Source: Phycisphaerae bacterium (GTDB taxonomy: Bacteria; Planctomycetota; Phycisphaerae; UBA1845; UTPLA1). Taken from it: a DNA stretch of 64,000 nucleotides. The first letter of the stretch is position 1; every line of letters starts with the position of its first letter. The notes beneath the pieces are model-generated. The model did not search any database and was not told the origin of the DNA. It worked only from the letters and a program-made list of their open reading frames with translations. A program made the position numbers and the translations under genes. The stretch is from the NCBI GenBank assembly GCA_035275405.1, contig DATEMU010000007.1, positions 124,001 through 188,000 of the forward strand. Direction: 5' to 3'. Positions 1 through 64,000 of the stretch are shown here, piece by piece.

Positions 1-1
1 A

Positions 2-1678
2 GCCCTGTTGCTCGCGCTGGTCGTCCTCGTCGGAGCGGCCCTGCGCGTCTACCACTTCAAGGGCTTCGATCATTCCGACGAAATGGCCTACCTACAGGCC
101 GCCTCCGATCTGGCATCCGGCGACTATCGCTTTCCGCACAGCGGCTACGGTAACCATGCCTGGCTGCGCTACACCATCGTCCTGCCCCTTGCGCTGGCCA
201 TCCGAACGTGCGGACCGGACGATCGCGCCTGCGCCGTCCCGCTCTTCTTCGCCTCGCTCGTGGCCATCCTTGTTGCGTACGGGATCGGCCGGGACCTGTG
301 CCGCTCGCGCGCCGCCGGTCTGCTGATGGCGGCGATTTTGGCGATCAACATCCGGGACGTCGGCTGGGCGACCCGTTTCTACCCGGACGCCGTGCAGTCT
401 CTGTTTCTGGCGCTGTGCATGTGGCTGGTGATTCGGTCGCGGCCGTCCGACCTCCCCGTGCATTCCGATTTGTCGCGATCCTTGTCCCGTCCGCTGAAGC
501 GTTCGGCCTTTCTCGGCGGCCTCTGTTTTGCGCTGGCGTACAATTCGAACCTGATTTCCGTCATATTCCTGCCGGCCCTGGTGGCAGTGCTGCTCGCCAC
601 TTACCCGTGGCGGTGCGCGCTGCGCCTGGCGGCGTGGATGCTGGCCGGCTCCGCCGCGCTGTACCTGCCATTACTGGTCTTTTTCTGGACTGCCGGCGGC
701 ACGCCGTTCCTGGAATTCGCCGCCGTCGCCCAGGCGAATGAGACGCGCGCCGAGGCCATGAGCTTCGGAACCCTGCTCCTGAAGGTCTTTGTTCGCAAGG
801 TGGGGGAAATCGGAACCAAAATCGTGACGGCCGATTTCTATGAAGTTCAGCGCATCCTGCTGACCGACGCGGGGTATCTCGCCATCGCTCGTCCCGCCGC
901 CGTCTGCCTGGCGGTCGGCCTCTTTGTACGAGGGCGTACGGATCGCGAGCGCTGGGCCTGGCGCGTCGCCGCGCTCTGGCTCCTGGCGCTCTATCTCGTC
1001 TACGAGTTCGGTACGCCGTTCCTGCCGCTCCGCAAAGTTCCTCGCTATCTGCACATGTTCATTTTTCCGATGGCGGCGATCATCGTCGCCACGCTTTCGC
1101 CGCATTTGCATCGCCGTGCCGTTGTACAGGGCGTCCTCGTCGGCCTTGCACTCGGCGCGGCTTACTACGCCATGCCTTCCATCGCACCGACGACGGCCAT
1201 CACATGGGCCGCCGGTCTGGCGAGTGTGTTTGCCCTCGGGCTCGCGCTCTTCGTTCGCAAAAGCCTCGCGCAGGCCTCGGGAATCGGACTCCTCACGCTT
1301 TCGCTCCTTTTCTGGTGTCGCAGTTTGGGCGTGGGCCTCTTGCCGCATACACAACTCAGCCGCGCCCTCCAGCGCCTGGATCTTCCCGCGCCGGTCTATA
1401 CCAACTCCTGGCGAACGGAAATGCTGCTGGAATGCCTGCCGCTCCACGACCGGGGCCCCGACGGCGTCATCCTCTCCTGCGAGGCCGCCCCGCTGATGGA
1501 CGCCTTCGATCGCGGGCACGCCGTGATCCTCTACACGCGGCCGGGCGCGCAATACACCTATTGCGATCTTCCGCCAGTGGAGACCGGCCGACTCCTTGGC
1601 GAATTCGAAAATCGCGCCGACAAGCTCTTCGATAACGGTTTGTACAAAATCTATGCGCGTCGCCCTGAGACCCCTTGA
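2..1678 (+). CDS. GT39/ArnT-like membrane glycosyltransferase, 5' end outside window
   Basis: Integral membrane protein of the PMT/ArnT (GT39/GT83-like) fold, which transfers sugars from polyprenyl-phosphate donors at the outer face of the cytoplasmic membrane. The visible part opens inside a first membrane helix, followed by an acidic loop (FDHSDEMAYLQAA) of the kind that carries the catalytic Asp in this family. About ten further hydrophobic segments run to roughly residue 430, then a short soluble C-terminal domain. The frame is open to the window edge, so the TTG at position 8 is probably not the true start. The acceptor cannot be inferred. Fold assignment is fairly secure, specificity unknown. 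Confidence 0.7.
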   Translation, partial: ALLLALVVLVGAALRVYHFKGFDHSDEMAYLQAASDLASGDYRFPHSGYGNHAWLRYTIVLPLALAIRTCGPDDRACAVPLFFASLVAILVAYGIGRDLCRSRAAGLLMAAILAINIRDVGWATRFYPDAVQSLFLALCMWLVIRSRPSDLPVHSDLSRSLSRPLKRSAFLGGLCFALAYNSNLISVIFLPALVAVLLATYPWRCALRLAAWMLAGSAALYLPLLVFFWTAGGTPFLEFAAVAQANETRAEAMSFGTLLLKVFVRKVGEIGTKIVTADFYEVQRILLTDAGYLAIARPAAVCLAVGLFVRGRTDRERWAWRVAALWLLALYLVYEFGTPFLPLRKVPRYLHMFIFPMAAIIVATLSPHLHRRAVVQGVLVGLALGAAYYAMPSIAPTTAITWAAGLASVFALGLALFVRKSLAQASGIGLLTLSLLFWCRSLGVGLLPHTQLSRALQRLDLPAPVYTNSWRTEMLLECLPLHDRGPDGVILSCEAAPLMDAFDRGHAVILYTRPGAQYTYCDLPPVETGRLLGEFENRADKLFDNGLYKIYARRPETP

Positions 1679-1709
1679 GTAAAGGCCTCTGTCTGCGACG
1701 TGATCAATT

Positions 1710-2294
1710 TCAATGTGAGGACGGGCGTGGCGCCGGCTCAAGCAGCCACAGCGCCTCGCGGTTTCCCGCATGTCCACGGATCGGGCTTTCGCATTCCGCC
1801 GTCAGGTGCAGGCCAAGAGATGCCAGCCCGGCGCGGAGCGGCGCGAGCACTTCCTCCGTGCGATCATCCGGCAGCACGCCGCCCGCCAGCCGCTCCGGCG
1901 GCGCCTCATAATGCGGCTTGACCAGCGAGATGATCTGGCCGTCCGGACCCAAAAGTCTCCGAGCAACCGGCAGGATAAGCGGCTGCCGCGTCCAGCCCGC
2001 GTCGATCGTGACCAATCGCACCGGTTCGGGCAACGTCACGTGCAGCGCATCGGTCCGCTCCATCACGATCACGCGCGGGTCGCTGCGCAGCACATAGGCC
2101 AGTACACCGTACCCCCGCTCGACCGCGTACACCCGCGCCGCCCCGGCGCGAAGCAGACATTCCGTGAATCCCCCGGTATTCGCCCCGAGATCGGCGCAGA
2201 CCCATCCCATCGGCGAAACGCCGAACGTCGTCAGGGCATGGGCCAGCTTGTGACCAGCGCGGGAGACAAAGGGTTGCGGATCGGTGGGGGACAC
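1710..2294 (-). CDS. FtsJ/TlyA-like rRNA ribose methyltransferase lacking an S4 domain
   Basis: Protein of 194 residues with a Rossmann-type SAM-dependent methyltransferase fold. It opens FVSRAGHKLAHAL, the motif that in TlyA/YqxC proteins links the S4 domain to the FtsJ domain. The SAM-binding segment is CADLGANTGGFTECLL, followed by the acidic VYAVERGYG strand and LVTIDAGWT. TlyA family members usually have an N-terminal S4 RNA-binding domain of about 60 residues; here the protein begins after it. The start is GTG, 15 bp after the rpsT stop, so the two are probably cotranscribed. Likely role: 2'-O-methylation of rRNA. The exact target is uncertain without S4. Confidence 0.75.
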   Translation of the reverse strand: MSPTDPQPFVSRAGHKLAHALTTFGVSPMGWVCADLGANTGGFTECLLRAGAARVYAVERGYGVLAYVLRSDPRVIVMERTDALHVTLPEPVRLVTIDAGWTRQPLILPVARRLLGPDGQIISLVKPHYEAPPERLAGGVLPDDRTEEVLAPLRAGLASLGLHLTAECESPIRGHAGNREALWLLEPAPRPSSH

Positions 2295-2309
2295 CGTCGA
2301 AACCGGCGC

Positions 2310-2585
2310 CTACTTCTTGGCGCCCGCCATCGCGTTCAGCCGCTTGGCCAGGCGGCTCTTGCGCCGGGCGGCGGTGTTGCGATGGATCGCATGGCGCAGC
2401 GAGCTTCGGTCCAGGACCTGCGCGGCCTCGCGAAATGCCTTGTCCGCACCGGCCGCGTCCTTGGCGGCGACCGTCTCCGTGACCTTGCGGACTTTGGTCT
2501 TGATGAGCGAGATGCGGGCCTTGTTCCGGGCGGCGCGCTTCGCGTTCTGGCGCATCCGCTTTCTAGACGAGAGTGATCTTTCCAA
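2310..2585 (-). CDS. rpsT: 30S ribosomal protein S20
   Basis: A 91-residue, very basic, all-helical protein matching S20, a primary binder of 16S rRNA in 30S assembly. The opening SSRKRMRQNAKRAARNKARIS follows the family pattern SAKKRxRQ..RRxRN, and the C-terminus has the expected RRKSRLAKRLN run. The start is TTG, with an AGGAG box 7-8 bases upstream on the minus strand. A rare start codon is also used by E. coli rpsT, where it takes part in autogenous control. It lies directly upstream of the TlyA-like methyltransferase, so a ribosomal protein and an rRNA modifier appear to share a transcript. Confidence 0.93.
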   Translation of the reverse strand: MERSLSSRKRMRQNAKRAARNKARISLIKTKVRKVTETVAAKDAAGADKAFREAAQVLDRSSLRHAIHRNTAARRKSRLAKRLNAMAGAKK

Positions 2586-2648
2586 TGTCGTGCTCCTGTG
2601 GTGTCCGGGGTGGTCTAGCCCACCCGACCGTCTTCAACCATCCATCCT

Positions 2649-4142
2649 CTACGAAGGTGTCGCCGACAGCTTTTCCAATCGCTGCCGGGCATCGCGATAA
2701 TTGTAATCGAGTTGGATCAAATCGCCATAGACCTTCCGGGCGTCCCCCGCCAGATTCGATTTCTCGAGGGCCCGACCCAGCCAATAGTTCGTCTCCAGCG
2801 CGGTCGTGGTTGTGGTCGAATCGAGATCGGCCGCCGCCCCGCGAAGCGTCTGAATCGCCTGATCGCTGAACCCCTTTTCGTAGAAGCACCGGCCGATGTA
2901 CAGGCGGCTCTCCCCCCGAAACCGCCCATCCGCCTGGGCCTGCTGAAAGAGCGGGATCGCGTCGTCAAACCGACGGCTGGCGAAGTAACGAGTAGCCAGT
3001 TGAAAGCGAATCCGCGCCTCGGTCGGATAATGGGCAAGCCGATCCTGAAAGATGGCGATTTCGGCCTCGGTTTGCGCAGCGGCGTGCGCGGCAAGGGCGC
3101 TGCGCGACGCCGCATCCTCCGGATTCGACTTGACTTTGTCGGTCCATTCGCGGCGGCGGCGATTGAGTTGGCGCATGCGCACATCGTCAGCCTTCATCTT
3201 GAAGACATAGTTCGCGCTCGTCTTATATTCTTCCTCCAACAGCGCGATCGCCTGATTCTCCGTCTCCTCGTTCTCGACGCGGACCATCAGGTCGACCAGG
3301 CTCAGCAATTTCGCCGGCACGTGGCGGTTTTCCTCCCAAACGGCCCGCGCCCGCGCCACCAGTTCCAAATTGCGATCGACGGTATGCACCGCCCTGTCCC
3401 GATCGTGTAATTCCCGCTGGCCCTCGCGATCCTTGAGCGACTCCTCGAAGCCGCCGGCCTTGTCGAACTTGCCCTTCAGGATCGTCAACTTCCCGGTCGC
3501 GTTGCTTCGCGCCCGCGGCGCGTCCGTGGAGTCCGGGTGCTGCTGATTCCAGATCTGCGAGGTGGCAATCGCCGCGTTCAGAATCTCCATGGCCATCTGA
3601 TCGTCGCCGCCGCGCATGGCCAGCTCCGCCCCGGCGTCCATGTTCGCGCAGGCCTCCTGATAATGCGTCGCCGGCAGTTTCTTCGCCGAGTTGAACGCAT
3701 CCGCAATGACCGGCGCGATCCAATGCACCACCCGGTCACAACCCGCCTTGGCGGCCAGCTTGAGAATCTCCTCCATGTGACCGATGTTGGCAGGGTCCAG
3801 GCCGTAAAGATGCATCGCGTTGCTCAGCGATTTGAGCACGTCCTTGCCGGTCGTGGGCAGCTTGCGCGAGGCCATGAACCCCGCGCCCTTGCCGCCCTCC
3901 AGCCGCCGGGCCGTCGCCACGACGCGAAGCGGTTTGAGACCCTCTTCCACCGCGTCCGGCCAAAAGGCCAGGCCGTCGCAGTAGAGCTGCACCGCATAGT
4001 CGTAGTTGCGGGTCTCCGCCGATTTTTTGGCGTGCTCGAAGAACTTGCGGGCCTTGGCCTGGTTCTCCGGACTGGTGGACCATCGCCCACCGGCCGCGCC
4101 TGCGGGTTGCGACGTTCCGCCGGTGTCTCCGTCTCTTCCCAT
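2649..4142 (-). CDS. TPR-repeat protein, function unknown
   Basis: A 497-residue soluble protein made largely of helical repeats. TPR-like pairs are clear around residues 35-75 (KFFEHAKKSAETRNYDYAVQ) and from about 370 to the end (ARIRFQLATRYFASRRFDDA; SRLYIGRCFYEKGFSDQA; TNYWLGRALEKSNLAGDA). The middle contains charged helices of a coiled-coil type. No signal peptide or membrane segment is seen. ATG at 4142 is preferred over an in-frame TTG at 4148. It is divergent from def, with about 140 bp between them. TPR arrays usually mediate protein-protein contacts; no partner can be named. Proteins of this layout are frequent in planctomycete genomes. Confidence 0.75.
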   Translation of the reverse strand: MGRDGDTGGTSQPAGAAGGRWSTSPENQAKARKFFEHAKKSAETRNYDYAVQLYCDGLAFWPDAVEEGLKPLRVVATARRLEGGKGAGFMASRKLPTTGKDVLKSLSNAMHLYGLDPANIGHMEEILKLAAKAGCDRVVHWIAPVIADAFNSAKKLPATHYQEACANMDAGAELAMRGGDDQMAMEILNAAIATSQIWNQQHPDSTDAPRARSNATGKLTILKGKFDKAGGFEESLKDREGQRELHDRDRAVHTVDRNLELVARARAVWEENRHVPAKLLSLVDLMVRVENEETENQAIALLEEEYKTSANYVFKMKADDVRMRQLNRRRREWTDKVKSNPEDAASRSALAAHAAAQTEAEIAIFQDRLAHYPTEARIRFQLATRYFASRRFDDAIPLFQQAQADGRFRGESRLYIGRCFYEKGFSDQAIQTLRGAAADLDSTTTTTALETNYWLGRALEKSNLAGDARKVYGDLIQLDYNYRDARQRLEKLSATPS

Positions 4143-4281
4143 CGCCAATCAATTCACCGGGTCGAAGTTCCGCCGGGGCGGATGAAGCGGGCCGGGCCCG
4201 AGAACATTCGTGTTTCGTGCGAAGCACGGCTCCGCTAAGATCATTATAACAGACGATCTTGTTTGTAGGAGTCTCCCGCGA

Positions 4282-4836
4282 ATGCCATTGGACGTCGCCG
4301 CCTTGCAGATTATCAACTACCCCGACGCGCGCCTGCGGAAGGCCTGCGGGGTCGTCGAACGCTTCGACGAGGAGCTGGCGGCGCTCGCCGAGCGAATGTT
4401 CCTGCTCATGCGCCAGCACGAAGGCGTCGGTCTGGCGGCCCCGCAGCTAGGAGTCCTGCTGCGAATGTTCATCTGCAATCCGACCGGGGATCCCAAGGAC
4501 GACCACGTGTACGTCAACCCCCGGCTGACGGATTTCGTCGACCAGGCCGACCGCGAGGAGGGATGCCTGTCCATTCCCGACGTAACCGTCAATGTACGGC
4601 GGCCGCTATCGTGCAGGATTCATGCGTTCGACCTTCAAGGTCGGCCGATCGAAGAAGCAGGCTCGGATCTGCTGGCTCGCTGCTGGCAGCACGAATGCGA
4701 CCACCTCGAAGGACGGCTGATCATCGACCGTATGTCGGAGTCCGACAAGATCGCCAATCGCAAGGCGATCCGCCAACTTGAGGCCGATCACGAATCGAAG
4801 ATCCGCCGTGGCGGACACAAAAAAATCGCTTACTGA
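4282..4836 (+). CDS. def: Peptide deformylase
   Basis: Removes the formyl group from the initiator methionine of new polypeptides; a cytosolic metal-dependent hydrolase. The three family motifs are present in this 184-residue protein: GVGLAAPQLG (about 48-57), EGCLSIP (about 93-99) with metal ligand Cys95, and HECDH (137-141) with ligands His137 and His141 around the catalytic Glu138. The start at ATG 4282 has an AGGAG box about ten bases upstream; an upstream in-frame ATG at 4210 would add 24 residues unlike any deformylase. It is followed by fmt after 27 bases, pairing deformylation with formylation as in many bacteria. The C-terminus is basic. Confidence 0.95.
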   Translation: MPLDVAALQIINYPDARLRKACGVVERFDEELAALAERMFLLMRQHEGVGLAAPQLGVLLRMFICNPTGDPKDDHVYVNPRLTDFVDQADREEGCLSIPDVTVNVRRPLSCRIHAFDLQGRPIEEAGSDLLARCWQHECDHLEGRLIIDRMSESDKIANRKAIRQLEADHESKIRRGGHKKIAY

Positions 4837-4863
4837 TCCCTGAACACCGCCCACGGACTACTG

Positions 4864-5829
4864 ATGCGCATCCTCTTCTTCGGCTCCGGCGAGTTCGCCA
4901 TCCCCACCCTGCGGTCCATCGCCGGCGACGGCCACGATATCGTCGCCGTCGTGACCCAGCCCGACCGTCCGCGCGGTCGTGGGAAGGAAGTGAAGCCGAC
5001 GCCCGCCAAATCGGCGGCCATCGATCTGGGGCTTTCGGTTCTGACGACCGACGACGTCAACAGCGCGCAGATGACCGCCCAATTGAAATCGCTCGGCGCG
5101 GACCTGGCCTATGTCGCGGCCTTTGGCCAGAAGATCGGCAAGGAACTGCTCACGGCGTTTCCCGTCGGCATCGTCAATCTCCATGCCTCGCTGCTTCCCG
5201 CGCTCCGCGGGGCGGCCCCGATCAACTGGGCGATCATCAACGGCGACCACGAAACCGGCGTGACCGTCTTCCGTCTCGTCGAAAAAATGGACGCCGGGCC
5301 GATTCTGGTGCAGCGGCGCACAGCGATCGGCGACGTGGAGACCGCCGATGAACTGCACGATCGCCTGGCACGGATCGGCTGTGATGCCGTCCGCGCGACG
5401 CTGGAGCTTCTCGCCGCACAGCCTGACACCCCCGGCACGCCGCAGGATGCGGCGAAGGCCACGATCGCCCCGAAATTGAGCAAGAACGATGGGCACATCG
5501 CCTTCGATAAACCGGCGGCCCAACTCGCCAACCGGATTCTGGGCCTGTGGAGTTGGCCCGGCGCGACGTGCCGGTATTGCTCCGCGGACGGCCGCCGCGA
5601 CGAGATCGTAACCCTCGCCCGAGCACGCCCCTATGAAGGTCGAACAACGCCCGCCGGCGCTCAAGAAACCGGTCGCATCACAGAAGTCCTCAGCGTGCGC
5701 ACAGCCGACGGTGAACTCGAAATCCTGGAGATCAAACCGGCCGGCGGTCGGCTCATGCCGTGGCAGGACTTCGTCAACGGCCGGCACGTCGCCCCGGGCG
5801 ATCGCTTCCTGCCCATCGAGTCCAGATAA
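4864..5829 (+). CDS. fmt: Methionyl-tRNA formyltransferase
   Basis: Formylates Met-tRNA(fMet) with 10-formyl-tetrahydrofolate to make the initiator tRNA. The 321-residue length is normal. The N-terminal catalytic domain starts MRILFFGSGEFA and holds the signature NLHASLLPALRGAAPINWAI, with the catalytic Asn105, His107 and Asp143 (KMDAGPI) at the positions known from E. coli. The C-terminal tRNA-binding beta-barrel occupies about residues 205-321. It lies between def and rsmB; the rsmB ATG follows its stop codon directly, consistent with a single def-fmt-rsmB operon. Confidence 0.95.
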   Translation: MRILFFGSGEFAIPTLRSIAGDGHDIVAVVTQPDRPRGRGKEVKPTPAKSAAIDLGLSVLTTDDVNSAQMTAQLKSLGADLAYVAAFGQKIGKELLTAFPVGIVNLHASLLPALRGAAPINWAIINGDHETGVTVFRLVEKMDAGPILVQRRTAIGDVETADELHDRLARIGCDAVRATLELLAAQPDTPGTPQDAAKATIAPKLSKNDGHIAFDKPAAQLANRILGLWSWPGATCRYCSADGRRDEIVTLARARPYEGRTTPAGAQETGRITEVLSVRTADGELEILEIKPAGGRLMPWQDFVNGRHVAPGDRFLPIESR

Positions 5830-7230
5830 ATGACTCCACGCGCGCCTGCCAAACTGGATTCTCGTGAACGCGCGCTGCGGGCGCTCGTCGCCGCCTATGA
5901 CGGCGAATATTTCGGCCGCGACCTGCTCGACGAGTGGCAACGAGCCCAGCCGCTCTCCGAGGCGAACGCGGGCCTGGCCCTCGAACTCGTCATGGGCGTC
6001 GCGCGAGTCCGCATCATCGCCGAGCACATCGCCGCGCACTTCTATCGCGGTCGCTGGGGAGGGCTGCGGCCTCCGATCCGCGTCATCCTCGCACTCGGTG
6101 TTTACCAACTCTGCTGGCTCGAACGCATCCCCGAGCACGCCGCCGTCGATCAGGCCGTGCGCATGGCCAAGCGTCACGGTCGCGGCACGGCCGAAATGGT
6201 CAACGCCCTGCTCCGCAAGGTCGCCCAATTTCGCGGACCGATGGTGGAAAAGCCCTCCGAGCCGGACCCCCGCCGCTACCTGGCCGTCGAACCTGCACGT
6301 GGGCGGGTATTCACCGTAGACGTCTTTCCCGATCCCACGCGCAAACCGCTTGACTACCTGATCGCCGCGACGGGCCATCCCCCTTGGCTCGTCGAGCGCT
6401 GGCATCGCCGCTTCAAGCCGCAGCGCTGCCGCCAAGTCTGCGAGGCCGGTCAGTTCCGCCCGCCACTGGTGCTGCGCCCCAATCGATTGAAGACGACTCC
6501 CGACGCACTGGTCGATCGCCTGAAATCCGAGGGGCAAGCGGCTCGGATCATTGAGGGAACCCCGGCCGTACTGGTTTCTGCGGCGTCGAACCCTCAATCC
6601 CTGAATCCCTCAATCCCTCAATCCCTATTCCAAGAGGGCCTCTGCCAACCACAGGACAGCACGGCGCAGATCGCGCTCAATCTGTCACCGCCCCGGCCCG
6701 GCGAATTCGTGCTCGACCTCTGCGCCGGCGTGGGAACGAAATCCACCCAGGCGGCCGAACTGATGGGCAACGAAGGAATCGTGCTCGCCACCGACATCGA
6801 CTACGCCAAGCTGACCCACGTGGCGACCGGTGCCGAGCGACTCGGCCTCAGGATTGTGCAAACGACGCCGCTCGACGCGCTCGATGCGGCGCTATCGGGA
6901 ATCGGCCGCCCGCCGGACCTGATCCTCCTCGACTCCCCCTGCACGAACACCGGCGTCCTCGCCCGCCGCCCCGAGGCCCGTTATCGCGCCAGTCAAAAAA
7001 CCCTGACGGCCCTGACAAAAATCCAATCGGACCTGCTGGACCGCGCCGCCGCCCTCGCCGGTGCGCAGTCGCGCATCATCTACACGACCTGCTCGCTGGA
7101 AAAAGAGGAAAACGAGGATCAGTCGCGCGCGTTCTGCCAACGAAGTCCGCAATGGCGCATCGCCGAGGAATCGTTCACCCTGCCCGACCTCGATCGCGGC
7201 GGGGGTTATGCGGCGGTCTTGTCGCGCTAA
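5830..7230 (+). CDS. rsmB: 16S rRNA m5C967 methyltransferase (RsmB/Sun family) with a repeat-derived insertion
   Basis: SAM-dependent RNA cytosine-C5 methyltransferase of 466 residues. An N-terminal NusB-like RNA-binding domain (about 10-150) is followed by the catalytic domain with DLCAGVGTKSTQAAELM (SAM site), DSPCTNTGVLARRPEARYR (motif IV Cys) and TTCSLEKEENEDQ (motif VI Cys). Both cysteines of the two-Cys mechanism are present. The frame starts on the base after the fmt stop. A block coding for SNPQSLNPSIPQSL (6592-6632) is made of short CAATCCCT-type repeats inserted in frame just before the SAM-binding part, at a place where family members have a loop. The protein is otherwise intact and probably active. 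Confidence 0.9.
   Translation: MTPRAPAKLDSRERALRALVAAYDGEYFGRDLLDEWQRAQPLSEANAGLALELVMGVARVRIIAEHIAAHFYRGRWGGLRPPIRVILALGVYQLCWLERIPEHAAVDQAVRMAKRHGRGTAEMVNALLRKVAQFRGPMVEKPSEPDPRRYLAVEPARGRVFTVDVFPDPTRKPLDYLIAATGHPPWLVERWHRRFKPQRCRQVCEAGQFRPPLVLRPNRLKTTPDALVDRLKSEGQAARIIEGTPAVLVSAASNPQSLNPSIPQSLFQEGLCQPQDSTAQIALNLSPPRPGEFVLDLCAGVGTKSTQAAELMGNEGIVLATDIDYAKLTHVATGAERLGLRIVQTTPLDALDAALSGIGRPPDLILLDSPCTNTGVLARRPEARYRASQKTLTALTKIQSDLLDRAAALAGAQSRIIYTTCSLEKEENEDQSRAFCQRSPQWRIAEESFTLPDLDRGGGYAAVLSR
6588..6632 (+). repeat. Tandem CAATCCCT-type repeat inside rsmB
   Basis: Four imperfect copies of an AATCCCTC/AATCCCTG word stand in a row in the rsmB frame and are translated into an Asn/Pro/Ser/Leu-rich loop. 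The same kind of short-word repetition is seen between genes elsewhere in the window, so this looks like repeat expansion tolerated in a loop. Confidence 0.8.
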
Positions 7231-7306
7231 TGCTCTGTAGGGTGACCGGCAATATACTTCTTTGAACCGTCTTATCCGCTTGATTGGAACGAATTGGTGC
7301 TTTGCG

Positions 7307-8041
7307 ATGACCTATCTGAAACTGATCGGCTGGCACGCTCTTGTCATCCCGCTGTTCGGACTTGGGTGTGTTCAACACTCACTATCTCCCTCAACACCTT
7401 CCGAGTGCACGTATAAACAGTCTCTCGATCGCATAAATCATTCCAACTACGACCCGTTGCTATCAGACGTAGAACGTGACTTGCGAATCGGCAACCCGGT
7501 CGATTTCCGTTCTCCATCTTTTCTCGACCCCTATTGGTGGTTTACCTATTTGAAGAACGATACAAAGATTGAATTGGCGGCTGTTCCAGTGCGAATTGAA
7601 GATCCGCCTACTTGTGAAATATGTGATCGCTCACAGTTTCGATATTGTCCGCGTTTGTACTGGATCGGTAAGGCTGAGGAGAAAAGCGGGCACCGTCTCG
7701 ATGAGAATGGAGCCGCACGGCGCACCTATCGTATTCGTCTCACAATTGACGCAGCAACTGACAGCAGAATTTCAACATTTCTTGCAGCAGTTGATATGAC
7801 GAGAATCTTGCGAATAGACGAAATCGAATCAAAATTACAACTTGGCGCCCCGTGTGCGACGGGCGCGGCCTCATCAACCCTCCCCATGATTAGTCTGGAA
7901 TATGTAAAGGACGGTTACATCGTAGAGCTTTTTGCCAGCGAATTAGATTCGCAGGATAAGGACGATTTGCAAAGTTGGGCAGACGATCGATCGCGCTTGG
8001 CTTTCACCGGGTATTGGACAGCATCCAAGATCGGAAAGTAG
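7307..8041 (+). CDS. Putative lipoprotein, unrecognised
   Basis: The 244-residue product starts MTYLKLIGWHALVIPLFGLGCVQHS, a short positively charged N-terminus, a hydrophobic stretch and a lipobox-like FGLGC, so export and lipid attachment at Cys are likely. The rest is a soluble domain with a CEICDRSQFRYCP segment holding three cysteines. No family was recognised. ATG 7307 is preferred because the frame upstream (to 7262) would put extra residues before the signal peptide. The gene is visibly richer in A+T than rsmB before it and flgE after it, which may mean recent acquisition. It is convergent with flgE. Confidence 0.55.
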   Translation: MTYLKLIGWHALVIPLFGLGCVQHSLSPSTPSECTYKQSLDRINHSNYDPLLSDVERDLRIGNPVDFRSPSFLDPYWWFTYLKNDTKIELAAVPVRIEDPPTCEICDRSQFRYCPRLYWIGKAEEKSGHRLDENGAARRTYRIRLTIDAATDSRISTFLAAVDMTRILRIDEIESKLQLGAPCATGAASSTLPMISLEYVKDGYIVELFASELDSQDKDDLQSWADDRSRLAFTGYWTASKIGK

Positions 8042-8049
8042 CCGTCGTC

Positions 8050-8076
8050 GTGCAGAGCCCGCCCTACGGCTACCGC
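8050..8076. repeat. Short dispersed repeat (CAGAGCCCGCCCTACGG)
   Basis: The word CAGAGCCCGCCCTACGG lies just past the end of flgE; its reverse complement (CGTAGGGCGGGCTCTG) recurs at 25259-25276 in front of the large TPR gene. These are the two outer ends of the flagellar cluster. Confidence 0.6.
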
Positions 8077-9749
8077 CGCCCGATCAACAACAGCTCCTGC
8101 AACAACTGATCCGACGTCGAAATCACCCGCCCCGCCGCCGAAAAGGCCGTCGACGACGTGATCAGGTTGATGAACTCGCGCGACAGGTCCACGTTGGACA
8201 ATTCCAGCGAACCCGCCGAGATCCGCCCCGCGCCCAGCGTCAACGGCGCCGTGATCCGCGCCTCGCCGCTGTTGGGACCGATGAAGTACGTGTTGTTCGA
8301 CCGGGCAATCAGACCAGCCGGGTTGGAAAACGTCGCCAGCGCGATCTGGCCGATCGTCTGGTTGAGGCCGTTGGTGAACGTGCCCGTGATGATCCCGTCC
8401 TGGCCGATGTTGTAGTCCAGCAGCGTGCCGGTCGAGAAGCCGTCCTGGAAGCTCATGACCAGCGACGACGTCGCGGTGTTCAGACCGCTGAGCCGTGAGA
8501 AATTGAGCGTGATCGGCACGGGATCGTTCGCCCCGCTGCCCGCCCGGTTGATCGAAATGCTGTTGGCCGGCGAATCGAGGAACTGCCCGTTGGCGTCAAA
8601 GGTCACCGTGCCGGTCCCCACGGCGAAGTCGACATCCGAATCGCCCGCGGCCGTCGCGTAATAGCGCCACGTACTGCTGCCCGTCGTCCGCGCCTCCAGC
8701 ACCATCGTCAGGTTTACCGGCAGCGGAGTTCCCAGCGAGTCATAAATTACAAAGGAGGTCGTCGCGCTCTCGCCATTGGCGGTCTGCGTCTCGGTGAAGG
8801 TAAACGGAATCTGCGTCGTGCCGTTGCTGGTCAGCGTCCCGGACGCGATGCTGATCGCGTTCTGCGTCCCCGCGTTGCTGCGCAACTCCAGTTGACCGGT
8901 CGCAGTGACCGCCGAGCCGGGCGATCCCGCGACGCCCGCCGTCGTCTCGATGCCCGTCACCTCGTCCATCCAGTTGAGGAAATCCGTGACCGTCGTGCCC
9001 GTCGTGCCCACGATGAAGCTTTCCGCGGGGACATCGCGACCACCGCGCTTGATGCCATTGATTGTGATGACATCGCCCGCCGCCAATAGGGGCGGTCCGG
9101 CGGGGTTCCGGACATCCGTCAAGAGCGTCGCGCCGGTGATCGGAACGTTCGCCGCGTCATGGAGGATCTGCGATTGCAGAATATTTCCCTGCGTCGCCAG
9201 AACACCGCTCGAATTGAGTGTCCCATCGAGCTGCGCGGCCGTCGTCGCCTTCGCGGCAGTCAGCGCGCCGAGCGGGATAGTCAGATCCGACACCGCCCCG
9301 GGAATCAACTCAAAATCCTGATTGACGCCGAAACCCTGCACAAAAAAGCCGTCTGTCGTAATCAGGCGGTTGTCGGCGCTGAGCGTGAACGCGCCGTCGC
9401 GGGTAAAGACCTTCTCATTCTCCGGCGTCCGCAGGATGAAAAAGCCGTCGCCCTCGATCGCCAGATCACTCGGCACGCCGGTCGATTCAATGGACCCGGC
9501 GGTAAAGGATCGCTGGATGGAGCCGACCGTCGAGCCCAGGCCGATCTGCGCCGGGTTCGTGCCGCCCTGAACCGTGCCGGGCTTCGTGCCCGACGAAAGC
9601 GTGCGGGCGAACTGCGTCTGGAAGAGTGTTCGCGAACCCTTGAAGCCCGTCGTGTTGATGTTGGCGATGTTGTCGCCGATCACGTCCAGCCGGAATTGGC
9701 TGCTGTTCAAACCTGAAAGGCCGGTGAAGAGTGCTGAAGTAAGCCCCAT
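8070..9749 (-). CDS. flgE: Flagellar hook protein FlgE
   Basis: Builds the flagellar hook, the flexible joint outside the outer membrane. The 559-residue protein has the N-terminal rod/hook signature GLSGLNSSQFRLDVIGDNIANINTTGFK in its first 45 residues, the downstream SDLAIEGDGFF motif, a large variable central region of FlaE type rich in Thr/Gly, and a C-terminal helix (LELSNVDLSREFINLITSS) typical of axial proteins. A clear GAGGAA box precedes ATG 9749. It is the last gene of the minus-strand flagellar run, 50 bp after flgD, whose product caps and scaffolds hook growth. Confidence 0.95.
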   Translation of the reverse strand: MGLTSALFTGLSGLNSSQFRLDVIGDNIANINTTGFKGSRTLFQTQFARTLSSGTKPGTVQGGTNPAQIGLGSTVGSIQRSFTAGSIESTGVPSDLAIEGDGFFILRTPENEKVFTRDGAFTLSADNRLITTDGFFVQGFGVNQDFELIPGAVSDLTIPLGALTAAKATTAAQLDGTLNSSGVLATQGNILQSQILHDAANVPITGATLLTDVRNPAGPPLLAAGDVITINGIKRGGRDVPAESFIVGTTGTTVTDFLNWMDEVTGIETTAGVAGSPGSAVTATGQLELRSNAGTQNAISIASGTLTSNGTTQIPFTFTETQTANGESATTSFVIYDSLGTPLPVNLTMVLEARTTGSSTWRYYATAAGDSDVDFAVGTGTVTFDANGQFLDSPANSISINRAGSGANDPVPITLNFSRLSGLNTATSSLVMSFQDGFSTGTLLDYNIGQDGIITGTFTNGLNQTIGQIALATFSNPAGLIARSNNTYFIGPNSGEARITAPLTLGAGRISAGSLELSNVDLSREFINLITSSTAFSAAGRVISTSDQLLQELLLIGRR

Positions 9750-9799
9750 GGGATCGTTCCTCTATTGGCGATGTTGAAATCAAGTCCTTATTACAAATA

Positions 9800-10462
9800 T
9801 CAGATACCGATGGCCGCGCCCGGCGCGAACAACTGATCTAAGATCGAGGCGGTCGCCTCCGTCTGCTTGCCCAGGTTGCGAAGCCAATCGCCCGCCAACG
9901 GCGGACGCTGTTTCGCCGCCGCGCTCGTGTCGCCGGCCCCGCTCGCCGGCGTCTCCGCGGGATCCGTCGACGTCCCGGACGTCGCCTCGCGCTCCGCGCG
10001 AATCTGGTCCAGAACGTCCGGCGGCAGGTTGTCCACCAGCGTGACCAGATCGACCTTGCTGGCCGGCAACGATCCGCCGTTGTGCAGTTCCAGGATGGCC
10101 TCCCCGTTGCGGTTGAACTGCACGCCCGTGACGACCCCGCTCACCTCAATCGCGTTTCCGCCCGAGTCCGTGACCGTGCCAGCGACGAAGTGGCCGATCA
10201 GACCGGCCGTGGCGCCGAACCGTTGCTCGCCCGCCAGCGCCGTGAGCGCTTTGTTCAGCGTCGTACTCTGCTCCATCTGCCGGATGCTCGACATCTGCGA
10301 GAGCAGTTGCTGATTGTCCGTCGGCTTGAGCGGGTCCTGGTTCTGCAATTCCGCGATGAGCAGCCCGAAGAAATCCTCGCTGTCCAGGTCGGCAAAGCCC
10401 CGCGTCGTCGCCGGGCGGACTTGCGTGATCGTCTGACTCGTATCAATAACGCCTGCATCCAT
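9800..10462 (-). CDS. flgD: Flagellar hook capping/scaffold protein FlgD
   Basis: FlgD sits on the tip of the growing hook and directs FlgE polymerisation. The diagnostic N-terminal motif is DFFGLLIAELQNQDPLKPTDNQ, followed by LLSQMSSIRQMEQ, then a beta-rich middle (residues about 100-165) and a low-complexity C-terminus. The ATG at 10462 (MDAGVIDTSQT) is chosen because GAGGATAG lies about seven bases upstream; an in-frame start at 10489 would add nine residues and cover that site. Length 220 residues is normal. It sits between fliK and flgE, the three genes that make and measure the hook. Confidence 0.9.
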   Translation of the reverse strand: MDAGVIDTSQTITQVRPATTRGFADLDSEDFFGLLIAELQNQDPLKPTDNQQLLSQMSSIRQMEQSTTLNKALTALAGEQRFGATAGLIGHFVAGTVTDSGGNAIEVSGVVTGVQFNRNGEAILELHNGGSLPASKVDLVTLVDNLPPDVLDQIRAEREATSGTSTDPAETPASGAGDTSAAAKQRPPLAGDWLRNLGKQTEATASILDQLFAPGAAIGI

Positions 10463-10492
10463 GTTTCTATCCTCGTATTCCGTCCCCATCGC

Positions 10493-12259
10493 CTAGGCGA
10501 CGAGGTCCACCAACATCTCCTGAGTCGAACCCCCGAGCGCCTCCTCCCACTCCGACACGACGTCCGGCTCCGGATACGAAATAATGGGGCCGGTCGGCGG
10601 TTCGTCCCACGCCCCCTGATCCGGCGCCTCTCCTGAACTGCCTTCGTCGGACCACGTCGCTCCGGACGTGTCCGTGCCCGTCCCATTTCCGTCGGTCCCG
10701 TTTGACGAGCTACCCTGTTGTCCAGTTTGCGAATTCGTGTTATCCGTCCCGTGCGGGCGCACCACGACTTCCGATCGGTCGATCCGAATTCCGTGCGTCG
10801 CCAGCGCATCGCGCAATTCGGCCAGCCGCGACTCAATCAGCCGGGCCACGTCCGCCGTATCCGCCGCGACTCGCAGCGTCATCTCGTGATGCTGCATCTT
10901 GATATCCAGACGCAGTTGTCCCAGCTCCGGCGGATCGAGCTGCAGCGTCACATGGTGATTCCCCGGCCGCTGCGTGCCGGACAGCGCCTTCGCCGCCGCC
11001 TCCAGGGCGTCCGCCCCTTCGGTACCGCCGACTAGGAGCTGCGACAGCGTCGTCACCGTGACATCGATCTTGCCGGGCCGTTCCGCGCTCGCCCGCGTCG
11101 GCGTGGAATGGGTAGTGGTTACGCTGACGGCCCGCTCGCTCGCCTGCGGAGGAAGGTTGGCCGTCGTCGGCTCGCCCTCGCCGGTCGTCTCGATCAAAAA
11201 CCGCCCGACTGTCGCCGCCGCTGAATCACCCGTTCCGGTGCGCACCGAAATTTGTCGATGTCTGACGCTGCCGTGCACTTCTACAAGCGGCCCGTCCGAA
11301 TCAGCCTGATTCACTTCCTTTTGACGAGTCTCAGTCAGCATCGGATCAGCCGGCTTCAGGGAGCCGACATCCACCCGCGCCGAACCCTTCGCGCCAGGAA
11401 CCGGCCTGGCCTTCTTCACCTGATTAGCGTTTTCCAGCTTCTCCACCGGCCGCGCCACCGGACGCTGGGCCGCGGGCAATGGTGGCTCGACCTGAACGGA
11501 GGCCTTCTCGAATTCCCCGATGGCCGGCACGTCTAATCCGACAGGCGTCGAATTAGCCGTGGGGGAATCGGTCGATCGTTCCCGCACCGATGTAGCACCC
11601 GTCGATACCGGTGCCGGCTCGCCGTCTTCGTGTTGCACCTCTGCGAGGCTAACCACCGGTTCTGACACCGGATGAACGACCGTCGCAGGCACGCTTTCGG
11701 GAAGCGGCCGGGGTGTCTTCGTCGATGTCGCTGCGGCGGTCACTTCTTTCGGAGCGGGGATACTGGCGCCCTCGCTGACCTTGTCTCCCTTCGGCGCAGG
11801 CACGGCTTCAGTGACAATCTGCCCAACCACCGGGGCGGTCACAATCACCGAGGCCGGGTCCGCCGTCGTCGGCACAGGTTGCGGCTTCCCTTCCACGGAT
11901 GCGACCGGCGTTGCCCCAACCGCTTCATCGAGCGGCGCGTCCGCTGAGTCGGTATCCGACGATGTTTCATCCACGAGAGGCGGATGGACCGGTTCCTGAA
12001 CCGGCGCCGCATCCGGCGCGACGGGATCGGCGTCGTCGTGATTGACGGGCTTCGGCGCACGCGGAGCATCCCCGCGCCGGGAAGACTCCGTCGGTCGCGG
12101 CGCCTTCGTCGTCCGCGCATCGTTGAGAATGGTCTGGAACCGATCGTCGCCGGGCTCGGGCCGATTCGTCGACGCCGTACCCGCGAAATCGCTGCGATCC
12201 GCCGGGCGCGGCGCATCTAGCGGGCGGAGAAACTGCCCCGCGTCAAGTTGAGGACCCAT
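10493..12259 (-). CDS. fliK: Flagellar hook-length control protein FliK
   Basis: Molecular ruler that measures the hook and switches export specificity. The 588-residue protein has a long disordered N-terminal part rich in Pro, Thr, Ala and Val (residues about 1-400) and a compact C-terminal domain near 430-510 with the family segment VTLQLDPPELGQLRLDI, then LRVAADTADVARLIESRLAELRDAL. A Gly/Thr/Ser-rich tail follows. The AAGGAG box is nine bases from ATG 12259. FliK proteins are conserved only in the C-terminal domain, so assignment rests on that domain and the place between the MotE-like gene and flgD. Confidence 0.88.
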   Translation of the reverse strand: MGPQLDAGQFLRPLDAPRPADRSDFAGTASTNRPEPGDDRFQTILNDARTTKAPRPTESSRRGDAPRAPKPVNHDDADPVAPDAAPVQEPVHPPLVDETSSDTDSADAPLDEAVGATPVASVEGKPQPVPTTADPASVIVTAPVVGQIVTEAVPAPKGDKVSEGASIPAPKEVTAAATSTKTPRPLPESVPATVVHPVSEPVVSLAEVQHEDGEPAPVSTGATSVRERSTDSPTANSTPVGLDVPAIGEFEKASVQVEPPLPAAQRPVARPVEKLENANQVKKARPVPGAKGSARVDVGSLKPADPMLTETRQKEVNQADSDGPLVEVHGSVRHRQISVRTGTGDSAAATVGRFLIETTGEGEPTTANLPPQASERAVSVTTTHSTPTRASAERPGKIDVTVTTLSQLLVGGTEGADALEAAAKALSGTQRPGNHHVTLQLDPPELGQLRLDIKMQHHEMTLRVAADTADVARLIESRLAELRDALATHGIRIDRSEVVVRPHGTDNTNSQTGQQGSSSNGTDGNGTGTDTSGATWSDEGSSGEAPDQGAWDEPPTGPIISYPEPDVVSEWEEALGGSTQEMLVDLVA

Positions 12260-12277
12260 GTAGGCTCCTTGGTTCGG

Positions 12278-12940
12278 CTATTTGCCTGCAACCAGGGCCT
12301 CCGCCTGAAATGCATTGCGCTCATGTAATTTTTCCAAAATGCGTCCGATCCACGAACGCTCCTCGTCGGTCTTGCACTCGCTGACGATCTTCCGGGCCTT
12401 TCGCTCGTCGATCGCCATCAGGATCCGCACTACGTCGGCTTCCTGCTTGAGCTTCAACAGCTCCTTCGCATCCTTGGCCTTCACGCCGGAGAGGATGTCC
12501 AGCTCCCGCTTGAGGCCATCGTCGCCGGAGGCCGCCGCGCGTCGCGCCAGCGCCTCTTCATACTCCTTCTTCCGCGCCTCGAACAACTCCCGCGCCTGCA
12601 CCAGCGCGAGCTGCTGTCGTTCGAGCATCGCCCAGCCGTCCTGAATCTCCCGGCTCCGCCGGTCCAGCTCCGTCCGGGCAATCTGATCCGCCTCGCCGCT
12701 CTGGCGGATCCGCTCGGCCGCGGCCGCTCCCGCCGCCTCGCTCTCGTGTTCCGCCGCGGCGGGTCTGGTCGTCGCCGCCGCGCCGCTTGCATCCGCGCCG
12801 CTCAGCGCCACCCATGCCTCGCGAATCCGTTCGCGTTGAATCCATCCTTGGGTCCAGGCATAGGCGGCGCCACCGAGTAACGCGGCCAGGTTGATCATCG
12901 ACAGGAAGGCCAGCGAGATCATGATTCGTTTCAAAATCAT
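12278..12940 (-). CDS. MotE-like flagellar protein with membrane anchor
   Basis: A 220-residue protein with one N-terminal membrane helix (ISLAFLSMINLAALLGGAAYAW), a long coiled coil (about 65-160) and a C-terminal helical domain (KDAKELLKLKQEADVVRILMAIDERKARKIV) resembling the MgtE N-terminal domain seen in MotE. MotE-type proteins in other bacteria act as chaperones for the stator protein MotC, or are found with fliJ. The start overlaps the fliJ stop by four bases (ATGA), so translation is coupled. Equivalent proteins between fliJ and fliK are common but poorly studied. No stator gene lies in this window. Confidence 0.65.
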   Translation of the reverse strand: MILKRIMISLAFLSMINLAALLGGAAYAWTQGWIQRERIREAWVALSGADASGAAATTRPAAAEHESEAAGAAAAERIRQSGEADQIARTELDRRSREIQDGWAMLERQQLALVQARELFEARKKEYEEALARRAAASGDDGLKRELDILSGVKAKDAKELLKLKQEADVVRILMAIDERKARKIVSECKTDEERSWIGRILEKLHERNAFQAEALVAGK

Positions 12941-13404
12941 TCGTCACCTTCGCGCTGCGCCCACCGCGCAAAACGCATCGTGTTCAGGTCGTCGGTTTCG
13001 AGCTGCTCCTCGCGCTCAAGCTGCGCGATGAACGTCTCTTCTTGCCGAAGCCGCAGCCGCGACATCACCTCGGCCTCTTTTCTCGACTCCACCAGCGCAA
13101 CACGCTCCTGCGCGAGAATTGCACGATGCGCCGCAATTTCCGCATCCGTCTGCAAAACCCCCTGCCGCAGCCGAACCAGCCAGTGCCGCGCCGACCGCAG
13201 GGCATCCACATCGACCATCCCCTCGCGCAGTTGACCGCGCAGCGCCTCACCCTCCTGGGCGATCCGCGTCGTCAACAGCGCGTGGCGTTCCTGCAACTGC
13301 TGAATCTGGCGAACTCGCGCCGCCACCACCCGCTTCTGCAGGTCCTCCTTCTGCCGGCGAAGCCGCAGAATCGTCTCAAACCGAAAACGAAATCGTCCTG
13401 CCAT
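12937..13404 (-). CDS. fliJ: Flagellar export protein FliJ
   Basis: Soluble coiled-coil component of the flagellar type III export ATPase complex, the central stalk that inserts into the FliI hexamer. The 155-residue product is almost entirely helical, begins with the typical FRFRFETILRLRRQKEDL, and is rich in Arg, Glu and Gln throughout. ATG 13404 is preferred over the GTG one codon earlier because AAGGAG is eight bases upstream. It follows fliI after 17 bp and overlaps the MotE-like gene by four bases. Confidence 0.85.
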   Translation of the reverse strand: MAGRFRFRFETILRLRRQKEDLQKRVVAARVRQIQQLQERHALLTTRIAQEGEALRGQLREGMVDVDALRSARHWLVRLRQGVLQTDAEIAAHRAILAQERVALVESRKEAEVMSRLRLRQEETFIAQLEREEQLETDDLNTMRFARWAQREGDE

Positions 13405-13423
13405 CACACGCTCTCCTTATCCC

Positions 13424-14845
13424 TCAACGTTTGGTTCCGCGCGGCGCCGCCGCTCGCGGCGGTCGCGCCGTTTGTCTCTGCGCGGCAGCCGAGACGGCAG
13501 CGCCGCCCTTCTGCGCTATGGCCGCCTGCGTCTGATCGATCAATTCCGACAGCTTCAACAAGCCCTCGCGCGACGCCGCGAAGTCCAATTCCTCCTCCAC
13601 CGCCTGCTGCAAAAACGCCTCAATCGCCGGTCTCACGCGAATCGCCAGATCAAACTCCGCATTCGTGCCGGTCGCATACGCGCCGATATTCACCAGGTCC
13701 TCAATCTCCGCCCACACCGCCATCAGCCGTCGCACCTTCTGCGCCGCCGCAGTGTGCTGCGCGTCAACCACATCCTGCATGACGCGACTGATGCTCTCGA
13801 GCACACTCACCGCCGGATACTGCCCGCGAGCCGCCAGTTTCCGTGACAACCAGATGTGACCATCGAGGATTCCCCTCGCCGCGTCCGCGACCGGCTCGTT
13901 CAGGTCATCGCCCTCCACGAGCACGGTGTACATGCCCGTGATCGACCCGCGCGGCGTCCGTCCGCATCGCTCCAACAATCGCGGCATCGCCGCAAAGACG
14001 CTCGGCGGATAACCTTTCGTCGCCGGAGGCTCGCCGGCCGCGAGACCGATTTGCCGCCCCGCCATCGCCATGCGCGTGATCGAATCCATCAGCAGCAGCA
14101 CATCCGCGCCCTGGTCGCGAAAATACTCCGCAATCGCGGTCGCGGCGAAGCACGCCCGCATCCGTAGCGGTGGCGACTGGTCCGACGTACTCACGACGAC
14201 CACCGATCGCTTCAAGCCCTCGGGACCCAGGTCCTTCGCCAGAAAATCGCCGACCTCGCGACCGCGCTCGCCGATCAGCGCAATGACCGTCACATCCGCC
14301 GCCGTGTACCGCGCCATCATCCCCAGCAGGATGCTCTTCCCCACGCCCGCCGCCGCGAACACGCCCAGCCTTTGTCCACGACCGGGTGTCAACAACGCGT
14401 TGATCGAGCGAATCCCCACGGAAAGAGGCGCATCAATCCGCGGTCGGTCATACGGATCGGGCGCGGCACAGTGCAGCGGATAGAACGTGTCGGCCAGAAT
14501 CGGCTCGCCATCGCCATACGGCCGCCCCATCCCGTCCACAACGCGTCCCAGGAGCCCCGGCCCAACCGCGACCTTCTGCGAACTCGTCAGGTGCCGCACG
14601 CGCTGGCCCCGCGCCACGCCTTCCATCGACTCCAACGGCATGAGCAGCGTCGCCCCCTGCCGAAAGCCGATCACCTCCGCCAGCAGCCCGCGCCCCGGCG
14701 CGGTCACCACCTCGCAAAGCGACCCGACCGGGATGGGCAGCCCCGCCGCCTGGATCGTCATCCCGGTGCTGGACAAAACCTGACCGGCGACGCCCAGGCA
14801 GGCGACGCTTCGCGCCAATTCGATCTGCTGCGCCAAGGCGCTCAT
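13424..14845 (-). CDS. fliI: Flagellum-specific ATPase FliI
   Basis: ATPase of the flagellar type III export apparatus, related to the F1 beta subunit. The 473-residue protein has the Walker A-like segment FAAAGVGKSILLGMMAR, the ALIGERGREVGDFLA motif, Walker B VLLLMDSITRMAMAGR, and the GEPPATKGYPPSVFAAMPRLLERCG block that is diagnostic for FliI. The open frame continues upstream to 15535, but that part is an out-of-frame shadow of fliH. ATG 14845 overlaps the fliH stop by four bases and gives the usual FliI N-terminus. A basic Ala/Arg-rich tail of about 25 residues ends the protein. Confidence 0.95.
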   Translation of the reverse strand: MSALAQQIELARSVACLGVAGQVLSSTGMTIQAAGLPIPVGSLCEVVTAPGRGLLAEVIGFRQGATLLMPLESMEGVARGQRVRHLTSSQKVAVGPGLLGRVVDGMGRPYGDGEPILADTFYPLHCAAPDPYDRPRIDAPLSVGIRSINALLTPGRGQRLGVFAAAGVGKSILLGMMARYTAADVTVIALIGERGREVGDFLAKDLGPEGLKRSVVVVSTSDQSPPLRMRACFAATAIAEYFRDQGADVLLLMDSITRMAMAGRQIGLAAGEPPATKGYPPSVFAAMPRLLERCGRTPRGSITGMYTVLVEGDDLNEPVADAARGILDGHIWLSRKLAARGQYPAVSVLESISRVMQDVVDAQHTAAAQKVRRLMAVWAEIEDLVNIGAYATGTNAEFDLAIRVRPAIEAFLQQAVEEELDFAASREGLLKLSELIDQTQAAIAQKGGAAVSAAAQRQTARPPRAAAPRGTKR

Positions 14846-15588
14846 GATTGCATCGACCGCTGTTTCATTCGCTCGCGCCAACCGGCGACGAGTTCGTCCG
14901 CAATGCGCTCGACGCGCGAGGTGATCGTAGCGTCGACGACCGACTCGGAGGATTCCACGACCACTCCGCCGCGACCGACCGCGGGATCTTCCACAATCCG
15001 AACGTTCCGCGCGGTCTTTACCGTCCGGCTCCACTCGTCGCAAAATCGCTCGATGGCCGCCGCGTCGGCGGGGTGCGCCCGGACGACAACCTGCGTCGCC
15101 TCCGAGAGCATCCCCAGGGCGTCCTGACAGGCCTGCGCCGCCGACGCCACCGCAAGCTCTTCCGCGCCGGCGAGTTTGTTGCAAATCCGAGAAGCGATGG
15201 CGATCGCAAGCACAGCGACATCCTGCCGGGCCTCCAGATAGAGCCGTTCCCGCTTCGCGGTGAATTGCTGCGTCAGTTCCGAAAGCGTGGAGACAAGCGA
15301 CGCCTGCTCCGCCGCGAATCGTTCCCGCGCCTCGGCCAGCGCCGCCGCATGTCCTGACTCTTGTCCCTTCGCCAGTCCCTCTTGCAGTCCCTCTTCGTGA
15401 CCGGCCGCCACACTGAGTTCTCGAAGCGCCGCAGCCTGCGCCCTGGCCTCCGCGATAATCCGGGCTGCCTCGCGCCGCGCGTCCTCCACGATCGACCCGG
15501 CCTGCGCGGAGATATCCCGCAGATCGAGGCTGCAATACCCCCGCGAGAGGATCGGCCCCGCGCCCCCTTTAATGACCGCGCGGCTCAT
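14842..15588 (-). CDS. fliH: Flagellar assembly protein FliH
   Basis: Regulator of FliI that ties the ATPase to the C-ring. The 248-residue product has a helical region with GxxxG-type repeats (GHEEGLQEGLAKGQESGHAAAL, about residues 63-85), which is the hallmark of FliH, then the V1/A1-ATPase E-subunit-like C-terminal domain ending with VVESSESVVDATITSRVERI. The start overlaps the end of fliG by four bases and its stop overlaps the fliI start by four, so fliG-fliH-fliI are translationally coupled. Confidence 0.88.
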   Translation of the reverse strand: MSRAVIKGGAGPILSRGYCSLDLRDISAQAGSIVEDARREAARIIAEARAQAAALRELSVAAGHEEGLQEGLAKGQESGHAAALAEARERFAAEQASLVSTLSELTQQFTAKRERLYLEARQDVAVLAIAIASRICNKLAGAEELAVASAAQACQDALGMLSEATQVVVRAHPADAAAIERFCDEWSRTVKTARNVRIVEDPAVGRGGVVVESSESVVDATITSRVERIADELVAGWRERMKQRSMQS

Positions 15589-16628
15589 ACGATCAGTTCC
15601 TTCTCCCCGCCGCGACCCGCGATGATGATCTCGCCGGAGTCCTCAAGCCGCCGCACGACATCCACGATCTTCTGCTGCGCGACCTCGACATCCGACAGCC
15701 GCACCGGCCCCATGTACTCCATCTCCTCCTTGATCATCTGCGCCGCCCGCTCGGACATGTTCGAGAAGATCTTGTGCTTCAGCTCGTCCGTCGCCGTCCG
15801 CAGCGCCAGCGTCAGGTCGCTCGTCTCCACTTCCTTCAGCACGGACTGGATGCCCTTGTCGTTGACCAGCAGGATGTCCTCGAAGACGAACATCAGCCGC
15901 CGAATCTGATCCACCAGTTCCGGGTCCTCCTCGCCCATCGCCTCCAGAATGCCCTTCTCCGTCGTCCGGTCGGTCAGGTTCAGAATCTCCGCGACCGACT
16001 CGATGCCGCCGACGCGTTGCAGCCGATCCGTCATCAACCCGGACAGGCGATGTTCGAGCCCCTTTTCCACTTCCTTGATGACCTCCGGACTGGTCTGTTC
16101 CATCTTGGAGATGCGGCTGACTACCTCGACCTGCTTCTCCTGCGGCAACCCCGCGAGGATCTCGCTGGCCTTGTCCGCCGTCAGGTGCGCCAGGATCAGC
16201 GCGATCGTCTGAGGATGCTCGTCCTGAATGAACGTCAGCAAGCTGTCCGTCGCCGCCTTGTGCAGGAACGTGAACGGCTTGGCATAAAACTGATGCTCAA
16301 TCTGATGCATGATCCGGTCAGATTCTTCCTTGGTCAGCGTCTGATTGAGCAGCATCCGCGCGTAGGAAAGTCCGCCCGCCTCGGTATACGAGCGGGCCAG
16401 CGCGAGCGTGTGGAATTCCTGAATCACTTGCTGCCGAAGGTCCTCCGTGACATTGCGCAGGTTCGCAATCTCGCGCGTGATCGTCTCAATGTGGTCCGGA
16501 TCGAGTTCCCGCAGAATCGAAGACGCGGTCATCTTGTCTAGACTGACGAGCAGGATGGCCGTTTTGCGCAGACCACTCAGCACTTCGTCGCTCGTACCGC
16601 CGGACTTCGCTTTGGTCTTCACCGCCAT
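15585..16628 (-). CDS. fliG: Flagellar motor switch protein FliG
   Basis: C-ring protein that generates torque with the stator and sets rotation direction. At 347 residues it has the three expected domains: N-terminal FliF-binding part (RKTAILLVSLDKMTASSILREL), a middle domain with EHPQTIALILAHL (EHPQ motif) near residue 137, and a C-terminal domain with MFVFEDILLVNDKGIQSVLKEV and its charged residues for the stator contact. The gene is preceded by a palindromic repeat in the gap after fliF. Sequence conservation is strong. Confidence 0.96.
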   Translation of the reverse strand: MAVKTKAKSGGTSDEVLSGLRKTAILLVSLDKMTASSILRELDPDHIETITREIANLRNVTEDLRQQVIQEFHTLALARSYTEAGGLSYARMLLNQTLTKEESDRIMHQIEHQFYAKPFTFLHKAATDSLLTFIQDEHPQTIALILAHLTADKASEILAGLPQEKQVEVVSRISKMEQTSPEVIKEVEKGLEHRLSGLMTDRLQRVGGIESVAEILNLTDRTTEKGILEAMGEEDPELVDQIRRLMFVFEDILLVNDKGIQSVLKEVETSDLTLALRTATDELKHKIFSNMSERAAQMIKEEMEYMGPVRLSDVEVAQQKIVDVVRRLEDSGEIIIAGRGGEKELIV

Positions 16629-16666
16629 CGAATAATATTCCTAGCGATCTATCTTGATTGACGGCT

Positions 16667-16754
16667 CGGGTGGCACGGTCTCGCAGCAGCGAGGCCGTGG
16701 TCCGCACCTCCAACACGGCCTGCCCGCTTCGCGGTCAGACCGTACCACCGCCCG
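16667..16754. repeat. REP-like palindromic element, GTGGCACGG family (copy 1)
   Basis: Two arms, GGTGGCACGGTCTCGCAGC... and ...GGTCAGACCGTACCACC, face each other around a centre of about 25 bases. Each arm also folds on itself (GCACGGTCTCGC with GCGAGGCCGTG). It fills the fliF-fliG gap, where it may affect mRNA folding or stability. Other copies are at 18497, 44711 and 54248. Confidence 0.85.
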
Positions 16755-16782
16755 AATTCGCACGTTCAACCTTAACATCGCA

Positions 16783-18459
16783 CTACGACTCCTCGCCGAC
16801 CCACTGATTGATAATCCCTGCGGCCGTAGAGGCGTCTTCCTTCACCATTTGCCCGATCTGTTTGACGATCTGCTGTGTTCGCACCGTGTTCTCGTCGACT
16901 TCATGCGCCGTCAGGACGCCCTGCAATTCGCGGGCCTCGCCCACTGCCGTCGGTCCGCTTTCCAGCGAACGAAGCGGCGAGACATCCCCTTCCGGCTCCG
17001 CGTACATCCCGACGCTGGGTGCGTCCCACGCCGAAACCGGCGCGCCGCCCGCGGTCGCCGTCGCGGGCATTCCGATCGCCGCCGACGCCTTCCGCGCGAT
17101 CCGCAGCACCATGAACAATCCGCCCAAAGCGAGGAGCCCCAGGCCCGCCTGCGGCCCATAGTCCTTCGCCAGCGCCATTACGCCCGACGGCGCCGCCTGC
17201 GCCGTCGGCTGCGTCCCCGCGGGCGCGTCGTAATACCAATCCACCACCACCTGATCGTCCTTCGTCGCATCGATGAGCGGCTTGACCAGGGCGCGGATCC
17301 GCGGCAACTCTGATGCGGCGACTTTCTCAATCGAACCGCCGCTCTTTGCCGCATCCGGCCCCAGAATCCGCTCCAGGTAACTCCGCGGGACGCTAACCGA
17401 CGCCGACACCCGCTCGACCGATCCGCGCAGCTCGTCCACTACCGTCATCTTGACATCGCGCTTGTTGTTGAACGATGAATCGCTCTCCTCCTTGAGGCTG
17501 GCCGTGCCCGTTCCGCCGTCGGTCAGTCCCGCCCGCGTGTTCGGTCGCACGGACGGCTCGGCCGCCTTCGATCCGCCCGTCATCTCCTCCGTCGTCGTCG
17601 TCTCGCGATCGATGACCGGAGGACCGTACACCTCCTGCTGCGACCGCTCGCTGGCCGAGCGGAGCTTCGCATGGACGTTGACCACCACGCCCTCGATGTG
17701 GCGAAGCTGGTCGGAGAGCTTTCGCATGTAGTGCTCTTCAATGTTCCGCTGCTGTTCCAGGAGTTCCGTCGAAAGCGCCTCGCCGGCCGCCGGCAGGGCG
17801 TACGATCGCTTGCCGTCCGTGATCCGGACGTTTTTGACCTCCAGGCCCGGCACCGCCCCCGCGACGAAACTGGCGATCGCCATAATCCGCTGTTTGTCGA
17901 GTTCCTGCCCCTCCTGCATCGTCAGCGCCACGCTCGCGCTCGATCCATTCTCCCCGCGCCCGAACCCGCGCTTCGGCGGAACCGTAATCAGCACGCGTGC
18001 GTCGTTGATCCCCTGAAACCGCCGCAGGACCGCCGACAATTCGGCTTCCAGCCCGCGCGATTCCAGCCAGCGCGACTTCTGCTCGCCGACGAAGACGCTG
18101 TTCTCCTTGACCAGCACCGCATAACCCAGCGTCGTGTCCGTGGGCAATGCCCCGCGCTCGATCAACAGCGCCTGCATCCGCTGCCGCTCCTCGTCTCCCG
18201 CACGAATCTCGACGCGATCGCCCTGAATGCGCGACGGAATCCCCGCCACCGTCAGCTCGCGCTGCACGCGCTGAATTTCCTCGGCGGTGAACGACTGATC
18301 GAGCAGCGGCGCCCACTCCGGCGCGCCGCCCCACGATATCATCCCCCACATCCCCACGGTCAGCAGCACGATGAGCAGACCGACCGCCACGCGCTGCGAC
18401 GTCGTCGTGCGCTGGAGCCGTTGGCTGACCTGTTTGAATTGTGAACCGAAGAATTCCAT
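16783..18459 (-). CDS. fliF: Flagellar MS-ring protein FliF
   Basis: Inner-membrane ring on which the flagellar motor is built. The 558-residue protein has a first membrane helix near residues 24-46 (VAVGLLIVLLTVGMWGMISW), then the YscJ/FliF ring-building domain (PLLDQSFTAEEIQRVQREL...) and a second ring region, a second membrane helix near 430-455 (AGLGLLALGGLFMVLRIA), and a cytoplasmic tail (VKQIGQMVKEDASTAAGIINQWV) that binds FliG. All expected parts are present. fliG follows downstream after a repeat-bearing gap. Confidence 0.95.
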   Translation of the reverse strand: MEFFGSQFKQVSQRLQRTTTSQRVAVGLLIVLLTVGMWGMISWGGAPEWAPLLDQSFTAEEIQRVQRELTVAGIPSRIQGDRVEIRAGDEERQRMQALLIERGALPTDTTLGYAVLVKENSVFVGEQKSRWLESRGLEAELSAVLRRFQGINDARVLITVPPKRGFGRGENGSSASVALTMQEGQELDKQRIMAIASFVAGAVPGLEVKNVRITDGKRSYALPAAGEALSTELLEQQRNIEEHYMRKLSDQLRHIEGVVVNVHAKLRSASERSQQEVYGPPVIDRETTTTEEMTGGSKAAEPSVRPNTRAGLTDGGTGTASLKEESDSSFNNKRDVKMTVVDELRGSVERVSASVSVPRSYLERILGPDAAKSGGSIEKVAASELPRIRALVKPLIDATKDDQVVVDWYYDAPAGTQPTAQAAPSGVMALAKDYGPQAGLGLLALGGLFMVLRIARKASAAIGMPATATAGGAPVSAWDAPSVGMYAEPEGDVSPLRSLESGPTAVGEARELQGVLTAHEVDENTVRTQQIVKQIGQMVKEDASTAAGIINQWVGEES

Positions 18460-18496
18460 AGCATCCTGCTATCAGCGACCCGCGGGACTCCGCCCC

Positions 18497-18578
18497 GGTG
18501 GGTGGCACGGTCTGGCAGCAGCCAGGCCGTGCGAGTGTGCAACACGGCCTCGCCAAGGGCGAGACCGTGCCACCCAAT
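18497..18578. repeat. REP-like palindromic element, GTGGCACGG family (copy 2)
   Basis: Arms GGGTGGCACGGTCTGGCAGC and GGCGAGACCGTGCCACCC are inverted about a short centre. It lies in the fliE-fliF gap and ends at the fliE stop codon. Confidence 0.88.
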
Positions 18579-18896
18579 CTACACGCGCATCTGCTTCAAC
18601 TCCGTGTACGCGTCCATCAGCTTGTTGCGAATCTCCATCAGCAGATCAAACGCGATCCCGGCCTTCCGGCTCGCGCTGAGCACCTCGGCGACATTGTCCG
18701 TCTGCCCCGTCACCAGCTTCTGGACGCCCTCGTCCGCGCTGGACTGCAACTCATTGACCTTTGCGAGGCTTTCCAGCAGATACGACTGAAAGTCCTTGCC
18801 TCCCGCCGGCGCGACCTTTGCCGCCGGGCCGGTCTGCGTGACCGGCTGGATTGGAGGCAAGGCATTCATCGCGCCGCTGATCGTCACATCCGCCAT
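18579..18896 (-). CDS. fliE: Flagellar hook-basal body complex protein FliE
   Basis: Small adaptor between the MS ring and the rod. The 105-residue product has the typical Pro/Ala-rich N-terminus, then the family core FQSYLLESLAKVNELQSSADEGVQKLVTG and a C-terminal helix with IAFDLLMEIRNKLMDAYTELKQMRV, which matches the conserved end of FliE (…RNKxxxAYxExxxMxV). GGAG precedes the ATG. It stands in the usual order flgB-flgC-fliE-fliF. Confidence 0.94.
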   Translation of the reverse strand: MADVTISGAMNALPPIQPVTQTGPAAKVAPAGGKDFQSYLLESLAKVNELQSSADEGVQKLVTGQTDNVAEVLSASRKAGIAFDLLMEIRNKLMDAYTELKQMRV

Positions 18897-18919
18897 TTAT
18901 CGCTCCGTGCCATTTGTAT

Positions 18920-18941
18920 GGCACAGGCTAATAGCCTGTGC
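18920..18941. repeat. Palindromic element, GGCTAATAGCC family (copy 1)
   Basis: Perfect hairpin GCACAGGCTAATAGCCTGTGC between flgC and fliE. Related copies with CCGG stems are at 22358 and 41900. Confidence 0.85.
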
Positions 18942-18949
18942 AAACTCAC

Positions 18950-19351
18950 TCACGCCAGAATCCGCAGCGTGCTCGCCACGATCGACTTCGTCGCCTCAAA
19001 CGCCGTCACATTCGCCTCATACGCCCGCGCCGCGACCATCGCGTTGATCATCTCTGTCGACGAATCGATGTTCGGATACGCCACATACCCGTCCTTGTCA
19101 GCATCGGGGTGACCGGGATCTTTAACGAGCAGCGGGCTCGTAATCGTGTCCTCAACCACATTCTCAACATGAACACCATCGCCACCCCGACCATCGCCCG
19201 GCGCGAACAGCGCCACCCGCCGCAGGTAAGGCCCGCTCTGACCGTCCGCCCGCCGCGTCGTCTTGGCGTTGGCGATGTTCGCGGCGATCGTGTCCATCTG
19301 GACGCGCTGCGCGACGAGGCCGGAGGTGCTGATATCCAGTGCATTGAACAT
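18950..19351 (-). CDS. flgC: Flagellar basal-body rod protein FlgC
   Basis: Proximal rod subunit. The 133-residue protein opens MFNALDISTSGLVAQRVQMDTIAANIANAKTT, the bacterial rod-protein signature, and ends with the axial helix INAMVAARAYEANVTAFEATKSIVASTLRIL, both typical of FlgC. The motif DGYVAYPNID in the middle is also characteristic. The start lies eight bases beyond the flgB stop. Confidence 0.95.
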   Translation of the reverse strand: MFNALDISTSGLVAQRVQMDTIAANIANAKTTRRADGQSGPYLRRVALFAPGDGRGGDGVHVENVVEDTITSPLLVKDPGHPDADKDGYVAYPNIDSSTEMINAMVAARAYEANVTAFEATKSIVASTLRILA

Positions 19352-19359
19352 GGTCTAAC

Positions 19360-19794
19360 CTAGCTCACTCGGCCGCGAATCGCCTTGGCCAGGCCGTCGA
19401 AGTAGCCCTTGAGCAACTCCGCCGACACCTGGTTCAACATCGCATTCTCGGCCAGTTGCGCCATCTGCCGCTCGATCGACGCGTTCGTGCCATCCTGAAA
19501 CAAGAGGTTCTCCGCCGGATTCTCGCTCGGCGTCACCCCCAACAGTCCCTGGCGATCCACGCGAAACTCTCGCGTCGCTTCCAACTCAAACGCGCCGCCC
19601 GTCTCCTCGCGTTTCTTCGCCGCCTCGGCGAGCGCGCCCTGAAACGCTCCTTCGTCGAGCTGCATTGCCCGGTAGCCCGGCGTCGTGATATTGGCGATAT
19701 TCGTCGCCAGCATCCGCTGCCGCGCCTCCGCGAAGGCCAGCGTCTTTTCCAGCAGCGGGATCGGCCCGCTGTCGGTCAGATTCGGGACATCCAC
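19360..19794 (-). CDS. flgB: Flagellar basal-body rod protein FlgB
   Basis: Proximal rod subunit and first gene of the structural operon. The 144-residue protein has the rod signature QRMLATNIANITTPGYRAMQLD at about residues 27-48 and the C-terminal NAMLNQVSAELLKGYFDGLAKAIRG. The start appears to be GTG at 19794, with AGGAAGG about 14 bases upstream. A consensus sigma-54 promoter stands 44-58 bases upstream, giving a short leader of about 30 bases. Confidence 0.93.
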   Translation of the reverse strand: MDVPNLTDSGPIPLLEKTLAFAEARQRMLATNIANITTPGYRAMQLDEGAFQGALAEAAKKREETGGAFELEATREFRVDRQGLLGVTPSENPAENLLFQDGTNASIERQMAQLAENAMLNQVSAELLKGYFDGLAKAIRGRVS

Positions 19795-19836
19795 GTTCGT
19801 ACCGCTCGCCTTCCTGTTACTATCCGCCCGCGATCC

Positions 19837-19852
19837 AGCAAGCGCCGTGCCA
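19837..19852 (-). promoter_or_regulatory. Sigma-54 (RpoN) promoter of the flgB operon
   Basis: Read on the minus strand, TGGCACGGCGCTTGCT is a full match to the sigma-54 consensus TGGCACR-N4-TTGCW, with GG at 19851-19850 (-24) and GC at 19839-19838 (-12). The start of transcription would be near 19826, about 32 bases ahead of the flgB start. The gene for a sigma-54-dependent activator ends only about 115 bases upstream, which fits control of the hook-basal-body operon by that protein. Confidence 0.85.
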
Positions 19853-19915
19853 CACGGCAGCCCTCATTGAATCGGCGGTAAGTCACTTCTTATCCGAACC
19901 GCGCAGGCGCGGCAG

Positions 19916-19947
19916 GCAAAAGCCGCGCCGCGAGGCGCAGCTTTTGC
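19916..19947. repeat. Hairpin between activator gene and flgB promoter
   Basis: GCAAAAGC and GCTTTTGC arms are separated by a GC-rich centre of 16 bases that can itself pair. It lies between the activator stop codon and the sigma-54 promoter. No T-run follows on either strand, so it is a repeat or weak terminator, not a standard rho-independent one. Confidence 0.6.
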
Positions 19948-19967
19948 GCAAGCCGTCGCCAGATACA

Positions 19968-21356
19968 TCAACCCGCGCGCCGCTGATTCATCGCCGCGAT
20001 GGCCGCCGCCTCTTCGCGCCACTTCTTGAGCTTCATGCCCAGCGTCCGCACGCCGATGCCCAGCGCCTTGGCCGTCTTCTCGCGGTGTCCGTTGAAGCGC
20101 ACGAGCGTCTGTTCGATCAGCGAGCGCTCCATGTCTTCCATCATGTGTCCCGGTCGCAGCGAACGGCTCGCGCCCTCGGCGCCCGCCCCGCTGGACAACC
20201 ACGGTTCAATGAGCGGCGCGTCGATCTCCGCATCCTGGCAGAGCACGACCGCCCGCTCGCAGATGTTCTCCAGCTCGCGGACGTTGCCGGGCCAGTGATA
20301 GCTCTCGAGCATCGTCATCGCCCGCGGGGAGATCCTTCGCGGCTCGCCGCCCTCGCGGCGGCTGATCCGCCGGAGAAAGTACGCGACCAGTTCCGGAATA
20401 TCCTCGCGCCGATCGCGCAGCGGCGGCAGCATCACCGGCAAAACGCTCACGCGGAAGAACAGGTCTTCGCGGAAGCGCCGCCGCGCCACCCAGTCCGTCA
20501 AATCGCGATTGGTTGTGACGACCACGCGAACGTCGGCGAACTGCGCGACGCTGCTGCCCACGCGCTCATACTGCCGCTCCTGCAACACCCGCAGCAGTTT
20601 GGATTGCACCGGCAATGACACTTCGCTGATCTCATCCAGCAGCAGCGTCCCGCCCTCGGCCAACTCGAACCGCCCCTTGCGCAGCCGGTCCGCCCCGGTG
20701 AACGCTCCACGCTCATGCCCGAACAACTCGCTCTCCAGCAGCGTCGCCGACAGCGCCGCGCAATTGACGCACAGCATCGGTCGACCTGCCCGCGGCGAGG
20801 CTGCATGAATCGCCCGCGCCACCAGTTCCTTGCCCGTGCCGCTCTCGCCCTGGATGAGCACCGTCGCCTGACTCTTGGCCACGCGCTCCAGTTGCGACCG
20901 CACCTGCCGCATCGCCCGGCTGGACCCGACGAGTTCCGCGTCGCCTTCCAGATCGTGCAGCGACAAGCGCAGCGCCTCGTTCTCGCCGCGCAGCCGGTTC
21001 ATCGCCGCCGCCCGCTCAATGACCATCCCGATCGCCTCGGCCTCGAACGGCTTCTGGATATAGTCGAACGCCCCGAGCTTCATCGCCTCGACCGCCGTCG
21101 GCACACTTGCGTACGCCGTCATGAGCACGAACGGCGTCTCCACGCCGCGGCCTTTGAGCGTCCGCAACACGTCAATGCCGTCCATGCCCGGCATCTTCAG
21201 ATCGCTGACGATCGCGTCGAACCGCGTCGGCGTGACCTCCGCCACCGCCTGCTGCGGGTCGGCGTACGCGGCCACCTCGTGGCCCGCCACGCCCAGAATA
21301 TCCCGCAATGAATCCCGCATGACATCCTTGTCGTCGATAATGCACACTCGCGCCAT
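19968..21356 (-). CDS. Sigma-54-dependent response regulator (NtrC/FlgR type)
   Basis: A 462-residue transcription activator in three parts. The receiver domain (1-120) has the acidic pair in CIIDDKD, phospho-acceptor Asp in VSDLKMPGMDG (about residue 53) and Lys in IQKPF. The AAA+ domain has Walker A GESGTGKELVARAIH, the sigma-54 contact loop GHERGAFTGA, Walker B GGTLLLDEI and the arginine-rich sensor region WPGNVRELEN. The C-terminal Fis-type helix-turn-helix is near 415-450 (EQTLVRFNGHREKTAKALGIGVRTLGMKLKKW). Placed after a histidine kinase and just ahead of the flgB sigma-54 promoter, it is very probably the flagellar master activator. Confidence 0.95.
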   Translation of the reverse strand: MARVCIIDDKDVMRDSLRDILGVAGHEVAAYADPQQAVAEVTPTRFDAIVSDLKMPGMDGIDVLRTLKGRGVETPFVLMTAYASVPTAVEAMKLGAFDYIQKPFEAEAIGMVIERAAAMNRLRGENEALRLSLHDLEGDAELVGSSRAMRQVRSQLERVAKSQATVLIQGESGTGKELVARAIHAASPRAGRPMLCVNCAALSATLLESELFGHERGAFTGADRLRKGRFELAEGGTLLLDEISEVSLPVQSKLLRVLQERQYERVGSSVAQFADVRVVVTTNRDLTDWVARRRFREDLFFRVSVLPVMLPPLRDRREDIPELVAYFLRRISRREGGEPRRISPRAMTMLESYHWPGNVRELENICERAVVLCQDAEIDAPLIEPWLSSGAGAEGASRSLRPGHMMEDMERSLIEQTLVRFNGHREKTAKALGIGVRTLGMKLKKWREEAAAIAAMNQRRAG

Positions 21357-21427
21357 CTGTAGTGCTCCATCACTTGTGCGGCGCTTCGCCGGTCGGACCG
21401 GACCGCGCGAGTTGCGCCGCGTTGTTT

Positions 21428-22351
21428 CTATTTCTCGCTCACCACGAGGGGTCCTTCATCCTCGTCCGCTGTTTCTTCGTACCGTGGCGGTCTCGCCGCC
21501 GAAGCCGCTTCCGCTCCCGGTAGCCAGATCACAAACCTCGCCCCGCCTTCGTTTCGATTGCCCGCGCGGATCGTCCCGCCGTGCGCCTCGACAATCTGAT
21601 GCACGATCGCCAATCCCAAGCCCGTCCCCTGCGCCTTCGTCGTAAAGAACGGATTGAAGATCCGATCGAGATCGTCCCTGGGAATGCCCGGCCCGCTGTC
21701 CCAGACCTCGATCTCCGCCCCGTCCGACTTGAGCCGCGCTGAAAGCCAGGCCGTCCCCTTCTCACCCGCCGCCTGCACGGCATTCATCAACAGATTGAGC
21801 AGTGCCTGCCCCAGTCGCTCTGAATCGCAATACAGCGCGCACTCCCCCGCCTTCGGCTCGATGATCAACTGGCACCGGCATTGATCGGCCCACGGTTCGA
21901 TCGAGGTATCCAGCCCCGGCAGCAAATCCGCCATGCGGCACGCATGCCGTTGCAGCGGTCGCTCCTGCGCGAAATCGAGAATGTCCGACACCAGCCGCTC
22001 CAGCGTTCGCACGCCGATCGTGATCTTCGCCGCCGCGCCATGCGCCGGCGACGCCGCGTCCAATTCCCGTTCGAGCATCGACGAATACAGGGCGATCCCG
22101 CCGAGCGGATTGCGTATCTCGTGCGCCAGCCCCGCCGCCATCTCCCCCAGCGCCGCCAGCCGATCGCGCCGCCGCAACTCCATGTTCTTCTGTCGCAGCT
22201 CGTCGTGCAGCCGCGCGACCTCGCGCTCCAGCCGCTCATGCGCCTCCTTGAGCCGCTCGGTCACCTCGTTGTAAGACGAGATGATCCCCGCGAGTTCGCG
22301 CTCGCGCTGGCTGATCTCGGCCGGTCTTTCCATCGTCTCAATCATTTGCAT
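21428..22351 (-). CDS. Cytosolic sensor histidine kinase, partner of the sigma-54 activator
   Basis: Soluble kinase of about 307 residues without membrane segments. A coiled coil (about 15-65) leads into the dimerisation/phospho-acceptor helix LAHEIRNPLGGIALYSSML (H box), then the ATPase domain with N box LLNLLMNAVQAAG, G1 DSGPGIPRDDLDRIFNPFFTTK and G2 GTGLGLAIVHQIVEAHGG. Lack of a sensor domain resembles FlgS/NtrB-type kinases that respond to flagellar assembly state. Several in-frame ATGs exist (22363, 22351, 22345, 22333); the first lies in a palindromic repeat, so 22351 or later is preferred. It lies 71 bp ahead of the activator gene. Confidence 0.9.
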   Translation of the reverse strand: MQMIETMERPAEISQRERELAGIISSYNEVTERLKEAHERLEREVARLHDELRQKNMELRRRDRLAALGEMAAGLAHEIRNPLGGIALYSSMLERELDAASPAHGAAAKITIGVRTLERLVSDILDFAQERPLQRHACRMADLLPGLDTSIEPWADQCRCQLIIEPKAGECALYCDSERLGQALLNLLMNAVQAAGEKGTAWLSARLKSDGAEIEVWDSGPGIPRDDLDRIFNPFFTTKAQGTGLGLAIVHQIVEAHGGTIRAGNRNEGGARFVIWLPGAEAASAARPPRYEETADEDEGPLVVSEK

Positions 22352-22357
22352 CTCGTG

Positions 22358-22380
22358 TGGCACCGGCTAATAGCCGGTGC
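22358..22380. repeat. Palindromic element, GGCTAATAGCC family (copy 2)
   Basis: Hairpin GCACCGGCTAATAGCCGGTGC directly upstream of the kinase gene; it overlaps the longest possible kinase start. Confidence 0.88.
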
Positions 22381-22396
22381 GAATCCTAAAAAATCT

Positions 22397-22861
22397 CTAC
22401 GCCTCCGCATCCGCCATCCGCGACCGCGCCGTCGCTCCCGCCGCCGCATACGCCGCGCCCGCCCGCGCGCCCGCATCCACCGTCGCCAATTCTTTCATCA
22501 TCCCCTGACGCCGCGCCGTCAGCGCCGCCGTGTCGTGGTTGTCGCTCTGCAAGATCGATCCCAGAGCCGCATTCGCCTCTTCCAGCAGCTCCGCCACCTG
22601 CCGCCGCCGCGGCTCATCCAGACCGCCGTACACCGTCGTCCACTCGCTGCGATACGGCGCCAGCCGCGCGTTCACCCCGACCAGACCGTCCACCAGTCTC
22701 TGCCGCTCCGTCAATAAGGAGAGCAGCGGCTGCGGGTCATCCTGTACCACCAATCCCCGCTGCCGATCCGCCAGAAGCCGCAGCCGCCCGTACAACCCGC
22801 GCTGCTCTTCCAGCAAACCGATCAACGCCGTCACATCCCGTGTCTCGCCTGCCGCTACCAT
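22397..22861 (-). CDS. FlgN-like flagellar export chaperone
   Basis: A 154-residue all-helical protein. The pattern of an early helix (LIGLLEEQRGLYGRLRLLADRQRGLV), an LL-rich turn (PLLSLLTERQRLVDGLVGVNARLAPY) and a later long helix fits FlgN, the chaperone that brings the hook-filament junction proteins FlgK and FlgL to the export gate. FlgN proteins are poorly conserved, so the assignment rests on pattern, length and position in the cluster. The C-terminus is Ala-rich. Confidence 0.6.
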   Translation of the reverse strand: MVAAGETRDVTALIGLLEEQRGLYGRLRLLADRQRGLVVQDDPQPLLSLLTERQRLVDGLVGVNARLAPYRSEWTTVYGGLDEPRRRQVAELLEEANAALGSILQSDNHDTAALTARRQGMMKELATVDAGARAGAAYAAAGATARSRMADAEA

Positions 22862-22894
22862 CTGCGATCTCCCGATTCTCGCCGCGGGCCGCCG

Positions 22895-25246
22895 CTACGA
22901 CGCCCCGCTCACTTCCAGCCGGCTCACCAACGCTTCCCAATACGCCTTCGGTCGCATCCCCTTCCGCTCGTCAAACGCCGACGCCGGCGTCTTCTTCAAC
23001 AACCATCCCAACCTCGCCAGCGTGCTGCGGGCTTCTTGCGCCTGCCCCAGCCGCTGATGGCATTGCACAATTTGAAGTGTCGCCGACACCGCCGCCGGCC
23101 GGTTCTCGAATCGCCACGCCGCTTCCCGATACGCCTCGATCGCCGCCGCATAACGCCCCAGGTCAAAGAGGCAGTCCCCGCGATACTGATAACCCGCTTC
23201 AAGCTGCGCCTTTTCCACGTCGGACAGCGAATCCGCATCATGCGGCGCCAGCGCCGCGATCACGTCCTCCATCAACTCCAGCGCCCGCGCCAGTCGCCGC
23301 TCGACCTCCTGCAACCCCGATTGGCGCGCCTGTGTGCTCGGCTGCGACGTCGCGACCGCGCGCAACGCCCCCGCGCTCTGCCGATACGCGTCTCCCAGTT
23401 GAAACTTCAGCCGCGGCATCTCCGGATCGTCGGGATAAAACGCGACGGCATCCTCCAGCCGCCGGATCGCCTTCTCGAAGTGGTTCGGCACTTCCTCGTC
23501 GCTCGCCCGGCTGTAGTAATCCGCCAATAAAATCAGGGACTTCCGATACTCGATCGCCTGCGGAGAAAACAGCGGCTGCGGCCCGGCGTCATCCACCACG
23601 CTGAGGAGCAGTTCGACGCCGCGCTGCGTCCCCGCGCCCCCCTGCGCCAGATAACACTCCGCCAGCGGCACGACCGAGCGCAGCGCATCCGGTAGCCGCG
23701 GATAAGACTGCATCACCAGTTCATACGTCGCGATCGCACGCGCCGTCCGCCCCTCCGCCCGACACGCCTCCGCCAGTCGATACAGCGCCCCCGCGCGCCC
23801 CGGGTAGTTCGGAAACTCCGCCGTCAGCCGCGCCAGCACGTCCACCATCTTCTGCAAATGCCCCGCCGATTCGAAATCGTCCGCCGCCATCTCCAGCGCC
23901 GTCGGTCGCTCTGCATCACCCGTCGTCCGCAAGTCGGCCCGCTCCAGGTGCAGCCCCGCCGCCTCGGCGTAATGCTGCTGCGCCTTCGCCGCATCCGACC
24001 CCGCCGCCCGCGCCATCTCCTCCAGCGCCCCCGCAACCCGCACCAGATAGGACCCGCGCAGCGCCGCCTCATCCGACCCCACCAACTGCATCGCCAGCCG
24101 CAGGTAATCGACCCCCAACTCCAGCCGCCCGCCCTGTATCAACAACTCGCCGATCGTCGTGATCGCCGCGCGCACCACGCCGCAATCCAGCGCCCGCGAC
24201 CGCTCCTTGCCGATCAGCCGCTCTTTCAGTTCGCCAAACGCCTCCAGCGCCCTCTCATAGCGCGCCAGCGCCGCCAGGCACTCCGCCCGCCCCACCGCGC
24301 ACAAATCGTGCAATTCCCCGCTCTGAAACGACCGCAAGACTTCCAGATAAAACGACAACGCCAATTGCGGCCGATCGTCCTCCTGTTGCAGCCGCCCCAA
24401 AAGCCATCCCGCCTTGCCCCACAGCTCGTCGCGCGACCGCCACTCATTCCGCAGACTTCGCAGCGCCTGCTCCGCCTCGCCGCGCAGCCCCGCCTCGCGC
24501 AGGCACAACGCCTCCAGATACCGCACCGCGATTCGCTCCTCCGTACCCGCCAGCCGCGACCGCGCCTTCTCGATCAGGCTCATGGCCGCCGCCGTATCGC
24601 CGCCGTCGAGCAGCGCCTGCACCTTCTGCTCCAGCGCCCACACCACATTGCCTGCCGAAGCGCCCTCGTCCGCGAGGATCGCATCCACCTCTCCCATCAA
24701 CTCCGCCGTCATCGACCCACGGGCCAGTTGCATCTCCACCAACTGCCGCCGCACGCGATCAGCCTTCGCCGGTCTCCCCTCCAGCGCCCGCCGATAGGCC
24801 TCCACCGCCGAATCGTCCTGCTCCGACCAGCGATACGCATCGCCCAGGCCGATCCAGTCGCTCGCCGCGAGGGCGATCCCCAGCCGCAGCGCCTTCTCGA
24901 AATGCGTCACGATCGCCCCGACGTTCCGCGTGTTGTGCAAGGTGTAATCCGACTCGGCGCGATAGATCGTCTGCGCCAGCAGCCGGTGAAACTCCGCCCG
25001 CTCCGCCGCCGAGCGCTCCGGCTTGGCCAGCAGGTCCAGCAGATACGCATTTGCCCGCGCGTCCGCCCCCGCCGCCTGCAACCGATGGACCCGCTCGATC
25101 TCCACCGCGAACGACGTGGGGACATGCGACTTGAACATGTGCCGCAGGCCGCCGACCAGCAATACCACGCCCACCACCAGCGCCGGAACCTGCCATCGCC
25201 CCGACAGCGTCTCTCGAATCGGAAGTAATCTCGCCGCCGCACTCAT
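22895..25246 (-). CDS. Large membrane-anchored TPR protein at the head of the flagellar cluster
   Basis: A 783-residue protein with one N-terminal membrane helix (VPALVVGVVLLVGGLRHMF, about 22-40) and an otherwise entirely helical-repeat body, recognised as TPR-like pairs such as ALCLREAGLRGEAEQAL, YQYRGDCLFDLGRYAAAIEAYREA and LYRLAEACRAEGRTARAIATYELV. Its body probably lies in the periplasm, if the N-terminus is inside. ATG 25246 is preferred; a start at 25312 would put a charged tail before the membrane helix and run through a dispersed repeat. Located 33 bp ahead of the FlgN-like gene, it may be cotranscribed with flagellar regulators. It is not a known flagellar component. Confidence 0.65.
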   Translation of the reverse strand: MSAAARLLPIRETLSGRWQVPALVVGVVLLVGGLRHMFKSHVPTSFAVEIERVHRLQAAGADARANAYLLDLLAKPERSAAERAEFHRLLAQTIYRAESDYTLHNTRNVGAIVTHFEKALRLGIALAASDWIGLGDAYRWSEQDDSAVEAYRRALEGRPAKADRVRRQLVEMQLARGSMTAELMGEVDAILADEGASAGNVVWALEQKVQALLDGGDTAAAMSLIEKARSRLAGTEERIAVRYLEALCLREAGLRGEAEQALRSLRNEWRSRDELWGKAGWLLGRLQQEDDRPQLALSFYLEVLRSFQSGELHDLCAVGRAECLAALARYERALEAFGELKERLIGKERSRALDCGVVRAAITTIGELLIQGGRLELGVDYLRLAMQLVGSDEAALRGSYLVRVAGALEEMARAAGSDAAKAQQHYAEAAGLHLERADLRTTGDAERPTALEMAADDFESAGHLQKMVDVLARLTAEFPNYPGRAGALYRLAEACRAEGRTARAIATYELVMQSYPRLPDALRSVVPLAECYLAQGGAGTQRGVELLLSVVDDAGPQPLFSPQAIEYRKSLILLADYYSRASDEEVPNHFEKAIRRLEDAVAFYPDDPEMPRLKFQLGDAYRQSAGALRAVATSQPSTQARQSGLQEVERRLARALELMEDVIAALAPHDADSLSDVEKAQLEAGYQYRGDCLFDLGRYAAAIEAYREAAWRFENRPAAVSATLQIVQCHQRLGQAQEARSTLARLGWLLKKTPASAFDERKGMRPKAYWEALVSRLEVSGAS

Positions 25247-25258
25247 CACAGTCTCTTC

Positions 25259-25280
25259 CGTAGGGCGGGCTCTGACCGCC
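25259..25280. repeat. Short dispersed repeat (inverted copy of the 8050 element)
   Basis: CGTAGGGCGGGCTCTGACCGCC, immediately upstream of the TPR gene; reverse complement of the word at the end of flgE. The rest of 25281-25539 holds no recognisable gene. Confidence 0.6.
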
Positions 25281-25539
25281 GATTTCGCTCCCGCAACTCT
25301 CGCCATTCGCACCTCGCGATCCGGCGGTCCTTGCCGAGCGAAACACCCATCGGCTGAAAGTGCCGAAGAGCTTGCGGCCTATAAAAAGGATTTCCCGCCG
25401 ATTTCGACGACGCCTCGGCGACTCGTGCGCGGCCCCATCGCGAACCTGTTCACCAATCGTTTCAGCCCAGCCGCGCGGGTGGCGACTTCCGAAATGACTT
25501 TCAATGCTGCCGCGCGGTCACACTCCACCGACCGACGCT

Positions 25540-26508
25540 CTAACCCTGCCAATCGCGCCCCACCAGGAATCGCGCCCGAAAGTCCGCGACCCCGTACTCC
25601 TGCGGCAACTCCCCCGCCAGATCCCCATCGATCTCCACCGGCACGCGCTCCTTCGACCACACCCGCACGCGCCGCGCCTGCGCATAGATGACGCCGCGCG
25701 TGCCGACATGCCGGCCCAGGAAGGTGTTCAGCGCATGCCGCAGCAGCGTGACCCGCCCGCCCAGCACTGCGTTCGACTTGCAGCACTGAAAAACGCAGAC
25801 GTCCAGCAGCCCGTCCGCCGCGACCGCCCGGGCCAGGAGCCGCATCCCGACCGCATACCGGGGAATGCTGCCGACATAAACCAGACCGCGGCCATCGAAA
25901 ATTACCCTATCATCCGCTTCTACAAAGACTTGTGGCTGCCGATAGCTCCAGAATGACCGCCACACCGGCCAGAAGTAGCTCCAGTAGGTGATGTGCCCTT
26001 TGCGCTCCAGAGTCAGCCGCCGCACGACCTCGGCATCAAACCCCGCCCCGGCAATCAGTAAAAACCGCCGCCCAGTGGGGCAGCCGTCCCTGGCTGCCTT
26101 CTCTACAGCAGAATCTCCCCCCCAATGAACCCCCACATCCAGCTCAATCTCCCGCCCCTCACATAGCACCTGCCAAAGCCACTCCGCATCCCGCCGAATC
26201 CCCAGGTACTTCGCCAGGATATTCTCCGTCCCACTCGGCACGACCAGAATCGGCGGCCCCCCGTCGGTCATCCCATTCACCACCTCCCGCACGGTCCCAT
26301 CGCCGCCGACGACGACCAGCGCCGCCACCCCAGCCGCGAACGCCTCCCGCGCCATCGCCTCCGCATCCCCCGTCCCCGCCGTCCGCTGGACCGTGACCGC
26401 GCGCCCCGCCGCCTCCGCCCGCCGCCGAAAGGCCTCGACCAGCGCGCGATTCCCAAACCGCCCCGAGACGGGATTCACGATGAACCGTATTTCACCCTGC
26501 GGCAACAT
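25540..26508 (-). CDS. Diacylglycerol/lipid kinase family protein
   Basis: A 322-residue protein of the DAGK catalytic family (YegS/DgkB/LCB5). It opens with IRFIVNPVSGRFGNR, the nucleotide-binding start of the family, and has the signature VVVGGDGTVREVVNGM and PILVVPSGTENILAKYL. The C-terminal beta-sandwich domain ends VEIDGDLAGELPQEYGVADFR. These kinases phosphorylate diacylglycerol or related lipids with ATP at the membrane surface. ATG 26508 is chosen: the frame upstream to 26835 reads through a dispersed repeat and has no family similarity. Substrate not determinable. Confidence 0.85.
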   Translation of the reverse strand: MLPQGEIRFIVNPVSGRFGNRALVEAFRRRAEAAGRAVTVQRTAGTGDAEAMAREAFAAGVAALVVVGGDGTVREVVNGMTDGGPPILVVPSGTENILAKYLGIRRDAEWLWQVLCEGREIELDVGVHWGGDSAVEKAARDGCPTGRRFLLIAGAGFDAEVVRRLTLERKGHITYWSYFWPVWRSFWSYRQPQVFVEADDRVIFDGRGLVYVGSIPRYAVGMRLLARAVAADGLLDVCVFQCCKSNAVLGGRVTLLRHALNTFLGRHVGTRGVIYAQARRVRVWSKERVPVEIDGDLAGELPQEYGVADFRARFLVGRDWQG

Positions 26509-26529
26509 GAAGACGGTCAGCACCTTCGA

Positions 26530-26549
26530 CGGGGAAGTTCCCTTCCCCG
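26530..26549. repeat. Hairpin upstream of the lipid kinase gene
   Basis: CGGGGAAGTTCCCTTCCCCG forms a stem of about seven pairs about 20 bases before the kinase ATG. The 130 bp between the two minus-strand genes hold no other gene. Confidence 0.55.
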
Positions 26550-26636
26550 CGAGATCGTACGGTGGGGCTGATCTGCCTACAAAGAAAGGCGGTAGCGTCC
26601 GCGCCGGAGCTTTCCCGCCGCGGTGGGTGGCGGACG

Positions 26637-27866
26637 TTATTGGGTGGGGCAATCCGGCTTCACAACCGATTCGGCCAAGATGGGAACGGGGGTATCGGGC
26701 TTGATGAGGCCGTAGGCGATGGCGACGCGATGGAATTCGCGGAGACGGCGCTCTTCGGGGGTGATTCGGAATTGGTCGTCGGCGGTGGAGGTGATGGCGT
26801 CGGATTTTTTTTCCGCAGATGACGCAGATGAGCACAGATTTGAGGGGGCGGAAGAAGTCGGAAGTGGGAATTCGGAATGCGGAAGTGAAGGAGACAGAGC
26901 GGGGGGATTTGAGATTTCGGGATTTGAGGTTTGAGAGGCAGAATCGCCCCGGGGTGAAGGGACAGAAGTGACCGAAGGGACGGAAGGGACAGGGGCAACG
27001 TCAGCAGCCGAGGGCGGGGGTTCGTCGGCCGCCGGGACGGGGGCCGCTACGGGGTTGTGCGTGCGGAGGATCTCTTCGAGTTCGTCGGGGGTTTTGCAGT
27101 CGGCGACGGGGTAGCCCATGGCGGTGAGGTCCTTCTTGACTTGTTCGAAGTAAGCGAGCGCTCGGGCTTCGTCGCTGGCGAGGGCGGCTTTTTCCTCGGC
27201 GAGCGCCGCCTGTTCTGCGGCGAGGGCCTCTTTTTCCGCGGCCAGGGCGATTTGTCCCGCGGCGAGTTCCTCGTCGACACGGGCCAGGAGGTCGTCGGCT
27301 TTTTCCGCAGATGACGCAGATGAACACAGATTTGAAGGGGTGGGGGATTGGACAGGATCGGGCGAATGCGGAATGCGGAATTCGGAATGCGGAATGGCAG
27401 AAGACGGCGAATTGCGGATTTGAGTTGCGCGGTGCCTGCGTGTGACGGCGGCGTTTTCGAGGGCGGCGCGGTGGGCGAGGATGAGCTTGTAGATGGTATC
27501 GGCGCCGGACGAATCGCCGGCCATGATCTGCTCGACGAGGTGCTGGCTGATTAGGGCGGGGAGGAGATCGGCCAGGGCGCTGGCGTGGTCGTTGGGGAGG
27601 GCATCCTCGGCGAGCTGGAGGGCGGCGGCGCGGGCGCGAAGGCGACTGGCGTAACGATAGAAGGCGGTGAAGCTGAGACCGACGTCGGCGAGGTTGTATT
27701 TTTTGTAAAGCGGGCGGTAACCGGCGGGTTCGTAGGTGAGGATGGCGCGGTCGAGCTTGCGGCGGAGTTCGGGGGCCACCTTTTCGTAGATGGAGTGGCG
27801 CGAGGTGGTCTCGTCGGGGAGGGCGTCGGCGGCGAGGTCGGCGGTGGCGGGGTCAAGAGCGTTCAT
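26637..27866 (-). CDS. Repeat-linker paralogue A, possible DNA-binding protein
   Basis: A 409-residue protein with a close paralogue at 50559-51767. Three conserved blocks are joined by variable linkers: an N-terminal helical domain (about 20-140) with LRRKLDRAIL, YKKYNLADVGLSFTAFYRYASRLRAR; a coiled coil (about 188-265) full of AAEKEALAAEQAALAEEKAAL ending YFEQVKKDLTAMGYPVAD; and a C-terminal block (about 365-409) ITPEERRLREFHRVAIAYGLIKPD. The N-terminal domain has the feel of a helix-turn-helix such as those in Mu-type small terminase proteins, but this is only a resemblance. The linkers are Pro/Ser-rich and coded by sequence that also occurs as dispersed repeats. AAGGAG precedes ATG 27866. 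Confidence 0.65.
   Translation of the reverse strand: MNALDPATADLAADALPDETTSRHSIYEKVAPELRRKLDRAILTYEPAGYRPLYKKYNLADVGLSFTAFYRYASRLRARAAALQLAEDALPNDHASALADLLPALISQHLVEQIMAGDSSGADTIYKLILAHRAALENAAVTRRHRATQIRNSPSSAIPHSEFRIPHSPDPVQSPTPSNLCSSASSAEKADDLLARVDEELAAGQIALAAEKEALAAEQAALAEEKAALASDEARALAYFEQVKKDLTAMGYPVADCKTPDELEEILRTHNPVAAPVPAADEPPPSAADVAPVPSVPSVTSVPSPRGDSASQTSNPEISNPPALSPSLPHSEFPLPTSSAPSNLCSSASSAEKKSDAITSTADDQFRITPEERRLREFHRVAIAYGLIKPDTPVPILAESVVKPDCPTQ
26810..26842. repeat. Dispersed repeat TTTTTTCCGCAGATGACGCAGATG (copy 1)
   Basis: A 33-base word inside paralogue A, translated on the minus strand as NLCSSASSAEKK. The same word recurs at 27300 and, inverted, at 51116. Confidence 0.85.
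27300..27334. repeat. Dispersed repeat TTTTTCCGCAGATGACGCAGATG (copy 2)
   Basis: Second copy inside paralogue A, read as NLCSSASSAEK just ahead of the coiled-coil block. It is the same sequence as at 26810 apart from one base and the length of the T-run. Confidence 0.85.
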
Positions 27867-28473
27867 GAGTGGGTCTCCTTTTTTTGTTGGTGGAACAAGA
27901 CGGAACAGGGCGGAACAGCCCCAAGGCGGAAGTGGGAATGCGGAATGTAGAATTCACCACAGAGGCACCGAGGACACAGAGATCGTTTTTGTTGGTGGAA
28001 CAGAACGGAACGAGGCGGAACGGCCGGAAGGCCTGAGGCTTGAGACCTGAGGCTTGAGGTGTTCGAAATCAATTGCGTGTCGGTCGGGTTCATTTGCGCG
28101 GAGACTCCGGGGGCGAGCCGAAGGCTTCAGGCTGTATGCCGGGGCTTCGCCCGTTTTTGATCTCTGACTGCTACTCTTGCTCAGCGCTCCCTGTGGAAAG
28201 GGCTTGAGACCTGAGGCTTGAGGCTTGAGAGGGGCGGGACGACGGGTGAGCAGGGGAGGGCCGAAACAGGGGCCGGGGATCAGGGGCTAGGGGCTCGTGG
28301 GGGAGGAGGAGGAAAGCTGGGACCGTAAGCCTTTAGCGGGAAGGGAGTAAGAGAAGGCGATCTGGAAATTAGAGGCGGGGGGATGCCCTCACTGATGGAT
28401 CGGTTGGAGCGGATGACTCACCGTGGCTCCGCTGTCCGTTCGTCCTATAACCTCTGACAAAATTTCTCCAGAC
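27867..28473. repeat. Repeat-rich spacer without genes
   Basis: About 600 bp without a credible gene. It contains GGAATGCGGAAT-type words (27935-27955), a CACCACAGAGGCACCGAGGACACAG element (27955-27983), repeats of TGGAACAGAACGGAAC, several CTTGAGACCTGAGG words (28030-28060, 28205-28235), and a word GCTCAGCGCTCCCT (28178-28191) that recurs inverted upstream of paralogue B. A GGGCGAGCC...GGGGCTTCGCCC stem followed by TTTTT (28111-28158) could terminate rightward transcription. Confidence 0.7.
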
Positions 28474-28477
28474 TCAC

Positions 28478-28506
28478 TTGACTCGCCATAGTTTCGCTGT
28501 AGTATA
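28478..28506 (+). promoter_or_regulatory. Sigma-70-type promoter of the GHKL operon, leaderless
   Basis: TTGACT at 28478-28483 and AGTATA at 28501-28506 are separated by 17 bases. Transcription would start at about 28513, right at the ATG at 28514. There is no Shine-Dalgarno sequence, which fits a leaderless mRNA. Confidence 0.55.
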
Positions 28507-28513
28507 TGTATCC

Positions 28514-29152
28514 ATGGATATAGCGAAACGGGCGATTGAGGCGGTGCAGAAAACCGAGCGGCAGTTACTCGAACTTGCTGGAACTGCGCTAGCGGCAGGC
28601 GATTACAAGAGCATTCGTGTGGCTGAGCTCGCTAAGGCGGTGGGTGAATTAGTCCACTTCCCTGGCCTAAACGGAGAAGCCGAGGAGGCCACTGGGGTGC
28701 CACTACCGATCGCGCACAAGCCCGGCGATGAGAGCGCAGGCGAGAGCAGCCCGCGACCACGCCGCTCCCCTCGCAAAGGCGAGTATCCCAAGTTCTTCAG
28801 ACAACGAGAGGCTCTAGTGAAAATCGCTTGGTCGAAAAGCGAGAGGGCTGAATATGAACACAGAGCACCGCGGTTGGTAATTGATCTCCTCGTTGGTGCT
28901 ATTCAAAAAAAAGCCGGCAAGGGCCGACTTTTTACCGCAGATGAAGTTTTGCCCTTTGTTAATTCAATAGACGGTACTGAAGTGCCTCGCTATCAAACGT
29001 ATCTCTGTCTAGCGTGGTTGCGGGCTGAAGGACTAGTGAAACAGAAGGGTAGGCAAGGCTACTTCGTCCGGGAGCCGGATGGCTTGTTGAGAAAAGTTAC
29101 TACCTGTTGGGAACGGTTATCGCCTCGACCGACGGTTGACGACGGGATTTAG
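28514..29152 (+). CDS. First gene of GHKL operon: putative winged-helix protein
   Basis: A 212-residue protein not assigned to a named family. It has an N-terminal helical segment (RAIEAVQKTERQLLELAGTAL), a charged Pro/Arg linker near residues 72-92 (SSPRPRRSPRKGEYPKFF), then a domain with LVKIAWSKSERAEYEHRAPR and a probable winged helix at the C-terminus (TYLCLAWLRAEGLVKQKGRQGYFV). ATG 28514 is preferred over the frame start at 28478, which falls in the -35 box. Its stop lies 25 bp before the ATPase gene. A DNA-binding or regulatory role is inferred from the winged-helix pattern only. Base composition is lower in G+C than in neighbouring core genes. Confidence 0.6.
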   Translation: MDIAKRAIEAVQKTERQLLELAGTALAAGDYKSIRVAELAKAVGELVHFPGLNGEAEEATGVPLPIAHKPGDESAGESSPRPRRSPRKGEYPKFFRQREALVKIAWSKSERAEYEHRAPRLVIDLLVGAIQKKAGKGRLFTADEVLPFVNSIDGTEVPRYQTYLCLAWLRAEGLVKQKGRQGYFVREPDGLLRKVTTCWERLSPRPTVDDGI

Positions 29153-29177
29153 TCGAGTTTTCTGTTTGGAGTATCGC

Positions 29178-31523
29178 ATGAGTATTCAACGTGACGAACG
29201 TGGTATTCACTTTCACGAACTGGGTACGCTGCATTCGGTTACACGCTGGATTAGCACGCATCCTGACGGCCTTGCTGAGTGGCTTAAAAATGTAAGGCGC
29301 GCCTATCAGGCTGATCGCGCGAACGTCGCAGAGGAACACCGCGTTGCGGTGATCCTCATGAGGGATTCATCCGCCACTGGCCCTGCCGCCCTGGGCATGC
29401 TCGATGTTGGTGGCGCTACGCTTGAGGACGTAAGCGCATGGAGCACTTGGCAGGATTTTACCGCATCAAGCCGCGGCTCGGGTGTGATCGAAGAGCAAAC
29501 TCAGGGTAACGGCGCAAAGGCATACATGTACCGTCTGTTCGGCGGCCGGGCTCGAATTCTCGGAATCCGCGACACCAAGCTCAACTGTAAAGGCTTTGAG
29601 GGTGCCGCGCAATCCCTTGAACGAGGAATTCCTGGGTTTATCCCGGATGTCGCAGCCGGGCGCGAATTGCCCGTGGATTCGTGGCAAAATCAACTCCGGT
29701 CCGCTCTTGAGACGTACCAACTTCGACATGATGAATTACCGCCAGCTGTTTTGGATGCCATCCACAAGCGCCGAGCATTCACTTTGGTGGAGGGGCTTGA
29801 GCCGAAGGACCTGTACAAGGGCCGTATTCCCGAGGACCTAGTTCAGAAATTACTTCGTCACGATCAAGCAACAGCCGCCATTGAACAACTACGAATCTAC
29901 GCCGTGCATAACGGACGCATCCTTAACGATGGGAATCCGCTTAGGCTTGAGACCATCGAGACGTACCCAGGATTCGAGACGGCTCGCGTACATGAAATTC
30001 CCGAAACTCTCAAGGACGACGAGGGAGTTCTGCAATCCACGACTTTTGATGGAAAAAAGCCGAAGGGTCGCCTCATTCTGTACACTTCGCGAGAAAACAT
30101 GCTGAGTGCCTATAAGAAGCTGAAACCAAGATGGAAGATCACGTACAAAGCGAACCCGAACCACATCATCGGGTCAAAGCCCGTCTCAGACCTAGCGCCC
30201 GCTGTTCCTGGTTCGTACTTCATTTATGGCACCGTTGAGCTTGCAGCACTTGAGCCCGATTATGTATCGCTTGGTCGGCTCAGGCCGAATGATGGTCCGC
30301 TTGTCTCGGCTCTCGACCGCTTCATCACGGACCATATCAAAGATTTGGCCAAGGAGATCAACGAACGTCGGCGTCAAGAGCTTGACGATCAGACCTTGGA
30401 CGAGGTTCAGCGCGAAAACCGCGTCCTTGACAGATTCAAGAACCAATTTCTCGAATCGTCTGGACCGAGCGGTCCTGGCGACGATGGCAACGGCGAGGGC
30501 GGTAAGAAGAAGCGCAAGCGAAAGCGGGTCCCACACGAGTACGGCGATACGCCTGAATCGATAGAGTTTGACTGGGACACAAGCCTGCCGGTTCGGATTG
30601 GCTGCGGCGTTGTTGCCAGAATGGTAAGTATCCTCAAGCCAAGAGTCGTCGACGCCGCCGGGAGACTAGTGCCCCGTGCCGAGCTTGAATGGATTACAAA
30701 CGACCGCCATGTCGTGCAATTCCGCACCGATGACCAAGTAGTAGCGACAGGAAAAGGAAAAACCCAGGTTAGCTGTCGAGTACGAGGAACAACCGTGAGT
30801 TCTTCCCGGGTTGACGTGGAAGTTTGGACGATTGATCACGTATTGCTCACGCCTCGAGCCCTAACCATTCCGCTTGGCAAGCGCGGTCAAATCACCGCAC
30901 AGGTGACGAACGACGACGGTATACGCGCGACTAACGTATTACTCAACTGGACTCATGACGCTGCCGATCCGCTGATCGTTCTAATCTCTCCGTGGGGATG
31001 GGTTAACGGTAATCGCCTCGGTCGAACATCGATAAGCGCAGGCGCTGGAGAAGAGATTTCCGGTGGTGTTTGGGCACGAATTCGCGCTGAAGTTGAGGTG
31101 ACGCCGAATCCGGAGGCCCCAGAGCGCGGAGGGGGATTTCCGAAGCTGTTAGTTACCGACCGCGATATTGACCCATTCACTGGTGAGATTCGGGCTTCAG
31201 ACGACGGTCAGCCGACCCTTTATCAAGAAGTGTGGGACTACCAGAGCAACGTTTGGTGGCTAAATCTAGGTAGCCCGGAGGCAGCGTTCTTCTTCAAACA
31301 AAGAGCAGACAACCCCCGCCAGTGGCGTGCGTTCCACTCACAAAAAGTCATCGAAATGGTCGTCCAAGTGCATATGATGGACGAATACGACACCACGGGA
31401 GACGAGAGGCCCGATCTGTGGAGTCGCCACAAAAATCAGTTTGAAATCTTCCAGGTCCAGTTCATGCAGGCAATGTGGGAAAAACTCCAACCGTATATTT
31501 TTAGTGGAATCGGGCTGGAGTAG
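29178..31523 (+). CDS. GHKL-type (Hsp90/MORC-like) ATPase with Ig-like C-terminal part
   Basis: A 781-residue protein. Near the N-terminus are motifs of the GHKL ATP-binding fold: an N box with Glu34 and Asn38 (AEWLKNVRRAY, pattern ExxxNxxxA), a G1 box MLDVGGATLEDV (Asp76, Gly78), and a lid/G2 segment TQGNGAKAYMYRLFGG near residues 108-123. G1 is not canonical, since the second Gly of DxGxG is Ala. A middle region with a KKKRKRKR patch near residue 450 is followed by a beta-rich Ig-like region (LTPRALTIPLGKRGQITAQVTNDDG). It has no kinase H box. The layout resembles MORC/Hsp90-like ATPases found in defence loci; a role in immunity is inferred from context. Confidence 0.65.
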   Translation: MSIQRDERGIHFHELGTLHSVTRWISTHPDGLAEWLKNVRRAYQADRANVAEEHRVAVILMRDSSATGPAALGMLDVGGATLEDVSAWSTWQDFTASSRGSGVIEEQTQGNGAKAYMYRLFGGRARILGIRDTKLNCKGFEGAAQSLERGIPGFIPDVAAGRELPVDSWQNQLRSALETYQLRHDELPPAVLDAIHKRRAFTLVEGLEPKDLYKGRIPEDLVQKLLRHDQATAAIEQLRIYAVHNGRILNDGNPLRLETIETYPGFETARVHEIPETLKDDEGVLQSTTFDGKKPKGRLILYTSRENMLSAYKKLKPRWKITYKANPNHIIGSKPVSDLAPAVPGSYFIYGTVELAALEPDYVSLGRLRPNDGPLVSALDRFITDHIKDLAKEINERRRQELDDQTLDEVQRENRVLDRFKNQFLESSGPSGPGDDGNGEGGKKKRKRKRVPHEYGDTPESIEFDWDTSLPVRIGCGVVARMVSILKPRVVDAAGRLVPRAELEWITNDRHVVQFRTDDQVVATGKGKTQVSCRVRGTTVSSSRVDVEVWTIDHVLLTPRALTIPLGKRGQITAQVTNDDGIRATNVLLNWTHDAADPLIVLISPWGWVNGNRLGRTSISAGAGEEISGGVWARIRAEVEVTPNPEAPERGGGFPKLLVTDRDIDPFTGEIRASDDGQPTLYQEVWDYQSNVWWLNLGSPEAAFFFKQRADNPRQWRAFHSQKVIEMVVQVHMMDEYDTTGDERPDLWSRHKNQFEIFQVQFMQAMWEKLQPYIFSGIGLE

Positions 31524-31552
31524 CGCGAAGCTATAGCCGAGGAGGTCATGAC

Positions 31553-32239
31553 GTGGAACAGATGGAAGTCGGTGGACTAGGTCTTCGCCATCAGGCACTG
31601 CTGGCAGCTGTTCGCTTATCAGGCGGCGAATTAACGAAGACGTTTACCGCCGAAGACTTGCTCGTTGAAGCATGGAACCATAACAAAGTTGCCTGGGGTC
31701 TTCGCGGATTTGAGGAGGATTACCCCGACTCCGAGAAAATCAACAAGGAACTGAATCGTCGGGGCTCGATCGGTTTGCTCGGACAAGGACTGATTGAGCG
31801 CGTTGGCCCGATGATGTATCGACTTAGCGTGGCGGGTCTGCACGAGGCGGCTCAGTTGCAGCCCGCTGATACAATTGCACGCGAAAAGGCGGACCGGGAG
31901 CTTGAAGTATCGGTCAAGGAAATACTCGAACATTCAGTGTTCAGGACATGGCTTGCCGATCCTTCAAAACCGAAATACTTCCGCGAGGCGGGTCATTTTT
32001 GGGGAATTGCACCGGGAACACCAGCAAAAACTGTTCGAGTTCGCATTAGTCGGGTCGATCGCGTGCTTAAGGCGGCGAAGGACATCCTCGACGAGAAAGG
32101 AGTCGACTCGATCACAGAGCAACGCGGCAAACTTCTCTTCGATCGAGAAGATGTCAACCGCTGTGAACAATTTCAACAGGTACTCAAGACCCGGTTCATG
32201 CGCGAGCTGCAAATGCTCGATCCTGAATTCGCCCATTAG
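31553..32239 (+). CDS. Third gene of GHKL operon: putative winged-helix protein
   Basis: A 228-residue soluble protein, no named family recognised. The N-terminal 110 residues look like a winged helix (LRHQALLAAVRLSGGELTKTFTAEDLLVEAW ... GLIERVGPMMYRLSVAGLHEAAQL). A C-terminal helical region contains KEILEHSVFRTWLADPSKPKYFREAGHFWGI. The start is GTG 31553, because GGAGG lies seven bases upstream; an ATG at 31548 is out of frame and too close to that box. It follows the ATPase gene by 29 bp and is surely in the same operon. It probably works with the ATPase. Confidence 0.6.
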   Translation: MEQMEVGGLGLRHQALLAAVRLSGGELTKTFTAEDLLVEAWNHNKVAWGLRGFEEDYPDSEKINKELNRRGSIGLLGQGLIERVGPMMYRLSVAGLHEAAQLQPADTIAREKADRELEVSVKEILEHSVFRTWLADPSKPKYFREAGHFWGIAPGTPAKTVRVRISRVDRVLKAAKDILDEKGVDSITEQRGKLLFDREDVNRCEQFQQVLKTRFMRELQMLDPEFAH

Positions 32240-32367
32240 GTTCTTCAGGAGCAGACATTTTGACTTTTCGACGATTCCGCCTGGCCTCCAATCCAAGCCT
32301 GGGGCCTTCTACGATCCCTGCACCTGACTCTCGCCCGCGCCACAAAGGAAATGAGTGGTCGTAAAGC

Positions 32368-32994
32368 TCACCAATCGACGGGCTTGCGGATCGTCCCACC
32401 ATGTCCGTCGGGCATTTCTCGCGGGAACTGGCTTCGCTGAATGAGTTCCATCGGAAGAGATCGATTCTTGTCGGCCGCGCTGCGCAGTTCCACGGCGGCC
32501 CCTCGCCTGGGGTCGCGGGATGGAACATAGACAATCACTTGTTTTTCAGGGAATCGAAGCTTGAGCAGGTTGACGGATGGGACAAGGTCGGAGTCGCCGC
32601 TGATGATGACGAATCGCTCTGCCTTGTCCTGATAAGCATCATCCAGCAACATCACAGCGATGCTGACGTCGGTTCGCTTCTCTTCTGTGCCGACGTAGAA
32701 ACGTGAACCGGCGAACGTGCAGGCGGAAACGCGGCACTTGAATCGTTTTGTTTTGAAGTTGCCGAGAATGGTTTCTATCTTGGGGCTGGTGGCCAAGGCT
32801 CGCAGGTAGGCGTCCTGATTCGCGCGGGTCGGACCATCGACGCGTGCCGTAAAGTACCGAATGAGCTGGATTTCGTCGTCCTGGCGCAGCCGCTCGCACA
32901 TTCGCTGGATGTCCAGCCATTTGTGGGGGCTACCCTTCACGGCGCCGTAATAGAGATTGAATCCATCGATGTAGATGATGCTGCGCCGAGACAC
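32368..32994 (-). CDS. NYN/LabA-type PIN-like nuclease
   Basis: A 208-residue protein of the NYN fold, PIN-like metal-dependent ribonucleases. The first strand motif IIYIDGFNLYYGAV carries the first Asp; the central VSIAVMLLDDAYQDKAERFVIISGDSDLVPSVNLLK has the acidic cluster of the active site. The protein starts at GTG 32994 right before this strand, as expected for the family; an earlier GTG at 33057 would translate through a hairpin. It is convergent with the GHKL operon, with about 130 bp between. LabA-like proteins act in RNA turnover, and NYN domains also occur in toxins and defence genes; which applies here is open. Confidence 0.8.
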   Translation of the reverse strand: MSRRSIIYIDGFNLYYGAVKGSPHKWLDIQRMCERLRQDDEIQLIRYFTARVDGPTRANQDAYLRALATSPKIETILGNFKTKRFKCRVSACTFAGSRFYVGTEEKRTDVSIAVMLLDDAYQDKAERFVIISGDSDLVPSVNLLKLRFPEKQVIVYVPSRDPRRGAAVELRSAADKNRSLPMELIQRSQFPREMPDGHGGTIRKPVDW

Positions 32995-33019
32995 GCGGAG
33001 AGGATACCGCCTGGGGCGC

Positions 33020-33047
33020 AAAAAAACAGGCAGCCATATAGGCTGCC
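33020..33047 (-). terminator. Hairpin plus T7 tract in the NYN gene leader
   Basis: On the minus strand a seven-pair stem (GGCAGCC / GGCTGCC, loop TATAT) is followed by TG and seven Ts. A second small stem, CCGGC/GCCGG, lies just upstream. With the promoter at 33082-33109, the element sits inside the leader, about 26 bases before the NYN start, so it may act as an attenuator. Confidence 0.7.
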
Positions 33048-33081
33048 CAACCGGCACAAGGCCGGGGAGTCGTGCTAACAG

Positions 33082-33109
33082 ACTATAGGCATCGCTCGTC
33101 GCCCGTCAA
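33082..33109 (-). promoter_or_regulatory. Sigma-70-type promoter for the NYN gene
   Basis: TTGACG (33109-33104) and TATAGT (33087-33082) are 16 bases apart on the minus strand. Transcription would begin near 33075 and give a leader of about 80 bases that contains the hairpin-T element. No coding region was recognised between this site and ettA. Confidence 0.55.
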
Positions 33110-33267
33110 GTAATTCGGAGGTCATGCCCAACCTCAAGCCCCACGTCGAACCCTTGGCTGAAAGGACCTCCGGTCTCCGCGGCCCCTGCTCCCCTGTCCC
33201 CCAATCCCCGCCCTCCGAAACCGGACCCAAGCGAGGGAACAGGGATCAGGGAGCAGGAGGGAGGGCC

Positions 33268-33299
33268 AGAATCCCCGGGCTCGCGCCGCGGGGCTCTGA

Positions 33300-33300
<1 letters not shown>
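33268..33300. repeat. Dispersed repeat CCGGGCTCGCGCCGCGGGGCTCTG
   Basis: Palindromic-type word at the 3' end of ettA. Its reverse complement matches CAGAGCCCCGAGGCGCGAGCCCGG at 46802-46826 after the phoH-like gene. Confidence 0.7.
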
Positions 33301-34985
<1,685 letters not shown>

Positions 34986-35053
34986 GAGTGTTGCAATCTC
35001 CTGTTGCTGTTCCGGCTTCCCTGTTTCCTAATTCCTGGGACTTTGTTCCCCGC

Positions 35054-35641
35054 CTATGCAAACCGCAGCGTAAGCGGTCGCGGCGCCGATTCGCCGAGGT
35101 GCTTCGCGATCAGCGCCGGGTAGCTGTGAACGATGTTGGGCTCGGCGGCCAGGTTGAGCGCCGCGAGAACCTCGCGGATCGCTGCGTCGTCCGGTCCTTC
35201 GCATTCGACGAAGCGGCCGAGCTGCGGGATCTCGTCCAGTTCGATCTTGCACGCCCCCAATGTCCACGACTCCCGCCGCTTCTCATAGACGAGCCAGGGC
35301 GTGTACCCCAGCTCCGCCAGCAGCGCGGCCAATCCCTCGGGATTCTCAATCGGCAGCTCGATCTCCTCCCGCCGCTTGAAGCCCGACTTTTGCTGCGGGC
35401 CCTTAAAGGTGAAGGTGGACTTGGCCTCGCCGCCCGCTGACGCCCGCCAGGCCCCATCGACCGGCACGGCCGACCGCACCCGCAGCCCGCACCCGGCGTG
35501 AAACAGCGCCTGCTCGGCATTGTCGAACAGCCGGTTGGTCTCGACGACTCGCCCCTCCGGCACCGCCCCCGCGGCGCGGAGGCGCTCGCGCACCGGGTCG
35601 TGCGATGGGACGGAGAGCTTGGATTCGAGTTCGACGGGCAT
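35054..35641 (-). CDS. CYTH-domain protein (class IV adenylate cyclase-like)
   Basis: A 195-residue CYTH protein. It starts with the metal-binding motif VELESKL (ExExK pattern) and holds the tunnel-lining charges in CGLRVRSAV, STFTFKGPQQ, FKRREEIELPI, VYEKRRESW, CKIELDEIPQLGRFVECEG, in the order seen in CyaB/thiamine-triphosphatase. Members are class IV adenylate cyclases or triphosphatases; sequence alone does not settle which. ATG 35641 is chosen because the ExExK motif lies two residues after it; the frame extends to 35698 without any similarity. It follows the nucleotidyltransferase-like gene, on the same strand. Confidence 0.85.
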   Translation of the reverse strand: MPVELESKLSVPSHDPVRERLRAAGAVPEGRVVETNRLFDNAEQALFHAGCGLRVRSAVPVDGAWRASAGGEAKSTFTFKGPQQKSGFKRREEIELPIENPEGLAALLAELGYTPWLVYEKRRESWTLGACKIELDEIPQLGRFVECEGPDDAAIREVLAALNLAAEPNIVHSYPALIAKHLGESAPRPLTLRFA

Positions 35642-35669
35642 CGCGGCGGATTGTAACCGATCGCGGCGT

Positions 35670-36245
35670 TCATTCCGGCGTGGCGCGGATCTGGCCAAGG
35701 CGGGCGCGAAGGTCGGGAGGAAGCTGGGCCTCCAACTCGGGCGTGATCATTTCGAGTTCAAGCATGTCCTGGAGGTGGACTTGGTCTTTGCGACGGAAGG
35801 CCGTCAGTTTCATGACCAATAACGGCAGAAGGTCGATGACAGTGAAACCATCCTCGGCGCGGTCAATTTTCGAAAAGTCCGGAGCAGGATGGCGCTCGTG
35901 CGGTCGGACCTTTTCCGCAGCGAAGATGATATGCACGCCGCGGCGTATCTTAGGGCTTATTTTTTCCACGAAGACGGGAACGCCCTGGACCTCCGCAAAT
36001 TCAAAACCGACTTCATTCAGAGCCGCTGTCGCTTTCGGCAGGTCCTTGCGATCAAGGAGGATGTCGACATCGACGGTATTGCGAACGGCGTCCTCATCGA
36101 CGCGTGCGATCCAGACGGCGACAGCGTGGCCGCCGATGACGGCATACCGCACGCCATGGCGCTCCAGCGCCGCGGTCGACCGTAGCAGCCGTTCGCGGAC
36201 TTTCTCGACGGCCATTAGGGCTCGTTCCAGTGAGAGAGGGGCCAT
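35670..36245 (-). CDS. Nucleotidyltransferase-fold protein (AbiEii/MNT-like)
   Basis: A 191-residue protein with the nucleotidyltransferase core: YAVIGGHAVAVW (helix turn GG) and NTVDVDILLDRKDL (the DxD pair). The downstream part with VIDLLPLLVMKLTAFRRKDQVHLQDML is a typical C-terminal region of this family, in which a Lys/Asp pattern helps to hold the nucleotide. Members include AbiEii toxins and small antitoxin-type MNT proteins. No obvious partner of the AbiEi type stands beside it. ATG 36245 has a TATAAT box seven bases upstream, so the message is probably leaderless; longer starts are unlikely. Confidence 0.75.
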   Translation of the reverse strand: MAPLSLERALMAVEKVRERLLRSTAALERHGVRYAVIGGHAVAVWIARVDEDAVRNTVDVDILLDRKDLPKATAALNEVGFEFAEVQGVPVFVEKISPKIRRGVHIIFAAEKVRPHERHPAPDFSKIDRAEDGFTVIDLLPLLVMKLTAFRRKDQVHLQDMLELEMITPELEAQLPPDLRARLGQIRATPE

Positions 36246-36252
36246 TGCCTCT

Positions 36253-36258
36253 ATTATA
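36253..36258 (-). promoter_or_regulatory. -10 box of the nucleotidyltransferase-like gene
   Basis: TATAAT on the minus strand ends seven bases before the ATG at 36245. A good -35 box is not seen. Confidence 0.4.
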
Positions 36259-36285
36259 ACAATCGGCGACGGAGATTGCGGCAGA

Positions 36286-36561
36286 TTACGAGAGGACGAT
36301 TGTCTTGGTCCCGGGTGCCGGCGCGCCCCAGAGGAGGCCTTCAGTGCTAAGGTCTTCATCGACTTCAGGCCAGTGGATGCCGTAACCGCCGCCGGAGATT
36401 TGCCATTTCGCGCGCTGCGCGGGCGACGCGTGGAGCAAGCGAGGATACCAAACGAGGGGGACGGTGATGGTGCGACCGTCGGCGAGATCAACGCTGAGCG
36501 TGTCGTCATCGAAGCGAACGTCCTTCACTTGCATGCCCGGACTAAGCGCTGAAGTATTCAT
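36286..36561 (-). CDS. DUF2442 protein
   Basis: A 91-residue protein with the DUF2442 pattern: VKDVRFDDDTLSVDLADGRTITVPLVWYPRLLHAS and the conserved end GYGIHWPEVDEDLSTEGLLWG. The family often occurs paired with DUF4160, as here; the upstream gene overlaps by about 20 bases if ATG 36561 is used, or not at all if ATG 36534 is used. The function of the family is not known; the pairing resembles a toxin-antitoxin set but no activity has been shown. Confidence 0.8.
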   Translation of the reverse strand: MNTSALSPGMQVKDVRFDDDTLSVDLADGRTITVPLVWYPRLLHASPAQRAKWQISGGGYGIHWPEVDEDLSTEGLLWGAPAPGTKTIVLS

Positions 36562-36778
36562 TCCATGCCTCGAGGAACTCCTGCTGGTGCTCCAAAACGA
36601 TTCGTTCAACCGCTCGTAATTCACTTGGGCTAAACCTGATGTTTCGAGCGAGCGCAACCGGCCTCAACCAGAACTTGGCCGACTGAGCGTCGCGATCCAC
36701 ATGCACGTGAGGCGGTTCGTTCACGTCGTGGCTGACAAAGTATATGCGATAGGGGCCAATCCTGGCAATTGTCGGCAT
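36542..36778 (-). CDS. DUF4160 protein
   Basis: A 78-residue protein with the DUF4160 signature: MPTIARIGPYRIYFVSHDVNEPPHVHVDRDAQSAKFWL, where PPHVHV is the hallmark. It starts at ATG 36778 and overlaps the DUF2442 gene. The pair is common in bacterial accessory regions and may be a regulatory or toxin-antitoxin-like unit; this is an inference from gene pairing. Confidence 0.82.
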   Translation of the reverse strand: MPTIARIGPYRIYFVSHDVNEPPHVHVDRDAQSAKFWLRPVALARNIRFSPSELRAVERIVLEHQQEFLEAWNEYFSA

Positions 36779-36801
36779 GAGTATTCCCTGCCTCTGGCCG
36801 C

Positions 36802-39585
36802 CTATCGGACGACGAAATTCAGCATCCGGCCGGGGACGTAGATGCATTTGGCGATGGTCGTACTGCCGATGCGCTCCGTCACTTTGGGCATGGCCAGCGC
36901 GGCGGTCCTGACGCTCGCTTCATCGGCCGTCTTGGCGATCGTGAGCCGCGCGACGATCTTCCCGTTGACCTGCACGGGGATTTCGACGGTCTCGTCTTCG
37001 ACGAGGGCGGGATCGAACACCGGCCAGGACTCGTAGGCGAGGCTGGTCTTCCACGCCGGCCCGCGAAGCCGCTGCCAGAGTTCTTCGGCGAGGTGCGGGG
37101 CAAACGGCGAGAGGATCAGCACGAAGCGCTCGGCCTGGACGGGCTTGATGGACTTGGCGCGGTAGACTTCGTTGACGAACTCCATCATCGCGCTGATGGC
37201 CGTGTTGAAGGCGAGGCGTTCGATGTCCTCGCCGACCTTCTTGATGGTCTTGTGGAGCAGCTTTTCGATGGCGTCAGAACCCGTCGCTGGCGCTCCGGGC
37301 TCGGATCGGAGGAACGCCGACGCCTCGCCGGTCTCTTCGTTGACGAGCATTCGCCAGGCGCGTTGCAGGAAGCGATAGACGCCGGGGACGTCACGGGGGT
37401 TCCACGGTTTGCTCGCCTCCAGCGGGCCCATGAACATCTCGTAGAGCCGGAGGGTATCGGCGCCGTATTCGTTGACGACCTCCTCGGGGTTGATGACGTT
37501 CTTCAGGCTCTTGGACATCTTCTCGACAGCGGCGGCGAGTTTTTCGCCGGAGTCCTTGAGTACCGCCGTGCCGTCTTCGCGGAATTCGATTTCGTCGTAG
37601 CCACGATACGTCCCACGCGCATCGCGGTAAGCGAACGCTCGTATCATGCCCTGGTTGAAGAGGCGGCCGAAGGGTTCGACCGTCGAGACGTGGCCGAGGT
37701 CATACAAGACCTTGTGCCAGAAACGGGCGTAGAGCAGATGCAGCACGGCGTGCTCCGCTCCGCCCATGTACATGTCGATGCCACCGACGTGCGGGCGACC
37801 GTCCTTGCGCTGGGAGAGCATCCAGTATTTCTCTGCTTCGCGGGAGGCGAGGCGGTCCTTATTCCAGGGATCGGTGAAGCGGAGGTAATACCAGCACGAA
37901 CCGGCCCACTGAGGCATCGTGTTGAGTTCGCGGCGATACGACTTGCCGTTCCGCGTGACGGTCATCCACTCCTTCGCGCGACCGAGTGGCGGCGCGGGCA
38001 TGGCGTCGCTGCCCTCAGCGATGACGGTCGGGCGGAAGTCGTCGATCTCGGGGAGCGTCAGCGGCAGTTCGCTTTCATCGAGCGGAACGATCTCGCCATC
38101 GGGGCCATGCAGAATCGGAAAGGGCTCTCCCCAATATCGCTGGCGGGAAAAGAGCCAGTCGCGGAGCTTGTAATTAACGGTGCCCTTGCCGAGGCCGCGC
38201 TCTTCGAGCCATGCCGTGATTTTTTTCTTGGCCGCGTCGACCTCCAGACCGTCGAGGAACGCGCTATTCATCGCCGGACCGTCGCCGAGATAGGCTTCTC
38301 CATCGAAGTTCGGCGGTGGTTGAACGGTGCGAATGATTGGCAGATCGAAGACCATGGCGAAATCCCAGTCGCGCTGGTCCTGACCGGGGACGGCCATGAT
38401 CGCACCGGTGCCGTAACTCATCAGCACATAATCCGCGATCCAGATCGGGATCTTCGCGTCGTTCACGGGATTGATCGCGTACGCACCGGTGAAGACGCCG
38501 GTCTTTTCCTTCGCCTCGGCGGTGCGGGCGAGTTCGCTGCGGTTGCCGGCGGCGCGGACGTAGGCGTCGACGGCAGCGCGCTGCTCGGGCGTTGTGATCT
38601 TCGCGACGAGCGGGTGCTCGGGGGCGAGGACCATGTACGTCGCGCCGAAGAGCGTGTCGGGGCGCGTGGTGAAGATTTCGAACGAGGAATCAGCGGGCAG
38701 GGACGCCCGCTCCACTTCTGGAGACATTTGCTCCACTGAATCGGGCGCCAGCTTGAACTTGACTTGCGCGCCCTCGCTCCGACCGATCCAGTTTCGCTGC
38801 ATCAGCTTGATTGATTCGGGCCAGTCGAGTTCTTCGAGGTCATTCGCCAGCCGATCGGCGTACTTGGTAATCCGCAGCATCCACTGCTTGAGCGGTCGCT
38901 TGAAAACAGGATGATCGCCGCGCTCGCTGCGGCCTTCGTTGGTCACTTCCTCGTTGGCGAGGACCGTCCCGAGGGCAGGGCACCAGTTCACTGGCACTTC
39001 GGCCATGTAGGCGAGCCGCTGCGAATCGACATACTCGCGGACGGCCCGATCTCCCTTGGCGCGGATGTCGGCCGGGATCGGCAGTTCGCTGATCGGCCGC
39101 GCCTTGTCCGCGGCCGCGTCGTACCAGCTATTGAAGATCTGCAGGAAGATCCACTGCGTCCACTTGAAGTACCCCGGATCGGTCGTCGAGATCTCCCGCC
39201 GCCAGTCGTACGAGAACCCGAGCATCTTGAGCTGGCGGCGAAACGTCGAGACGTTCTTCTCCGTCGTTGCCGCGGGATGCTGACCGGTCTCGATGGCGTG
39301 CTGTTCGGCGGGCAGACCAAAGGCGTCCCAGCCCATCGTGTGCAGGACGTTGAAACCGCGCATGCGGCGATAGCGCGAGAGGATGTCGGTCGCCGTGTAG
39401 CCTTCTGGATGACCGACGTGGAGACCGGCCCCGCTGGGGTAGGGGAAGAAGTCGAGGATGTAGTTCTTGGGCCTAGACGGATCGAATCCGGGCTCGCCGG
39501 GATTGGGTGTGCGGAAGGTCTGGTTGGCGTCCCAGTAGGCTTGCCACTTCTCGCGGAGGTCTTTGGGAGAGTATGGATATGTCAT
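36802..39585 (-). CDS. leuS: Leucyl-tRNA synthetase
   Basis: Class I aminoacyl-tRNA synthetase of 927 residues, slightly above the usual 860-880. It carries the HIGH-type motif [13 protein letters not shown] (about residue 45), [25 protein letters not shown], an editing (CP1) domain with [20 protein letters not shown], the [15 protein letters not shown] motif, and the C-terminal anticodon-binding domain. All catalytic motifs are intact. The frame opens at 39798, but ATG 39585 ([15 protein letters not shown]) is the normal N-terminus and has a GGCGACGG box upstream. Ends 23 bp before the DUF4160 gene. Confidence 0.96.
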
Positions 39586-39997
39586 GTCGCCGCCGTCGCC
39601 TTCATTCCAGATGCAAGCCGCACAGTTTATCGGGGTTTGGATGCAGTTTCCTGCTCGTGGTGCGTTTATCGCCGGCAACGCGCGCGGCGCGGCTTCTCGT
39701 TTTGCGTAACTCGATCCGCCGTCGTGGTTAACAAGCCGCGCCCACCGCGCGCCGCCCCGGCAACGTTTCAAAAAGGCAACATGCCCGCACGGACGCACGG
39801 ATACGTCGGATTATCGGAACCTGACGGGTGTCGCGCAAGCCGTGTGCTGGTAGTTGTTTGTGCGTATTCGCGAGTACAATTAACAGGGACGTTCGAGCGG
39901 CACGGTGATTGCCTTGTCATCCCTTCGACGACGCAATCATACGAGCGAGGGGCGTTGATCGGCGGCGAACAATAGCCGCCGAGGGAGAGAGGCAGCC
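39586..39997. other. Divergent intergenic region, leuS / small coiled-coil gene
   Basis: About 410 bp without a gene. It holds the leuS upstream region. For the rightward gene, TACAAT at 39875-39880 is a fair -10 box but the -35 region (39852-39857) is weak; that would give a leader of about 110 bases. No repeat of the families seen elsewhere was recognised. Confidence 0.4.
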
Positions 39998-40261
39998 ATG
40001 GACGAGACGACGTTTCAAGCGAAGCTTTCCGAGCTGGTGCGAGAGATCGGCTCGCTGCCCGCGGGGGAGCGGTCGAAGCTCGAGGCCCTGGCCGAGCAGA
40101 CCAAGCAGCGGCATGAAAAACTGAAGGCGACGGTCACGAGCCTTCATGATTCGATTGATTATCTGCGTCTCTCGATCAAATATTTGCTATTTGATCTGGA
40201 AGCGACGCGGCGCGAGAACGACTATCTACGCAAGATGTTGGAGGAGGAGCCTGAGGCATAA
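39998..40261 (+). CDS. Small coiled-coil protein
   Basis: An 87-residue, highly charged, all-helical protein (SKLEALAEQTKQRHEKLKATVTSLHDSIDYLRLSIKYLLFDLEATRRENDYLRKML), forming heptads over most of its length. GAGGGAGAGAG precedes the ATG. No catalytic or metal motif is seen. Small proteins of this design occur widely in planctomycetes as hypothetical proteins; function unknown. A strong terminator lies about 230 bp downstream. Confidence 0.65.
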   Translation: MDETTFQAKLSELVREIGSLPAGERSKLEALAEQTKQRHEKLKATVTSLHDSIDYLRLSIKYLLFDLEATRRENDYLRKMLEEEPEA

Positions 40262-40490
40262 GACGCCTGGCCCGGAATGACGCGGCGGATGATCCTGGGG
40301 AGGATTGGCCGCCGCATCGGAATCATACGCGGGGACACGACACATCTGTTCGACTCGTGGGCCGCGGACGCAAAGTCGATTCCGCACGTGTTCAACACCT
40401 TCGAGCCCGACTTGGGGAGCCGGGTTCGAAGCCGCCGACCGGGGGGAAGGCGGGGCACCGAGGAATCGGCCGAATTTTTGAGGGGAGGGG
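40262..40490 (+). other. Transcribed-looking spacer before a terminator, possible RNA
   Basis: About 230 bp between a coding gene and a strong terminator. The open frames here run through the terminator and into a repeat, so they look non-coding. GC-rich inverted words are present. It could be a long 3' UTR or a small RNA gene; no known RNA family was recognised. Confidence 0.35.
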
Positions 40491-40493
40491 AAG

Positions 40494-40526
40494 ACGCAGG
40501 CTTTTCGGCCTGCGTTTTTCTTTTTT
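40494..40526 (+). terminator. Rho-independent terminator
   Basis: Stem ACGCAGGC / GCCTGCGT with a six-base loop, followed by TTTTTCTTTTTT. It ends rightward transcripts from the small coiled-coil gene. Confidence 0.88.
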
Positions 40527-40540
40527 GGGGGAAAAGGGAC

Positions 40541-40656
40541 TCCACCACAGAGGCGCAGAGAACGAACGGGATGATTTGGAAATCTCGATCCCAATCATCG
40601 ATCTGAATCCTATCAACCGGCGTTTCGTCTCGGTGTCTCTGTGCCTCAGTGGTGCA
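40541..40656. repeat. Inverted-repeat element, CACCACAGAGGC family
   Basis: CCACCACAGAGGCGCAGAGAACG (40541-40563) and TCTCGGTGTCTCTGTGCCTCAGTGGTG (40628-40654) form imperfect terminal inverted repeats around about 65 bp. Related words lie at 27955 and, inverted, at 50440. It ends at the start of the O-antigen-ligase-like frame. Confidence 0.75.
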
Positions 40657-40694
40657 TCCAATTGACCTTGCTTGATGGGCGCGGGGCGGGGACG

Positions 40695-43295
40695 ATGGCG
40701 TTCATGCGGCCGGGAATTGCTCGTCTTTTTGTCGCGGTCGTCGTGCTGGGGTGCGGCGGGGCGACGTGTCTGTATTCGGGGGCGGGGCCGATCGAAGCGG
40801 GCGGGCCGGCGATGCGGGGGACGTGGAACCCCTTGCTGGCGTTCATCGCGGATTTGCTGACCGCGCCCATCCCGACGGCGGGGATTGCGGATGTGCGCGA
40901 CGTGGTCCTCGTCTTCACTGCGGGCATCGTTTTGATTCTTGCGGGCACGACGCGGTCGACGCCTGCGGCGCGGAGCCGCGCGACGCGCTGGATGGGCTGG
41001 TGCGCGGCGGCTGTCATAGTTCTTGCAACAATTTCCGCGCTGGCATGGCGATCGTTCGATTTGTCCTGGGGCTGGATCGTCCGCTTTGCGGCCGGAGCGG
41101 CGCTGGCGATTGTCATCGCGCACCGGTTCACGCCGGCAATGGTGCGGCAGACCCTCGTTGGACTGCTCACGGTCGCGGTGTTGTCGCTCGCGCTCACCAT
41201 CTGGCATCGCGCGGACCGCGGTTACGCGCATTTTTCGTGGCCGATAGGACCCATCACGATCGTCGGCGGCCTCGCGGCGGTCTGGGCGGCGCTGGCAGGA
41301 ATTTGGGGCGTCGGGCTGGCCATGCAGGGGCGCTGGACCGGTGCAGTGCTCACATTGGGCGCATGCGCGCTTTGCCTCTACGCACTTCAGCAGACCGAGC
41401 GCCGCTCGCCGACGCTTGGCCTAGTTGCGGGAATCGTCATTGTCGCGGCAATTGTGACTTGGCGGCGTTATCCAAGCTTGCCGGTTCAATTCACCGTCTG
41501 CGCCGTGATCGCAGCTATCGTCATTGGCGGTATCGCGTATGTTTGGACGCAGACCTTCAGTCCGATGCGGGAGATTTCGGGGCCGATTGAGGTGCGACGG
41601 ACTTATTGGAAAAACTCGCGCTTCTTTATTTGGAATCATCCAATCTTCGGCGTCGGGCCGGATCGCTTTGTCATCGAGATGACAAGGCTGATGGCGGATT
41701 TTCGCGCCCATATGCCACATCGTTATCACGGGAATCTCGATACGGCGACGCATAATGAGTGGTTGCAGGCGGCGGTGGAGTTGGGACTGCCAGCGGGGTT
41801 GGCCTTTGCGGCGCTGCCGATCGCGGTTTTGGTAATTGGTTTGCGCTCGGCGGTCCGTAGGGATTCATCGAAAACGGGGACTCCCGTTGAGGACAAATCG
41901 CACCGGCTATTAGCCGGTGCCACACGCGGCCTCGCCTGGCCTCTAGCGGCTGCAATCATCACGTTATTTGTCTGCGAGGCGGCGAGCATCAATCTTCGTG
42001 GGTCAATTATGCCTATCTGGTATTGGGCATTGCTGGGCCTGTTGGGGGCAACGATTAGCGTTGTACCGAGCGATGTGAATCAACAATCCGTACAATTGGC
42101 ACGAAGGCGTTTGCGGCCGTTCCTCGTGATGGCGGGAGGATTCGTTTTCCTAGTTGCGTCATTTTCGGAATCGCTTGCCGCAGTCGAAGAGGCTCGCGGA
42201 ATATTTCCGGCGGAGCATCCAGCGCCGTCGCGATTCTTCGTCGAGCGAACTCTTCGTGCCCAGTACGCAAGCGCCGCCCAGGCGTCAGCTCTCGCACAGG
42301 AATCATCGACACCGGAGAACGACGCGAAGGCCCTCGAACGCTGGCGCGAGATGTTTCAGGTACTGCCGGTCTATCGTGAAACTGCGACGAACTATGCACA
42401 GTGCCTGATTCGCGCGGGCCGGCTAGAAGAAGCCAAGGCCTCGCTGAAGTCGGTAATTGGTGAGCGCAAGGTCTCGGTACTGATGCTATATGCGAAGCTT
42501 CGGAAAGACAATCCGGAGTTGCAGTTTGCATGCGTTCAATGGGCCTTGCGGAGCTGTGCACTGACTGATTGGCCGAATGATCTCTTGAAGGCGTATGTTA
42601 CCTCCCCGGCCGCCCGAGCCAGATTGGATCAATGGCTTCCGTATGCGCGAACGGCCGCGTTAAGCCCAAAGGAAAACGACTCGCCAATATTGGAACTCTT
42701 GCGTGTCAATGCCTGGGTTCGGTATAGCGAGGGGAATCTTACTCAAGCCATTGCGGATCAAGAGTTGGCGGCTATGTGCTATCGCAGACTAGAGCGCGAG
42801 AACAGTCCCTACCGCCGGCACCACGATGCCGAATGGGACGCGTTCTACACATTGGCGCGGATGCACTTCGAATCACGCCCAGCGAATTACGGTAAGGCTT
42901 ACGACGCCATCGTCGAAGCCGAACGTTACGCCGTGCTGGGCATCAAACACGAGAAACTCCTGAGTCCCAATCCCGCGCTTGGGTTTGTTGGCGGCGAGGT
43001 CGTGCCGACAGAGTTCCCAGAACGCCTGCGACCCCTCTGGCAATTGTCAGCGATTCTTCACCTTGCTGTCGGCGACTTCCGCAATATTGATTTGCGCGTT
43101 TTGGCATCCTTGCCGCCGCAGCAGTGGTCGCCGCACGATTTGCAAACTGAAAAAACCGCGCTTGCCAAGATCGCTTTTCAATCACTTGGCGTAATCCCGA
43201 AGAACATGAGACCCCAGCACTATTACCAGCTTGTTCATATGGCGGGCATTCCAACATCCCAAATGCAAATCGAGGACCCGGAATCCGAACCATGA
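40695..43295 (+). CDS. O-antigen-ligase-like polytopic membrane protein with TPR C-terminus
   Basis: An 866-residue protein. The N-terminal half (to about residue 490) has about eleven hydrophobic segments. The region IFGVGPDRFVIEM ... THNEWLQAAVELGLPAGLAFA is the pattern of the Wzy_C / O-antigen ligase domain, with the His/Asn preceding a membrane helix. The C-terminal half is soluble and helical with TPR-like pairs (YAQCLIRAGRLEEAKASLKSV; ALWEL-type repeats are degenerate). Start ATG 40695 follows GGGGCGGGG; the frame opening at 40641 comes from a repeat element. A palindromic repeat has entered the frame at 41900-41924 and codes for HRLLAGAT in a loop. Stop overlaps the next start (ATGATGA). 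Confidence 0.7.
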   Translation: MAFMRPGIARLFVAVVVLGCGGATCLYSGAGPIEAGGPAMRGTWNPLLAFIADLLTAPIPTAGIADVRDVVLVFTAGIVLILAGTTRSTPAARSRATRWMGWCAAAVIVLATISALAWRSFDLSWGWIVRFAAGAALAIVIAHRFTPAMVRQTLVGLLTVAVLSLALTIWHRADRGYAHFSWPIGPITIVGGLAAVWAALAGIWGVGLAMQGRWTGAVLTLGACALCLYALQQTERRSPTLGLVAGIVIVAAIVTWRRYPSLPVQFTVCAVIAAIVIGGIAYVWTQTFSPMREISGPIEVRRTYWKNSRFFIWNHPIFGVGPDRFVIEMTRLMADFRAHMPHRYHGNLDTATHNEWLQAAVELGLPAGLAFAALPIAVLVIGLRSAVRRDSSKTGTPVEDKSHRLLAGATRGLAWPLAAAIITLFVCEAASINLRGSIMPIWYWALLGLLGATISVVPSDVNQQSVQLARRRLRPFLVMAGGFVFLVASFSESLAAVEEARGIFPAEHPAPSRFFVERTLRAQYASAAQASALAQESSTPENDAKALERWREMFQVLPVYRETATNYAQCLIRAGRLEEAKASLKSVIGERKVSVLMLYAKLRKDNPELQFACVQWALRSCALTDWPNDLLKAYVTSPAARARLDQWLPYARTAALSPKENDSPILELLRVNAWVRYSEGNLTQAIADQELAAMCYRRLERENSPYRRHHDAEWDAFYTLARMHFESRPANYGKAYDAIVEAERYAVLGIKHEKLLSPNPALGFVGGEVVPTEFPERLRPLWQLSAILHLAVGDFRNIDLRVLASLPPQQWSPHDLQTEKTALAKIAFQSLGVIPKNMRPQHYYQLVHMAGIPTSQMQIEDPESEP
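41900..41924. repeat. Palindromic element, GGCTATTAGCC family (copy 3, inside a gene)
   Basis: GCACCGGCTATTAGCCGGTGC, a full hairpin unit, is read in frame in a cytoplasmic or periplasmic loop of the ligase-like protein. Confidence 0.88.
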
Positions 43296-44695
43296 TGAAA
43301 CTCACCTTCCACGGCGCGGCGCGGGAAGTGACCGGCTCGATGCACCTGGTCGAAGCCGATGGCGCGCTCGTCGCGCTGGATTGCGGGCTGTTTCAGGGGC
43401 GGCGGTTGGAGGCGGAGTCGAAGAACCGGACGTTTCCCGTCGACCCCGCCCGGATTCACGCCGTCGTCCTCTCGCATGCCCATGTCGATCATTGCGGCCG
43501 TCTGCCGCTGCTCGTTAAGCGCGGATTTACCGGGCCGATCTACTCGACGCCGGCAACGCGCGACTTGGCGGCGCTCATGCTGGAGGACTCGGCGCACATC
43601 CAGCAGGAAGACCTGCGCTATGTAAACAAGAAGCGGGCCCGAAACGGCATGCTCCCGGTCACCGCGCTCTACGACGAGCAGGACGCGGCGGGGGCGATGC
43701 GACTCTTTCACTGCGTCCCTTACGGCGAGGTCTTTTCACCGGCCCCGCGGCTGACGGCGCTTTTTCGCGATGCCGGGCACATGCTCGGCTCGGCGTCGGT
43801 CGAGCTGACGTGCCAAACCGACGGCGGCGCGGCGACGTCGGTCGTGTTCACCGGCGACGTGGGGCGGCCGGACACGCCGATGCTGCGCGACCCCGCGGCG
43901 CTGCCGCCATGCGATTATCTCATCAGCGAATCGACCTACGGCGGTCGGCGCCACCCGCCGACGGAGGACCTGGCGGCGCGACTGGCCCAGGTGGTGAACG
44001 AGACCTTTTCGCGCGGCGGCAAAGTCATCGTCCCCGCGTTCAGCGTCGGTCGGACCCAGGTGATCCTGCACATGCTGCACCGGCTTCGCTCCGAGGGACG
44101 AATCCCCGACGTCCCGGTCTTCGTCGACAGCCCGCTGGCCGTGAACGCCACGGAGGTCTTTCGACTGCACCCGGAGCTGTTCGACGAGGAATCGCGCGAA
44201 CTGACGCGCCGCTCGGGCGATGCATGGGGCACGGACTCCTGCACCTATGTCCGCGAGGCGGACGAGAGCAAGAAGCTCAACACGATCAAGCTGCCGTGCG
44301 TCATCATCTCGGCCAGCGGGATGTGCGAGAACGGCCGCGTCGTCCACCATCTCAAGCACTCGATCGAAAGCCCGAAGAACACGGTGCTGATCGTCGGGTT
44401 TCAGGCGGCCCACACGCTCGGCCGGCGGATCGTGGAGAAGCAGCCGCACGTGACGATCTTCGGGGAGAAGCTGAAGCTGCGGGCGCAGGTCATCGCGCTG
44501 AACGGGTTTTCGGCGCATGCGGATCGGGATGAACTGCAGCGGATGCTGCGACCACTGGCGGCGCGGTGCAAGAAGGCGTTTCTCGTCCATGGCGAGCCGG
44601 ACCAGATGGAGGTCATGCAGGGAACCATGCACGGGGACGGATTTCGCGAGGTGCTGATGCCGATGGCGGGGGAAAGTTTCGAGTTAGACAGCTAA
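43292..44695 (+). CDS. MBL-fold beta-CASP ribonuclease
   Basis: A 467-residue metallo-beta-lactamase/beta-CASP nuclease of the CPSF73/YSH1 type. Motif 2 LSHAHVDHCGRLPLL (HxHxDH) and DAGHMLGSASV give the zinc site; FTGDVGRPDTPML carries the bridging Asp. The beta-CASP insertion has the VFVDSPLAVNATEVF and VIISASGMCENGRVVHHL blocks, and C-terminal NGFSAHADRDEL supplies the last His. All zinc ligands are present. Such enzymes process or degrade RNA in the cytoplasm. It starts within the stop of the ligase-like gene (four-base overlap), which suggests translational coupling although no joint function is clear. Confidence 0.92.
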   Translation: MMKLTFHGAAREVTGSMHLVEADGALVALDCGLFQGRRLEAESKNRTFPVDPARIHAVVLSHAHVDHCGRLPLLVKRGFTGPIYSTPATRDLAALMLEDSAHIQQEDLRYVNKKRARNGMLPVTALYDEQDAAGAMRLFHCVPYGEVFSPAPRLTALFRDAGHMLGSASVELTCQTDGGAATSVVFTGDVGRPDTPMLRDPAALPPCDYLISESTYGGRRHPPTEDLAARLAQVVNETFSRGGKVIVPAFSVGRTQVILHMLHRLRSEGRIPDVPVFVDSPLAVNATEVFRLHPELFDEESRELTRRSGDAWGTDSCTYVREADESKKLNTIKLPCVIISASGMCENGRVVHHLKHSIESPKNTVLIVGFQAAHTLGRRIVEKQPHVTIFGEKLKLRAQVIALNGFSAHADRDELQRMLRPLAARCKKAFLVHGEPDQMEVMQGTMHGDGFREVLMPMAGESFELDS

Positions 44696-44710
44696 CTCCG
44701 CTTAGGCGCA

Positions 44711-44744
44711 CCACGGCCTCGCTGCTGCGAGACCGTGCCACCCT
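44711..44744. repeat. REP-like element, half copy of the GTGGCACGG family
   Basis: CACGGCCTCGCTGCTGCGAGACCGTGCCACC folds on itself and lies between two convergent genes, where it could act as a bidirectional transcript end. Confidence 0.8.
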
Positions 44745-44745
44745 G

Positions 44746-45333
44746 CTACGTAAACTTCACCTTCGGCGCTTCGCGGGCCGCGGGGTCTTCCACTTCAAAG
44801 AACTCCGCCGGTCGAAAGCCGAGCGAGCCTGCGAACATGACGTTCGGGAAGATCTGAATCGAACTGTTGTAGCGACCGACGGCGTCGTTGTAGTACTGCC
44901 GGGCGGCGCTCACCTGGTTCTCCGTGGAGGCGAGTTCGGCGGAGAGCTGCATGAAATTCTCGTTGGCCTTGAGGTTGGGATAGGCCTCGGAGAGGGCGAA
45001 TAGCTGGCGCAGCGCGCCGTTCAGCATCCCCTCGGCGATGCCGGCCTGCGCGGGAGTTGTCGCGCCGACGGCGCGGTTGCGGGCCTCAATCACGCGATTG
45101 AGCGTCTCCTTCTCGTGCCCCGCATAGCCCTTGACGGTCTCGACGAGGTTGGGAATGAGTTCGTGCCGCCGCTTGAGCTGCACCTCAATCTGGGCCCAGG
45201 CCTCCCGGACGGTCATGCGTCCGCGAACGAGACCGTTGTAGATGGCGATCATCCAAATGAAGGCGATCAGCCCGACGGCAATAGCGATCACGACCCAGCT
45301 GTTGGACGAGACGCCGGCAGCGACAGTGTTCAT
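44746..45333 (-). CDS. LemA family protein
   Basis: A 195-residue protein with an N-terminal membrane helix (SWVVIAIAVGLIAFIWMIAIYNGLV) and the helical LemA domain: RGRMTVREAWAQIEVQLKRRHELIPNLVETVKGYAGHEKETL, then YPNLKANENFMQLSAELASTENQVSAARQYYNDAVGRYNSSIQIFP. These proteins are membrane-bound and of uncertain role. ATG 45333 is chosen; the frame extends upstream to 45444 but that overlaps the promoter region of the divergent PhoH gene. Length is normal. Confidence 0.92.
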   Translation of the reverse strand: MNTVAAGVSSNSWVVIAIAVGLIAFIWMIAIYNGLVRGRMTVREAWAQIEVQLKRRHELIPNLVETVKGYAGHEKETLNRVIEARNRAVGATTPAQAGIAEGMLNGALRQLFALSEAYPNLKANENFMQLSAELASTENQVSAARQYYNDAVGRYNSSIQIFPNVMFAGSLGFRPAEFFEVEDPAAREAPKVKFT

Positions 45334-45429
45334 GGACAGACCTCCCGCGTATTCACCCAAGCATAACAATTCGCCGCGCACCGGGCCATGAGAAAACGGC
45401 GGGTCGTTTATAAGCGGCGCGGCCGCCGG

Positions 45430-45435
45430 TATACT
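45430..45435 (+). promoter_or_regulatory. -10 box of the PIN-PhoH gene
   Basis: TATACT ends seven bases before the ATG at 45443, with TTTATA 17 bases further up as a weak -35. No Shine-Dalgarno sequence is seen, so the message may start at the ATG. Confidence 0.45.
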
Positions 45436-45442
45436 CCCCGCC

Positions 45443-46747
45443 ATGCGGAAGCACTACATCCTCGACACCAACATCCTCCTGCACGACCCCAACTCGATCT
45501 TCCAGTTCGCGGACAACGTCGTCGTCATCCCCATCGAGGTGATCATCGAGATTGACCGGTTCAAGCACGAGATTTCCAGCCGGGGGCAAAACGCGCGGGA
45601 GGTGTCGCGGCTGCTCGACCAGGTGCGGCAGTCGCAGAGCCTGGCGCAGGGGGCGAAGCTGCCCGGCGGGGGGATGCTGCGGGTGTATTGCGGTCAGGAG
45701 CACGCGCTGGCGGCGAAAAATGTCTACGCCGACGCGGAGATCCTGCGGATCGCGCGGGAGATACAGGCGGCCGAGCCGGGCGGCAAGGTCATCATCGTCA
45801 CGAAGGACATCAACCTGCGGATTCGGGCGGATGCGCTGGGATTGCCGGCGGAAGATTACACGACGGATCGCGTCGGTCTGTCGGACCTTTACACGGGGCG
45901 AATCGAACTCGCGGAGACGCCCGAGGTAATCAACCGGTTTATGGCCGAGGGGATGATGCCGCTTCCGGCGGGGACGAGCATTTATCCGAACGAGTATGTG
46001 CTGTTGCGGAGTAACAACGGGACGGCGGCGTCGGCGCTGGCCCGCGTCGATGCGAAGTGCGAACGGCTGGTGCGGGTCAACGAGTCGAAGAAGCCGGTCT
46101 GCGGGATTCGCCCCAAGAACAAGGAGCAGTATTTCGCCTTCGACGCCCTGTTCTGCGAAGCCATCAAGCTCGTGACGATCATGGGCAAGGCGGGGACCGG
46201 CAAGACGCTTCTCGCCATGGCGGCGGGGCTGCAGCAGGTCCTGCACGACAAGCTCTATCGCGGGCTCGTGGTCACGCGGCCGACCACGCCCGTCGGCAAG
46301 TCGATGGGGGCGCTGCCGGGCGGGATCGAGGAGAAGCTGGCGCCGTGGCTCAAGCCGATCAGCGACACGCTGGAGACGCTGCTCGACGCGGGCGGAGCCA
46401 TCGGCGGGCGGAAGCATGTGCGCGACCTGTGGGAAAGCGGCACGGTCGATGTCCAGCCGCTCTCGTACATCCGCGGTCGGAGCATCCCCAAGCAGTTCCT
46501 CATTGTCGACGAGGCCCAGAACCTAACCCCCCTGGAAGTCAAGACGATCATCACCCGCGTCGGTCACGGGACCAAGGTCGTGCTGACCGGCGATTCGTAC
46601 CAGATCGACAACCCGTATGTCGATTCAAGCAGCAACGGGTTCAACTACCTCGTGAACCGCTTCCGCGGCGAGCCGCTGGCGGCGCATATCGAGTTGACCA
46701 AGGGCGAGCGCAGCCCGCTGGCGGAGTTGGGGGCGAATTTGCTGTAG
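45443..46747 (+). CDS. PIN-PhoH fusion protein (YlaK/PhoH2 type)
   Basis: A 434-residue protein with an N-terminal PIN nuclease domain (HYILDTNILLHDPNSIF, catalytic Asp8; VVVIPIEVIIEIDRFK) over about residues 1-135 and a C-terminal PhoH-type helicase/ATPase domain. The latter has Walker A MGKAGTGKTLLAMAAGL, ALVVTRP-like RGLVVTRPTTPVG, Walker B FLIVDEAQNLTPLEVKTIITRVG and TGDSYQIDNPYVD. PhoH2 proteins are RNA helicase-nucleases. Length and domain order match. The start probably lies at the transcription start. Confidence 0.9.
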   Translation: MRKHYILDTNILLHDPNSIFQFADNVVVIPIEVIIEIDRFKHEISSRGQNAREVSRLLDQVRQSQSLAQGAKLPGGGMLRVYCGQEHALAAKNVYADAEILRIAREIQAAEPGGKVIIVTKDINLRIRADALGLPAEDYTTDRVGLSDLYTGRIELAETPEVINRFMAEGMMPLPAGTSIYPNEYVLLRSNNGTAASALARVDAKCERLVRVNESKKPVCGIRPKNKEQYFAFDALFCEAIKLVTIMGKAGTGKTLLAMAAGLQQVLHDKLYRGLVVTRPTTPVGKSMGALPGGIEEKLAPWLKPISDTLETLLDAGGAIGGRKHVRDLWESGTVDVQPLSYIRGRSIPKQFLIVDEAQNLTPLEVKTIITRVGHGTKVVLTGDSYQIDNPYVDSSSNGFNYLVNRFRGEPLAAHIELTKGERSPLAELGANLL

Positions 46748-46748
46748 C

Positions 46749-46840
46749 AGATCAGAGCCCCACCAGCCCGACGCGCAAGCACCGGGAATCTTGCGTTCGC
46801 TCAGAGCCCCGAGGCGCGAGCCCGGGAGCGTATCGGGTAT
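46749..46840. repeat. Dispersed repeat CAGAGCCCC... (two half copies)
   Basis: CAGAGCCCC at 46752 and CAGAGCCCCGAGGCGCGAGCCCGGGAGCG at 46802-46830 flank CGCGCAAGCACCGGGAATC. The second half is the inverse of the element at 33268. It follows the PhoH gene, so it may mark the transcript end. Confidence 0.65.
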
Positions 46841-46900
46841 TGGCGGGGGCCAGTTTCGGGGGCGGCGATTGGGGTCCGACACGGCGAAACTTCGCTGGGT

Positions 46901-46906
46901 TATACT
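46901..46906 (+). promoter_or_regulatory. Candidate -10 box of the PLD-RNase III-like/cyclase operon
   Basis: TATACT 32 bases upstream of the start at 46939, after the PhoH-side repeat. No matching -35 box is visible, so the call is weak. Confidence 0.3.
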
Positions 46907-46938
46907 TCTCTTTTTTTGCGTTACGCTAACCAGAAGGC

Positions 46939-49278
46939 ATGTTGGAAGCGGAGCTTTCGGACCCGATCGTCATGGAACTAATTCATCAAAACGAATCCCA
47001 AGAAAACGCATGGCTTTTCCATCGGACTCCCTGGGAGCCGGAGTTTTTGTCCAGGTTTCCTCGGGTAACACAGACACTTCGAATCGCATGCCCGTTCATT
47101 AAAATCCGAAGCATCCGACTAATCCTCGCAAGCTTGCCATCTCGCCCACAAGCACCTATCCACGTAAAGTTGCTTACACGCCTTAATGCGCCTGATTGTC
47201 GCGCCAGGGTCCACGATATTGCTGCGATCGAGTTGCTCCGGAGCAATCCTCTTGACGACCGCTGCCGTATCGACGTGCGCATTAACAACGCTTTGCACGC
47301 GAAGTGCTTTATCTTCGACACCAACGAAGTCATCATCACATCGTCTAATCTAACGTTCGCCGCCTTTTACAAGAACCTTGAAGTTGCGATTGCCCTTTCT
47401 AATCCTGAAGTAATTACCACATCGACGCAGTATTTCGACGAGATATTTGATGCGGCGTCGCCTGTGTCGGACGCGATGCTGGAATCGGTGAAGAGTCGTT
47501 TGCCTTTCCTGCCACCTGCGGAAGTCTGCATTAGCCCCGAGCCCGCGGTCATCGAGGCCCCTCCAATTGCTCCGGTTGATGATGCGTCTGCTGACTTCCC
47601 CGAGCTCGATCCTTCGGCCGTCCAAAAGCTCGATGAAGCTTTGTCGCAACAACTCGAGCGCGACCTAGACAAGAGCTGCATATTTCTTTCATCACCGGAC
47701 GGACAATCGGCCGCAGCCGAGAGCGAAAACTCGTTCTTTCAAGACATGGCCTCTCGTTTTTCGCGGGTCTTTAGTGGTGTTCAGCCCACAAACGACGAAC
47801 TGGCTGTAATATTCGTACATGCGTCCGCCCGGCAATCACTCAAATCAGTAAACGTTGATCTAGAGCGCGCGGCGCACTTGGAGTGTATCGGTCGCCACGC
47901 CCTTACGATTATCATAATAGAGTCGCTGTTGCAAGCCAGCAGCAGGTCAATTGATGCGGGAACCCTCACGTCGAAGATGAACTATATTGCTGCCTCCGAT
48001 CATTGTGTGCGCAAATTCCACGAGGCAGGCCTTGCCCAAGTCTTACTTGACGTCTCTATGACATCAAGTTCCGAGGCATTCAGTCGCGGCCGTGCGTTGA
48101 TTCTCAAGAAGACCATATATCGAATGGTTGGCTATCTCGCTCTATCACGGCCTTGGGAGGAAATTGCGAATGTAATTATTGCAACGTTGGAGATTGCGGA
48201 GTCCTTTCCTTTTGAGTCCTATCGAGACCACAATTATAAGAGGGAATTACAGAACGCTACTCAACAAGCGGGCGCCGGTAGACCAATATACAAACTTTCC
48301 GGTCGCGAGGGTCGCGACGATGATCCAAGTTTCATCGTCGATGTGATCGTCCGCAACAAGATTGTGGGCCAAGGGCGAGGCACGCCAATGAAGATCGCCG
48401 AAATGCGGGCAGCATTCGACGCACTAAAGGCGTTTCGGCTCGATCGCTCATCCTCGCGTGCGACTGGAGGAGAACCCGTTAAAAGCGCGACCCTTGCAGC
48501 GTGCTCGCGACTTGGACTCAGTGCCCTCCGCACAGTCACATCACGTGATATTGGGATTGCCCAAGCGCTCTATGTACTACTCCCGACGGGGAGCCCTCGA
48601 ACAGAGTTTGCTGACAAACGGGAAGGACTGTCCGTCTTAGGAGGCGTCGTGCGAGAACTACTGGCCTACTTCCAATGCTACTCAGACGGATGTGGCCCGA
48701 CAGCAGCGACTAGTCGCGCCAATTATCTAAACAAGAAAGAGCGCGTCGTAAAGTGTATCCGCCAGTCTCCGTTATTGGGATGGATTAAAGAACTGGTCAA
48801 AGACAATCAATTTCGTACTGCTGGCGATCCGAGCGTTGTAAACGAAACTGTCAATGTTTGCTTCGCCGTTCTTTTTGCTGCTGGCGGAATAGAAACTTGT
48901 CGTGGTCTTGCTTCGTATCTATTTCGGGATACATCCGTTGATGTATCACAGGAGATTATTCCTGCAAAGGTGAGATTGCTGCAAGCGCTTCAAGCCGCGT
49001 TCCGAGAACGAGTAAAAGAACTCTTGAAGTTTGAATTAAAACCCTTGCATAAGCTTAACCAAAGCCACGATCCGTTATTCCAAGTGCGAGTCGTCTTCGA
49101 CGGAAAAGAATTAGGGCGAGGTACTGGAAAATCGCGTCGGATCGCTGAAGAAGTTGCCGCGGAGTGCGCGCTAATTAATCCATTATTGCAACAACTGTTA
49201 AGCTCAGCAGTTGCCTCTTCCTCGGATTCATCGTCAGCGGCGGGAGGCGCAGAAGTCGTTGCGCACGGCGGTATTTGA
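46939..49278 (+). CDS. PLD nuclease fused to two degenerate RNase III-dsRBD units
   Basis: A 779-residue multidomain protein. Residues about 20-190 are a PLD-type domain with one HKD-like motif: His120, Lys122 and Asp127 in HAKCFIFD, then SSNLTFAAFYKNLEVA (Ser135-Asn137). Residues about 280-425 follow the RNase III fold: HLECIGRHAL for ERLEFLGDxVL, GTLTSKMNYIAASDHCV for the LTxxRxxLVSN helix, then ALILKKTIYRMVGYLAL. Of the catalytic acids only Glu315 survives. Residues 431-500 are a dsRBD (YKRELQNATQQAG...GQGRGTPMKIAEMRAA). A second RNase III-like unit (520-665; GLSVLGGVVREL, NVCFAVLFAAGGIE) is also degenerate and followed by a second dsRBD (688-750; GRGTGKSRRIAEEVAAECAL). Domain order recalls Dicer. 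Inferred role: dsRNA sensing coupled to a PLD nuclease. Confidence 0.72.
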   Translation: MLEAELSDPIVMELIHQNESQENAWLFHRTPWEPEFLSRFPRVTQTLRIACPFIKIRSIRLILASLPSRPQAPIHVKLLTRLNAPDCRARVHDIAAIELLRSNPLDDRCRIDVRINNALHAKCFIFDTNEVIITSSNLTFAAFYKNLEVAIALSNPEVITTSTQYFDEIFDAASPVSDAMLESVKSRLPFLPPAEVCISPEPAVIEAPPIAPVDDASADFPELDPSAVQKLDEALSQQLERDLDKSCIFLSSPDGQSAAAESENSFFQDMASRFSRVFSGVQPTNDELAVIFVHASARQSLKSVNVDLERAAHLECIGRHALTIIIIESLLQASSRSIDAGTLTSKMNYIAASDHCVRKFHEAGLAQVLLDVSMTSSSEAFSRGRALILKKTIYRMVGYLALSRPWEEIANVIIATLEIAESFPFESYRDHNYKRELQNATQQAGAGRPIYKLSGREGRDDDPSFIVDVIVRNKIVGQGRGTPMKIAEMRAAFDALKAFRLDRSSSRATGGEPVKSATLAACSRLGLSALRTVTSRDIGIAQALYVLLPTGSPRTEFADKREGLSVLGGVVRELLAYFQCYSDGCGPTAATSRANYLNKKERVVKCIRQSPLLGWIKELVKDNQFRTAGDPSVVNETVNVCFAVLFAAGGIETCRGLASYLFRDTSVDVSQEIIPAKVRLLQALQAAFRERVKELLKFELKPLHKLNQSHDPLFQVRVVFDGKELGRGTGKSRRIAEEVAAECALINPLLQQLLSSAVASSSDSSSAAGGAEVVAHGGI

Positions 49279-49279
49279 A

Positions 49280-50059
49280 ATGGCTAACCGAATGAACATT
49301 GGAGTTATTGCTGTCTTGGACGCTCTGGGGTTCAAAGGAATATGGCGAAGGCAGGATTTAAGCACGCTTATTAATCATCTAAGAGAATCCGTGAAGTTCG
49401 GGCGCGCAATCGCAAAGGCATCACAATACCAATTTACGGTCGACCCCGTAATGAGTAGGATCGGAGTTACAAGTACAGTCAGAATGTTTAGCGATACGGT
49501 GTTGATCGCTGTGCATTTCGATCCGAGCGAGCTCCGCGAGAAGCTTGTAGGGCTAGGAAAAGACGAAGCGTGGCTAAAAAACAGGGTTGTCTTGACTGTG
49601 CTATTCGATGTATGCATGTTTTTGTCTATTGCAATTGCCAAGAAACCCGTCTTGGTTTATCGCGGCTGTGTTTGTGCAGGTGAAATGCTGATCGATAGTG
49701 ACATATTTCTCGGTCCTGCCGTCGATGAGGCAGCAGAAAAATCGCCGCTTGCTGATGGTGGGTTCGTATGGCTTGCGAGATCGGCTCAGTCCTGGATTTC
49801 CGACGACATGATTCCTACGCGGCCTGTTATCACGCTCGACGAGTTAGCGATCCCATACGCAGTCAGCCTAAAGGGAGGATCAACTTATCAAACTCGCGTC
49901 GTCAACCCGCTACTTATGACAGACGAAAAGCAACGCAAACAAATTATTGTTGATACGCTTCGGTCATTCGATACGGACTCGGTTCTTGTGGAGGTCAAAC
50001 AACAGAACACGGAGGCAATGCTCGAACGTGCGAGAGCTGTCCTAAGCAAGAGCGGATGA
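49280..50059 (+). CDS. Class III nucleotidyl-cyclase-like protein (Pycsar-type pattern)
   Basis: A 259-residue protein with a cyclase homology domain: VIAVLDALGFKG gives the first metal-binding Asp14; MFSDTVLIAV gives the second, Asp72; VYRGCVCAGEMLIDSDIFLGPAVDEAAEKSPLADGG is the region of the conserved Gly and Phe-Gly-Pro of class III cyclases. Both metal Asp residues are kept, so activity is plausible. Short single-domain cyclases of this kind make cCMP or cUMP in Pycsar anti-phage loci; the product here is unknown. The ATG follows the upstream TGA by one base and lacks a Shine-Dalgarno, so it is translationally coupled to the PLD-RNase III-like gene. Confidence 0.7.
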   Translation: MANRMNIGVIAVLDALGFKGIWRRQDLSTLINHLRESVKFGRAIAKASQYQFTVDPVMSRIGVTSTVRMFSDTVLIAVHFDPSELREKLVGLGKDEAWLKNRVVLTVLFDVCMFLSIAIAKKPVLVYRGCVCAGEMLIDSDIFLGPAVDEAAEKSPLADGGFVWLARSAQSWISDDMIPTRPVITLDELAIPYAVSLKGGSTYQTRVVNPLLMTDEKQRKQIIVDTLRSFDTDSVLVEVKQQNTEAMLERARAVLSKSG

Positions 50060-50558
50060 GATATGGGCATATCGGGCCCACGTTCCATGAGTGGCAGTTG
50101 GTGAAGCCCCCGGTGATTCATCCGCCCCGGCCGATCTTCGACTGGCGAAATCTGATCTCACGATTCACCCCCCAGCCCTAACTCCTTGTCCCGCCTCTAG
50201 TTTCAAGCCTCCCGTTTCTCGGCCCAAGATTAGAGGGAGCGCTGAGCAAGGGTCCTGTGCAGTGGACAACAAAAGCGGCGGCGAACCCGCCGCCTCCCTT
50301 GGCTTACGGCTTAAGGCTAATGGCTGATGGCCCGTGAGATCGGAGTCTCTGCGCCATGAACGCTAAACAACCGGTGAATCTTGTGAATCCTGTAAATCAT
50401 GTCCATTTCCTCCCCCCGTTTCCGCGTTGTTCCACCACACAAAAACGATCTCGGTGTCCTCTGTGCCTCTCTGGTGATCGGCTGCTCGTTCAGCCTCATT
50501 CAGCCTCGTTCAGCCTCATTCACCCCCCCGGGGGGCCTGCCTGAAAGGAGTTTGACCA
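50060..50558. repeat. Repeat-rich spacer before paralogue B
   Basis: About 500 bp without a gene. It holds CCTAACTCCTTGTCCC words, AGGGAGCGCTGAGCAAG at 50232-50248 (inverse of the word at 28175-28191), the CGATCTCGGTGTCCTCTGTGCC element (50445-50475) with GTTGTTCCACCACACAAAA next to it, and CATTCAGCCTCGTTCAGCC repeats (50495-50520). Read in reverse, order and content match the 27867-28240 spacer ahead of paralogue A. Confidence 0.7.
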
Positions 50559-51767
50559 ATGAATGACCCAAACCAACTGCCCGAACTGCCCATCGAACTC
50601 GGCCCGCGCTCGTCCGTCTTCGAAAAAACCACCCCCGAACTCCGTCGCAAGCTCGACCGCGCCATCCTCAACTACGATCCGCCCGGATACCGCGCCCTCT
50701 ACAAAAAGTACGGGCTCCCCGAACTCGGCGTCAGCTTCACCGCCTTCTACTACTACGCCCGCCGACTCCGCCGCCGCGCCGCCGCCACCGACATGGCCCT
50801 CACCGCCCTGCCCGACGAACGCGACTCCGTCCGCCTCCTCCCTGGCCTCGTCGGTCAGTGCCTCATCGACCAGCTCATGACCGGCGACGACGCCTCCCCG
50901 CAGGCCGTCTACCGCCTCATGCTCGCCTACACCGCCGCCATCAACAACGCCATCACCGTCCACGAAGCCCGCCACGTCTTCCCCCGCAATGCTCCCTCCC
51001 CTTGCGAAGGGGAGGGCCGGGGTGGGGTTTCCTCTTCCGTCACTTCCGTCCCTTTGGTCCCTTTGGTCCCTTTGGTCCCTTCTGTCCCTTCCCCATCTCC
51101 CACTCCGCCTTCTCCAAATCTGTGTTCATCTGCGTCATCTGCGGAAAAAACCTCCGACCTCCTCGCCCGTGTCGACCGCGAGCTGGCCGAAAGCGAGGCC
51201 GCCCTTGCCGCGGAAAAAGAGGCCCTCGCGGCCGAACAAGCAGCGCTCGCCGAGGAAAAAGCCGCCCTCGCCAGCGACGAGGCCCGGGCGCTCGCTTACT
51301 TCGAACAAGTCAAGAAGGACCTCGCCGCCATGGGCTACCCCGTCGCCGAGTGCCGGACCCTCGACGAACTCGAAGAGATCCTCCGCAACACCAACCCTTC
51401 TGTGGAGCAGCCGCCCTCGGCTGCTGACGTTGCCCCTGTCCCTTCCGTCCCTTCGGTCACTTCTGTCCCTTCACCCCGGGGCGATTCTGCCTCTCAAATC
51501 TCAAATCCCGCCGCTCCTTCTCCTTCCATTCCGAATTCCGCGTTCCCACTTCCGCATTCTCCGTCAATTCCGCATTCCGAAATCCGCATTCCGCATTCTG
51601 CAGACGCCATCACCTCCACCGCCGACGACCAATTCCGTATCACCCCCGAAGAGCGCCGGCTCCGCGAATTCCACCGCGTCGCCATCGCCTACGGCCTGAT
51701 CAAGCCCGACGCGCCCATTCCTAATTGCGCGGATTCGATGGTGAAGACAGATGGCCCAGCCAAATAA
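50559..51767 (+). CDS. Repeat-linker paralogue B
   Basis: A 402-residue paralogue of the protein at 26637-27866. The N-terminal block (KTTPELRRKLDRAILNYDPPGYRALYKKYGLPELGVSFTAFYYYARRLRRR), the coiled coil (DLLARVDRELA ... YFEQVKKDLAAMGYPVAE, near identical between the two) and the C-terminal block (ITPEERRLREFHRVAIAYGLIKPD, almost unchanged) align well, while the linkers differ in length. AAAGGAG precedes the ATG. The linkers are coded by CCTTTGGTCCCTTTGGTCCC words (51055-51095), the NLCSSASSAEK repeat and CATTCCGCATTC words. The conservation of three blocks argues for function; what it is remains unknown. Confidence 0.65.
   Translation: MNDPNQLPELPIELGPRSSVFEKTTPELRRKLDRAILNYDPPGYRALYKKYGLPELGVSFTAFYYYARRLRRRAAATDMALTALPDERDSVRLLPGLVGQCLIDQLMTGDDASPQAVYRLMLAYTAAINNAITVHEARHVFPRNAPSPCEGEGRGGVSSSVTSVPLVPLVPLVPSVPSPSPTPPSPNLCSSASSAEKTSDLLARVDRELAESEAALAAEKEALAAEQAALAEEKAALASDEARALAYFEQVKKDLAAMGYPVAECRTLDELEEILRNTNPSVEQPPSAADVAPVPSVPSVTSVPSPRGDSASQISNPAAPSPSIPNSAFPLPHSPSIPHSEIRIPHSADAITSTADDQFRITPEERRLREFHRVAIAYGLIKPDAPIPNCADSMVKTDGPAK
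51116..51150. repeat. Dispersed repeat CATCTGCGTCATCTGCGGAAAAA (copy 3)
   Basis: Inverse of the words at 26810 and 27300, again read in frame as NLCSSASSAEK at the same place, before the coiled coil of paralogue B. Confidence 0.85.
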
Positions 51768-51807
51768 CGGCTCAGCGATCCGTCGGCGAACAGATACAAT
51801 AAGAGGA

Positions 51808-52221
51808 ATGAGCGATCCGCGTACACGAACGGTGGCGAACCCCGTGCAGGGCGTCCTGGGCATCCTCCGCGACGGCGAGCGCGTCCTGATGATCCAGCGG
51901 TCGAAGACCGTGCGCGTGCCGCTGGCGTGGTGTTTTCCGGGCGGGGCGATTGAAGTGGGGGAATCCCAGATCGAGGCGCTGGTGCGCGAGATGCAGGAGG
52001 AATTGGAACTCGTCGTTCAACCCGGTGAACTGCTTATGACGCAGACCAAGCACGAGGGGCGGCTCGTGCTTTATTGCTGGTCGGCCGAAATCGTGGGCGG
52101 CGCGCTTGCCGCCAACCCGAAGGAGGTTGCCGAGGCGCGGTGGATGACGCCGGCCGAGGTGCGGGTCATGGAGGGCGTTCTGCCGGGTACGTGCGAAATC
52201 CTGGAGACGATCGGGCTGTGA
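51808..52221 (+). CDS. Nudix hydrolase
   Basis: A 137-residue MutT-type hydrolase for nucleoside diphosphate derivatives. The Nudix box is GAIEVGESQIEALVREMQEELEL, at about residues 49-71. It keeps all metal-binding glutamates (REMQEE) but has Glu in place of the usual Gly near the end. ATG 51808 is chosen: AAGAGGA lies just upstream, and a TACAAT box ends seven bases before it. The substrate is not predictable. It follows paralogue B by 40 bp. Confidence 0.88.
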   Translation: MSDPRTRTVANPVQGVLGILRDGERVLMIQRSKTVRVPLAWCFPGGAIEVGESQIEALVREMQEELELVVQPGELLMTQTKHEGRLVLYCWSAEIVGGALAANPKEVAEARWMTPAEVRVMEGVLPGTCEILETIGL

Positions 52222-52307
52222 CGAATGCGGAAGTCGGAATGCAGAATGCGGAATGAAGAGTCTACACTCGCCGACCGGCCGGAATGATGCCCTTTACCCG
52301 TTTCGGA
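52222..52307. repeat. GGAATGCGGAA word repeats
   Basis: CGGAATGCAGAATGCGGAATG-type words fill the short gap after the Nudix gene; the same words code for part of the paralogue linkers. Confidence 0.55.
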
Positions 52308-53372
52308 TTAGACCGAGAGTACGGGTGATAGCGGTGCTTCCCGTCTAGCGAATTCGCGGACCGGATGCGAGGCGGGGACCACATCGAGCGGCGAGGCTGC
52401 ATCCATCGCCAGCATCGTCGCGGGGCCGAGCAAATCGGCGACGCTGATCGGCGCGGTGAAATAGCGGGCGAACAGGCTCTCGATATCGCGATATTCATCC
52501 GCCGCCTGTTCAATCAGGGCGGCAACGCGACCGGCGTGGATGTTGAATGCGGAATGGAGAAGTCGCAGGAGCAGGGATGGATTGGTCGGCGGCGCGGCCG
52601 AGGGGCCGATGGGCAGCGCGCCTGCGACGTAGGCGATCTGCCAGAGGCGCATCGCGGGGGAATTCGCCGGTGAAAGCGGCGGGTTCGTATGATGACGACC
52701 GACGGCATCGACGATGATCGCGGGAAGCTGCCATTGGCGCAGCAGTTCAAGGCCGACGTGGATGTGATTGAGACCGAACGACTGCCATTCGAGCGCGGCG
52801 AGTTGGACCGGGCAGCCTTCGCTGTTTTGGCGGAGGCGATCAATTTCCCGCGGCTGGGCGGCGGCAATGGTCGCCGAGCCGACGTCCTGCAACAGGCCCA
52901 CGAGAAACGCCTCGCTCGCCAGGCGGCGGTCGGTATTCATCGCCAGCGCGCGGGCCACGCAGCCGCGGATGAGGCCCTGCCTCCAGTATGCGCCGAAGTC
53001 GATCGCGTCACCCACGGCGACGCAAAGCGCCTGAGCGCATTCGAACGCCACGGCCAAGGCGCGCGTGCGATCGGTGCCGAGCCGGACCGTGGCGGCTTCG
53101 ATGTTCAGCGCGGGAATCCCCGCTCCGTGACGGACGGCATTGGCAATGCGAATCAAGCCGGCGCTGAGCGCGGGGCTTAAGGCGAGGACCGAGGCTGTTT
53201 CCACGGGCCCGGGCGGCGGGGAGGCGTAGAGCCGGTTGGACAGGCAGGCAATTCGCGAGCGGCCGAGGAGCGCGGCGACGCCGCAGAGGGATTCGATGGA
53301 GTCGATTTCGCCGCGCGTCGGATTACCAATCATGGAATCATCTCCGGGTATGGCCCGATCGGCGGACGGCAT
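52308..53372 (-). CDS. HDOD-domain protein
   Basis: A 354-residue protein with an HDOD domain over about residues 25-230: LSNRLYASPPPG start, LSPALSAGLIRIANAV, ALNIEAATVRLGTDRTRALAV, FLVGLLQDVGSATIA and HIHVGLELLRQWQLPAIIVDAVGRHH. HDOD proteins are signalling scaffolds related to HD phosphohydrolases but without the catalytic HD. The ATG overlaps the stop of the HTH-receiver gene by one base (TGATG), so both are translated in a coupled way and probably act together. Confidence 0.85.
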   Translation of the reverse strand: MPSADRAIPGDDSMIGNPTRGEIDSIESLCGVAALLGRSRIACLSNRLYASPPPGPVETASVLALSPALSAGLIRIANAVRHGAGIPALNIEAATVRLGTDRTRALAVAFECAQALCVAVGDAIDFGAYWRQGLIRGCVARALAMNTDRRLASEAFLVGLLQDVGSATIAAAQPREIDRLRQNSEGCPVQLAALEWQSFGLNHIHVGLELLRQWQLPAIIVDAVGRHHTNPPLSPANSPAMRLWQIAYVAGALPIGPSAAPPTNPSLLLRLLHSAFNIHAGRVAALIEQAADEYRDIESLFARYFTAPISVADLLGPATMLAMDAASPLDVVPASHPVREFARREAPLSPVLSV

Positions 53373-53950
53373 CACATCTCCAGGGAGAGCGTCTCTTCAA
53401 TGGTTCGAACGGCCTGCGAGATTTCGAACGGTTTGGGCAGAACGGCGTCGAAGCCCTGCTGCCGGAGCGTCTCAGCATCTCCCTCCCGCAATGCCCCGGT
53501 CATCGCGACCAGGCGCGTCACGGCGAGATCGGGCAGCCCGCGGATCGCGCGGAGCGTTTCGCGGCCGGACAAACCGGGCATTTCGATGTCCATGCACATT
53601 ACATGGGGCTTGAAGGCATCGGCGATGGAGCCGGCCTCAAATGCCGATCGAGCCACTTGCACCTCGTAGCCGGCTTCGTCGGCCAGTGCGCGAGAGAGCA
53701 GGTCAGCGAGGGCCGAATCGTTTTCCGCGATGAGCACCTTCGCCGCGCCGGTCTCCAGCCCGTTCAGCGGAATGCCGTGCGACTTCATGAAGCGGACGAG
53801 TTGTTGCAGTGGTATGCGGCGGTCTTTACTGCCGGGGATGCGATACCCGCGGAGTTTGCCGGTGTCGAACCATTTAGAGACGGTTCGGGGCGCGACATTG
53901 CAGATTCGTGCGACGTCGCCGGTGGTCAGAACATCTTTTACACGAGCCAT
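53372..53950 (-). CDS. HTH-receiver protein (excisionase-type HTH plus REC domain)
   Basis: A 192-residue protein that carries its DNA-binding part first. Residues about 7-55 are a MerR/excisionase-type HTH (LTTGDVARICNVAPRTVSKWFDTGKLRGYRIPGSKDRRI). Residues about 70-190 are a receiver domain: VLIAENDSALADLL, phospho-acceptor Asp in CMDIEMPGLSG, Thr/Ser in VAMTGAL and Lys in LPKPFEI. The usual order is receiver first. It is coupled to the HDOD gene, suggesting a phosphorylation-driven output. ATG 53950 is taken over a TTG at 53959. Confidence 0.88.
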   Translation of the reverse strand: MARVKDVLTTGDVARICNVAPRTVSKWFDTGKLRGYRIPGSKDRRIPLQQLVRFMKSHGIPLNGLETGAAKVLIAENDSALADLLSRALADEAGYEVQVARSAFEAGSIADAFKPHVMCMDIEMPGLSGRETLRAIRGLPDLAVTRLVAMTGALREGDAETLRQQGFDAVLPKPFEISQAVRTIEETLSLEM

Positions 53951-54351
53951 GAGCGCCAATCCCTGGGGTTGTCGTGATCGGTCCGGCGGACCCTGGCGCC
54001 CGCCGGATCGATCGGTGCGCTTCCGTTCCCCTGATCGGCTCGCCCTGCTCCTGAATGAGCAAAAAGTTGTTGCAGACGCTATAGAGCGCGCAGATTCTAC
54101 GATCGACGTTCGGCTTCAATAGCGGACGTGGGAGAGATGAAAAACCGCCCGCAGAACAGCGCCGAATAGCGCGCCTGATTGCCCAAGCTTAGGCCGCCCG
54201 ATTCTGGAAGGCAAGGGGGCAATGTCTTCGTTGTACGGGCAAGCTCACGGGTGGCACGGTCTGACCGCGAAGCGGGCAGGCCGTGTTGGACATGCACGCC
54301 ACGGCCTCGCTGCTGCGAGACCGTGCCACCCGAAATGTCCTTTGAGACCAA
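53951..54351. other. Spacer with repeat element
   Basis: About 400 bp without a gene. It holds a REP-like element at 54248-54332. The rest shows no recognised coding or RNA feature. Confidence 0.5.
54248..54332. repeat. REP-like palindromic element, GTGGCACGG family (copy 3)
   Basis: Arms GGGTGGCACGGTCTGACCGC and GCTGCGAGACCGTGCCACCC, inverted, with an internal GGCCGTG pair. It lies at the 3' end of the membrane-protein gene. Confidence 0.88.
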
Positions 54352-55053
54352 TCACTCGTTCTCTTCCAAGGCCTCCTCGCCGGGAGCCAAGACGTTGGTC
54401 ACGGGGGTCGTCGACCGTAGGGATTCCAGGCCCAACCAGAGGCCGGCGGTGAGGAGCGCCGCCGCGGCAAGGGTTCGCAACGGCCAGGCGATTCCGCGAT
54501 GGGAGGAATGGATAGTGTCATTCACGCCGTCGACTGTGAGTTTCAGTTCTCCAGAACGGACGGTCCACAGTGCATAGCCGACCACGCCGCCGGGCGGGTA
54601 CTGAGAACGCAAGGCGGATTTGAACTCCTGTCCAGCCTGGGCGCGCACCTCTTTGGCGGAGCGGCCGGCGCGGACCGCGGCGTTGCGGGCATCGGGAAAG
54701 TGCGGCGCGTCGCCGACCGTTGCGGCGAAGTGCTGGTATTCCCAAAAAAGTGTCACGGCGATGGTCAACAGGGAGACGATCAAGGCGCCGCGGAGGATGG
54801 TCCCGCGCGAGAGCGGCCGGGCCGGGCGGGCGATGCGAAAAGCGACGGCACTGACCAGAAGCCCCGCGACGAGGAAGAAGAACAGGCCGAAGTACATCGG
54901 CAGCCAGACCAGGCGCGCGAGCAGCCAGGCAAGGATGGCGAGCAGCACGAAGGCGACGGCGAGAGCGAGCCACCAGGCCGCGTGCTGCGGTGGGTCCGGA
55001 AGGGGGGCGATCGGGCTTGCATCCGCGGTCGGCTTGGAAGGATTCATCATCAT
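54352..55053 (-). CDS. Membrane protein of unknown function
   Basis: A protein of about 233 residues. Hydrophobic segments: WWLALAVAFVLLAILAWLLARL, YFGLFFFLVAGLLVSAVAF, ILRGALIVSLLTIAVTLFW and, near the C-terminus, LRTLAAAALLTAGLWLGL. A soluble region of about 75 residues (FPDARNAAVRAG ... GELKLTVDGVND) lies between segments three and four. No family recognised. Three ATGs in a row (55053, 55050, 55047) can start it. Divergent from the small lipoprotein gene. Confidence 0.6.
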   Translation of the reverse strand: MMMNPSKPTADASPIAPLPDPPQHAAWWLALAVAFVLLAILAWLLARLVWLPMYFGLFFFLVAGLLVSAVAFRIARPARPLSRGTILRGALIVSLLTIAVTLFWEYQHFAATVGDAPHFPDARNAAVRAGRSAKEVRAQAGQEFKSALRSQYPPGGVVGYALWTVRSGELKLTVDGVNDTIHSSHRGIAWPLRTLAAAALLTAGLWLGLESLRSTTPVTNVLAPGEEALEENE

Positions 55054-55071
55054 TGCTGTTTTCGACGCTAT

Positions 55072-55100
55072 TTGCCTTACCCGGTAAACGAGGCTACATT
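55072..55100 (+). promoter_or_regulatory. Sigma-70-type promoter for the small lipoprotein gene
   Basis: TTGCCT and TACATT are 17 bases apart. Transcription would begin near 55107, with a leader of about 49 bases. Confidence 0.6.
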
Positions 55101-55155
55101 ATGCGGCCCTCGATCAACGTCAAGGCGGCCGGTGCGCCCGCGGAGAAACGGAATC

Positions 55156-55602
55156 ATGTTTGTGCGTATGGCGAAAATCACGATGGCGGGTGTCCTGCTG
55201 CTGGCGGGCGCGGCAACCTCCGGTTGCTCCAGTGGGAAGGACAAGACCCCGAAGATGCGCCGCCTGGAAGGCGTCGCCAAGCAGATCGACCTGCGCGCCG
55301 GCGTCGTGTCCATGTTATGGAAGAACGACAAGGGCAAGGAAATCGAGTTGAAGGGCACGGTCAAGGAGGATGCGGAAATAACCATCAACGGCCGCGCCCA
55401 CAAGCTGGAAGACCTCCGCGAGGGGGACGCCGTCGTGGTCTTTGGATTTCGCGAGAAGATCGGCGACATGGAAAAACTGATTGCCACGCGGATTGAAGTA
55501 TCCCGACCCCAGGACCTGGATTGGAAGACGGTGGGGAGCCCGACGACTCAGCCGGCGGAAGGTACGAAACCCGCTTCGCCGACGGCAGGGGCAGCACCAT
55601 AG
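55156..55602 (+). CDS. Small lipoprotein
   Basis: A 148-residue protein with a signal peptide and lipobox: AKITMAGVLLLAGAATSGCSS, Cys at about position 22. The mature part is a small beta-rich domain (EGVAKQIDLRAGVVSMLWKNDKGKEIELKGTVKEDAEITINGRAHKL ... RIEVSR) that looks like an OB-type or SH3-like barrel, followed by a Pro/Ala/Thr tail. No family was recognised. The frame upstream to 54499 is antisense to the membrane protein gene and not coding. It is followed after 53 bp by a second lipoprotein. Confidence 0.65.
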   Translation: MFVRMAKITMAGVLLLAGAATSGCSSGKDKTPKMRRLEGVAKQIDLRAGVVSMLWKNDKGKEIELKGTVKEDAEITINGRAHKLEDLREGDAVVVFGFREKIGDMEKLIATRIEVSRPQDLDWKTVGSPTTQPAEGTKPASPTAGAAP

Positions 55603-55655
55603 GGGCGTCAAAAAAATCGCCACGTGAACAACTGGAGCAATTGGAGAAACAGGTG

Positions 55656-56156
55656 ATGGATTCGATGACAAGTTGGTTGCGAGGTTTTTCGGTGTGCGCG
55701 TTGGCCCTCATGCTGGTCGGCTGCCAACAAGACGGGCCATCGGGGACGAAGTCACAGAGCGAGGCCCCGGCGTCGGCCGCTGCGGAGAAGCCCGCGAATA
55801 CCATGGATACTAAGAATCCGGCCCCGACGACCACCGCGGAGCCGCCGATGCAATCCGTATCCCATACTCCCGCACCGACGCCGCCGAGTGCGGCCGCCTC
55901 GACGGAGGATGATTTTGAGTCGGAGGCCTCGCGGCGCAAGCAGACCGAGAGCATGATCTACGCGACGATTCGGATCAAAATGGAAGAGGCGATTGAGAAG
56001 CGGGCCTCGCTTTTGTCGTCCGGCAAGGCTCCCTCCGACGAAGAGGTACGCTCCCTCGAGGGGACGATCATGAGGGCACGGGAGTTGTTGGAAGAAAACG
56101 GCGAAGTCGTTGAGCCCGTTGATCCGCCGATTGTGCAGAGCGTTCCCAACCCGTAA
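55656..56156 (+). CDS. Lipoprotein with disordered linker
   Basis: A 166-residue protein starting MTSWLRGFSVCALALMLVGCQQDG (lipobox LVGC). A long Pro/Ala/Thr-rich linker (residues about 27-80) joins to a C-terminal charged helical part (SEASRRKQTESMIYATIRIKMEEAIEKRASLL). No family is recognised. ATG 55656 gives the signal peptide; the longer frame from 55521 reads out of the preceding gene. It ends next to the convergent phosphatase gene. Confidence 0.6.
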   Translation: MDSMTSWLRGFSVCALALMLVGCQQDGPSGTKSQSEAPASAAAEKPANTMDTKNPAPTTTAEPPMQSVSHTPAPTPPSAAASTEDDFESEASRRKQTESMIYATIRIKMEEAIEKRASLLSSGKAPSDEEVRSLEGTIMRARELLEENGEVVEPVDPPIVQSVPNP

Positions 56157-57068
56157 TTATTTCCGCCGGGAGGCGGAAAACCACGTCAGCGCAACGATTT
56201 GAAAAGCGATGCCCGCCAGCAGGCGGATCGTCGCGTTCGTCGCCGCGCCGGGGTTATTCGGCCCGATATCGACTGCCGCGTACAGCCCCCAGAGGATGGC
56301 GATCGCGGCGAAGGCCTGCACAATCGCGCCGGCCAGTCGACCGACAGAGAAGTCGTCGAATTGCCGGTCGCGGCGCATCAGGCGCAGCTCTTCCAGCACG
56401 GCATTCAGCGCGGCTGAATCTCCGGCCGGGGGGGCCGCGGGCGGCGGCGTTTTCTCCGGACGGTCAGCCTTCGGGGCGGGCGCCGGCTGAGGACTCGTGT
56501 TCGCCAGAATGTGCCGCGCGGCCGCGGCGAGATCGGGAGCGACCGCATCGGCCCGCGCGGCTTGCCCACCGGGTCCGACGAAGATGGTGCGGCAACCGGC
56601 GGCGCGGCCGGCCTCGATGTCGCGCGAAGAATCGCCGACCATCCAGGAGCGCGGCAAGTCGAGGCCCATTTCCCGTGCCGCAAGTTCCAACATGCCGGGC
56701 CGGGGTTTTCGCAGTTCGCTGTCACGGCGGTACTCCTCACGAATCGCATCGAGCCCGTCGAGATAGGGACAGAAGTACACGGCGTCCAGGCCACCGCCCC
56801 CGGCGACGAGGAGTTCTTTCATTCGGCCGTTGACGGCCTCGACGTCGCTCTCGGCCATCAGCCCTCGCGCGACGCCGGATTGGTTCGTCACGACGACGAC
56901 CGCGTAGCCGGCGCGGCGAAGGCGGGCGGTGGCCTCGGCGGCGCCGTCGAGCAGACGCACGTGCGCGGGATCCTTGAGGTAGCCCGGATCGTGGATCAGC
57001 GTGTTGTCGCGATCGAGGAAGACGGCGCGGCGTCCATTCTGATTCGGCTGGTTCACGGACGTGGTCAT
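56157..57068 (-). CDS. gmhB: HAD-type heptose bisphosphate phosphatase with membrane C-terminus
   Basis: A 303-residue protein. Residues 1-190 are a histidinol-phosphatase/GmhB-type HAD phosphatase: AVFLDRDNTLIHDPGYL (Asp19, Asp21), VVVTNQSGVARGLM, KPRPGMLELAA and MVGDSSRDIEAGRAAGCRTIFVG. GmhB removes the 7-phosphate from D-glycero-manno-heptose bisphosphate in LPS core precursor synthesis. After a Pro-rich linker there are two probable membrane helices (GAIVQAFAAIAILWGLYAAV and TIRLLAGIAFQIVALTWFS), which GmhB normally lacks. The usual zinc-binding Cys loop is not clear. It follows the deoxyhypusine-synthase-like gene by three bases. Confidence 0.78.
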   Translation of the reverse strand: MTTSVNQPNQNGRRAVFLDRDNTLIHDPGYLKDPAHVRLLDGAAEATARLRRAGYAVVVVTNQSGVARGLMAESDVEAVNGRMKELLVAGGGGLDAVYFCPYLDGLDAIREEYRRDSELRKPRPGMLELAAREMGLDLPRSWMVGDSSRDIEAGRAAGCRTIFVGPGGQAARADAVAPDLAAAARHILANTSPQPAPAPKADRPEKTPPPAAPPAGDSAALNAVLEELRLMRRDRQFDDFSVGRLAGAIVQAFAAIAILWGLYAAVDIGPNNPGAATNATIRLLAGIAFQIVALTWFSASRRK

Positions 57069-57071
57069 TGC

Positions 57072-58028
57072 CTACATCATCTCGATGATCGCCTGCCGCA
57101 AGAGCGGCAGCAGAATTTCATGATGCCCGGTGATATGGTGCCCGCGGCCCTTCTTGACCGGGCGGCCGACAACGTTTTCGCTCGGACGATAGTGGCGGAT
57201 CATGTCGAGATTGGCCGTGCTGATGTCGTCGAGGTTCGCGCCGAGGTTGCGGGCGACGGCCACCGCTTTGAGGAAGACCTCGGGGAGCACGACCGCCGAG
57301 CCGATGTTGCACCACACGCCCGCGGGCGAGCCGCTCTTGCCCGGCGCCATATCGGCGACGACTGTACAGGTCAGGCGAAAGTCGGATTCGCTGCGCTGCA
57401 GCAGGTCGCTTTTTGCGATCGCCGGGTGCATGTGAATCGTATCGGTGCCGATGGCGACGATGACGGCGGCGGGGATCGCGGCCCTGTGCGCGGCGGCAAG
57501 AATACTGAGCTGGCCATGGGGCGGCGCGGTCTTTACCAAATGCGCCCCCAGGGCCGCGCCGAGACCGGCGTCGGTGGATGCTTTAGGCGACAGCGCTTCG
57601 GCGAAGAAGGCGGGGGTTTCCTGAACCATGCCGAACGTGCCGTCATTGATCGTGTCGGATACTTCTTCGCTGGTCTCGCCGAAAAGGGCGGTCTCGATGT
57701 CATGGATGGCCGTGGCCCCGTTCATTGCTACGGCCGTGATCATCCCGCGCTCGATCAGGTCACAAACGATCGGCGAGCAACCGACCTTTACAACATGCGC
57801 GCCGAGCGCGGCGACGACGGGGCGATCGGCACGGCGGGCTTCCACGATGGCGGTCGCCAGCGCCTTGAGCGCTTTCGCGCCGAGATAGGGCGGAAGCGAA
57901 TCCCACCAGTCCGCGAATTTCGCCCCCCGGGGGGGCAGGCCGGCGGCCTGCTGCGCGTCGAACTTGTGCGCGCGGCGGGAGACCGAATACGTCTTGATCT
58001 TCGAGAGGTCGGCGGGCTGGTATTTCAT
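57072..58028 (-). CDS. Deoxyhypusine-synthase-like protein in the lipid A/heptose cluster
   Basis: A 318-residue protein with a Rossmann-like pattern similar to the deoxyhypusine synthase family: ADWWDSLPPYLGAKALKALATAI, PVVAALGAHVVKVGCSPIVCDLIERGMITAVAMNGATAIHD (NAD-binding area), ALFGETSEEV. Bacteria lack eIF5A, so the true substrate must differ. The place between a GmhB-like and an LpxK gene suggests a role in the envelope. ATG 58028 is preferred over the frame start at 58109, which lies in the lpxK end. Family call is moderate. Confidence 0.6.
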   Translation of the reverse strand: MKYQPADLSKIKTYSVSRRAHKFDAQQAAGLPPRGAKFADWWDSLPPYLGAKALKALATAIVEARRADRPVVAALGAHVVKVGCSPIVCDLIERGMITAVAMNGATAIHDIETALFGETSEEVSDTINDGTFGMVQETPAFFAEALSPKASTDAGLGAALGAHLVKTAPPHGQLSILAAAHRAAIPAAVIVAIGTDTIHMHPAIAKSDLLQRSESDFRLTCTVVADMAPGKSGSPAGVWCNIGSAVVLPEVFLKAVAVARNLGANLDDISTANLDMIRHYRPSENVVGRPVKKGRGHHITGHHEILLPLLRQAIIEMM

Positions 58029-58056
58029 AATTCGCCCAGTGTGGAACCGTCGCGCC

Positions 58057-59163
58057 TCACGCATCCCGGAGGATACGATCGATTGCGTCGGCGAGTATTT
58101 TATCGCCATCGCCTGGAAACTCGACCGCCAAATTCAGCGCGAGCAACCGCGGCGCCTTTTCGTCCCAGCGGCCCTCGATTTTGACGGCGTCCTTTTCCGT
58201 GGTGAGCAGGATGTTGGCCTCCATCTCCCCGGCGACGTCCGCCAGGCCGGTCAGCTCCTCGGCGCTATAGGGATGGTGGTCCGGGTATTGATAGGCCGCC
58301 AGCACCCGGACGCCAAGCCGCTCGACGCTTCTCCGAAAGCTCTCGAAATTGGCAATTCCGGCAAAGAGGACCGCCTGCATATCGGTGGGGTCCGTCTCCT
58401 GGACCGGTCGGCCTGAAAGATCGAGAAAACCATGGGTCGAGTGCGTCGCTTCGATGATCGGGCGGTCTTTCGCGAGGCGTCGAAGCGTGCGCTGGATCAG
58501 CGACCTTGTCGTTCCGTCGACTTCGTTACTGCGCGTAAGGACAACGAGATCGGCGCGGCGGAGCGCCGTCGGCGGCTCGCGCAGCAAGCCGCGAGGCAGA
58601 AAGTGGCCGTGGCCAAAGGGGGCGGTGGCGTCGATGAGCACGATGTCCAGATCGCGGGCCAGACGGCGATGCTGAAAGCCGTCATCCAGAACGAGCACAT
58701 CGGCGCCCTGGTGTATCGCACGCCGGCCGGACGCCACACGATCCGGATCCACGAGCACCGCGGCGCCGGGACAGCGGCGCGCGAGGACCATCGCCTCGTC
58801 GCTTTTTTCGCGCCAGCGGGCGGTGACCGCGTCGGATTCATTGGCGTTGCGCGTCGAGGCCTTCGACTTGTACCCGCGCAAAAGAATGGCGGGCTTTCGC
58901 CCGCGGTCAGCGAGCCTCTGGCAGATCGCGGCGGCGATGGGCGTCTTTCCGGTCCCGCCAACGGTGAGGTTGCCGATGGAGATCACGGGGGCATCGACCC
59001 GCTTCGCAGCGCCGGGAAAAAGATCGTAGTAGGTGTTGCGGATAATTACGACAGCGGCATAAGGAACAGCGACGACGGCCAGGAGGGCGCGGAGGATGTC
59101 CGCGAAAAGGCCGCGGCGACGATGGGCGACGAGTTCCAGGTAAGCGCCGGTAAGAAAGGCCAT
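58057..59163 (-). CDS. lpxK: Tetraacyldisaccharide 4'-kinase
   Basis: Inner-membrane kinase that adds the 4'-phosphate to the lipid A precursor. The 368-residue protein has an N-terminal membrane-associated helix (ADILRALLAVVAVPYAAVVIIRN) and P-loop ISIGNLTVGGTGKTP near residues 61-75, LLRGYKSKA, VLVLDDGFQHRRLARDLDIVLID and the C-terminal HHPYSAEELTGL...ILLTTEKDAVKI blocks of the family. ATG 59163 is preferred; the frame upstream to 59277 has no similarity. Its presence shows that this organism makes a lipid A-type outer membrane. Head of the LpxK - DHS-like - GmhB run. Confidence 0.94.
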   Translation of the reverse strand: MAFLTGAYLELVAHRRRGLFADILRALLAVVAVPYAAVVIIRNTYYDLFPGAAKRVDAPVISIGNLTVGGTGKTPIAAAICQRLADRGRKPAILLRGYKSKASTRNANESDAVTARWREKSDEAMVLARRCPGAAVLVDPDRVASGRRAIHQGADVLVLDDGFQHRRLARDLDIVLIDATAPFGHGHFLPRGLLREPPTALRRADLVVLTRSNEVDGTTRSLIQRTLRRLAKDRPIIEATHSTHGFLDLSGRPVQETDPTDMQAVLFAGIANFESFRRSVERLGVRVLAAYQYPDHHPYSAEELTGLADVAGEMEANILLTTEKDAVKIEGRWDEKAPRLLALNLAVEFPGDGDKILADAIDRILRDA

Positions 59164-59267
59164 GTGTCGGGTGCAGTCTAGCCGAAGCAGGGGGTTTCGG
59201 CGCGGTTGACGCGGGCGGGTCGAGGGGAGTAACGTGGGCCATCGCGGGGGAACGCAGGAGTCGTGTG

Positions 59268-59858
59268 ATGCGAACATGGCCGCGGCGATTGGGGTTCAGC
59301 GTCTGGACGTTGGCGGCGCTGGCAGGCTGCTCGGAGATGGGCGGCTCGGATATTGGCGGCGAGCGGACGGAAGGCTGGTCGCAGGCCGCGCTGCCCAACG
59401 TCCCGCGCGACGAGGCCTTTGACGCGGGCGTCCACGCCCTACGGCAGTGGTTTCGGCTAGAAGACATCTCCCCGCAGGACGGCGTCGTCCGCAGCGCGGT
59501 GACGGAGTACGACCAAAAGGGGGGAACGGGGCGGATCCGCGACACGGCGATCGGGTATCGCAACCGCATGCGCCATCAGGCGACATTGTTGGTCGCCACC
59601 CAGGGGACCGGCAGCGTGGCGAAGTGCATGGTGAGCGTCGAGCGGCTGGACACAGCCGACCATCGCGTCTTCCGCGATCAGGAGCGGTTTCAGGATTATC
59701 CCTCGGAGACGCCGATCGATCGCGACGCGGGGATTAGTGCCAGCCAGGACCAGGTCTGGACACCGATGCCGCGCGATCGAAAACTCGAACAGGATATCCT
59801 CGAAGTCCTCCGCAATCGCGCGGCACCCCCGCCGCAGACCGCCCCGGCGCAGGGATAA
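59268..59858 (+). CDS. Lipoprotein, unrecognised
   Basis: A 196-residue protein starting MRTWPRRLGFSVWTLAALAGCSEM, with a lipobox LAGC. The mature part is a mixed alpha/beta domain (DEAFDAGVHALRQWFRLEDISPQDGVVRSAVTEYDQ; GYRNRMRHQATLLVATQGTGSVAKCMVSVERL). It has a CAGGAG box seven bases before ATG 59268. TTGACG at 59206 and TAACGT at 59230 may be its promoter. Divergent from lpxK. No family recognised. Confidence 0.65.
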   Translation: MRTWPRRLGFSVWTLAALAGCSEMGGSDIGGERTEGWSQAALPNVPRDEAFDAGVHALRQWFRLEDISPQDGVVRSAVTEYDQKGGTGRIRDTAIGYRNRMRHQATLLVATQGTGSVAKCMVSVERLDTADHRVFRDQERFQDYPSETPIDRDAGISASQDQVWTPMPRDRKLEQDILEVLRNRAAPPPQTAPAQG

Positions 59859-59889
59859 AAGGACCGGCCTGGTCGCCCGGGGGAAACTA

Positions 59890-62800
59890 CTATTGTGCAA
59901 GCAGGTGGTCGACAAAGATCTGTGTGTCGGCGCCATTCGCCATTCCATCGCCGTTCAGGTCCGAACGGGCGCGGTGCATCGGATCGGGATCAGAACCCAA
60001 AATCACGGCGACGAACACGTCGGCATCCACGAGGTTGACGAAGCCATCGCCGTTGATATCTCCAAAGATAGCGGCAGGAACGATCGAGAAGGACCCCTCG
60101 GTCTCGTCCGAGGAATTCTGGAAGCGCTGGTCACGAGCGATGACCCGCAACCGCACGTCGGCAATTCCTCCACTGGCAGGGAGTTGCCAGGCGTAGTCTC
60201 TCGCCGCCGCCGGCAGGTCGAGTACGATCGGATGCCACGTTCGTCCCTGATCGTAGGACGCCTGAATGTCGAAGGAGCGTATGCCCTCGGGCGCGCTGGC
60301 GCTCCATGTGATGGGAACGGTGCCGCCGCCCGGGAAGCTCCCGCCGGCCTGGGGTGTCTGCATCGTCACGATCGGCGGTTCGAAGCCCAGGCGCGGATCG
60401 TGGCGGATAGAGAAATATCCGTCGGCGAAGAACCAGGCCACGGCATTGGAATTGTTCGTCACTTGGAGAGCCAGACGCGCCCGGTCAGTGCTGACGAACG
60501 GGAAGTCCTGGAAGAAAAAGCCCTGTCCATTGCCTGAACTCAGGCCCTTGATTGCCGCCCCGTCGCTTTCCAGCACGATCAGCGGCGTGACGAGCCCGAA
60601 GTTCACCGAACCCGTCCACTGCACGTCTGGAGGGATCGCAAAGCCTCCAAAGAATGTCTGACCGCTCAGGTCAGTGGTGATGGTTAGCGATCCAACGACG
60701 TCCCCAGAGGGAACCAGCACCGCTGCCTGATCCCAGGCCTCCTGTCCGGCCGCATCGACCGCGACCACGCGAAGGAACTGCGGCTGGTTAGTGACAGCGT
60801 AGCCCGGATTGGGGATGGTGAGTTCCCAGGAGCGCGCGTCGCCAGGAATACCGTCGACCAGGACGGTGAAACGATCCTGATAGTGGCCATCGGGCGAGAA
60901 CTCGATCCGTTGGTTGGCGATCGCGTCATCGCTCTGCACGTCCCAGCACACGATGTACTTGGTACCCTGGTCGAGCAGGTAGTCGGGGTGGATGTAATCG
61001 GGAGAGGCATAGCGCTGTGTCATCCCCGGCTCGATCATTCGCACGACCGGCGGCGTGTTGGTGAAATCCGGCGGCGCCGTGAGGAACGGCTGATACTGCA
61101 CGCCCGTGGCGCCGTCACCGCTGATCGAGTCACCCTGACCCCCGGGGTTGCCCGGCACCTGCGGCCCCGACGGGTGGTTCCACCAGCAATTGCGGGCATC
61201 AGCGCTGGACCCGAACTCAAAGGCGTCGATCCCAAAGTTATTGCCTTCGAACGAGTTGGGGTTATTGGGGCTGTTTAGCGTCGGACTTCCCTGATCCGTG
61301 AAATCGAGGCCGACATAGTTGGTCACGAATCGCGCCTTGCGGAAGCGAATACTGCCGGACGTGTTCATGTTGGCTCCGATCACGTTGCCGGTAAACATGC
61401 AGTTGTCGACGTATAGCGCGTTATCGGTGCTGGTCACGCCGAAGTGGGCGTCTTCGACAACGCAATATTCCATGCGGCAGCCGGTAGTGCTGTTCGTATA
61501 GAAAGTCAGCCCGGACCAAAGTTGGCCGTTCAGTCCGCGGAAGGTAATCGGGGCGCCGGGCAGTCCGTCGAGCACGCCCTGTCGCGTCGAGCGGAACAAC
61601 AGGCCGGCATTCGGATCAGACGCCTCGACCACCACGCCTGGACTGATGGTCAGGTGGCCGCCCGGAAATTCCGTGCTCGGCTCGGTGAGCCGGTAGGGCA
61701 AACCCAGGTCCGACCATTGCCCAGTCCCGGCAAAGCCGCCGTCCCCGACGTTGATCGCGTTGTTCGTGTTGCCGGTCATCGGTACGACGCTGTCGGGCGT
61801 GAGGCCGCCGTGCAACTCCAGCGGATAGGCGTTGCCTTGAAGCACGACGTTGGGGCCGAGGCGATACATGCCGCCGTCAAGCGCCAGCCCGGCCATTGTG
61901 CTGCCGGCGCCCGATATGCCGTCGATGGCAAGCGGCTGGATGCTCTCTTGGCGGTTGATGCGGAGCGGCTGGCCGTTGAAAGTGTTGGGGGCGGTGACGT
62001 CGGCGAATGTGCGTAGAAGTTGAGCATAGGTATTGGTGAATGTGTTATCGCGGAGCACCGCCAGGCATCCCGAGAGAGACATGTACGAGTCGGTGAAGGT
62101 GCAGCGTTCGAGCCTGACGTAGGGCAAGGAATTGGGGATGTCATCGGAACTAAGAAGGCCGTCGAAGGCGAACGTGCAGTCCGACAGTAGTACGTTGGCG
62201 GCGCTGCCGATACGGAGCTGTTGGTGGAACTCCGTGAAATGTGCTTCCAGGGTACCGCCGCTGACCACCAGGAATGGCGGAAAGGAGTTCGGCGCGGTGA
62301 AGACCGCCGGGGCCGCGGCGCTGGCATTGATATTCAACGTGCCCGCGACGATCAGTTGCCGGCCGCTGTCGAAATTGATCTGCACGCCCGGCTGAACATT
62401 GACAGTCCCGCCGGCGGGGATCGACAGGCTCTGGCAGGCGCGGTAAGGGCTGTTCGAAGTGCTCCACGTAATGGTCTGGCCCGATTGAGGGACAGGGGGA
62501 AGGTTACAAGACGGTGTTTGTGGAGGCCCGACGCTAAGCGTGTCCAATTCCAGCCAGGTGTTGCCGGCAATGAAAACAGGCTCAATATTGGGCGCGTAGA
62601 AGCGCAACGCCAGGCGGCCATTTCCTGGAGCGGTCGCGCTGTATTGCGTCCAACCCGTGGAGGAGACTGGATTCACGTCCAGCAGCAGTTGCGTGAAGTT
62701 TCCAACGTCGGTGACGCCCGAGCCGGTGTTCGTTCCGCCGGTTGGAGAATAGCGGATTTGCAGTTGGGCCGGGACGTTCCCAGTCATCAATGCGCGGGCG

Positions 62801-63174
62801 TAGACGGTGACGGTGTCGCCGGCGATCTGATTGGGAATAGCGGGGAAGAGGGCCCAGTTGCTGACCGTGCCGGCCGACCCGGTTTCGATGCTGTTGAAGT
62901 CCGAACTGAGCGTGCGAGTCCCTGAGTGGGCCGTGCCACAGTAGTAGCATGGGCCGGCATAAAAGGTCTGGGAACCAATCGGATTCGATTGGTTGCGGAA
63001 GATCCAGCCGCCGCTGACCAGTTCCGGTGGACCGGGCTGGCCGAAGCTGGTGTCACCAAGCGTGTCCATGTTCTCCGAGAAGTTCGCTTGTGCCAGAGCG
63101 GGCGAAACCCCCATCAGGACCAGCGCCACAGTGGCCAGCGCATAAACGACACATCCATTGAATTTCGTAGTCAT
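59890..63174 (-). CDS. Secreted beta-helix protein with type I dockerin
   Basis: A 1094-residue extracellular protein. Signal peptide about 1-28 (VVYALATVALVLMGVSPALA). Residues about 30-220 look like a carbohydrate-binding, choice-of-anchor-type beta-sandwich (GRLALRFYAPNIEPVFIAG). About 240-680 is a right-handed parallel beta-helix with many short turns (VVEDAHFGVTSTDNALYVDNCMFTGNVIGANMNTSG). Two Ig/FN3-like domains follow (about 700-1030). The last 60 residues are a type I dockerin pair with calcium loops DINGDGFVNLVDADVF and DLNGDGMANGADTQIF. In planctomycetes such dockerins are not tied to cellulosomes. Role: cell surface or matrix protein. Confidence 0.82.
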   Translation of the reverse strand: MTTKFNGCVVYALATVALVLMGVSPALAQANFSENMDTLGDTSFGQPGPPELVSGGWIFRNQSNPIGSQTFYAGPCYYCGTAHSGTRTLSSDFNSIETGSAGTVSNWALFPAIPNQIAGDTVTVYARALMTGNVPAQLQIRYSPTGGTNTGSGVTDVGNFTQLLLDVNPVSSTGWTQYSATAPGNGRLALRFYAPNIEPVFIAGNTWLELDTLSVGPPQTPSCNLPPVPQSGQTITWSTSNSPYRACQSLSIPAGGTVNVQPGVQINFDSGRQLIVAGTLNINASAAAPAVFTAPNSFPPFLVVSGGTLEAHFTEFHQQLRIGSAANVLLSDCTFAFDGLLSSDDIPNSLPYVRLERCTFTDSYMSLSGCLAVLRDNTFTNTYAQLLRTFADVTAPNTFNGQPLRINRQESIQPLAIDGISGAGSTMAGLALDGGMYRLGPNVVLQGNAYPLELHGGLTPDSVVPMTGNTNNAINVGDGGFAGTGQWSDLGLPYRLTEPSTEFPGGHLTISPGVVVEASDPNAGLLFRSTRQGVLDGLPGAPITFRGLNGQLWSGLTFYTNSTTGCRMEYCVVEDAHFGVTSTDNALYVDNCMFTGNVIGANMNTSGSIRFRKARFVTNYVGLDFTDQGSPTLNSPNNPNSFEGNNFGIDAFEFGSSADARNCWWNHPSGPQVPGNPGGQGDSISGDGATGVQYQPFLTAPPDFTNTPPVVRMIEPGMTQRYASPDYIHPDYLLDQGTKYIVCWDVQSDDAIANQRIEFSPDGHYQDRFTVLVDGIPGDARSWELTIPNPGYAVTNQPQFLRVVAVDAAGQEAWDQAAVLVPSGDVVGSLTITTDLSGQTFFGGFAIPPDVQWTGSVNFGLVTPLIVLESDGAAIKGLSSGNGQGFFFQDFPFVSTDRARLALQVTNNSNAVAWFFADGYFSIRHDPRLGFEPPIVTMQTPQAGGSFPGGGTVPITWSASAPEGIRSFDIQASYDQGRTWHPIVLDLPAAARDYAWQLPASGGIADVRLRVIARDQRFQNSSDETEGSFSIVPAAIFGDINGDGFVNLVDADVFVAVILGSDPDPMHRARSDLNGDGMANGADTQIFVDHLLAQ

Positions 63175-63265
63175 GGTGAACCCTCGCGTACCTGGCTCGG
63201 GATTTCCCGAACCGCAAATAGTGCCTAAACTCGATCATGCCCCGCTCCCGCCGGCCACGAAGTTT

Positions 63266-64000
63266 CTACGGCGCGAGCAGGAGATCGACGAATAACTGCG
63301 TGTCCGCGCCGTTCGCTTCTCCATCGCCGTTCAGATCCGAGCGGTTGATTTGCGGCGCGAGCGTATTGGTTCCCAGGAGGGCGCCGACGAACAGATTGGC
63401 GTCGATCAGATTGACAAAACCGTCGCCGTCGATATCGCCCGGCTTGAGGCCGATCAATATCTGCACGACGCCTTCACTCATCGCGCTGGCCCAGAGGTGG
63501 CCTCCGGCGTCAAAGTGCGGCGCGCTGACCTGCCAATGCGTTAACGGCGAATTGGCCGTGGTGTAGTGCGTCCACGTTCCATTGTCGTTACGGACGCTGA
63601 TGCCACCGGTGTAGGGCCATACGCTCGGCTGTTGAGTAGTGACGGCGAGCTTACCATCCGATGACCGAAATGCGATCCCGTTCACATTGGTTCCCGGCCA
63701 ACCCGCCTGGGCCTGTGTGATCGTGGTCCAGTTCGTTCCGTCAAAGTGGAGAAGCCGGCCCTGTATTCCCACCCACACGCCGTTGGTCGGATCCGGCTCC
63801 AGGTTGAAGAGGGTGCCGTCGAGCGGCAAGGGAGAATTGGAAACGTCCCATGTTGACCACGTCCCATTGGCGTTGCGGCGATGAAGCTGAATATACGTGA
63901 GCACCCAGAGCGCGCCCTCCGTGTCCGTGGCGACGTCGATCACGTCATTGGCCGTCCAGCCGGACGGCGCCCAGGTGTGCAGCACCCAGTCGTTGATCTC
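63266..64000 (-). CDS. Secreted propeller-like protein with dockerin, N-terminus outside window
   Basis: The visible 244 residues have beta-propeller-like units with the Trp/Thr-rich pattern of two-component-regulator or sortilin-type blades (DTEGALWVLTYIQLHRRNANGTWSTW; PTNGVWVGIQGRLLHFDGTNWTTI; AGGHLWASAMSEGVVQIL). The C-terminal dockerin has calcium loops DIDGDGFVNLIDANLF and DLNGDGEANGADTQLF, nearly the same as in the neighbour. The frame is open to the window end. Role unknown; secreted. Confidence 0.75.
   Translation of the reverse strand, partial: EINDWVLHTWAPSGWTANDVIDVATDTEGALWVLTYIQLHRRNANGTWSTWDVSNSPLPLDGTLFNLEPDPTNGVWVGIQGRLLHFDGTNWTTITQAQAGWPGTNVNGIAFRSSDGKLAVTTQQPSVWPYTGGISVRNDNGTWTHYTTANSPLTHWQVSAPHFDAGGHLWASAMSEGVVQILIGLKPGDIDGDGFVNLIDANLFVGALLGTNTLAPQINRSDLNGDGEANGADTQLFVDLLLAP

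What the first reader, a model, noticed from the sequence alone, without database searches (positions are those of the whole stretch)
46939..50059. PLD nuclease + two inactive RNase III/dsRBD units, coupled to a class III cyclase: a candidate dsRNA-sensing immune system
Directly seen: one 779-residue gene with an HKD-type PLD motif (His120, Lys122, Asp127), two RNase III-like folds, each followed by a dsRBD, then a second gene starting one base after its stop with a cyclase homology domain that keeps both metal Asp residues (Asp14, Asp72). Known: tandem RNase III with dsRBD is the Dicer pattern; PLD nucleases and short class III cyclases (Pycsar) both occur in anti-phage loci. The RNase III units have lost most catalytic acids (Asp to Arg319, Gly569), so they more likely bind dsRNA than cut it. 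Inference: dsRNA binding or a cyclic nucleotide made by the partner controls the PLD nuclease. The operon sits alone between repeat regions beside core genes and has lower G+C. I know no described system with this gene pair.
Basis: partly seen in the sequence, partly recalled or inferred. Interest (0 to 1): 0.92.

Follow-up and report, generated by a model that had tools for sequence, protein, structure and literature searches.

The report
Nuclease with dead Dicer-like RNA sensor
A bacterial two-gene insert encodes a protein joining a phospholipase-D-type nuclease motif to two RNase III-like/double-stranded-RNA-binding units that have lost most of their cutting residues, followed by a protein predicted to have a nucleotide-cyclase fold; it would likely recognise double-stranded RNA and cut nucleic acid in response, perhaps as virus defence, but no function has been tested.

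The parts
46939..49278 (+). Gene 1, 779 aa: PLD + two (RNase III-like + dsRBD) units
47071..47445 (+). PLD-like (single HKD) domain, residues 45-169
47296..47349 (+). HKD motif H120-x-K122-x4-D127...S135 S136 N137
   Evidence: H, K, S, S, N identical in 4 of 4 sequences; D127 is N in 2 of 4
47773..48228 (+). RNase III-like domain 1 (residues 279-430), catalytic acids mostly lost (R319, R395)
48229..48441 (+). dsRBD 1 (residues 431-501)
48526..48963 (+). RNase III-like domain 2 (residues about 530-675), catalytic acids mostly lost (G569, N639)
   Evidence: weaker than domain 1
48964..49179 (+). dsRBD 2 (residues 676-747)
   Evidence: Pfam dsrm, 2 stretches; hhalign 97.2%; model pLDDT 56-84
49280..50059 (+). 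Gene 2, 259 aa: class III cyclase-homology fold (start could also be the ATG at 49292)
49319..49321 (+). Metal-position Asp14, in predicted strand 6-16
   Evidence: 27 of 27 invariant
49493..49495 (+). Metal-position Asp72, turn between predicted strands 64-70 and 73-80
   Evidence: 27 of 27 invariant
49712..49735 (+). GPAVDEAA (residues 145-152), at the place of the canonical GxxVNxAxR motif (recalled): Asn is Asp149, Arg absent
46748..51750 (.). Approximate stretch absent from three relatives, where PhoH (45443-46747) is followed directly by the NUDIX gene (51751-52221)
50060..50558 (.). Intergenic stretch built of repeats found elsewhere in the genome
   Evidence: 37 places listed, self included
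50559..51767 (+). 402-aa gene whose N-terminal part recurs in the genome (sister copy weakly Mu Gp27-like); part of the inserted stretch
   Evidence: 11 matches in own genome, self included; sister copy Pfam Phage_Mu_Gp27 7.6e-4, below cut-off

Best explanation
Gene 1 joins a PLD nuclease motif to two RNase III-like/dsRBD units whose catalytic acids are mostly gone, so it would likely bind double-stranded RNA with a Dicer-like but non-cutting module and cut nucleic acid with the PLD domain instead. Inferred steps: the two RNase III-like domains pair within one chain, as the two in Dicer do, and grip an RNA duplex with the dsRBDs. This brings two PLD domains together, because a single-HKD enzyme needs a dimer (recalled), or frees them, so that RNA or nearby DNA is cut. 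Gene 2 likely binds a nucleotide through its two conserved aspartates and either restrains the nuclease or makes a signal that tunes it. Shown: domains by sequence profile, loss of RNase III catalytic residues, predicted fold and invariant residues of gene 2, one-base gene spacing, low GC3 and absence from the same site in three relatives. Not shown: dsRNA binding, nuclease activity, any cyclic product, contact between the two proteins, antiviral effect.
Against: No second genome shows the pair (0 of 20 loci). The gene 1 model is poor. D127 of the HKD motif is Asn in 2 of 4 sequences, and the dsRBD1 loop His of the 3 relatives is Asp461 here. Gene 2 lacks the Asn/Arg pair of class III cyclases. 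Unit 2's RNase III part alone reaches only 35% in hhalign, and the two RNase III parts do not detect each other (0.8%). E315 (this sequence only) and E562 (4 of 4) still hold acidic positions of the signature. No PADLOC model matches gene 2. The insert also holds a recurrent gene, so co-acquisition does not prove joint function.
Confidence: 0.45

Rival explanations
1. Signal-controlled effector, in the manner of Pycsar: gene 2 senses infection and makes a cyclic or other nucleotide, which switches on the gene 1 nuclease; the RNase III/dsRBD part is the scaffold or the ligand sensor.
For: Class III fold with both metal Asp; in 7 of 20 other loci the gene-2 relative follows within 20 nt, or overlaps, a same-strand first gene, and these first genes vary: M1E1E6-like protein (L009, L012, L014; L011 by position and length, not scanned), a PIN protein (L043), a protein with two hydrophobic segments (L015), an unknown 443-aa protein (L010).
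Against: Asn to Asp in 27 of 27 and no Arg in 27; no cyclic-nucleotide-binding or TIR domain in gene 1; in 12 of 20 loci there is no such neighbour and one (L039) could not be judged; L009 and L011 are the same species; close spacing is common in bacteria.
Confidence: 0.2
2. Toxin and restraint: gene 1 is a growth-stopping PLD nuclease aimed at structured host RNA (rRNA, tRNA, mRNA duplexes) and gene 2 is a nucleotide-binding brake; the unit acts in stress or island maintenance rather than as a dsRNA sensor.
For: Two-gene spacing of one base, mobility, nuclease motif.
Confidence: 0.15
3. Chance neighbours: gene 1 and gene 2 arrived together as cargo of an insertion but act apart, gene 1 as an RNA-processing nuclease.
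For: 0 of 20 other gene-2 loci have gene 1 and 12 of 20 have no tightly spaced first gene; the insert sits in a genome where copies of a recurrent gene border AT-rich cargo.
Against: One-base spacing, same strand, matched GC3.
Confidence: 0.2

Closest known systems
Bacterial RNase III and eukaryotic Dicer/Drosha
   Same: RNase III-like domain followed by dsRBD; two RNase III-like domains in one chain as in Dicer and Drosha
   Different: Catalytic acids mostly lost in both units; a dsRBD after each unit; no PAZ or helicase in the Pfam result; a PLD nuclease in front
Mitochondrial ribosomal protein mL44 and other non-cutting RNase III folds
   Same: RNase III fold plus dsRBD without cutting (recalled); top Foldseek rows of the poor gene 1 model; sequence hit 3.5e-4, over residues 416-498, so essentially the dsRBD
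   Different: One unit, no nuclease partner domain, ribosomal role
DrmC (DISARM), DpdK, SauUSI and other defence PLD nucleases
   Same: PLD domain of this type
   Different: No DrmA or DrmB among the ten window genes scanned; below the NCBIfam DrmC cut-off (38.7 against 133 bits)
Pycsar (PycC + PycTM/PycTIR)
   Same: Small class III cyclase-homology protein with two metal Asp beside a putative effector gene
   Different: Partner is PLD-RNase III-dsRBD, not TM or TIR; altered catalytic motif; PycC base-recognition residues differ even among clades (PMC11224242, passages)
CBASS with RNA-sensing CdnE03 (PMC10686824)
   Same: Would react to structured or double-stranded RNA (passages)
   Different: There the cyclase itself binds the RNA and is a CD-NTase (recalled fold); here the RNA-binding module is fused to the nuclease

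Membership tests
RNase III family (active enzyme) | RNase III domain followed by dsRBD | tested here: met
   NCBIfam RNaseIII 2.1e-25, two stretches, below curated cut-off; own profile finds both units; first dsRBD also matched in the model
RNase III family (active enzyme) | Catalytic acidic residues of the two motifs | tested here: not met
   R319/R395 and G569/N639 at the Asp and Glu positions; E315 and E562 remain
Dicer | Two RNase III domains in one chain | tested here: met
   By sequence only: (BLASTP 528-734, E 1.2e-4); PDB phmmer 566-745 with an RNase III, E 0.0025. Model too poor to test the fold
Dicer | PAZ/helicase domains and catalytic residues | tested here: not met
   No such Pfam family at E<=10; catalytic acids mostly absent
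Class III nucleotide cyclase | Cyclase-homology fold | tested here: met
   Predicted structure:
Class III nucleotide cyclase | Two metal-binding Asp | tested here: met
   D14, D72 27 of 27
Class III nucleotide cyclase | Transition-state Asn and Arg (recalled as canonical) | tested here: not met
   Asp149 27 of 27; residue 153 is Arg in 0 of 27
Pycsar | Match to a Pycsar cyclase profile | tested here: inconclusive
   0 PADLOC families for gene 2 at E<=10; I did not verify with a known PycC that the library would detect one
Pycsar | Effector with TIR or cyclic-nucleotide-binding domain (PycTIR) | tested here: not met
   Pfam shows only dsrm, PLDc_2, RNase III-like and DSRM_2 in gene 1
Pycsar | Membrane effector (PycTM) | not tested
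   No transmembrane prediction was run on gene 1
Pycsar | Synthesis of cUMP or cCMP | not testable with these tools
   needs enzyme assay
DISARM | DrmA helicase and DrmB beside the PLD gene | tested here: not met
   10 window genes scanned, seven of them around the pair: none shown as DrmA or DrmB
PLD (HKD) nuclease | HxKx4D with following S/N | tested here: met
   H120, K122, D127, S135, N137; D127 is Asn in 2 of 4 sequences

The most novel reading that the evidence does not exclude
A new kind of bacterial double-stranded-RNA immune system: an enzymatically dead, Dicer-like tandem RNase III/dsRBD module has been turned into a dsRNA sensor fused to a PLD nuclease, and is governed by a cyclase-fold partner with a reworked active site that makes or senses an unknown nucleotide.
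Probability: 0.25. Interest if true: 0.9.

Novelty: new variant of a known kind. Interest (0 to 1): 0.66.

Why it matters
Long dsRNA is a key viral alarm in animals and plants, while few dsRNA sensors are known in bacteria (recalled). A PLD nuclease carrying a dead Dicer-like module would show that the tandem RNase III/dsRBD arrangement arose or was kept in bacteria as a sensor, and would give a directly testable link between dsRNA recognition and a nuclease. The gene-2 family (no meaningful Pfam, NCBIfam, PHROG or PADLOC match) is a cyclase-fold family with an invariant but unusual active site, worth assaying in its own right.

Tried and rejected
Viral and mobile origin by sequence: no gene 1 relative in viral contigs, none in phage records; plasmid hits (57 records, 20 listed) cover the PLD part in all listed rows. 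Gene 2: none in plasmids or phages, two in viral contigs.

A wider hunt for gene 1. Full length in 1 of 392 genomes of the phylum, 1 of 114 of the order (72 other genomes match only in the RNase III/dsRBD or PLD part), 1 of 327 of the class, each time this genome; 0 of 339 in the phylum of a Myxococcales relative and 0 of 23, where no positive control existed. These sets overlap, were drawn from larger groups except the order, and only two or three candidates per genome were scored. The 18 genomes that hold gene-2 relatives: 13 with partial matches, none full length. Protein search: three relatives, with only the 7995 candidates sharing most words scored.

Foldseek/VIA for gene 2: the rows printed are adenylyl and guanylyl cyclases; no PycC entry was seen among them, which proves nothing. 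Profile search of PDB with the gene-2 alignment: 0 hits. Structure of gene 1: too poor to test the RNase III folds. Rfam: nothing at gathering score in 27000-55000; tRNA: none; promoter scan: 0 in 46600-50700. The gene upstream in L006 looks PIN-like by eye, but Pfam gave nothing. My RNase III profile used 9 of 14 BLASTP-matched proteins; five without a recognisable signature motif were dropped (L026, L027, L028, L036, L038).

Papers: seven searches aimed at this architecture and two others (45 on Pycsar, 98 on HEC-09). I saw listings only, capped at 20 of 1,264, 20 of 181 (66), 20 of 27 (85), 10 of 16 (99); none of the listed titles or abstract starts describes a PLD + RNase III/dsRBD protein or this pair. 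Passages only were seen of PMC11224242, PMC10686824, PMC12458937, PMC11090510, PMC9142583. Few preprints and subscription papers are held, so absence is weak.

Full report
WHAT IS THERE. Gene 1 runs 46939-49278 on the + strand (779 aa), ends in TGA, and after one base gene 2 starts with ATG at 49280 and ends at 50059. Gene 2 may also start at the second ATG, 49292, near where many relatives begin. Gene 1: Pfam gives PLDc_2 at 45-169 (3.7e-12), dsrm with two stretches (3.9e-19) and sub-threshold RNase III-like and DSRM_2 hits. NCBIfam RNaseIII matches with two stretches, E 2.1e-25, 89.6 bits, under the curated cut-off of 166.25. A phmmer search of PDB aligns residues 279-499 with Thermotoga RNase III (4.1e-6) and 566-745 with another RNase III (0.0025). 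The genome has a second, ordinary-sized match (24% identity, residues 308-501), its own RNase III.

DEAD OR ALIVE? At the RNase III signature, unit 1 has R319 for the Asp (R, K, S, T across the four sequences) and R395 for the second-motif Glu (R in 4 of 4). Unit 2 has G569 (G in 4 of 4) and N639 (N in 4 of 4) (equivalences). E315 (this sequence only; Q, N, N in the others) and E562 (4 of 4) remain at other acidic positions. The units are thus very unlikely to cut. In contrast PLD H120, K122, S135, S136 and N137 are identical in 4 of 4; D127 is Asn in 2 of 4. Typical dsRBD contact positions (recalled) are mostly kept: the loop His is present in 3 of 4 for dsRBD1 (here Asp461) and 3 of 4 for dsRBD2, with basic residues before the last helix.

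ORIGIN. GC3 is 0.518 and 0.504 against 0.892 for PhoH, 0.855 for the beta-CASP gene upstream and 0.727 for the 402-aa gene downstream. In relatives of the same family, the PhoH gene (79-84% identical) is followed directly by the NUDIX gene in 3 of 3 that I fetched; two more distant PhoH matches (59%) were not fetched, and 11 of 17 family genomes had no match at that threshold. So about 46748-51750 is extra here: gene 1, gene 2 and a 402-aa gene whose N-terminal part has 11 matches in this genome, self included.

IS THE PAIR CONSERVED? Not demonstrated. I examined 20 other loci with gene-2 relatives (L003-L016, L039-L044; 4 to 17 kb held for each): none has gene 1. In 7 of 20 the gene-2 relative lies within 20 nt after, or overlaps, a same-strand first gene: an M1E1E6-like protein in L009, L012 and L014 (above Pfam's cut-off only in L012), a similar-sized gene in L011 (same species as L009, not scanned), a PIN protein in L043, a protein with two hydrophobic segments by a crude count in L015 and an unknown protein in L010. 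In 12 there is no such neighbour, and L039 could not be judged because of overlapping ORFs. Varied first genes before a cyclase-fold gene recall Pycsar, but close spacing is common in bacteria, so this is weak. Gene 1's three full-length relatives (44, 38 and 37% identical) lie on contigs whose neighbours I could not read. Gene 2's closest relative is 43% identical and the next are at 28-38%, a similar depth to gene 1's relatives, which is suggestive only.

HOW IT LIKELY WORKS. A PLD enzyme with one HKD motif needs two copies to cut (recalled for this superfamily). The two dead RNase III-like domains would pair within the chain and hold duplex RNA with the two dsRBDs; RNA binding would bring the PLD domains together or release them. 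The partner with two invariant aspartates would bind a nucleotide and restrain or signal. An immune role is inferred from the DrmC/SauUSI-like PLD domain, the mobility and a candidate defence gene HEC-09 (5.6e-46) about 14 kb away in the same window. Precedent: a staphylococcal cyclase that senses structured phage RNA (PMC10686824, passages).

COMPARED WITH WHAT IS KNOWN. It would work somewhat like a sensor-nuclease fusion, but is not a member of RNase III or Dicer enzymes (catalytic residues mostly absent), DISARM (no DrmA/DrmB among the genes scanned nearby), or Pycsar with a PycTIR effector. Seven paper searches aimed at this architecture listed nothing like it, within capped lists and the limits of the library.

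VERDICT.

Noticed in passing
26637-27866, 50559-51767 and loci L066, L068, L069, L071-L074: A recurrent gene (N-terminal part with 11 matches in this genome, self included; one copy weakly Mu Gp27-like) has AT-rich DNA 5' of it: GC of the stretch 500-2000 bases upstream is 0.49-0.57 in 7 of 9 copies examined (only 688 bases in L074), against 0.61-0.67 just downstream. L066 (0.66) and L072 (0.65) are the exceptions; in L067 and L070 no such ORF was found. It may mark insertion sites of accessory cargo.
   Followed up: partly
28478-32239: A second low-GC island (GC3 0.52-0.57) with three genes (224, 795, 228 aa) without Pfam match at E 0.1, next to a sister copy of the recurrent gene; only a weak PADLOC hit (GajB, 0.0073).
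   Followed up: partly
32368-33057: NYN-domain gene on the - strand matching PADLOC's candidate defence family HEC-09 (5.6e-46) beside that island.
   Followed up: partly
51751-52221: The NUDIX gene that borders the insert matches PADLOC family PDC-S07 (1.4e-21), but it sits beside PhoH in the relatives too, so it looks like a resident gene.
   Followed up: partly
L002 (own RNase III), L029-L034: In 7 of the 9 RNase III proteins aligned, including this genome's own, the Asp three residues before the second-motif Glu (D114 in E. coli, recalled) is Ala; L035 and L037 keep Asp. Five further matched proteins were not in the alignment. These may be unusual RNase III enzymes.
   Followed up: no
L009, L012, L014 (and L011): A recurring two-gene unit in Desulfoscipio, Sorangium and an archaeon: a protein resembling the M1E1E6-like integron-cassette family followed directly by a gene-2 relative.
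   Followed up: partly
50060-50558: Intergenic stretch made of repeats with 37 matching places listed in the genome (self included), several of them near copies of the recurrent gene.
   Followed up: partly
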